From the NCBI GenBank assembly GCA_021847305.1, contig JAJZTZ010000012.1:1-35176 (forward strand): a DNA stretch of 35,176 nucleotides. Direction: 5' to 3'. This stretch comes from Pseudomonadota bacterium. GTDB lineage: Bacteria > Pseudomonadota > Gammaproteobacteria > Burkholderiales > JAJZQI01. Positions within the stretch are counted from its first letter, which is position 1. Each line of letters begins with the position of its first letter. The translations under genes and the position numbers were made by a program. This document shows positions 1 through 35,176 of this stretch, piece by piece. Below the pieces are notes generated by a model. The model was not told where the DNA came from. It did not search any database and saw only the letters and a list, made by a program, of their open reading frames with translations.

Positions 1-357
1 AGCTTGTCGGGCTATGTCGGGTTCAATATCGTGGGGCCGGAAGTGCCGAGCGTACGCCAGGTGGTCGAGTTCCTGCACGACGAATATGGGCTGCCGAAGC
101 CCCATTTCGGCGTGCCGTTTGCGCTGGCCTATCCGTTTGCCTGGTTGATGGAGAAGCTTGATCCGCTGGTGCCGTGGGAGCCGCTGGTGACCCGTAGTAT
201 CATTCACCTGATGGAAGAAGTCGCCGCGGACAACGGGCGGGCAAGCAGCATGCTGGGTTACCAGCCACGTTATCACTGGAAAGATGCTGTTCGGGCCCAG
301 ATGGACGAAATGCAGGTGCGGCAGACGCGACCGATGAAAATGGTCAGGCCGATTTAA
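1..357 (+). CDS. NAD-dependent epimerase/dehydratase (SDR family), C-terminal fragment truncated by window edge
   Basis: Open frame runs to the left edge; GYVGFNIVGPEVPSVRQVVEFL...GYQPRYHWKDAV resembles the C-terminus of extended SDR/3-beta-HSD-like epimerases. Confidence 0.7.
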   Translation, partial: SLSGYVGFNIVGPEVPSVRQVVEFLHDEYGLPKPHFGVPFALAYPFAWLMEKLDPLVPWEPLVTRSIIHLMEEVAADNGRASSMLGYQPRYHWKDAVRAQMDEMQVRQTRPMKMVRPI

Positions 358-367
358 TCGAGGGTAA

Positions 368-937
368 ATGTTACAAGCCAAGGGTGAAAAAACCCGCAAC
401 GAGATTATCGAGTGCGCCAAGGACCTCTTTTACCACAAGGGGTTCGAGGCCACGTCGTTCAGCGACATCGTGGACGCCGCAGGGGTGAACCGCGGCAATA
501 TCTATCATCACTTCAAAAGCAAGGATGACATTTTGCGCGCCGTGATCGAGCAACGGCTGCAGGAGTTTGCCGCGCTGCTGGCCAGCTGGGAGTCGCAGCT
601 GGCCGATCCGCGCGCGCGTCTGATCGCCTTTGTTCACATGGTGGTGGCGCGGCAGGACGAACTGGCGCGCTACGGTTGTCCGATCGGCAGTCTCAATACC
701 GAGCTGGGCAAGGATCGTCCGGTCCTGCAACACGAGGCGCGTAAGCTGTTTGATCTGTTCCGTGACTGGCTGGCTCAGCAGCTTGCATTGCTTGGTGTGG
801 CAGAGGCTGGCCAGGCGATGGCGATGCATGTGCTTGGCCGGGCGCAGGGTATCGCCCTGATGGCACATGTTTATAACGACAGCGCCTATTTGCTGCGCGA
901 AACCACGCAACTGGAAGACTGGCTGAAGCAGTTGTAA
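368..937 (+). CDS. TetR/AcrR family transcriptional regulator
   Basis: N-terminal HTH TRNEIIECAKDLFYHKGFEATSFSDIVDAAGVNRGNIYHHFKSKDDIL is typical TetR; 10 bp after the SDR stop. Confidence 0.93.
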   Translation: MLQAKGEKTRNEIIECAKDLFYHKGFEATSFSDIVDAAGVNRGNIYHHFKSKDDILRAVIEQRLQEFAALLASWESQLADPRARLIAFVHMVVARQDELARYGCPIGSLNTELGKDRPVLQHEARKLFDLFRDWLAQQLALLGVAEAGQAMAMHVLGRAQGIALMAHVYNDSAYLLRETTQLEDWLKQL

Positions 938-958
938 TTGCCCCCTTCCGGGCGTGTC

Positions 959-1894
959 TTACGCCCGCGGCTTTCTCTTTTCAGCAGCAATCCGCTTGAT
1001 ATTGCTCAAATTCGCAAAGGCCGTTTCTGTAAGCAGGACGGCAAATTCCTGGTGCAGTTCCAGTTCGCTGCTGCGTACCGCGGCATAGAGTTCGCTCCAC
1101 AGACCTTTTTCGCCAACCGGTCTCGCCTCGACGTAATGCCGTTCCAGATAACCCTGCACGGCCCAGCGTGGCAGGGCGGCGATACCGCGGCGGGAAGCCA
1201 CCAGTTGCAGGATGGCCACGGTCAATTCGGCAGTACGGCGCGGCGGGTTGACGCCAGCCGGGCGCAGCACCCGGCGGATCAGGTCGAGCATGCGGTCGGG
1301 AACCGGGTAGGTGATCAGGGTTTCGTCGGCAAAGTCGGCGGCATCGAGGAAGGGGCGTGGAGTCAGCCTGTGTCCGTGAGCCATGAGGGCGACGATTTCA
1401 TAGGCAAACAGCGGCAGATAGGCAATGCCGCTCTGCCGCTTGCGTTCTGAAACGATGACGATGTCGGCCTGGTTGCTGCGCAACAGTGCCAGCGGTTCGG
1501 TGTGAAAGCCGGACACCAGATCCTGCTCGACTTCCGCATGCCGTTCGCGGTAGGCATCCATGGCCGGCATGAGCCAGTCGTAGCAGGTGTGGCATTCCAG
1601 AGCGATACGCAGACTGCGCTGCTGCGCGTTGTGCTGCAGGCGGCTGATGGCCTGGCGGGTTTGCTCGACGGCGGGCAGAACGGTGTGCGCCAGTTCCAGC
1701 AGGGCCTGGCCTGCCGGAGTCAGGTTGAGCGGGCGTTGCTGACGTTCCAGCAAGGGCATGTCGAAATAGTGTTCCAGCGCCGCCAGCTGGTGTGACAGAG
1801 CGGATTGGGTCAGGTGCAGGCGGCTGGCGGCATGGGTGATGCTGCCGGTTTCCGCCAGGGCGGTGATCAGTCGTAAATGGCGCAGTTCCAGCAT
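959..1894 (-). CDS. metR: LysR-family regulator of methionine synthesis, MetR
   Basis: LysR HTH MLELRHLRLITALAETGSITHAASRLHLTQSALSHQL; divergent from metE; MetR-type box between them. Confidence 0.93.
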   Translation of the reverse strand: MLELRHLRLITALAETGSITHAASRLHLTQSALSHQLAALEHYFDMPLLERQQRPLNLTPAGQALLELAHTVLPAVEQTRQAISRLQHNAQQRSLRIALECHTCYDWLMPAMDAYRERHAEVEQDLVSGFHTEPLALLRSNQADIVIVSERKRQSGIAYLPLFAYEIVALMAHGHRLTPRPFLDAADFADETLITYPVPDRMLDLIRRVLRPAGVNPPRRTAELTVAILQLVASRRGIAALPRWAVQGYLERHYVEARPVGEKGLWSELYAAVRSSELELHQEFAVLLTETAFANLSNIKRIAAEKRKPRA

Positions 1895-1897
1895 ATA

Positions 1898-1910
1898 TGA
1901 ACCAAATTCA
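1898..1910. promoter_or_regulatory. MetR binding site TGAA-N5-TTCA
   Basis: TGAACCAAATTCA matches the MetR consensus TGAANNNNNTTCA exactly, in the metR/metE divergent intergenic region. Confidence 0.8.
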
Positions 1911-1987
1911 TTATTATCTGAATAATATGCGTTTGATTCATTTATCGCAAATCCGCATCATGGCGTCATGCTTTTTGGAGACAGACC

Positions 1988-4336
1988 ATGACGACCATTC
2001 ATACCCTCGGATTTCCCCGTATCGGCGAACATCGTGAACTGAAATTTGCGCTGGAGCGTTACTGGCGCGGCGAAATAAGCGCCGCCGAACTGGAGCAGAC
2101 CGGCCAATCCCTGCGTGCCCGGCATTGGGGCATTCAACAGGCTGCCGGACTGGCATTTGTGACGGTGGGCGATTTTGCTTTTTACGACCAGATGGCCAAC
2201 CATATCCAGTGGTTCGGTTGCGAGCCGGCGCGCTTTGGCTTTGACGGCAACGAGGCGGAACTGGAGCGTTACTTCGCGATGGCGCGCGGTGTCCGGACAG
2301 AGCATACGCATTCCCATTCCCATGACTGCGGCTGTGCCGGCACGGCGCATGCGGGTGCTCAGGCGGCCCTGGAAATGACCAAGTGGTTCGATACCAATTA
2401 TCACTATCTGGTGCCTGAGTTCGATGCGGCCACTCGTTTCAGCCTGCATGCCGACCGCCTGCTGGCGGAGGTGGCCGAGGCTCAGGTGCTGGGGTACAAA
2501 GCCAAGCCGGTACTGATCGGGCCGCTGACTTTCCTGTGGCTGGGCAAGGTGCGCGGTGGTGACTTCGACCGGCTGGAGCTGCTGGAGAGCCTGATCCAGG
2601 TCTATGTCGAGCTGCTTGGGCGCTTGCGTGCGGCGGGTATTGATTGGGTACAGATCGACGAGCCGGTGCTGGGGCTGGATTTGCCCGAGGCCTGGCGCCA
2701 GTCGTTCGAACGCGTCTACTGGCGTCTCGGTGCGGCCGGGGTGAAGGTGCTGCTGGCGACGTATTTTTCACCCTTACAGGAAAATTTGCGCCTGGCCTGC
2801 CAGCTGCCGGTAGCCGGCCTGCATATCGACGCGGTGCGGGCAGGCGATGAGCTGAACCAGGTGCTGGACTGGTTGCCGAATCACAAAATACTGTCCATCG
2901 GCATAGTCGATGGCCGCAACATCTGGCGCACCGATCTTGACCGGGCCATTGAAACCCTGCAGCCGGCCTTGTACAAGCGGCCGGGCGGGATCTGGCTGGC
3001 GCCATCCTGCTCCTTATTGCACGTGCCGTTCAGTCTGGCGGAGGAAACCGGGCTGGATGGCGAGATCCGTTCCTGGCTGGCGTTTGCCTGCGAAAAGCTG
3101 GAGGAATTGCACGTCTTGCAGCAGTTAATTGACGGCGATATTGCCGCTGCCGCACCGGCATTGCAGCAAAACCGCATGGCCCTGGCGGGACGGCGCAGCA
3201 GCCGGCGTGTGCACGATGCCGCCGTGAGTGCGCGGCTTGCCAGCCTGCCGCCAGAGGTGGATCGGCGGCAGTCGCCCTTTGCCGTACGTCAGGCGGCGCA
3301 GCGCCGGCGCTTTAATTTGCCATCGTTCCCCACTACCACCATCGGTTCCTTTCCGCAGACTGCGGCCATTCGCGCGGCACGCGCGGCGTGGCGGCAAGGC
3401 AGGCTGGACGACGTCAGTTATCGCCAGCAGATGCGGGATGAGATTGCCGCCGTGGTGGCAAAACAGGAGCAGATCGGTCTGGACGTGCTGGTCCATGGTG
3501 AAGCCGAGCGCAACGACATGGTGGAGTATTTTGGCGAACAACTGGCCGGTTTTGCCTTTACCCGCAACGGCTGGGTGCAGTCGTACGGCTCGCGCTGCGT
3601 CAAGCCGCCGATCATTTACGGCGATGTTTCGCGCCCGGCACCGATGACGGTGGAGTGGGCCCGCTACGCGCAAAGCCTGACACAGAAACCGATGAAAGGC
3701 ATGCTGACCGGGCCGGTGACGATTCTGCAATGGTCTTTTGTGCGCGACGACCAGCCGCGTTCTGTGACGGCGTTGCAGATTGCCCTGGCGATTCGCGATG
3801 AGGTGGTCGATCTGGAACAGGCGGGTATCGGCATCATCCAGATCGACGAACCGGCTGTGCGCGAAGGCTTGCCGCTGCGCAAAGGTCAGTGGCAGAGCTA
3901 CCTTGACTGGGCCACCCGGGCATTTCGGGTATCAGCTTCCGGCGTGGCGGACGATACGCAAATCCACACGCACATGTGTTATGCCGAATTCAATGACATT
4001 TTGCCGGCCATTGCGGCGATGGATGCTGATGTGATCACCATTGAAACCAGCCGTTCCGCCATGGAACTGCTGCAAGGATTCGGGCGCTTCAATTATCCGA
4101 ACGAAATCGGCCCCGGGGTGTATGACATCCATTCGCCGCGCGTGCCGTCGGTGGAGGAAATGCTCGGCTTGCTGAAAAAAGCCTGCCAGGTGGTGCCGCC
4201 CGAGCATGTCTGGGTAAACCCGGATTGCGGTCTGAAAACCCGCGGCTGGGAGGAAACCGAGGCAGCGCTGGCGGGCATGGTGCAGGCAGCGCGGGCGTTA
4301 CGCGCTAGTCACGGTGATAGGGATGCCCGGCGTTGA
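1988..4336 (+). CDS. metE: 5-methyltetrahydropteroyltriglutamate--homocysteine S-methyltransferase (cobalamin-independent methionine synthase)
   Basis: [70 protein letters not shown]. Confidence 0.98.
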
Positions 4337-4775
4337 TGCTCCAGGCGCGGTAGAGCTGCTCGGCGAGCATGACGCGGGCCATGCCGTGCGGCAGGGTCAT
4401 GGGTGAGAGTGCCAGCATGAGCTTGGCACGCTGCTTGATGGCGGGATCGAGGCCGTCGGCACCGCCGATAACAAAAGCCAGATCGACCCCTTCCTGTTCG
4501 GTTTTCGCCAGCCAGTTGGCCAGGTCGTGGCTGGTGAACGGTTTGCCGCGTTCGTCCAGCACCACGATGGCGGTTTGCGGAGCCACTGCCTGACTGATCC
4601 GTTCGGCTTCGATGGCTTGTACCTGGGCAGCGGTGCGGCCACCATCGCGTTTTTCCGGTTTGATTTCCACCAGACGGGCCTGCCATTCGCGCGGCAGGCG
4701 CTTGAGGTATTCGTCGCAGGCACTGCTGACCCAGGCGGGCTGCTTGTGGCCCACCGTAAGCAGTGAGACTTTCAT
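4305..4775 (-). CDS. rlmH: 23S rRNA (pseudouridine1915-N3)-methyltransferase RlmH
   Basis: [15 protein letters not shown]...[56 protein letters not shown] is a canonical RlmH C-terminus. Confidence 0.97.
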
Positions 4776-4786
4776 GCGCTAAGCAA

Positions 4787-5176
4787 CTACTGTTCGGTCT
4801 CGTCGTAGCGCATCGGCGGGGTGGTGTGCAGGGTGCCGACACGCTTCATGTTCTGCGTCTCGCCCCACAGCTGCTCCAGGTTGTAGTACTGGCGTACCGC
4901 CGGCACCATGATGTGCACCACGGTCTCACCCAGATCCACCACCACCCATTCGCCTTCCTGTTCGCCTTCGGTGCCGAGGATGTCTTGCCCGGCTTCCTTT
5001 ACCTTTTCGCGCACGTTATTGGCCAGTGCACGGGTTTGGCGGTTGGAGTCGCCGCTGGCAATGATGAGGGTGTCGAACAGCGTACCCATGCGCGATACGT
5101 CAATCACGACAATGTCTTTGGCCTTAATGTCTTCCAGTGCGTCGATGACGGTCTGTTCCAGTGCGTTGGGGGTCAT
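4787..5176 (-). CDS. rsfS: Ribosome silencing factor RsfS
   Basis: ALEDIKAKDIVVIDVSRMGTLFDTLIIASGDSNRQTRALANNV...EGEWVVVDLGETVVHIMVPAVRQYYNLEQLW. Confidence 0.97.
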   Translation of the reverse strand: MTPNALEQTVIDALEDIKAKDIVVIDVSRMGTLFDTLIIASGDSNRQTRALANNVREKVKEAGQDILGTEGEQEGEWVVVDLGETVVHIMVPAVRQYYNLEQLWGETQNMKRVGTLHTTPPMRYDETEQ

Positions 5177-5832
5177 GCTTTTCCTTGATACAGGTGATTT
5201 TGTTGAATATAGGCCAGAACGCTGTCCGGCAAAAGGTAACGCGGTGTTTCGTCCTGTCCGATGCAGCTACGGATTTTGGTGGCGGAAATATCCAGCGGCG
5301 TGATTTCCAGCGTGCTGATCAGCCCGGCCGGACTGTCCTGCAGCCAGCGATGCTGGGGTGCCATGCGTTTGTGCAATTCGCTGCGCAGGCTGTCGGGCAT
5401 GCTGTCGGCCCACATCACGTGCGGGTAGCCGGGGCGCAGGGCCACGGCGATGTGAGTGAGATCGAACAATTCGCGCCAGCGGTGCCAGGAAGCCAGGCCG
5501 AGAAAGGCATCGGCCCCCATCAGCAGCACCAGCGGCTGCTGCTCGCCCAGTTCGGCGCGCAGTTCGGTCAGTGTGTCGATGGTGTAGCTGGGCGTTTCCT
5601 TGCGCACTTCCCGGTCATCTACCAGAAACAGGGGATTGTTGCTGGTGGCCAGGCGGGTCATTTCCAGTCGTTGCTGCGGCGAAACGCCTGGGGCCGCCCG
5701 GTGTGGCGGCCGGCCGGCCGGGATGAAACGCACCTCGCGCAGCTGCAGCGAGACGGCGGCTTCCTGGGCGAAACGCAGGTGGGCGAAATGGATCGGGTCG
5801 AACGTGCCGCCGAGGATGCCGATGGGTTTCAT
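5173..5832 (-). CDS. nadD: Nicotinate-nucleotide adenylyltransferase
   Basis: GILGGTFDPIHFAHLRFAQEA nucleotidyltransferase motif; MGADAFLGLASWHRW; 4-bp overlap with rsfS. Confidence 0.97.
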   Translation of the reverse strand: MKPIGILGGTFDPIHFAHLRFAQEAAVSLQLREVRFIPAGRPPHRAAPGVSPQQRLEMTRLATSNNPLFLVDDREVRKETPSYTIDTLTELRAELGEQQPLVLLMGADAFLGLASWHRWRELFDLTHIAVALRPGYPHVMWADSMPDSLRSELHKRMAPQHRWLQDSPAGLISTLEITPLDISATKIRSCIGQDETPRYLLPDSVLAYIQQNHLYQGKA

Positions 5833-7088
5833 TAGATCCTAATTTGGCCGTCGCCCAGTACCACCCACTTCTGGCTGGTCAGACCTTCCAGGCCAACCGG
5901 ACCACGGGCGTGGATTTTGTCGGTGGAAATGCCGATTTCCGCGCCCAGGCCATATTCGAAGCCGTCGGCAAAGCGGGTGGAGGCATTGACCATGACCGAA
6001 CTGGAATCCACCTCGCGCAGGAAACGGCGCGCCCGCGTATAGTCTTCCGTCACAATGGCTTCGGTGTGCTGCGAGCTGTAGCGGGCGATGTGGTCGAGCG
6101 CGCCGTCCAGATCGTGCACCAGCTTGATCGACAGAATCGGAGCCAGGTATTCCTCGTGCCAGTCTTCCTCGGTGGCGGCCTTCATGGCCGGTACGATTAC
6201 ACGTGAGGCCTCGCAGCCGCGCATTTCCACGCCTTTGGCAGTGTAGATATCCGCCAGCTTCGGCAGCACGCTATGGGCGATGCCGGCGTGTACCAGCAGG
6301 GTTTCCATGGTGTTGCAGGTGCCGTAGCGGTGCGTCTTGGCATTGTCGGCAATGCGGACAGCCTTTTCCACATCGGCCTTGTCGTCGATGTAAACGTGGC
6401 ATACGCCGTGCAGGTGCTTGATGACCGGCACGCGCGCTTCGTTGCTGATACGCTCGATCAGGCCCTTGCCGCCACGCGGCACAATCACGTCAACGTAATC
6501 CTTCATGGTAATCAGTTCGCCCACCGCAGCGCGGTCAGTGGTCTCGATCACCTGTACGGCGGTTTCCGGCAGACCGGCCGCGGCCAGGCCCTCACGCACG
6601 CAGGCGGCAATGGCCTGGTTGGCGTGAAAGGCTTCCGAACCGCCGCGCAGGATAGCGGCATTGCCGGATTTCAGGCACAGCGCAGAGGCGTCGGCGGTCA
6701 CGTTGGGGCGGGCTTCGTAAATGATGCCGATCACACCCAGCGGCACGCGCATTTTGCCTACCTGAATACCGGACGGGCGGTAGTTGAGGTCGGTCATGGC
6801 GCCGATCGGATCGGGCAGGGCGGCGATTTGTTCCAGCCCTTCGGCCATGGAAGCAACCGTCTTCTCCGTCAGCGTCAGGCGGTCAATCAGGGCGGGCTCC
6901 AATCCTTTGGCGCGCGCTTCATCCAGGTCTTTGGCGTTGGCGGCAAGCAAAGCGGCGCTGTCGCGGCGGATGGCGGCGGCCATGGCCAGCAGGGCAGCGT
7001 TTTTGGCATTGGTGTCGGCCCGCGCCATGGCGCGGGCGGCATTGCGGGCTTTTTGCCCGACTTCCAGCATGTATTCAGAGATATTCAT
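5832..7088 (-). CDS. proA: Glutamate-5-semialdehyde dehydrogenase (gamma-glutamyl phosphate reductase)
   Basis: [67 protein letters not shown] overlap with nadD. Confidence 0.98.
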
Positions 7089-7111
7089 GGTGAATCAAGG
7101 TCTCAAAAAAA

Positions 7112-8140
7112 TCAGTGCAGTTCCTTAACCAGCAGTTTGCCACGCGCCAGCGTCAATGTCAGTGCTTCCAGGCGTGCCCAGGGTTCGCCGCTGCCAATTC
7201 CTTTGATAGCGCGGTCGACCTCGGTCAATTGTGTCAGGCAATAGTGCAACGCTTTCAGGCTGAGCCGGCCCAGCGCTTTTTCATACAACGGTTTGCGCGA
7301 ATCCCAGATGCGCAACTGCTGCCACAGCCCCGTCAGCGGCTGGCCGGCTTGCTGGGCCGCTTTCAGGCGCGCCAGCGCGCGCACGTCGTCGGCCAGTTTC
7401 CATACCAGAATGGTGGGGGCGGTGCCCTCATCCTTCAGTCCGGTCAGGGTTTTACCGGTACGCGCCACGTCGCCGGCCAGGATCGCCTCGCTCAGCTTGT
7501 ACACGTCGAAACGGGCAACATCGAGCACGGCGTTCTCCACTGCGGCAAAAGCCAGCTTACCCGCGGGCAGCAGCAAGCCGAGCTTGCGGATTTCCTGCTC
7601 GGCGGCCAGCAGGTTGCCTTCCACCCGCTCAGTCAGAAACTGCAGCACGTCACGGTCGGCAAACTGCTGTTGCCGCGCCAGCCGCTGCTCGATCCACTGC
7701 GGCAGACGGTGACGTTCGACCACGGGAATGGCGATGCTGACGCCGGCCTTGTCGAGCGCCTTGAACCACACGCTGCTCTGGCTGGTCTTGTCGAGCCTGG
7801 GCAGGGTGATCAGCGTCAGCGTGTCGGCCGGCAGCTGGGCGCAGTATTCCTGCAATACCTTGCTGCCTTCCGCACCCGGTTTGCCGCCGGGGATGCGCAG
7901 TTCGACAATACGCCGTTCGGCAAACAGCGACAGACTGGCGCCGCTGTGCAGCAGCTGCTGCCAGTCGAACCGGCCTTCCACGGTAAACACTTCGCGCTCC
8001 GTGTAGCCTTGCTGGCGAGCGCTCTGGCGCAGCTGATCAACCGCTTCGAGCTGCAGCAGGGCTTCGTCAGAATGAATGACGTAAAGCGCGGCCAGGCCCT
8101 GCTGCAGATGCGTTGTCAGCTGGTCAGGACTGAGCTGCAT
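7112..8140 (-). CDS. holA: DNA polymerase III delta subunit (start MQLSPDQLTTHLQ)
   Basis: LYVIHSDEALLQLEAVDQLRQSARQQGYTEREVF and AILAGDVARTGKTLTGLKDEGTAPTILVWKLADDVR typical of HolA; position between lptE and proA; the 15 residues upstream of MQLS in the ORF track are unlikely. Confidence 0.94.
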   Translation of the reverse strand: MQLSPDQLTTHLQQGLAALYVIHSDEALLQLEAVDQLRQSARQQGYTEREVFTVEGRFDWQQLLHSGASLSLFAERRIVELRIPGGKPGAEGSKVLQEYCAQLPADTLTLITLPRLDKTSQSSVWFKALDKAGVSIAIPVVERHRLPQWIEQRLARQQQFADRDVLQFLTERVEGNLLAAEQEIRKLGLLLPAGKLAFAAVENAVLDVARFDVYKLSEAILAGDVARTGKTLTGLKDEGTAPTILVWKLADDVRALARLKAAQQAGQPLTGLWQQLRIWDSRKPLYEKALGRLSLKALHYCLTQLTEVDRAIKGIGSGEPWARLEALTLTLARGKLLVKELH

Positions 8141-8630
8141 TGGGTTTGAATGCGGACAGACGGCGCAACAGCAGTTGCACGGCATCGTGCTGCATGTCGG
8201 TAAACATCATGCCTTCTTCCGCTTCCTTGGCCAGCACGTCGGCATCATTGAAAGTGATGTCGCGGTGCAATTCCAGTGCCGCGGGCGGCGCCAAGGCAAT
8301 GCCCTTGGCGTTACGCAGCTGGTAGGTGATGGTGTAGCGCAGGCGGAATTCGCGTACGCGACCATCGGCACCGATGGACAGAATATCCTTAAAGCGGCCT
8401 TCGCCCAGCAGCGCCAGGGTGGCTTCGGCCTCCTGCGGCGTGTCCGTCAGGCGCGTGTGACTGGCACTGCGGATGTTGCGCGACAGATCGTTGACGAACA
8501 TCGAGTTGCGGTCGCCGTTGATGTACAGGCTGGTAAATGGCAAATCAGCACTGCCGCGCAGCTGGAAGCCGCAACCGGCCAGCAGGCTGGCCAATATGAC
8601 GATGGTGACGATATGCTTTAAGGTTTTCAT
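8124..8630 (-). CDS. lptE: LPS-assembly lipoprotein LptE
   Basis: Lipobox signal LASLLAGCGFQLRGSADLPF, follows leuS. Confidence 0.95.
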   Translation of the reverse strand: MKTLKHIVTIVILASLLAGCGFQLRGSADLPFTSLYINGDRNSMFVNDLSRNIRSASHTRLTDTPQEAEATLALLGEGRFKDILSIGADGRVREFRLRYTITYQLRNAKGIALAPPAALELHRDITFNDADVLAKEAEEGMMFTDMQHDAVQLLLRRLSAFKPNAAQS

Positions 8631-8634
8631 GGGC

Positions 8635-11253
<2,619 letters not shown>

Positions 11254-11283
11254 TTATGAATTCGGGTTAAATCAAAACCTTGC

Positions 11284-11289
11284 ATTATA
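11284..11289 (-). promoter_or_regulatory. Candidate leuS -10 box (TATAAT on minus strand)
   Basis: Reverse complement reads CGGAGTATAATGCAAGG, 34 bp upstream of the leuS start. Confidence 0.55.
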
Positions 11290-11299
11290 CTCCGAAAGC

Positions 11300-11355
11300 G
11301 TGAGGCGTGAGGCGTGAGGCGTGAGGCGTGAGGCGTGAGGCGTGAGGCGTGAGGC
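11300..11355. repeat. Heptanucleotide tandem repeat (GTGAGGC)x8
   Basis: Eight perfect consecutive GTGAGGC units plus partial GTG. Confidence 0.98.
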
Positions 11356-11406
11356 GTGCGCGGGAGTCTCTGCGATAATAGCAATTTGAGTTCAGAAAGA
11401 TACAGG

Positions 11407-11625
11407 ATGCAAAAAGTCACGTTTGAATTGACCGGCGAATACGTCGAGCTGTGTAATTTGCTCAAGCTGACGGGCGTGGCCGATAGCGGCGGACAGGGCA
11501 AGGTACTGGTGGCGGACGGCCAGGTTAAAGTGGATGGCCAGCCGGAGAGCCGCAAAACCGCGAAGATCCGCGCCGGGCAGGTGGTGGACTGCATGGGCGT
11601 GCGGATTGAGGTGGTGGGCGGCTGA
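11407..11625 (+). CDS. RNA-binding S4 domain protein (YbcJ-like)
   Basis: MQKVTFELTGEYVELCNLLKLTGVADSGGQGKVLVADGQVKVDGQPESRKTAKIRAGQVV is a compact S4 domain; upstream in-frame extension in ORF track begins inside/after the VNTR and lacks support. Confidence 0.88.
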   Translation: MQKVTFELTGEYVELCNLLKLTGVADSGGQGKVLVADGQVKVDGQPESRKTAKIRAGQVVDCMGVRIEVVGG

Positions 11626-11675
11626 ACAGTGAGCGGTGAGCAGCAAACGGTAAACGGAGAGGGAGAGAGAGTAAG

Positions 11676-11930
11676 TTTCCCCGCCCACCGGGCGGGGACG
11701 GAAGGGGTGGGGACATTTGATTTGGGCCGGGATATTCCGAACCGGCAAAGGGCCGGGCTGGCCCCGGTCTTGCTCGCGGCGAGAGATAGGCGCCTGCAGC
11801 CCAAAGACTTTCCCCGCCCACCGGGCGGGGACGGAAGGGGTGGGGACATTTGATTTGGGCTGGGATATTCCGAACCGGCTAAGGGCCGGGCTGGGCCCGG
11901 TCTTGCTCGCGGCGATAAACCGGCAACCCC
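11676..11930. repeat. 133-bp-period tandem repeat, two copies (11676-11808 and 11809-~11930), each starting with a GC-rich hairpin CCCCGCCC-ACC-GGGCGGGG
   Basis: First 107 bp of the two copies differ at 3 positions by eye; the ends then diverge. Confidence 0.93.
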
Positions 11931-12023
11931 CAGCCCAAGGTGACAAACTGCTGATTTTGTGGCTACAATAGCCGATTGATTTTTAACCTTTGTCTATATA
12001 CCTGACTCTTGGGGAGTTGCCAG

Positions 12024-12914
12024 ATGTCGAAGAAGCACCCAGTTGTAGCTGTTACCGGATCGTCCGGTGCGGGTACCACCACCGTTAAGCGCGCGTTCGA
12101 GCACATTTTCCGTCGCGAAAACATCAACCCGGTTGTGATCGAAGGCGATAGCTTCCACAGCCTGAACCGCGTGGAATTCCGCGAAGCGGTGAAAAAGGCT
12201 GAAGCCGCTGGCAACAAGAACCTGTCCCACTTCGGTCCGGAAGCCAACCATTTCGACAAACTGGAAGAGCTGTTCAAGTCCTACGGTAAAAACGGCAAGG
12301 GCAAGAAGCGTTACTACCTGCACAGCGATGAAGAAGCCGCCGAGCACAATGCCCGTCTGGGTACCAAGCTGAAGGCCGGTGAATTCACTCCGTGGGAAGA
12401 TCTGCCGGGCGAATCCGACCTGCTGTTCTACGAAGGTCTGCACGGCCTGGTGAAAACCGACAAAATCGACGTGGCTCAGCACGTGGATCTGGGCGTGGGC
12501 GTAGTGCCTATCGTCAACCTGGAGTGGATCCAGAAGATTCACCGCGACAACAAGGAACGCGGTTACTCTGCTGAAGCGATTGTAGACACCATCCTGCGCC
12601 GTATGCCGGATTACGTGAACCACATTGCGCCGCAGTTCTCCCGTACCCACGTGAACTTCCAGCGCGTATCCACCGTGGATACCTCCAATCCGTTCATCGC
12701 GCGCGACATTCCGACTCCGGATGAGAGCTTTGTGGTGATCCGTTTCAGCGAACCGAAGGGTGTTGATTTCCCCTACCTGCTGAACATGGTTCCGGATTCC
12801 TTTATGTCCCGTCGCAATACCATCGTGGTGCCGGGCGGCAAGATGGGCTACGCCATGGAGCTGATCCTGACCCCGATGATTCACGATCTGATCGAAGGTC
12901 GCAGCAAGAAATAA
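12024..12914 (+). CDS. prk: Phosphoribulokinase (PRK family, PrkB-like)
   Basis: P-loop VVAVTGSSGAGTTTVKRAFEHIF, VIEGDSFH, FYEGLHGLVKTDKIDVAQHVDLGVGVVPIVNLEWIQKIHRD; SD GGGGAG upstream. Confidence 0.95.
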   Translation: MSKKHPVVAVTGSSGAGTTTVKRAFEHIFRRENINPVVIEGDSFHSLNRVEFREAVKKAEAAGNKNLSHFGPEANHFDKLEELFKSYGKNGKGKKRYYLHSDEEAAEHNARLGTKLKAGEFTPWEDLPGESDLLFYEGLHGLVKTDKIDVAQHVDLGVGVVPIVNLEWIQKIHRDNKERGYSAEAIVDTILRRMPDYVNHIAPQFSRTHVNFQRVSTVDTSNPFIARDIPTPDESFVVIRFSEPKGVDFPYLLNMVPDSFMSRRNTIVVPGGKMGYAMELILTPMIHDLIEGRSKK

Positions 12915-12929
12915 GCTTTGACCGGCGCT

Positions 12930-12958
12930 AAAAAACCCCGCTGCGGCGGGGTTTTTTT
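12930..12958 (+). terminator. Rho-independent terminator after prk
   Basis: aaaaaaCCCCGC-tgcg-GCGGGGttttttt. Confidence 0.93.
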
Positions 12959-13002
12959 ATGCTTGTGCTACACTCAACTTTAAAGATTTCATTGGAGAAG
13001 CC

Positions 13003-13587
13003 ATGTCAAACTCATCCGATCCGATTACGTTAATGGGCAGTACTGCACGCAACCCCGACCTGAACTGGAGCCAGGTACGCGAGACGATTCTGATGCTGGA
13101 GCTGGCTATCGCCCAGATTGACGTGGCATTGCGCGACAGTGATGGCTCGGTTTCGGTGCTGACGAGCACGTTTACCGCGATGATGGGTTTCATGAACGAC
13201 ATTCAGGAAGAAATTGCCAAATTGCCGGAAGACGGTGAGTGCAAGCACATCAAGGATCGGGTGACTCGCTACGGGCAGAGTGTCACCGGCATGATGCAGG
13301 AATCGATTGTCGCATTCCAGTTCTACGACAAGCTGACCCAGCGGTTGAACCATGTCGGCGTGAGCGTGAAGCATCTGTCGGAGCTGATCAGCAACCCGGT
13401 CAAGCTGTATAACCCCGGCGAATGGGTTAAGCTGCAGGAGGAAATTCGCGGCAAGTACACCATGGCGGAAGAAGTGCTGATGTTCGATGCGATCATGGAA
13501 GGCGGCACCGTGGAAGAGGCCCTGGCACGCTATCGGGCGGCTCTGGAAGAGAGCAAAAAGAAGCTGCATGATATCGAGCTGTTCTAG
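13003..13587 (+). CDS. Helical conserved protein with CheZ-like D-x-x-x-Q motif (function not established)
   Basis: 195-codon ORF with SD (GGAGAAGCCATG); predicted helical; SIVAFQFYDKLTQRLNHV resembles the CheZ catalytic helix region. Confidence 0.75.
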   Translation: MSNSSDPITLMGSTARNPDLNWSQVRETILMLELAIAQIDVALRDSDGSVSVLTSTFTAMMGFMNDIQEEIAKLPEDGECKHIKDRVTRYGQSVTGMMQESIVAFQFYDKLTQRLNHVGVSVKHLSELISNPVKLYNPGEWVKLQEEIRGKYTMAEEVLMFDAIMEGGTVEEALARYRAALEESKKKLHDIELF

Positions 13588-13862
13588 ATCGTGTGGGCAA
13601 TTGCCGACAGATCTTTCGTCTCCCTGATGGATTGTGCCTACTCTTGCCTTGCCAGAGGCGGAGCGCGCGTGTTAGTTTTCGTTCGTTGCAAATAATAAAT
13701 CGCCTGTCATACGGCTTGACTGCCGGCAGCGCGAAATAATGGCTCCCCCCGATCGCTCCACCCAATTTGTGCAATGATGGCCCCCGGCAGGACTGTGTCT
13801 GTCGGTGTGCGTCTTGTGGCGTGCGGCGGGAAAACAGAACGTTTCCACAAGGATCAGGCACA

Positions 13863-16800
13863 ATGGCACAGCGTCCAGACTACATTTACCCCGGCGGTTC
13901 AGTCGTGATGCATTCCCCGCTCGCGCTCAAGCGAGCCAGCATGTACGGATTTTTTCTCAAGGGCCAATTGGCCCAGTTGCAGCAGACTGTTGATACGGCG
14001 CTCAATCAGGTGGCTGCTGGCCGTATGCGTTTCAAGGTACTGTCGCCTTATGTCATGACCACCTTTACCCGCATCGGTCACGCCAACTCCACGATGCCGG
14101 TGGACGAAGCCAAGGGCTGGATCACCGAGATCGATATCATTACCTGGATCATGGTCGGCCGCATGGACCCGCAGGGCAAGATCGAACATGTTTACTGGTA
14201 TCCCTGCCACGTGTTTGTCGACAATGCCATGGCGCTGATCAATGGCCGCGAACTGTACGGTTACCCGAAATACCTGTGCCAGTATGAAATCCCCCAGGAT
14301 GGCACTCCGCCTTTGCGCTTCACCGTGGCGGCCGAGGGCTTTCAGCCATTTGGCGAGAACACCCAGATTGCGCTGCATCCGCTGCTGGAAATCAATGCCG
14401 GCAAGCAGCTCAATCCGGACAAACCATTGCAGAATTTTCTCGAATTTCTCGGCGAGGCGCTGGAGCTGCTGGCATCCATGCCCGACTTCCTCGACCTTGA
14501 TGCGGCGGGCTGGGCCGATATCCTTTCCCTGCTGCGCAACCCCCGCAACGACCAGATTTTTCTCAAGCAGTTTCCCGACTCCGCCGGGGAAAAGGCGGTG
14601 TATCAGGCTATCGTTGCCGCGCCGGCCGAGGTGAATGCATTTCATGGCGGTTCCTTGCTCGGTTACGAATACACCGCGACCGTGCACCCCTTTGCCAGTT
14701 TTCCGCTGGACCAGACGCTTGGATTGCCATTGGGCGATTCGCCGGCGATTCTGCCGTTTAACCTGCAGTTTGACTTTACTGTGATGCAAGGGGATGAGCT
14801 GGTGGACAACTCGCACATTCAGCCGGAAAAGATTGCCATTCTCGGCGGTGGCGTCAGCGCCATGACCACGGCCTACTATCTGACCAGCCAGCCGGGTTGG
14901 CAGAACAAGTATGACATCACCGTTTACCAGATGGGCTGGCGCATCGGCGGCAAGGGTGCCAGCGGCCGCAATGCCGAATACGGCCAGCGGATCGAAGAAC
15001 ATGGCCTGCATATCTGGTTCGGCTTTTATGAGAATGCCTTTGCCACCATCAAGGAAGCCTATGCCGCGCTGAACCGCCCGGCCGGGGCGCCGCTGGCAAC
15101 CTGGGAAGATGCCTTCAAGCCGCATAACTACGTAGTTACCGCGGAGTTCATCAAGCAGCAGTGGCAAATGTGGAATATCGATTTCCCTGTGCTACCGGGT
15201 GTGCCGGGCGATGGCGAGGAATCCCTCAGCCTGTGGCAGATGGCCGTGGCCGTATGGGGCTGGATCAAGAAACTGCTGGGCGAGATCAAGGCCAACCATC
15301 TGGCCGAACCGGCGCATGCGCGACTGTCGGCGCCGGGCGCTCATGCGGACTGGCTGCATCGTGTGGCCGGCGAACTGAAGCGGGACGTCGATGAACTGGC
15401 CGGTGATGTGGCCGGCCTGGTTCATGATCTGCACATCATGGCGGGCGATCTGGCGGATATTGCCGTCGATCATGCCGGCATCAAGCGCGGGTTGCTCCAC
15501 TCGGCAGCAAAGGACGTGAAAAAATGGCTCGATGCCACGGTGATGAAAGAAACCGATGGCAATGATGAACTGCGCCGCCTGTACATTTGTGTGGATCTGG
15601 GCGTCACAGTGCTGTCAGGCATGGCCGAGGACGGTGTGTTCGAGAACGGTTTTGACGTGATCAACAATCTGGATTTCCGCGCCTGGCTCACCAAGCACGG
15701 CGCCAATGTGCCGATTACGGTGCAGTCCGGTCCGGTGCGCGGCCTGTATGACCTGATTTTTGCCTACGAGAACGGCGAATACGACAAACCCAATGCCGAG
15801 GCGGGTACCCTGCTGCGCGCCATGTTGCGGGTGGGTTTTGCCTACAAGGGCAGTCTCATGTACAAGATGCAGGCGGGCATGGGCGATACCATTTTTACGC
15901 CGTTCTACCAGGTGCTCAAAGAGCGCGGCGTGAAATTCAAGTATTTCCACAAGGTGGAGGAGCTGCTGGCGGATGGCGACGAGGTCGGGGAAATCCGGCT
16001 GACCCGGCAGGTGGAGCTCAATCATGATGGCGAGTACCAGCCGCTGGTGGACGTGAAGGGCTTGCCCTGCTGGCCGAGCGCGCCGCTGTATGATCAGATT
16101 AATGCCGAGCAGGCGGCGCTGTTGCAGGCCAATAATGTGAATCTGGAGTCGAACTGGAGTAATTGGCCGGAGTTGTATCAGCAGCAGTTCGGCAAGCCGC
16201 TGCCGCAGCTCAGCCTGAAAAAAGGCCGCGATTTCGACAAGGTGGTGTTCGGCATTTCCGTTGCCGCACTGCCGCAGCTGTGTCCGGGGTTGGTGGCACA
16301 GAGCCCGGCACTGCAGAAGGTGGTTGAGCATGTCATGGCGGTGCCGACCCAGGCCTACCAGGTGTGGCTCAATCAGGATCTGGCGCAGATGGGCTGGACC
16401 GAGCGTCCGGAAGGTCAGCAGCCGGTGCTCAGCTCATTCAGCGAGCCGTATGATACCTGGGCGCCGATGGATCAGTTGCTGTGCCGGGAAGACTGGTCCG
16501 CTGCGCTGGAGCCGAAGAATGTGTCGTACTTCTGCAGCGTGTTTCCGGTGACGCAATACCCGCCGATCAGTGACCACGCTTTCCCGCAGCGTTGCGCCGA
16601 GCAGGCCAAGCAGGGCGCCATCGACATGCTCAATCAGCGTATCACCGCGCTGTGGCCGAATGCCGGCAGTGCCGGTGGATTCAACTGGAGCTGGCTGATT
16701 GACCCAAACAATGCCCAGGGGCCGGCGCGTTTTGACAGCCAGTACTGGCGTGCCAATGTCGACCCGTCCGAGCGCTACGTGCTGTGCGTGGTCAACAGCT

Positions 16801-16982
16801 CGCAATACCGTATTGCGACGGATGGCTCCGGTTTCAAAAACCTGTTCATGACCGGCGACTGGATCAGGACCGGGCTCAATGCCGGTTGTGTGGAAGGTGC
16901 GGTGATGGCGGGCATGCAGACTTCGCGTGCCATGACCGGCTTCCCGAGGGTGATCAAGGGCGAGACCGATTTCGCCCCCTGA
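13863..16982 (+). CDS. Fusion protein: N-terminal acetoacetate-decarboxylase-like domain + C-terminal FAD-dependent amine oxidase/phytoene-desaturase-like domain
   Basis: Start MAQRPDYIYPGG with SD AAGGA; ADC-like VDNAMALINGRELYGYPKYL; Rossmann IAILGGGVSAMTTAYYL, GWRIGGKGASGRN, EEHGLHIWFGFYENAF; C-terminal NLFMTGDWIRTGLNAGCVEGAVMAG. Confidence 0.88.
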   Translation: MAQRPDYIYPGGSVVMHSPLALKRASMYGFFLKGQLAQLQQTVDTALNQVAAGRMRFKVLSPYVMTTFTRIGHANSTMPVDEAKGWITEIDIITWIMVGRMDPQGKIEHVYWYPCHVFVDNAMALINGRELYGYPKYLCQYEIPQDGTPPLRFTVAAEGFQPFGENTQIALHPLLEINAGKQLNPDKPLQNFLEFLGEALELLASMPDFLDLDAAGWADILSLLRNPRNDQIFLKQFPDSAGEKAVYQAIVAAPAEVNAFHGGSLLGYEYTATVHPFASFPLDQTLGLPLGDSPAILPFNLQFDFTVMQGDELVDNSHIQPEKIAILGGGVSAMTTAYYLTSQPGWQNKYDITVYQMGWRIGGKGASGRNAEYGQRIEEHGLHIWFGFYENAFATIKEAYAALNRPAGAPLATWEDAFKPHNYVVTAEFIKQQWQMWNIDFPVLPGVPGDGEESLSLWQMAVAVWGWIKKLLGEIKANHLAEPAHARLSAPGAHADWLHRVAGELKRDVDELAGDVAGLVHDLHIMAGDLADIAVDHAGIKRGLLHSAAKDVKKWLDATVMKETDGNDELRRLYICVDLGVTVLSGMAEDGVFENGFDVINNLDFRAWLTKHGANVPITVQSGPVRGLYDLIFAYENGEYDKPNAEAGTLLRAMLRVGFAYKGSLMYKMQAGMGDTIFTPFYQVLKERGVKFKYFHKVEELLADGDEVGEIRLTRQVELNHDGEYQPLVDVKGLPCWPSAPLYDQINAEQAALLQANNVNLESNWSNWPELYQQQFGKPLPQLSLKKGRDFDKVVFGISVAALPQLCPGLVAQSPALQKVVEHVMAVPTQAYQVWLNQDLAQMGWTERPEGQQPVLSSFSEPYDTWAPMDQLLCREDWSAALEPKNVSYFCSVFPVTQYPPISDHAFPQRCAEQAKQGAIDMLNQRITALWPNAGSAGGFNWSWLIDPNNAQGPARFDSQYWRANVDPSERYVLCVVNSSQYRIATDGSGFKNLFMTGDWIRTGLNAGCVEGAVMAGMQTSRAMTGFPRVIKGETDFAP

Positions 16983-17001
16983 AGCTTGCTTGCTCCCCCG
17001 C

Positions 17002-18702
17002 TCAGGCCTGGGCGGGGGAAATGGTTGGGTCTCTTTGCGGACGGTTGCTTCGGCGCGACAGCTTGTGTTCATACATCAATTTGTCTGCCTGGGTATATAG
17101 ATCGTTCAATGACAGACAGCTGTTGGCGTAGGCCACACCGAAGCTGACCCCGGTTTCAGCGAAACCGGCCTGCCAGAGATTTTGTTCGATGCGTTTCAGC
17201 CCGCTGCTCAGGCGCGGCTCTTCATCGCGGTGCGCCAGAATGGTGAATTCGTCTCCTCCCAGGCGGTAAAACGAAACGCCGGGATTTTCCAGTTTTTCCA
17301 GTTCTCGGGTAAAGCGGCACAGCAGCTCATCGCCGCGCGCGTGACCGTATTTGTCATTGATGGTTTTCAGGCCGTCCAGGTCAATGAGGAACAGCATCAG
17401 GTCGCAGCCGTTGTCCGGTTTTGGCTGGAGGATTTTTTCGGCCAGATCAAGATCGAACGCATGGCGATTGAGAATGCCGGTGAGGTGATCGGTGCGTGCC
17501 AGTTTCATGGTGGAGTAGAGGCGCTGCAGGGCATGGTCTTTCTCACCGGCCAGGCGGCGGATTTTGTCGGCCAGGGCAAATGCCAGCAGGACCGCATCCA
17601 GCGTGCCGCCGAGCAGAGTGAACAGTTCCGGATTGGGCACCAGACTGGGCATCAGGCCGACATTGGCGGGCAGGATAATGAGACCGGGAATGAGCAGTGC
17701 CATGAATGCCAGTATGAAATAGCGTGCCGGACGGAAGCCGCTGCGCAGGCTGGCAATACCGCAAGCCAGGGCAATGAACAGCCACAGGCTGATGGCCGCG
17801 GTAGCCAGCATGTGCGCGTAGGGCAGCAGGATGAAGCAGCTCGGTAACAGGGCCAGCGGCAGAATCAGGTTGATGCGGCTGAGTTTGGCCAGCCGCGGGA
17901 AGTAGCGCGGCAAATCGAGGAAGTGCAGGTAGAACAGGGTATTGAAAACCGGCAGCAGGAAAAACGGGATGTAATGAACATGCAGGTTGTGCCAGCCTAA
18001 CAGCTCGGCAGGCAGCTGAAAGGTCAGAGCCCAGCCGGCAAAATAGGTGAGCAGATAAATGGCGTAATAAAAGTGCGCCCGGTCATGATGAATGGTGTAA
18101 ATGAAAAAGTTGTACAGTGCCAGGGTAAGCAGGGCACCAAAAGCTGCCAGAGCCAGCACATTCTCCAGCAGCACATGCTGGCGGTAGGCGCCCTGCGTTT
18201 GCACTACCAGTGCCGGCGTGGCGGCATAGTACGGGCTTGCTATACGCATCAGGATAAAGGCGCTTTGCCCCGGTGGCAGTGTCAAATTTTTGCCGTAGTG
18301 CAGCATGTATTCGTGCTGGGCACGGTAGCCGGTATGTAATTGCTGCACCGCGCCGCCGGGAAGATAAATATAGGCGGTGACCTGGTCGATCAGACGTCCG
18401 TCGGGGTCGAGGACCCACTGGCTGTTATCAGTTGGGTTGTGTACGGCGACATAAAGCCAGTAGGCGCCGCCGAACAGACTGATTTTTTCGGCTGGCTGAC
18501 GTTGCGCCAGCCAGCCAGGCAGATCTTGCGCCGTTGCTGGAGCGGCTTCCGGGCCTGCCTGATACAACTCGGCATGAGAAAACAGGGCGACGCGACGATC
18601 GCTGGACAGTTCAACTGCTGCGTGGCCGGGCAACGACAGGGCGAGCAGGCACAGTGCCAGCAAAAACAGGCCGATCTGTCTTGTATTAGCGCGCCATAAC
18701 AC
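17002..18702 (-). CDS. Diguanylate cyclase with 7TMR-DISM extracellular and transmembrane modules (GGDEF)
   Basis: Signal peptide, FGGAYWLYVAVHNPT, multiple TM helices, ARTDHLTGILNRHAF, LIDLDGLKTINDKYGHARGDEL, RLGGDEF. Confidence 0.93.
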   Translation of the reverse strand: MLWRANTRQIGLFLLALCLLALSLPGHAAVELSSDRRVALFSHAELYQAGPEAAPATAQDLPGWLAQRQPAEKISLFGGAYWLYVAVHNPTDNSQWVLDPDGRLIDQVTAYIYLPGGAVQQLHTGYRAQHEYMLHYGKNLTLPPGQSAFILMRIASPYYAATPALVVQTQGAYRQHVLLENVLALAAFGALLTLALYNFFIYTIHHDRAHFYYAIYLLTYFAGWALTFQLPAELLGWHNLHVHYIPFFLLPVFNTLFYLHFLDLPRYFPRLAKLSRINLILPLALLPSCFILLPYAHMLATAAISLWLFIALACGIASLRSGFRPARYFILAFMALLIPGLIILPANVGLMPSLVPNPELFTLLGGTLDAVLLAFALADKIRRLAGEKDHALQRLYSTMKLARTDHLTGILNRHAFDLDLAEKILQPKPDNGCDLMLFLIDLDGLKTINDKYGHARGDELLCRFTRELEKLENPGVSFYRLGGDEFTILAHRDEEPRLSSGLKRIEQNLWQAGFAETGVSFGVAYANSCLSLNDLYTQADKLMYEHKLSRRSNRPQRDPTISPAQA

Positions 18703-18890
18703 TCGTTGTCCCCTACGCCCGAGTTGCTTTGTAGAATTATTCTAATTAGGTGCAATCATACTGCAGTTTCAGCCTTGTTCAATGATTTATTGCACCAATA
18801 TTCATTTGTAATAAAGGTGAGGAGGGCGCAGTTGAGGTATGGCTTGCGTCAACTGGCGGGGCGGACAGGCTGCCCGCCCGCGAGGAGGAT

Positions 18891-19277
18891 TCAGTTTGAT
18901 TCGAGCGGCAGGCCTTCGGCATCCCACACGTCCGTGCCGCCAGACAGGCTGTAGGCCTCGCTGAAGCCCATGTGGCGCAATGTGGCGCAAGCCATGGCGC
19001 TGCGGGCGCCGCTGGCGCAGTAGATCAGCAGAGTTTTGTCGCGGGCGTTGCACAGGCGCTCGTCGCGGTGTTTGTTGCCGCATTCGGCTGCCGCTTCCAG
19101 GATGCCGCGCGGCACGTTGATGGCGCCGGGCAGATGGCCGGCAGTGAATTCGTCGGCTTCGCGCACGTCCACAATCAGCACGCCGCCTTCTTCAATGCGC
19201 TCGTGTGCGGTTTCCGCGTCCCATTCCTCGATTTGTGCCCGCGCTTCGCGGATGAAGTCGCCCAGGGTTTTGGCCAT
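18891..19277 (-). CDS. Rhodanese-like sulfurtransferase domain protein
   Basis: GGVLIVDVREADEFTAGHLPGAINVPRG; active-site loop YCASGARSA. Confidence 0.93.
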   Translation of the reverse strand: MAKTLGDFIREARAQIEEWDAETAHERIEEGGVLIVDVREADEFTAGHLPGAINVPRGILEAAAECGNKHRDERLCNARDKTLLIYCASGARSAMACATLRHMGFSEAYSLSGGTDVWDAEGLPLESN

Positions 19278-19325
19278 GACGTATAATCCTTAGCAATCTA
19301 ACAAGCAGCCATTTTAGCACTTCCC

Positions 19326-21524
19326 ATGACCGAATCCCTGCTGGCCGGGCTGAACCCGGAACAACGCGCTGCTGTGACTTTGCCGCATGAATCGGCGCTG
19401 ATTCTTGCCGGGGCCGGCAGCGGCAAGACGCGCGTGCTGACTACCCGCATTGCCTACCTGATTCAGACGCATCAGGCCAGCCCGCATAACATTCTGGCGG
19501 TGACCTTTACCAACAAGGCCGCCAAGGAAATGCTCACACGTCTGGCGGCCATGCTGCCGATTAATGTGTCGGGCATGTGGATCGGCACGTTTCACGGTTT
19601 GTGCAACCGTTTGCTGCGTACCCATTACCGTGATGCCAACCTGCCGCAGCTGTTTCAGATTCTCGATTCGCAGGATCAGCAGGCTGCCATCAAGCGGTTG
19701 TTGAAATCGCTTAATATCGACGACGAAAAATACCCGCCCAAGTCGGTGCAGAACTTTATCAATTCCAACAAGGAAGCCGGCCATCGTGCCGGTGATTTGT
19801 CGGCGCATGATCCGTTCACCCGCCGGCTGATCGAGCTGTTTGCTGCTTACGACGAGCAGTGCCAGCGCGAGGGCGTGGTGGATTTTGCCGAGCTGCTGCT
19901 GCGCTGTTACGAGTTGCTGAGCCGCAACGAAGCCTTGCGCGAGCACTACCGAAACCGCTTTACCCATATTCTGGTGGACGAGTTTCAGGATACCAACCGC
20001 CTGCAATACCGCTGGCTGCACCTCCTGGCCGGGCCGCAGGCGGCGGTGTTTGCCGTGGGTGACGACGATCAGTCGATTTATGCCTTCCGCGGCGCTAACG
20101 TCGGCAATATGCGTGAGTTCGAACGCGATTTCAATGCCCGGCAGATCATCCGCCTGGAGCAGAATTACCGCTCGCACGGCCATATTCTCAATGCCGCCAA
20201 TGCCCTGATCAAACAGAACAGCGAGCGGCTGGGCAAGAATCTGTGGACCTCGGAGGGCGAGGGCGAGCCGATTCGCGTGTTCGAGGCGGCGAGTGATAAC
20301 GAGGAAGCGGATTTCATTGTCGATGAGGTGAAAAATCTGCAACGCGAAGAGGGTGTCAATCTGTCCGATATCGCTCTCTTGTACCGTTCCAACGCCCAGT
20401 CCCGCGTACTTGAACATAAACTGTTCAATGCCGGAGTGCCGTACCGGGTCTATGGCGGCCTGCGCTTCTTCGAACGGCAGGAAATCAAGCATGCGCTGGC
20501 TTATCTGCGCCTGATTGCCAACCAGAATGACGATGGCGCTTTCCTGCGGGTGGTGAATTTCCCGCCGCGCGGCATTGGTGCCCGCACTATCGAAAATCTG
20601 CAGGACGCGTCGCAGGCAGCCGGCGTGTCGCTGTGGCAGGCCGCCAGCGGCGGGGCGGTGAGCGGACGCGGCGGCGCCAGTCTGCAGGCTTTCGTACACC
20701 TGATTGCACAGGCCAGGGAGGCGACGCAGGGCTTGCCGCTGGCCGAGCTGGTTGAGCATGTGCTGGCGGTGTCCACCCTGATCGAGCATTACGAGGCCAG
20801 CAAGGGCGAGTCAGAGCGGGTGGAAAACTTGAACGAACTGGTCAATGCGGCTGCCGCATTCGAGCAGGAGGTGCGGCAGGAAGAGGAAATCGAGGGCCTG
20901 GCCGGCTTCCTCTCCCACGCTTCACTGGAGGCGGGCGAGCATCAGGCAGGCAGCGGTCAGGATGCGCTGCAGCTGATGACGGTGCATGCAGCCAAAGGGC
21001 TGGAATTTTATGCCGTGTTTGTCAGTGGCCTGGAAGAAGGGCTGTTCCCGCATGACCAGAGCTTCAACGACGCCGACGGCATTCAGGAAGAACGTCGCCT
21101 GATGTATGTGGCCATCACCCGCGCGCGCCGTCGTCTGTATCTGACGCATGCGCAGAGCCGCATGCTGCACGGACAGGTGCGTTACGGTCTGGCATCGCGT
21201 TTTCTGGAAGAACTGCCGCAGAATGTGCTGAAAGCCGTTGGCAGCCGTTCGCGGCCCATGGCCTCGTCGTGGAATACGGGTGGCTGGAACGATGGCTGGC
21301 GCAGTAACAGCCGCAGCTATGATGAACCGGCACCGTTCAGGCCGAAGGATGACACGCCGGTGTCCGGTGGCTTCCATATCGGCCAGAACGTCAGCCATGC
21401 CAAATTCGGTATCGGTGTGGTGATCGGCAGCGAGGGTTACGGCGATGACGTGCGCCTGCAGATCAAATTTGCCGTGGGCACCAAGTGGCTGTCGCTCAAA
21501 TACGCCAAGCTTGATCCGGCCTAG
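19326..21524 (+). CDS. uvrD: ATP-dependent DNA helicase II (UvrD/Rep, SF1)
   Basis: LNPEQRAAVTLPHESALILAGAGSGKTRVLTTRIAYLI, VTFTNKAAKEM, DEFQDTNRLQYRWL, VGDDDQSIYAFRGA, LMTVHAAKGLEF. Confidence 0.96.
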   Translation: MTESLLAGLNPEQRAAVTLPHESALILAGAGSGKTRVLTTRIAYLIQTHQASPHNILAVTFTNKAAKEMLTRLAAMLPINVSGMWIGTFHGLCNRLLRTHYRDANLPQLFQILDSQDQQAAIKRLLKSLNIDDEKYPPKSVQNFINSNKEAGHRAGDLSAHDPFTRRLIELFAAYDEQCQREGVVDFAELLLRCYELLSRNEALREHYRNRFTHILVDEFQDTNRLQYRWLHLLAGPQAAVFAVGDDDQSIYAFRGANVGNMREFERDFNARQIIRLEQNYRSHGHILNAANALIKQNSERLGKNLWTSEGEGEPIRVFEAASDNEEADFIVDEVKNLQREEGVNLSDIALLYRSNAQSRVLEHKLFNAGVPYRVYGGLRFFERQEIKHALAYLRLIANQNDDGAFLRVVNFPPRGIGARTIENLQDASQAAGVSLWQAASGGAVSGRGGASLQAFVHLIAQAREATQGLPLAELVEHVLAVSTLIEHYEASKGESERVENLNELVNAAAAFEQEVRQEEEIEGLAGFLSHASLEAGEHQAGSGQDALQLMTVHAAKGLEFYAVFVSGLEEGLFPHDQSFNDADGIQEERRLMYVAITRARRRLYLTHAQSRMLHGQVRYGLASRFLEELPQNVLKAVGSRSRPMASSWNTGGWNDGWRSNSRSYDEPAPFRPKDDTPVSGGFHIGQNVSHAKFGIGVVIGSEGYGDDVRLQIKFAVGTKWLSLKYAKLDPA

Positions 21525-21557
21525 GCAGTCGCTTCTTCCCTGTGGCGGGGCAGGCAG

Positions 21558-22928
21558 TTAGGGCAATGCCGGACTTGCCAGTATTGATGCGCATTGCCTT
21601 GCCAATGCGCCCAGGATGTGCGTAAACAGCGGGCGCTCCGCCGCCGCTTCGTGCAGACAGGCCTGTTTCAGTTGCTGCAGACCCTGCCAGGCAACATCGG
21701 GCGGGTCGTCCAGGTCGCAACGTTGCAGTAATTCTTCCAGTAAATAACCGAAAGCGCGCACCTCCATGCGCTGCAACGCCTGTATCTGCTCGCTGTTGCA
21801 CTGTCCCAGTAACGAGGCGGCGCCGAAATCTCCCAGCAGGCACTCTCCTTCGCCATCATGCAGAATATTGTGCGCGTACAGATCGCCGTGCAGGATGCCG
21901 TGCTCATGCAGATGCACGATTGCCGCGGCGATGGCGTGCGCCAGTTTGAGGGCGGTGGTCAGGCTAAAACGGGTCTCCGAAGCATACACGTCGCGGGTAC
22001 AGGATTCCAGGCTGGGTGGGCCGGCCAGGCTGATAAAACGGCTATCGAGCAGTGCCAGTATCAAACCCGCCTGATTATCCGGATGCTGCTCCAGCTTACC
22101 GTGCAGCCCGATGAGGGCCGGATGACGGCCGGCCAGGAGGCTGGCGGCCATTTCGCTATGCGGCAGCCCGTCGCTGGTGACGCTGCCTTTAAACAGTTTG
22201 ACGGCGACTTGCCGGGTGCTGCCGGTGTCGTCCTGCCAGGATGCCTGATGAATGACACCGGAGGCCCCGGCGCCCAGTTGCTGCTGCAGCTGCAGCCGAT
22301 TCCAGGCGACGGCGGGAATGGCGCCGGTGTTGAGGGTGGCCTGTTCTTGCGCTGCACACAGCGGATTGCCGCCAAATGCCAGCCAGGTAAGGCGTGGCAG
22401 GGAAAAGAGCACGGCCGGCAAAGTGGAGAAGTGGTTAGCGGAAATACGCAGCAATTCCAGATTGCGGCAATTTGCCAGAGTGTCGGGTAAAGACTGCAGG
22501 CGGTTGCCGGCCAGCATCAGTTTTTGCAGCTGGCGGCATTGGCCGATCTGTTCCGGTAATTCAGTCAGCTGGTTATCGGTCAGGATAAGCCAGCGCAGTG
22601 CCCGACCCAGTGCGGCTGGCGGAATGTGGCGGATCTGGTTGGATTTGAAGCCGATCATGCTCAGTTGCGGGCATTGCCCCAGCACTTCCGGCAATTCGGT
22701 GAAGCAATTGTTGGAAGCAAACAGAATACGCAATTTGTGCAGACGGCCCAGGTCCGGCGGCAGGGTCGACAACTGGTTGCCGGACAGGTCGAGAATTTCC
22801 AGCGAATCGGCCAGTTGGTAGATTTCCGCTGGAAAGGTGGTCAGGCCGCAGGCCAGATTGAGGCGCCGGGTTCCCGCCAGCTTGCCGGCGCGCAGTTGCG
22901 CGAGTGTGTCTATTGCCATGTTATTCAC
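21558..22928 (-). CDS. Leucine-rich-repeat protein kinase-like fusion
   Basis: LRR series LEILDLSGNQLSTLPPDLGRLHKLRIL...; kinase motifs LGAGASGVIHQ, VAVKLFKG, HGDLYAHNIL, GDFGAAS. Start could be 22919 (MAID) instead. Confidence 0.9.
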   Translation of the reverse strand: MNNMAIDTLAQLRAGKLAGTRRLNLACGLTTFPAEIYQLADSLEILDLSGNQLSTLPPDLGRLHKLRILFASNNCFTELPEVLGQCPQLSMIGFKSNQIRHIPPAALGRALRWLILTDNQLTELPEQIGQCRQLQKLMLAGNRLQSLPDTLANCRNLELLRISANHFSTLPAVLFSLPRLTWLAFGGNPLCAAQEQATLNTGAIPAVAWNRLQLQQQLGAGASGVIHQASWQDDTGSTRQVAVKLFKGSVTSDGLPHSEMAASLLAGRHPALIGLHGKLEQHPDNQAGLILALLDSRFISLAGPPSLESCTRDVYASETRFSLTTALKLAHAIAAAIVHLHEHGILHGDLYAHNILHDGEGECLLGDFGAASLLGQCNSEQIQALQRMEVRAFGYLLEELLQRCDLDDPPDVAWQGLQQLKQACLHEAAAERPLFTHILGALARQCASILASPALP

Positions 22929-23031
22929 TGTCGTGGGGTGGCGCTATTTTACCGCGCCTGCGGCCGATCTGTCGGTCAGTCCTGCACAGTGTGCGCTGCA
23001 GTTTCAGGCGCAAAATAAGTGTTAACAGGCC

Positions 23032-24771
23032 CTAGTTGCCGCGTGCTTCGCACTGCATGAAGTGGCTGGCGGAGATGCGGTCGCGCCCTTCCTGCTTGGA
23101 CTGGTAGAGCAGGTGGTCGGCTGCGGCAATCAGCGCGTCCAGGGTGGCGTGTCCGGCTTCTTTCTGCGCCACGCCGAAGCTCGCTGTGACGCGTGTTTCG
23201 CCCGTTTCGTGGGGGATGTGCAGTTGGGCGATGCCGGCGCGCAATCGTTGTGCCAGCTGGACTGCTTCGTCGGGGCTGGTTTCCGGCAGAAAGACGATAA
23301 ACTCTTCTCCGCCCCAGCGCGCCACAATGTCGTACTGGCGCACCGACGCCTGCAGCAAACGGGCGATGGCCACCAGCACCTTGTCGCCGTGTGCGTGCCC
23401 GAGCGTATCATTGATACGCTTGAACCAGTCGATATCAAGCAGTATTACCGAAACGCAGCGTCCGCTACGCTGGGCCATGCTCCAGGGAGCAGCGGTTTTG
23501 TCGTAGAACGCCCGCCGGTTGTTCAGTCCGGTCAGCGGATCTTTTTGCGCCAGCTGTTCTGCTCTTAAGCGTTCTTCCTGGCCGACGCGGAACTGGTAGG
23601 CCAGCGCCAGAGCCAGCAGCGTCGCATCCAGCAGCATGCCCAGTTCCACGGCATGGTAAGTCCAGTTGTTAAACGGGATGAAACCCCAGACCGACAGCGT
23701 GGTCAGCGCCGCGCCAATCATGGCTGCCAGAGCGGCAATGAGAAAATAGCGTGCCGGCTTGTACCCCGCGCGTACCGAGACAGTGCCGAGCACCAGCATG
23801 ATGATGGAAAAGAGAAAGACGAAAACAAAAGAAAGCAGCAGGGCATACACCTGACTGTGCAATGCCACCGCGGCAGTCATCAACAGGCCGAATAGTGCAC
23901 TGTAGCCAATCAGGCCGCGGTGGAGGCGCGGAAAGTTCGCCTTTGTATCAAGAAATCGAGCTGCAAACATCAACCCGCTGAGCGCATAAGCGAAGATAAG
24001 CAGCGGGTGCGACCACAACTGCCATTTGATCGAGTTCGGCCACAGCCAGGCAAAGCCGTGGCCGGTATAGGTGAGGTTCATGCTGAGGAACGTTGCCAGA
24101 TACAGCGCATAAAAGAGAAAGCGCTGACTGCCCAGGCTGAAGAACAGCATGGCATTGTATGCCATCAGGGCGATCAGGGAGCCGTAAATCAGACCATAGG
24201 TATATTCCTGTCGAACTTCCCGTTCGCGCGCCGCATCGGCGGTTAGCAGGTAAAGGGGAACAACCATCGGGTCGGGTGTGGCGATGCGGATGAACAGATC
24301 GGTTGTTCCCGGAGCAAAAGACTGCTCCACGGTGAAAAAGCGGCCGACAATCGGGCGCGAGGTGAAGGGCAGGGCGTCGCCCATGTGATAGGTGGACAAG
24401 CGCGATCCAGCGCTGGAAAAGTAGATGTCGACATGGTCGAGCCAGGTGTTTTCCAGCACCAGTCGGCGTGTGAGCGGCGCTGTGGTCGGGTTGTTTACTG
24501 CCAGATGCAGCCAGGCCGGCCTGGCGCCAATACCGAAGTTGGGCACGGCCGTGGTCGTGGCGGTAAATTTGCCGGCCCGGTAGAGCGCTTCTGCCTCGGC
24601 GGGCGTGAGGGGCCCCTGCTGTTCCTGCAGGCTGGAGGTAAACAAGCCGAGTGGGTGCTGTGACGGGTAAAGCAGCGAAATGGGTGATACGCCTGCCTGC
24701 GCGCTTGAGGCGAGGAAGGCGAAAAACAGCAGTATCAGCAATGCGCGAAGTTTCATTGTCTCAATCTGCAT
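23032..24771 (-). CDS. Diguanylate cyclase with 7TMR-DISM modules (GGEEF)
   Basis: Signal peptide, GIGARPAWLHLAVNNPT, TM helices, DPLTGLNNRRAF, DIDWFKRINDTLGHAHGD, RQYDIVARWGGEEF. Start may be 24756 (MKLRALLIL). Confidence 0.93.
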   Translation of the reverse strand: MQIETMKLRALLILLFFAFLASSAQAGVSPISLLYPSQHPLGLFTSSLQEQQGPLTPAEAEALYRAGKFTATTTAVPNFGIGARPAWLHLAVNNPTTAPLTRRLVLENTWLDHVDIYFSSAGSRLSTYHMGDALPFTSRPIVGRFFTVEQSFAPGTTDLFIRIATPDPMVVPLYLLTADAAREREVRQEYTYGLIYGSLIALMAYNAMLFFSLGSQRFLFYALYLATFLSMNLTYTGHGFAWLWPNSIKWQLWSHPLLIFAYALSGLMFAARFLDTKANFPRLHRGLIGYSALFGLLMTAAVALHSQVYALLLSFVFVFLFSIIMLVLGTVSVRAGYKPARYFLIAALAAMIGAALTTLSVWGFIPFNNWTYHAVELGMLLDATLLALALAYQFRVGQEERLRAEQLAQKDPLTGLNNRRAFYDKTAAPWSMAQRSGRCVSVILLDIDWFKRINDTLGHAHGDKVLVAIARLLQASVRQYDIVARWGGEEFIVFLPETSPDEAVQLAQRLRAGIAQLHIPHETGETRVTASFGVAQKEAGHATLDALIAAADHLLYQSKQEGRDRISASHFMQCEARGN

Positions 24772-24774
24772 GAT

Positions 24775-24810
24775 GCCGGGCCGGACAATCGTTGCGTTAT
24801 CCGGCCCGGC
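24775..24810. repeat. Inverted repeat, perfect 11-bp stem GCCGGGCCGGA/TCCGGCCCGGC
   Basis: Arms 24775-24785 and 24800-24810. Confidence 0.95.
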
Positions 24811-24814
24811 AAAC

Positions 24815-24841
24815 GGCTGTCACGCTTTTGGCGTGACAGCC
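24815..24841. repeat. Inverted repeat, perfect 11-bp stem GGCTGTCACGC/GCGTGACAGCC
   Basis: Arms 24815-24825 and 24831-24841, 5-nt loop; 5 bp past the stop of the 24847-25674 gene. Confidence 0.95.
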
Positions 24842-24846
24842 TGGTA

Positions 24847-25674
24847 TTACTCCGGTTGTGCCGGAGAGGCGGCTTCATCCTTGTGAAACACGTCAAGGAA
24901 GCTGCCGTAAATGCTGCCGACCAAGAGCGCCATAAAGAAAAACACAATCGGGAAGGTCAGCAGCGGGGCGAGGAATTCGGCCATGGTTGTGCCCAGGGTG
25001 CCGGAGATCAGCTGGACCAGCAGCCCCAGTACCAGGGACAGGAGAAAATCCGCCAGCAGCAGGACCAGTCCATAAACCAGGAAAGGCCAGGTATTGCTGA
25101 TGCTGGCGCGCAGGGAGTAGAGCATGGCCAGGCCGGGGGAGATACCGTCGAACAGAATCAGCGCCGGGGCAAACCAGGAGCCCATCAGCAGGGGGATCAG
25201 CAGCAGCGTGCCAACCAGTGCCGGCACCAGCAGTTTTTCCGATACAGCTTCCATCAGCACCTGAGTGTCGCTGGCGGGCGACGCCATGATTTCCTGCAGC
25301 GCGGTGAAATCGTTGTGCCAGATGGTCAGCAGCAACATGAACACAAACAGCGTCAGCGTCAATGTCAGCAAGCCCAGACGCGCCAGCTGGCCGGGACGGT
25401 TCTGGAAACCGGCGAACAGGTGCTGGATTTCCAGTTCACCGCCTTCGCTCTGGGTTTTGGCGCCAAGCAGCAGGCCGGCCTGCCAGATCGGCCAGGTAAG
25501 GAAAAACACCAGCGCGCCCAGCAGCGGCACAGCCAGGGTGAAAATGTTGATGAAAAACAGTGCCGCCATCAGCGACATCCATAATGCCGGATTGCCGCGG
25601 AACAGGCGCCAACCGTCATGGAACCATTTCCAGCCGTACAGTGGGTTGCGTTTCTGCCAGGGATGAGTGTTCAT
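24847..25674 (-). CDS. Multi-pass membrane protein (resembles BPSS1780-family membrane proteins)
   Basis: WKWFHDGWRLFRGNPALWMSLMAALFFINIFTLAVPLLG plus several hydrophobic helices; family assignment from memory. Confidence 0.75.
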   Translation of the reverse strand: MNTHPWQKRNPLYGWKWFHDGWRLFRGNPALWMSLMAALFFINIFTLAVPLLGALVFFLTWPIWQAGLLLGAKTQSEGGELEIQHLFAGFQNRPGQLARLGLLTLTLTLFVFMLLLTIWHNDFTALQEIMASPASDTQVLMEAVSEKLLVPALVGTLLLIPLLMGSWFAPALILFDGISPGLAMLYSLRASISNTWPFLVYGLVLLLADFLLSLVLGLLVQLISGTLGTTMAEFLAPLLTFPIVFFFMALLVGSIYGSFLDVFHKDEAASPAQPE

Positions 25675-25686
25675 TGGTTTCGTCAG

Positions 25687-26637
25687 TTAGACCCAGATAC
25701 GCTTGAGTTCGTTTTCGGCGGCAATATGCCCGGCCAGAATCCGCTGGAAGTGGCCGGGGTCTTTGGCATGGGTTTGCTCGCCGGGGCGGGGGAAATGCAG
25801 GTCATACAGCCGGCTCATCCAGAAGCGCAGGGCGCCGGCACGCAGCATCACCGGCCAGGCGCCGCGCTCGATCGGGCTGAGCGGGCGTACCGCGTGGTAG
25901 GCGCGCAACAGGGCCAGCATGCGTTCGCGGTCGAGCACGCCGCTGGCGTCCATGCACCAGTCATTCACGGTAATGGCGACATCGTACAGCCAGGCATCGT
26001 TGCAGGCGAAGTAGAAGTCGATAACCCCGGACAACCGTTCGCCGTCAAACAGGGCATTGTCGCGGAACAGGTCGGCATGGATGACGCCACGCGGCAGATC
26101 CTGAAAGCGGAACAGTGACTGGTAGCGCAATTCTTCGCGCAGCATGGCGGCATCGGCATCGTCCATGTGCGACAGCACATCCGGGGAAGTCTCTTTCCAC
26201 CACTTGGGGCCGCGCGGGTTGTCCATGTGAGCCGGGTAGCTCTTGCCGGCCAGATGAATGCTGGCAAGCATTTCACCAACGGCTGCGCAGTGGGCGACCG
26301 TGGTCTGCTCCACCGATTTGCCGTTCAGGCGCGACACCAGACAGGCCGGTTTGCCGTTCAGTTCCAGCAGACGCTGGCCCTCAAGGGAGGCAACCGGACC
26401 GGGGCAGGGGATGCCGTGCTCGGCCAGGTGCGCCATGAGGTTGATGTAGTAGGGCAGTTCGTCGGCGGTGAGCTTTTCGAACAGGGTCAGCACATAGCGG
26501 CCGTGCTGGGTGTCGACGAAGTAATTGGTGTTCTCGATGCCGGCGCTGATGCCCTGGAAATCAAGCAGTTCGCCTACGGCAAACTGCTTGAGCCAGACGG
26601 TCAGTTCGTCGCGGCTGACGCTAGTAAAAACGGACAT
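25687..26637 (-). CDS. thrB: Homoserine kinase (APH-fold type)
   Basis: MSVFTSVSRDELTVWLKQFAVGELLDFQGISAGIENTNYFVDT; GVIHADLFRDNALFDGERLSGVIDFYFACND. Confidence 0.95.
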   Translation of the reverse strand: MSVFTSVSRDELTVWLKQFAVGELLDFQGISAGIENTNYFVDTQHGRYVLTLFEKLTADELPYYINLMAHLAEHGIPCPGPVASLEGQRLLELNGKPACLVSRLNGKSVEQTTVAHCAAVGEMLASIHLAGKSYPAHMDNPRGPKWWKETSPDVLSHMDDADAAMLREELRYQSLFRFQDLPRGVIHADLFRDNALFDGERLSGVIDFYFACNDAWLYDVAITVNDWCMDASGVLDRERMLALLRAYHAVRPLSPIERGAWPVMLRAGALRFWMSRLYDLHFPRPGEQTHAKDPGHFQRILAGHIAAENELKRIWV

Positions 26638-26648
26638 GAATCAGAAGT

Positions 26649-26990
26649 CTAGAAGCTGTGGATAACCCAGAGTGGAACACGGATGCCGGAATCGGTGCTT
26701 TCCTGGCGGCTGAAGCGGCCATCACCTTTTTCGTCTACCAGATAATAGGGTTTGCCCGATTTGGGCGTGACCTTGATCATGTAAACGCGACCGTGAATTT
26801 TGTATTCCTCGTGCTTTTCGCCCTTTTGCTCGGTAATGGTGACTTCGGGCTCGAAGCCGGGGTCATCGCTTACGCCAGCAGGCAGGGCGGGTGGCTCCGG
26901 CACATCGGCGGGAGCGGGTTTGGCCGTTTGGCTGTCGGCCATGGCCGAGCAGGATAGAAGCAACAGGGCAATCAGGGAGAGGCGGCGCAT
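26649..26990 (-). CDS. DUF2782-type periplasmic protein
   Basis: Start MRRLSLIALLLLSCSAMA (signal peptide); VYMIKVTPKSGKPYYLVDEKGDGRFSRQES; between thrB and LOG gene as in many betaproteobacteria. Confidence 0.82.
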   Translation of the reverse strand: MRRLSLIALLLLSCSAMADSQTAKPAPADVPEPPALPAGVSDDPGFEPEVTITEQKGEKHEEYKIHGRVYMIKVTPKSGKPYYLVDEKGDGRFSRQESTDSGIRVPLWVIHSF

Positions 26991-27006
26991 AGGTGGTTTC
27001 CTTGCT

Positions 27007-27738
27007 TTACAGGCCAAGCTGAATTTCGCGTTCGCGAGCCGAAGGCTCGAAACCGCGGGTTTCGTAATGTTTGAAGATGGCGTTGACCACTTCATCCGGG
27101 TTGTCGATCACCTGGATCAGGTTCATGTCTTTCGGGTCGATCATGCCTTCGAATACCAGCACGTTGCGGAACCATTCGATCAGGCCGTTCCAGAATTCCG
27201 ACGCCACAAGAATGATGGGGATCTTGCGCGTCTTGCCGGTTTGCACCAGCGTCAGCGCTTCCATCAGTTCGTCCATGGTGCCGAAGCCGCCGGGCATGAC
27301 TACATAGGCCGAGGCGAACTTGACGAACATGACCTTGCGCGCGAAAAAATGGCGGAAGGTTTGGCTGATGTCCTGATAGGGGTTGGAATGCTGCTCGTGG
27401 GGCAGCTGGATGTTCAGGCCCACGCTGGGTGAATTACCAAAATAGGCGCCACGGTTGGCTGCCTCCATGATGCCGGGGCCGCCGCCGGAAATGACGGCGA
27501 AGCCTGCATCGGACAGCTTGCGGGCGATTTTTTCGGTGAGCTCGTAATAGGGATGGCCGATCGGGGTGCGGGCACTGCCGAAAATGCTGACGGCCGGCTG
27601 AATCGCCTGCAGACGCTCCGTCGATTCGACGAATTCTGCCATAATCTCGAAAACGCGCCAGGACTCGCGGGCCGAATAGGCCGACTGCGAGATGCGTTCC
27701 GGATCAATGATCTGGGGTATTTTGTCAGCCGAGCTCAT
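27007..27738 (-). CDS. LOG-family (TIGR00730) Rossmann-fold protein, putative nucleoside 5'-monophosphate phosphoribohydrolase
   Basis: ISGGGPGIMEAANRGA and VVMPGGFGTMDELMEALTLVQTGK. Confidence 0.93.
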   Translation of the reverse strand: MSSADKIPQIIDPERISQSAYSARESWRVFEIMAEFVESTERLQAIQPAVSIFGSARTPIGHPYYELTEKIARKLSDAGFAVISGGGPGIMEAANRGAYFGNSPSVGLNIQLPHEQHSNPYQDISQTFRHFFARKVMFVKFASAYVVMPGGFGTMDELMEALTLVQTGKTRKIPIILVASEFWNGLIEWFRNVLVFEGMIDPKDMNLIQVIDNPDEVVNAIFKHYETRGFEPSAREREIQLGL

Positions 27739-27748
27739 AGGAAAAACA

Positions 27749-30433
27749 ATGCAAACCTTGTTGTTGGTGGATGGTTCTTCTTACCTGTACCGCGCTTATC
27801 ACGCCTTGCCGGATCTGCGTAACCACGCCAACGAACCGACCGGGGCAATCTACGGCGTGCTCAACATGCTACGCCGGCTTGCCAAAGACCACACTGCTGA
27901 TTATAGCGCGTGCGTGTTCGACGCAAAAGGTAAAACCTTTCGTGACGACTGGTATCCGGAATACAAGGCCCATCGTCCGCCCATGCCGGACGACCTTTCC
28001 TGTCAGATTGCCCCCCTGCACGAGGCGATTCGCGCCATGGGCTGGCCGCTGCTCATGGTCGAGGGCGTGGAAGCTGACGACGTGATCGGCACGCTGGCGC
28101 GGCAGGCGACCGAGCAGGGCTGGAACACCATTATTTCCACCGGCGACAAGGACCTGGCGCAATTGGTGAATGAGCGGGTGAAGCTGGTCAACACCATGAC
28201 CAACGAAACGCTTGATATCCCCGGCGTGAAAAACAAATTCGGTGTGCCACCGGAAGGGATTGTCGATTACCTGACGCTGATCGGCGACGCGGTCGATAAC
28301 GTGCCGGGAGTGGAAAAATGCGGCCCGAAAACCGCGCTCAAATGGCTGGAGGCCTATGGCACACTCGACAACCTCATTGCCCATGCGGATGAAATAACCG
28401 GCAAGGTGGGTGAAAACCTGCGCGCTGCGCTCGACTGGCTGCCGCAGGGGCGTCGCCTGATTACGGTGAAAACCGATGTGGAGAATTTGCCGCCGCTGCA
28501 CGAGCTGCATTTTGTCCAGGCCGACAAGCCGCATCTGGCGGAGTTCTTCAATCATTACGATTTCAAAAGCTGGCGCGAAGAGCTGGGCGATGTGGCCGGT
28601 ACGCCAGTGGCTGCTGCTCCAGCCGCGCAGCGGCATTATCACCAGATTACCCGCATGGCCGAGCTGGATGAATGGGTGGGCAAGCTCAAATCAGCCGGCA
28701 GTTTCGTCTTTGATACCGAAACCACCAGTCTGGACGAAATGCAGGCGCGGCTGGTCGGCCTGTCGTTCGCCGTTGAGCCGCATGAGGCCATTTATATTCC
28801 GCTCAACCATCGCTACCCCGGTGCGCCGGAGCAACTCGATGAAGCCGCGGTGCTGGCAAAGCTGGCGCCGCTGTTCGCCGACCCGGCCATCCGGAAAATC
28901 GGCCAGAACCTCAAATACGACCTGCATGTGCTGGCCAACCACGGTATTACCGTCAACGGCCTGGGGCACGATACCCTGCTGGAGTCCTATGTGCTGGAAT
29001 CGCACAAGACGCACGACATGGACAGCCTGGCGGCTCGCCATCTGGGCGTGAAGACCATCACCTACGAGGAAATTGCCGGTAAGGGCGCGCAGCAGATTGG
29101 TTTTGACCAGGTCGACGTGGACACGGCGACCGACTATTCAGCCGAGGATGCCGATATTACCCTGCAGCTGCATCAGACGCTGTGGCCGCAAATCGAGCAG
29201 GACGAGGCGCTCAAGCGTGTCTACAGCACCATCGAGCTGCCGCTGGTGCCGGTGTTGCTGGCCATTGAACGCCAGGGCGTGCTGCTGGATAGCGCAGTCT
29301 TAGCCAAACAGAGTCAGGCACTGGGCGAGCGGTTGCTGCAACTGGAGCAGGAAGCCTACGAGCTGGCCGGTCAGCCGTTCAACCTCAACTCGCCTAAACA
29401 GATTCAGGAAATCCTGTTCGAACGCCAGGGTTTGCCGGTGATCAAAAAAACGCCCGGCGGCGCGCCATCCACCGACGAAGAAGTGCTGCAGCAGCTCGCG
29501 CTGGATTACCCGCTGCCGAAAGTGCTGCTCGAATCGCGCAGTCTGTCAAAGTTGAAGTCCACCTATACCGACAAACTGCCACGCATGGTCAACCCCAATA
29601 CCGGTCGCGTGCACACCCGGTTTTCCCAGGCCGTGGCGGTGACCGGCCGCTTGTCCAGTTCCGACCCCAATCTGCAGAATATCCCCGTGCGCACCCAGGA
29701 AGGCCGCCGCATTCGGGAAGCCTTTATCGCTCCGCCCGGCTGGAAACTGGTGTCAGCGGATTACTCGCAAATCGAATTGCGCATCATGGCGCACCTGTCC
29801 GGCGATGCCAATCTGATCCGCGCGTTTGCCGCAGGCGAAGACGTGCACCGCGCCACAGCTGCGGAAATTTTCAGTGTCACCCCGCTGGAAGTCGATGCCG
29901 AACAGCGCCGTGTCGCCAAGGTGATCAATTTCGGCCTGATCTACGGCATGAGCGCTTTCGGCCTGGTGCGCGAGCTGGGCATCACCCGTGCCGCCGCGCA
30001 GCAGTATATCGACCGTTATTTCGAACGCTACCCCGGCGTGGCGGCCTACATGCAGCGCACCCGCGAGGCAGCGAAAACGCGCGGCTACGTGGAAACCGTC
30101 TTCGGTCGACGCCTGTGGTTGCCCGATATCACCAGCAAAAACGGCGCCAAGCGCCAGGCTGCCGAGCGCGCCGCCATTAATGCTCCCATGCAGGGCACGG
30201 CGGCAGATCTGATCAAACTGTCGATGATCGCCGTACAGGACTGGCTGGAAAAATCCGCTATGCAGACCCGGCTGGTGCTGCAGGTGCACGATGAACTGGT
30301 ACTGGAAGCGCCGGAGAGTGAACTGGCTACAGTGCTGAAGGAAGTGCCCCGTCTGATGGCCGGTGTGGCGCAGCTGCAGGTGCCGCTGCTGGCGGAAATC
30401 GGCAGCGGCAACAACTGGGGTGAAGCGCATTAG
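27749..30433 (+). CDS. polA: DNA polymerase I
   Basis: Start MQTLLLVDGSSYLYRAYHALP; 5'-nuclease, 3'-5' exonuclease FDTETTSLDEMQARLVGLSFA, polymerase ADYSQIELRIMAHLSGD, LQVHDELVLE. Confidence 0.98.
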   Translation: MQTLLLVDGSSYLYRAYHALPDLRNHANEPTGAIYGVLNMLRRLAKDHTADYSACVFDAKGKTFRDDWYPEYKAHRPPMPDDLSCQIAPLHEAIRAMGWPLLMVEGVEADDVIGTLARQATEQGWNTIISTGDKDLAQLVNERVKLVNTMTNETLDIPGVKNKFGVPPEGIVDYLTLIGDAVDNVPGVEKCGPKTALKWLEAYGTLDNLIAHADEITGKVGENLRAALDWLPQGRRLITVKTDVENLPPLHELHFVQADKPHLAEFFNHYDFKSWREELGDVAGTPVAAAPAAQRHYHQITRMAELDEWVGKLKSAGSFVFDTETTSLDEMQARLVGLSFAVEPHEAIYIPLNHRYPGAPEQLDEAAVLAKLAPLFADPAIRKIGQNLKYDLHVLANHGITVNGLGHDTLLESYVLESHKTHDMDSLAARHLGVKTITYEEIAGKGAQQIGFDQVDVDTATDYSAEDADITLQLHQTLWPQIEQDEALKRVYSTIELPLVPVLLAIERQGVLLDSAVLAKQSQALGERLLQLEQEAYELAGQPFNLNSPKQIQEILFERQGLPVIKKTPGGAPSTDEEVLQQLALDYPLPKVLLESRSLSKLKSTYTDKLPRMVNPNTGRVHTRFSQAVAVTGRLSSSDPNLQNIPVRTQEGRRIREAFIAPPGWKLVSADYSQIELRIMAHLSGDANLIRAFAAGEDVHRATAAEIFSVTPLEVDAEQRRVAKVINFGLIYGMSAFGLVRELGITRAAAQQYIDRYFERYPGVAAYMQRTREAAKTRGYVETVFGRRLWLPDITSKNGAKRQAAERAAINAPMQGTAADLIKLSMIAVQDWLEKSAMQTRLVLQVHDELVLEAPESELATVLKEVPRLMAGVAQLQVPLLAEIGSGNNWGEAH

Positions 30434-30442
30434 CAGATAGGC

Positions 30443-30480
30443 TGTCCCCACCCCTTCCGTCACAGTCCGGAGGCGGGGAA
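30443..30480 (-). repeat. Degenerate third copy of the 11676/11809 repeat head, inverted
   Basis: Minus strand TTCCCCGCCTCCGGACTGTGACGGAAGGGGTGGGGACA versus TTCCCCGCCCACCGGGCGGGGACGGAAGGGGTGGGGACA. Confidence 0.8.
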
Positions 30481-30531
30481 GCCCCGGTCTCGTTGGGGCG
30501 GGCCGATGATTGCAGGGGACATTGGGGTGGT

Positions 30532-32382
30532 TTATTCCGCTTCGCCCAGCGCGGTACTGGCGACCGACAGTTTGCGCAATGTGGCGCGACGCTTGAAGTA
30601 GTGCGATTCCATGCGGCCGATAATGCCGGCGAGAAAGCGTACGGTTTCGACGATGTGCGGACCCTTGTTGAGCATGGCGCATTCGGCGCGGATGCTCATG
30701 GCGGCGTCGCTTACCTCGGCGCGTGAGGGCGCGCCTTTTTTCGCCATGCCTTCGAGTATCTGGGTGGCCCAGATGACCGGCACGTGCGCCGCTTCGCACA
30801 GCCAGAGAATCTCCTCCTGCACCTCCGACAGGCGCTCGAAGCCCATTTCCACGGCCAGATCACCGCGCGCCACCATGACACCGAATGGCGGATACTGCAT
30901 GCTGCTGAACAGAATGTGCGGCAGTTGTTGAAAGGCCTGGCGGTTTTCAATTTTCAGGATCATGCCGGTTTCGGCTTTACCCTGTTGCCGCAGAAATTCC
31001 TGCAGCGCTTCGATATCCGATGAATTGCGCAAGAAGGACAGCGCCACCAGATCGATATGCGGTAACAGTACACTCAGGTCGCTTTTATCTTTTTCCGTGA
31101 GGGCCGGCAGGTGAAACACGGTATCGGGGAAATTGATGCCCTTACCTGCTTTCAGCTTCGAACCGTCCGGTCCGGCGTGGGTGATGCGCACTTCTATGGT
31201 GTCGGCGCTGCAGTTCTGGATGATGCCGCCGATTTTGCCGTCGTCCAGCCAGACGCGTTGACCGGCGGTGACTTGTTCGAATGCGCTGGCCAGGCTGCAG
31301 TGGATATGAGCGGGTTGCAGTACGCTGCCGTCGGATCCGAACTTGGCGTTCTCACCGGGACTGTCTGCGCGGGTGAGCACCAGCATGTCGCCGGTATTGA
31401 GCAGGATGGGCAGGATAATGTCCGGTACCTCACCGACGTTGCCGCGCAGTAGCAGCGTATGGCGACGCCAGAGCGATACGGGCGTGTGGGGTTCAATATA
31501 GGTGGTCCTGCTGGTTTCGGCCAGCCAGGATTGTCCCTGTTGGCGAATCAGTACCAGCTCGATTTCGTCGGCGCGCGTATCACATAGCAGCAGCCGGTCG
31601 CCTTCCTGCGCATGCGTCAAGACTTGTGTGCTCACCGGCAAGACAAACGAGTGCCTGTCCGGTGCCGGTTCCGCTGCATCGAGTGGCGTCAGCCATATCT
31701 GGGCCGGCGCAACGACCTGGCCGAAGACATTGCGGCGCGGTTTGATTTTCAACACCCGGCCACTCGAGGCCAGTTGCCCGGTGCGTAGCTTCGGGCCAGC
31801 CAGATCGGCCTGGACAAGGCAGGGCCGACCGGTAGCCATGATTGCCTCCTGCAGGTTGGCAATCATGGCCAGCCAGTCAGCCGGTGTATCATGTGCGCAG
31901 TTGATGCGCATGATGTCCATGCCGCTTTGCAGCAGGTTGCGCAGCAAATTTGCATCATGGGCCGCCTCGGCAGGCATCGTGACCATGATGCGCACCTGGC
32001 GCTGCTCAGGTTGAGCGCCCAGCAGCCGGTCGGCATTGCTTTGCAGCAGCCTGCGGCCTTCCCCGCGTGTGAGCGGCGGTTCGGCCGCATCGGGTACTGA
32101 CTGGCCGGTCAAATGCGCCAGGGCGAAGATGACTGTGTTGAGCTGATCCAGAACATGCGCCTCCAGCACGCCGAGCGAAGATAGCCCGAGTCCGGAAAGC
32201 TCCTGCTGCAGGGAGCGAATATCGTGCTGCCGCAGGCTCAGGTAGTGCAGCAGGTTGCGCGCACTGGCCTGCTGCGATGCGGGCAGGGATTGCCACAGTG
32301 AAAGGTACTGTTGTTCCATCAGCTGCGCTTGCTGGCGCAGCTGCAGCAATTGCTGCATGAGCCGTTTCGGTTTGGCAGGCAT
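30532..32382 (-). CDS. Divergent pyruvate-kinase-family protein with N-terminal helical extension and no C-terminal regulatory domain
   Basis: MDIMRINCAHD, ADLAGPKLRTG, LKIENRQAF, MVARGDLAVEMGFERLSEVQEEILWLCEAAHVPVIWATQILEGMAKKGAPSRAEVSDAA. Confidence 0.85.
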   Translation of the reverse strand: MPAKPKRLMQQLLQLRQQAQLMEQQYLSLWQSLPASQQASARNLLHYLSLRQHDIRSLQQELSGLGLSSLGVLEAHVLDQLNTVIFALAHLTGQSVPDAAEPPLTRGEGRRLLQSNADRLLGAQPEQRQVRIMVTMPAEAAHDANLLRNLLQSGMDIMRINCAHDTPADWLAMIANLQEAIMATGRPCLVQADLAGPKLRTGQLASSGRVLKIKPRRNVFGQVVAPAQIWLTPLDAAEPAPDRHSFVLPVSTQVLTHAQEGDRLLLCDTRADEIELVLIRQQGQSWLAETSRTTYIEPHTPVSLWRRHTLLLRGNVGEVPDIILPILLNTGDMLVLTRADSPGENAKFGSDGSVLQPAHIHCSLASAFEQVTAGQRVWLDDGKIGGIIQNCSADTIEVRITHAGPDGSKLKAGKGINFPDTVFHLPALTEKDKSDLSVLLPHIDLVALSFLRNSSDIEALQEFLRQQGKAETGMILKIENRQAFQQLPHILFSSMQYPPFGVMVARGDLAVEMGFERLSEVQEEILWLCEAAHVPVIWATQILEGMAKKGAPSRAEVSDAAMSIRAECAMLNKGPHIVETVRFLAGIIGRMESHYFKRRATLRKLSVASTALGEAE

Positions 32383-32529
32383 GGTACAAAACAGGTTGTG
32401 GTGATCGTGTCACGGTAACGAAAAAATATGAAACTTTGCTGACACTGGCCGCTCTTTTCTTGACGATGCCAGCAATGCTTACCAAAATGAAACGCTGCCG
32501 AAAAAGCCGCCAACCATAAAGAGTTAGTT

Positions 32530-34629
32530 ATGTCTGACCTGTTTCCCCGTACGCCTCTCCTGACCGGCACCGACCCGGAGGCGAAACGCGCCGAAATCCG
32601 CGCCTATTTTCATGCCACACTGGATCGCTACGAGTCGCTGTTTGAAGTGCTCAGCTGCGACGAGGCGTATTACAAAAAATCCATTACGCTGCGCCACCCG
32701 CTGATTTTTTATTTCGGCCATACCGCCACTTTCTTCGTCAACAAGCTGGTGCTGGCCGGTCTGCTCAAATCGCGCATCAATCAACGTCTGGAGTCCATGT
32801 TCGCCATTGGCGTGGACGAGATGAGCTGGGACGATCTGGACGAAAAGAATTACGACTGGCCGACCGTGGATGAGGTGCGGCAGTACCGCAAGACCATGCG
32901 TGAACAGGTGGATAAACTGATTGCTACCCTGCCGCTGGCACTGCCGATCGACTGGGACAGCTCCTGGTGGCCCATTCTCATGGGCATTGAACATGAACGC
33001 ATTCATCTGGAAACCTCCTCCGTGCTGATGCGCCAGCACCAACTTCACTATGTGCAGCCCCACCCGGACTGGGCACCCTGCCGCGAGACCGGCGCCGCCC
33101 CGCAAAACGCGCTGGTGCCGGTGAGCGGCGGTCATGTCGTGCTCGGAAAAACCGACCCGACCTATGGCTGGGACAACGAGTACGGTCATCATGAAGCTGA
33201 CGTGCACGGTTTTGCCGCTGCCCGGCATCTGGTGAGTAACCGCGAATTTCTCGCTTTTGTTGAAGCCGGCGGCTACGGGCAGCAACGTTACTGGCTGGAA
33301 GAGGGTTGGGGCTGGCAGCAGTTTGCCAAAGCAGATCACCCTACCTTCTGGGGGAAACGGAATGGCGAATGGCATCTGCGCCTGCTGGCCGAGGAAATAC
33401 CCATGCCATGGGACTGGCCGGTCGAGGTGAATTATCACGAAGCCAAAGCCTTCTGTAACTGGAAAGCCGAACAGACCGGCCAGCCGGTGCGCCTGCCAAC
33501 TGAAGACGAATGGTATCGCTTGTATGAAGTCGCCGGCGTGGCGGAAGTGCCTGCCCACAGCAAAGCTGCTGCCAACCTGCAGCTGGATTACTGGGCGTCA
33601 TCCTGTCCGGTGAACCGGTTCAAACACGGTGAGTTTTATGACGTGGTCGGCAACGTGTGGCAGTGGACGGAAACACCCATTTACCCGTTTGAGGGTTTTC
33701 GGGTGCATCCCCTGTACGACGACTTTACCACGCCCACTTTCGACGACCGGCACAATCTGATCAAGGGCGGCTCGTGGGTCGCCTGCGGCAACGAGGCGAT
33801 CAAAGCGTCGCGCTATGCCTTCCGCCGCCACTTTTTCCAGCATGCCGGGTTCCGCTATGTAGTCTCAGAGGCGCCGGCCAGCCAACCGACTTCGCGCTAC
33901 GAAACCGACAAAATGTCGTCCGAGTACGCGGAATTCCATTACGGCCAGCAGTATTACGGCGTGGCTAATTTTCCGCAGGCGCTGGCGCAGATCGCCGTTG
34001 CCGCCATGGGCAGCAAACCCGCCCGTCGCGCCCTTGACCTCGGCTGTGCCGCCGGCCGTGCAGCGTTTGAACTGGCGCGCCATTTCGATCACGTCACCGG
34101 CATCGATTTTTCTGCCCGTTTTGTCGGCCTGGGGACGCAGATGAAGGAACAGGGCGTGCTGCGCTACACACTGTCAGACGAAGGCGAGCTGGTGTCTTAC
34201 CACGAAGCCCGCTTGGCTGAACTGGGCCTGGATGGCGTGAAAGAGAAAGTCGAGTTCTGGCAGGGCGATGCCTGCAATCTGAAGCCACAATTCACCGGTT
34301 ATGACCTGATTCTGGCAGCCAATCTGATCGACCGTCTGTACAGCCCGCGAAAATTCCTCGGTAACGTGCATGAACGCCTCAACCACGGCGGATTGCTGAT
34401 GATTACCTCGCCCTATACCTGGCTGGAAGAACACACGCCAAAAGAAGAGTGGCTGGGCGGATTCAAACGCGACGGCGAGAATGTCACGACTTTGGACGGC
34501 CTGAAAGAGGTGCTGGGGGCGCATTTCCGCCTGGTGGGCGAGCCGGTGAAGGTGCCGTTTGTGATTCGTGAAACGCAGCACAAGTTTCAGCATACGCTTT
34601 CTGAGGTGACGGTGTGGGAGCGGGTCTAG
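32530..34629 (+). CDS. ovoA: 5-histidylcysteine sulfoxide synthase/methyltransferase OvoA (ovothiol biosynthesis)
   Basis: DinB-like domain, GIEHERIHLETSS, FGE-sulfatase-type NVWQWTETP and KGGSWVACGNEAIKASRYAFRRHFFQHAGFRYV, fused C-terminal SAM methyltransferase ALDLGCAAGRAAFELA. Confidence 0.92.
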   Translation: MSDLFPRTPLLTGTDPEAKRAEIRAYFHATLDRYESLFEVLSCDEAYYKKSITLRHPLIFYFGHTATFFVNKLVLAGLLKSRINQRLESMFAIGVDEMSWDDLDEKNYDWPTVDEVRQYRKTMREQVDKLIATLPLALPIDWDSSWWPILMGIEHERIHLETSSVLMRQHQLHYVQPHPDWAPCRETGAAPQNALVPVSGGHVVLGKTDPTYGWDNEYGHHEADVHGFAAARHLVSNREFLAFVEAGGYGQQRYWLEEGWGWQQFAKADHPTFWGKRNGEWHLRLLAEEIPMPWDWPVEVNYHEAKAFCNWKAEQTGQPVRLPTEDEWYRLYEVAGVAEVPAHSKAAANLQLDYWASSCPVNRFKHGEFYDVVGNVWQWTETPIYPFEGFRVHPLYDDFTTPTFDDRHNLIKGGSWVACGNEAIKASRYAFRRHFFQHAGFRYVVSEAPASQPTSRYETDKMSSEYAEFHYGQQYYGVANFPQALAQIAVAAMGSKPARRALDLGCAAGRAAFELARHFDHVTGIDFSARFVGLGTQMKEQGVLRYTLSDEGELVSYHEARLAELGLDGVKEKVEFWQGDACNLKPQFTGYDLILAANLIDRLYSPRKFLGNVHERLNHGGLLMITSPYTWLEEHTPKEEWLGGFKRDGENVTTLDGLKEVLGAHFRLVGEPVKVPFVIRETQHKFQHTLSEVTVWERV

Positions 34630-34698
34630 GTTTGTGAGTAAAAGTGACTGTTTGTAGGTAATTTGACTTTAAGTAGGCCGGGGGCGCCCGGCGGCGCG

Positions 34699-34730
34699 TT
34701 TCTTTCTTTTGCTTGGCCAAAAGAAAGAAA
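34699..34730. repeat. Perfect 13-bp-stem hairpin TTTCTTTCTTTTG-cttggc-CAAAAGAAAGAAA
   Basis: Arms 34699-34711 and 34718-34730. Confidence 0.95.
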
Positions 34731-34752
34731 CCAAAGAAAAGGCCACCCTGTA

Positions 34753-34896
34753 TTTGTCGACATCCCCTCGCGGCTGAATTTCTGGCGGGTGGCGAGTAAA
34801 CTCGCCCTGGCGGGGCACACACTTCGTGCCCCACTGCGGAACTCGAACAGTACTCGCCGTAATCCCCCGCCAGAAATCCAGCCACTCGGCGACAAA
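34753..34896 (+). repeat. Nested inverted-repeat intergenic element, copy 1
   Basis: Outer TTTGTCG/CGACAAA (34753-34759/34890-34896), ATTTCTGGCGGG/CCCGCCAGAAAT (34778-34789/34866-34877), GGCGAGTA/TACTCGCC (34791-34798/34851-34858), GGGGCAC/GTGCCCC (34812-34818/34826-34832). Confidence 0.92.
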
Positions 34897-35020
34897 TAAA
34901 AGGGAACCCGGAAAGGCCAAACCGTCTGAATATTTACCGCAATTAGTTTTTGTGGCGTCGGTGATGTTTAGATGGTTTGGGTGTTGGGGTTGTAGTTGCC
35001 GTTGTTTTTCAACTCCCCCT

Positions 35021-35170
35021 TATTCGCTGCCGTGTTTGAGCGGGTGGGGGCGGGGGAAGTCGGCGAGCACTGTTTGAGCTCCGCAGCAGGGCACGTTTTG
35101 TGTGCCCTGTCAGGGCGAGTTGCGCAGCCGCCCGCACACATCCGCTCAAATACGGGGAAGTCAGCGAATA
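35021..35170 (-). repeat. Nested inverted-repeat intergenic element, copy 2 (inverted, arms may continue past window edge)
   Basis: TATTCGCTG/CAGCGAATA (35021-35029/35162-35170), TTTGAGCGG/CCGCTCAAA (35035-35043/35142-35150), CAGGGCAC/GTGCCCTG (35087-35094/35102-35109). Confidence 0.92.
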
Positions 35171-35176
35171 GCGGGT

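Follow-up and report, generated by a model that had tools for sequence, protein, structure and literature searches.

The window analysed here, a 35,176-nucleotide stretch of DNA, encodes an enzyme in which an acetoacetate decarboxylase (ADC)-fold half is joined to a complete flavoprotein half. The relatives of this enzyme almost always have a signalling protein as neighbour, so that the enzyme probably produces or alters a small molecule sensed by the cell. As a best but still tentative explanation, we propose that enzyme and sensor form a small-molecule signalling module, in which the enzyme makes or modifies the molecule sensed by the receptor. The neighbour is a more informative finding than the fusion itself.

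One open reading frame carries an ADC-fold half and a flavoprotein half

The enzyme ORF (positions 13863-16982, + strand) starts at an ATG and encodes 1039 aa. Its frame is open from a TTG at 13767 to the stop at 16982 with no interruption, and the ATG at 13863 is aligned with the start position of relatives. Window-type ORFs were found in many genomes at 37-86% identity. A frameshift or an assembly join, which the original prediction had named as fatal to a natural fusion of an ADC-like and an FAD half, was rejected because the fusion is uninterrupted in sister and distant genomes. Pfam matches and Foldseek searches with AlphaFold models agree with the fusion as predicted, the full-length model reaching a pLDDT of 90.3 and a pTM of 0.73.

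The N-terminal domain (residues 1-315, positions 13863..14807, +) narrowly exceeds the Pfam cut-off for ADC (PF06314, 30.9 versus 29.8 bits) over residues 106-159. It was modelled from an alignment of 24 relatives, plasmid-derived sequences being left out, with a pLDDT of 91.5 and a pTM of 0.90. When this model was compared with the PDB by Foldseek, all 24 matches at E<=0.001 were ADC-fold proteins (best E 6e-14), among them ADC, MppR and the aldolase-dehydratase of S. bingchenggensis, so that the ADC fold proposed for this half was recovered. Lys136, encoded at 14268..14270 (+), occupies the Schiff-base lysine position in the motif GRELYGYPK, as judged by conservation and by alignment to ADCs. 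It is identical in 29/29 relatives, and G128, E130, G133, G85 and W95 are likewise invariant. When the ADC half was searched as a profile against sequences of the PDB, K136 paired with the lysine of GRELWGFPKK in 3bgt.

A profile alignment to classical ADC, itself weak, also places Lys115 of that enzyme on K136. In the same weak alignment, equivalents of its Arg29, Glu61 and Lys116 are not conserved: the first two are paired with non-equivalent residues and the third is a Tyr in the window protein. The CaADC sequence that served as classical reference is 55-63% identical to annotated ADCs. The NCBIfam acetoacetate decarboxylase model NF002614 gave 11.7 bits against a cut-off of 150, and assignment to classical acetoacetate decarboxylase by family model was rejected on this ground. 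Schiff-base chemistry is likely at this half, judging from its residues. Since the lysine is invariant and the other three residues are not conserved in the weak alignment, another Schiff-base reaction, such as an aldol or dehydration-type one, is as possible as a decarboxylation. The protein resembles the ADC superfamily (PF06314; ADC, MppR, the Sbi aldolase-dehydratase, Swit_4259) in its fold and in the Schiff-base lysine of a GRE..GYPK motif. In contrast to the solved members, to which it is only ~10-16% identical, it is fused or linked to a flavoprotein and falls below the NCBIfam cut-offs.

The C-terminal FAD oxidoreductase domain (residues 320-1039, positions 14820..16979, +) was delimited by Pfam, Foldseek and conserved residues. 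NAD_binding_8 (residues 326-398) and Amino_oxidase (residues 949-1024) both exceed the Pfam cut-offs, and both the FAD-binding motif and the phytoene-desaturase fold are present. The best Foldseek matches of the full-length model were to rice phytoene desaturase (E 4e-15, TM 0.74 by target length); next came further proteins of the flavin amine oxidase type and ADCs. The nearest solved fold is therefore the one expected of the phytoene-desaturase-like flavoprotein originally proposed. Among 29 relatives of at least 31% identity many positions are near-invariant (e.g. GGG328-330, R360, E379-H380, C1009 and E1011), which argues for one conserved reaction. By NCBIfam, likeness of the ORF to hydroxysqualene dehydroxylase (HpnE), carotene desaturases and ADC is weak and far below all cut-offs. 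The HpnE model gave 38 bits versus 283 and the ZDS model 28.5 versus 622; as these equivalog cut-offs were not reached, a carotenoid desaturase or HpnE by family model was rejected. The dinucleotide-binding motif and the overall fold are shared with phytoene/zeta-carotene desaturase and HpnE, whereas the window protein is ~250 residues longer and has other conserved motifs.

The two halves are coupled in several arrangements

The flavin half is patchily distributed: at E<=0.001 a match was obtained in 21 of 348 Burkholderiales genomes, in a few cases a weak one, and relatives also occur in other Pseudomonadota, in Actinomycetota, in one Deinococcales bin and on a Bacteroidota plasmid. The ADC-FAD fusion is found in the window type and also in G054, G844 and L015. 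The reverse FAD-ADC fusion is found in Thermoleophilaceae, G013/G701/G870, as well as in L044 by Pfam and in L096 because it resembles L044. Elsewhere the halves are encoded side by side, ADC then FAD in Dyella and Catenovulum and FAD then ADC in Azospirillum, and in four loci (L094, L097, L107, L108) the FAD gene belongs to a longer cluster that has ADC as a separate, tandem gene. No ADC was detected near the FAD gene in L018, L046, L095, L098, L099, L100 and L106; the L016 locus ends at a contig end. The flavin-half tree requires several changes between these states.

Such a Rosetta-stone pattern, with fusions in both orders and adjacent genes, indicates that the halves work together and that their order is not fixed. 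The coupling of the halves that had been predicted thus holds beyond the fused form, and the suggestion that they might be found elsewhere as adjacent separate genes was answered by their occurrence in both orders. The same facts speak against a fixed channel between the two sites: with a domain order that can be inverted and halves that often exist as proteins of their own, such a channel is unlikely to be essential. One contig labelled Candidatus Eremiobacteraeota (L022) sits tightly within Dyella in both the receptor and the flavin trees and is probably misbinned.

Signalling genes adjoin the enzyme across lineages

The gene had been described as standing alone, with no neighbour to explain it. 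This did not hold: of 29 lineage representatives, chosen as one locus per lineage except for two Thermoleophilaceae, 25 have a signalling or regulatory gene immediately next to the enzyme set, the exceptions being L018, L026, L029 and L042. As the neighbours themselves had supplied the queries, a second count admitted only matches to queries from other loci; in it, signalling or regulatory proteins occupy 25 of 57 flanking positions versus 8 of 183 at positions 2-5 (Fisher p 7e-12). The association is to be read with the facts that gene calls are our own, that loci were collected by their similarity to the window protein and that positions are partly dependent. Both counts led us to reject a chance neighbour. 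Genes at the loci were called by codon usage, and the receptor beside the enzyme in L012, L016 and L020 was shown by tblastn. Homology clustering of neighbours gave one signalling cluster common to 37 loci.

Partner architectures differ between lineages while the linkage persists. A 7TMR-DISM protein with a GGDEF domain was identified by Pfam in the window, in the Deinococcales locus L013 and in the Gammaproteobacteria locus L014, and by homology in L010-L012, L016, L017, Dyella, L091, L102 and L104; L015 has a hybrid histidine kinase (Pfam). Class III cyclases with an AAA_16 domain (STAND), some with TPR, were assigned by Pfam in L044, L096, L099, L100, L105 and L109, with homologues in L094 and L107. 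Giant proteins with Ser/Thr kinase, AAA_16 and GAF domains and a cyclase or histidine kinase end are the partners in L043, L046, L092 and L095 (Pfam). Pfam further gave AAA_16 alone in L101, AAA_16 with BTAD in L108 and a winged-helix Trans_reg_C protein with TPR in L106, the last with homologues in L097 and L098. The relative orientation of enzyme and partner varies (convergent, divergent or co-directional), which means that shared transcription does not generally account for the linkage.

Three neighbouring genes deserve separate mention. Directly downstream of the fused enzyme in L092 lies a gene (10570-17724, +) for a 2384-aa protein with Ser/Thr kinase, AAA_16, GAF, PAS, histidine kinase, receiver and Hpt domains. 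In L093, remnants of an L101-type AAA_16 partner gene (7086-7555, -) adjoin the enzyme and apparently represent a decayed partner. The "CheZ-like" ORF of the window (13003-13587, +) has no Pfam match and is a real gene, since it is 88% identical in the sister genome L010.

A dedicated receptor diguanylate cyclase accompanies the window-type enzyme

The window partner (17002..18702, -) is transcribed convergently with the enzyme. By Pfam it comprises a periplasmic 7TMR-DISMED2 domain, a 7TMR-DISM 7TM region and an intact GGDEF domain, that is, an extracytoplasmic domain and a second-messenger output with no DNA-binding domain. Among 348 Burkholderiales genomes, 10, counting its own, have orthologues of its sensor and 7TM regions at 46-80% identity; the next matches were at <=32%. 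These 10 include every one of the 7 genomes that carry the window-type fusion. The remaining three (G938, G884, G939) keep the receptor, and the enzyme is cleanly absent from them: in L111 the flanks from either side of the enzyme are only 78 bp apart, and in L112/L113 the receptor is the immediate neighbour of the gene found before the enzyme in L012. All aligned subfamily members, those of the enzyme-less genomes included, have an intact GGDEF active site. Retention of the receptor is expected if it can respond to a compound made by others and, together with the extracytoplasmic domain, leads us to favour a diffusible cue.

The receptor tree contains a branch with 100/100 support. On one side of it are all 20 enzyme-adjacent receptors, 4 orphan orthologues and 2 long-branch generic receptors; the other side holds 13 of the 15 generic receptors, the window's own paralogue among them. 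This generic 7TMR-DISMED2/7TM/GGDEF paralogue (23032..24771, -; Pfam) lies outside the module, 4.3 kb from the partner and 29% identical to it, and serves as an internal control. Together, these results show that in the window clade a dedicated receptor subfamily is tied to the enzyme.

In the Deinococcales bin enzyme and receptor occur together, in a relative orientation that differs from that of the window, and the receptor was missing from 100 other Deinococcota genomes searched. Transfer of enzyme and receptor as a pair is likely, misbinning being an alternative still to be kept in view. The genome of this bin (G446) gives one flavin-half match and carries a second receptor of the dedicated subfamily (L129), 69% identical.

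Neighbours suggest a hydrophobic substrate

A polyprenyl synthase clusters with the flavin gene in three lineages (L094, L097 and L099), and some clusters hold a saccharopine-dehydrogenase-like reductase and a tandem ADC. Zinc-type dehydrogenases adjoin the flavin gene in L094 and L107, DUF2855 does so in L029, and FadL is present in the enzyme cluster at L101 and in Azospirillum. From the desaturase fold together with the polyprenyl synthase, FadL and reductase neighbours, we infer that the substrate may be hydrophobic, perhaps isoprenoid. The isoprenoid cue comes from distant, clade-restricted relatives, none of it from the window. Elsewhere in the window genome there are two genes of the squalene/phytoene synthase family; most genomes checked have such genes too, so this does not discriminate. 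Carbohydrate binding is predicted for the 7TMR-DISMED2 domain (PMC8846402, PMC6107284), a poor fit with a hydrophobic ligand. A RoxA-like cytochrome c of the rubber oxygenase family, encoded beside the enzyme gene in L105 (5432-7276, -), points in the same direction as FadL and the polyprenyl synthases.

Possible functions of the enzyme-sensor pair

In the signalling module that we favour, the flavin half would act as an oxidoreductase or desaturase on a hydrophobic, probably isoprenoid, compound, and the Schiff-base lysine domain of the ADC superfamily would act in the same pathway. The product or modified molecule would then be sensed by the adjoining receptor, a step that we infer from the gene linkage, and converted into a c-di-GMP output; in other lineages the enzyme would be tied to other transducers, mostly class III cyclase or kinase STAND proteins. 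A bolder form of this proposal, which we hold to be rather unlikely, is that a desaturase-like and ADC-fold enzyme produces an isoprenoid-derived signal of an undescribed signalling class, with interchangeable receptors (7TMR-DISM diguanylate cyclases, class III cyclase and kinase STAND proteins) and with receptor-only bacteria listening in.

The main rival is that no signal is made and that the adjoining protein is a local regulator, which would sense the substrate of the enzyme and activate a specialised step of catabolism or biosynthesis. We give this a real, though clearly minority, chance. Partners of the STAND, BTAD and Trans_reg_C-TPR kinds could just as well be pathway-specific regulators: several are STAND proteins, one of them with BTAD, others are winged-helix TPR regulators of a type usual in pathway control, and the FadL importers, reductases and polyprenyl synthases of some clusters look metabolic. 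However, a c-di-GMP output with no DNA-binding domain, as in the window-type partner, does not suit such a role, nor does the retention of the receptor, active site intact, in three enzyme-less genomes. Alternatively, the fusion could be a bifunctional metabolic enzyme whose flavin half oxidizes a substrate to a beta-keto acid that the ADC half decarboxylates, the signalling linkage being secondary. Both halves do retain cofactor or catalytic signatures, and their coupling is seen in fusions of either order as well as in adjacent genes, but this reading would leave the widespread sensor linkage unexplained, and the residues of classical ADC other than the lysine are missing in the weak alignment; we consider it improbable. 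Still less probable, and in our view very doubtful, is that the enzyme pair is itself the sensor, the flavin/Schiff-base protein binding a metabolite or reporting redox state and touching the cyclase directly with little turnover. Its strong conservation and its link to many kinds of transducer would fit, whereas the partners have sensor domains of their own, periplasmic in the window, and the invariant lysine and intact flavin motifs suggest catalysis.

Relation to known systems

Genes for a biosynthetic enzyme and a membrane sensor are linked in CqsA/CqsS, LqsA/LqsS and RpfF/RpfC. The proposed module resembles these pairs in the conserved linkage of an enzyme gene and a dedicated receptor gene. 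It differs from them in that the enzyme and receptor families are unrelated, in that the linkage reaches cytosolic STAND cyclases and in that its signal is a proposed one. The partner shares its domain architecture and intact GGDEF domain with 7TMR-DISM receptors with GGDEF output, such as NicD (PMC6107284), but unlike generic 7TMR-DISM-GGDEF proteins it belongs to an enzyme-tied subfamily with 46-80% identity within Burkholderiales and ~30% to generic receptors. In the open-access literature we found no description of the ADC and FAD enzyme architecture, also when combined with cyclases, polyprenyl synthase, RoxA or quorum sensing; the folds are known ones, and the conserved, widespread enzyme-sensor module in which they occur is undescribed there.

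For most c-di-GMP receptors, and 7TMR-DISM proteins in particular, no ligand is known, and the pairing of a dedicated enzyme gene with a dedicated receptor gene provides a direct and testable route to one of these ligands. That different transducers are exchanged around a single conserved enzyme suggests a shared molecule, read in several ways across phyla. Elsewhere in the window, positions 21558-22928 (-) encode a 456-aa protein in which leucine-rich repeats precede a protein-kinase domain (Pfam), an architecture unusual in bacteria.
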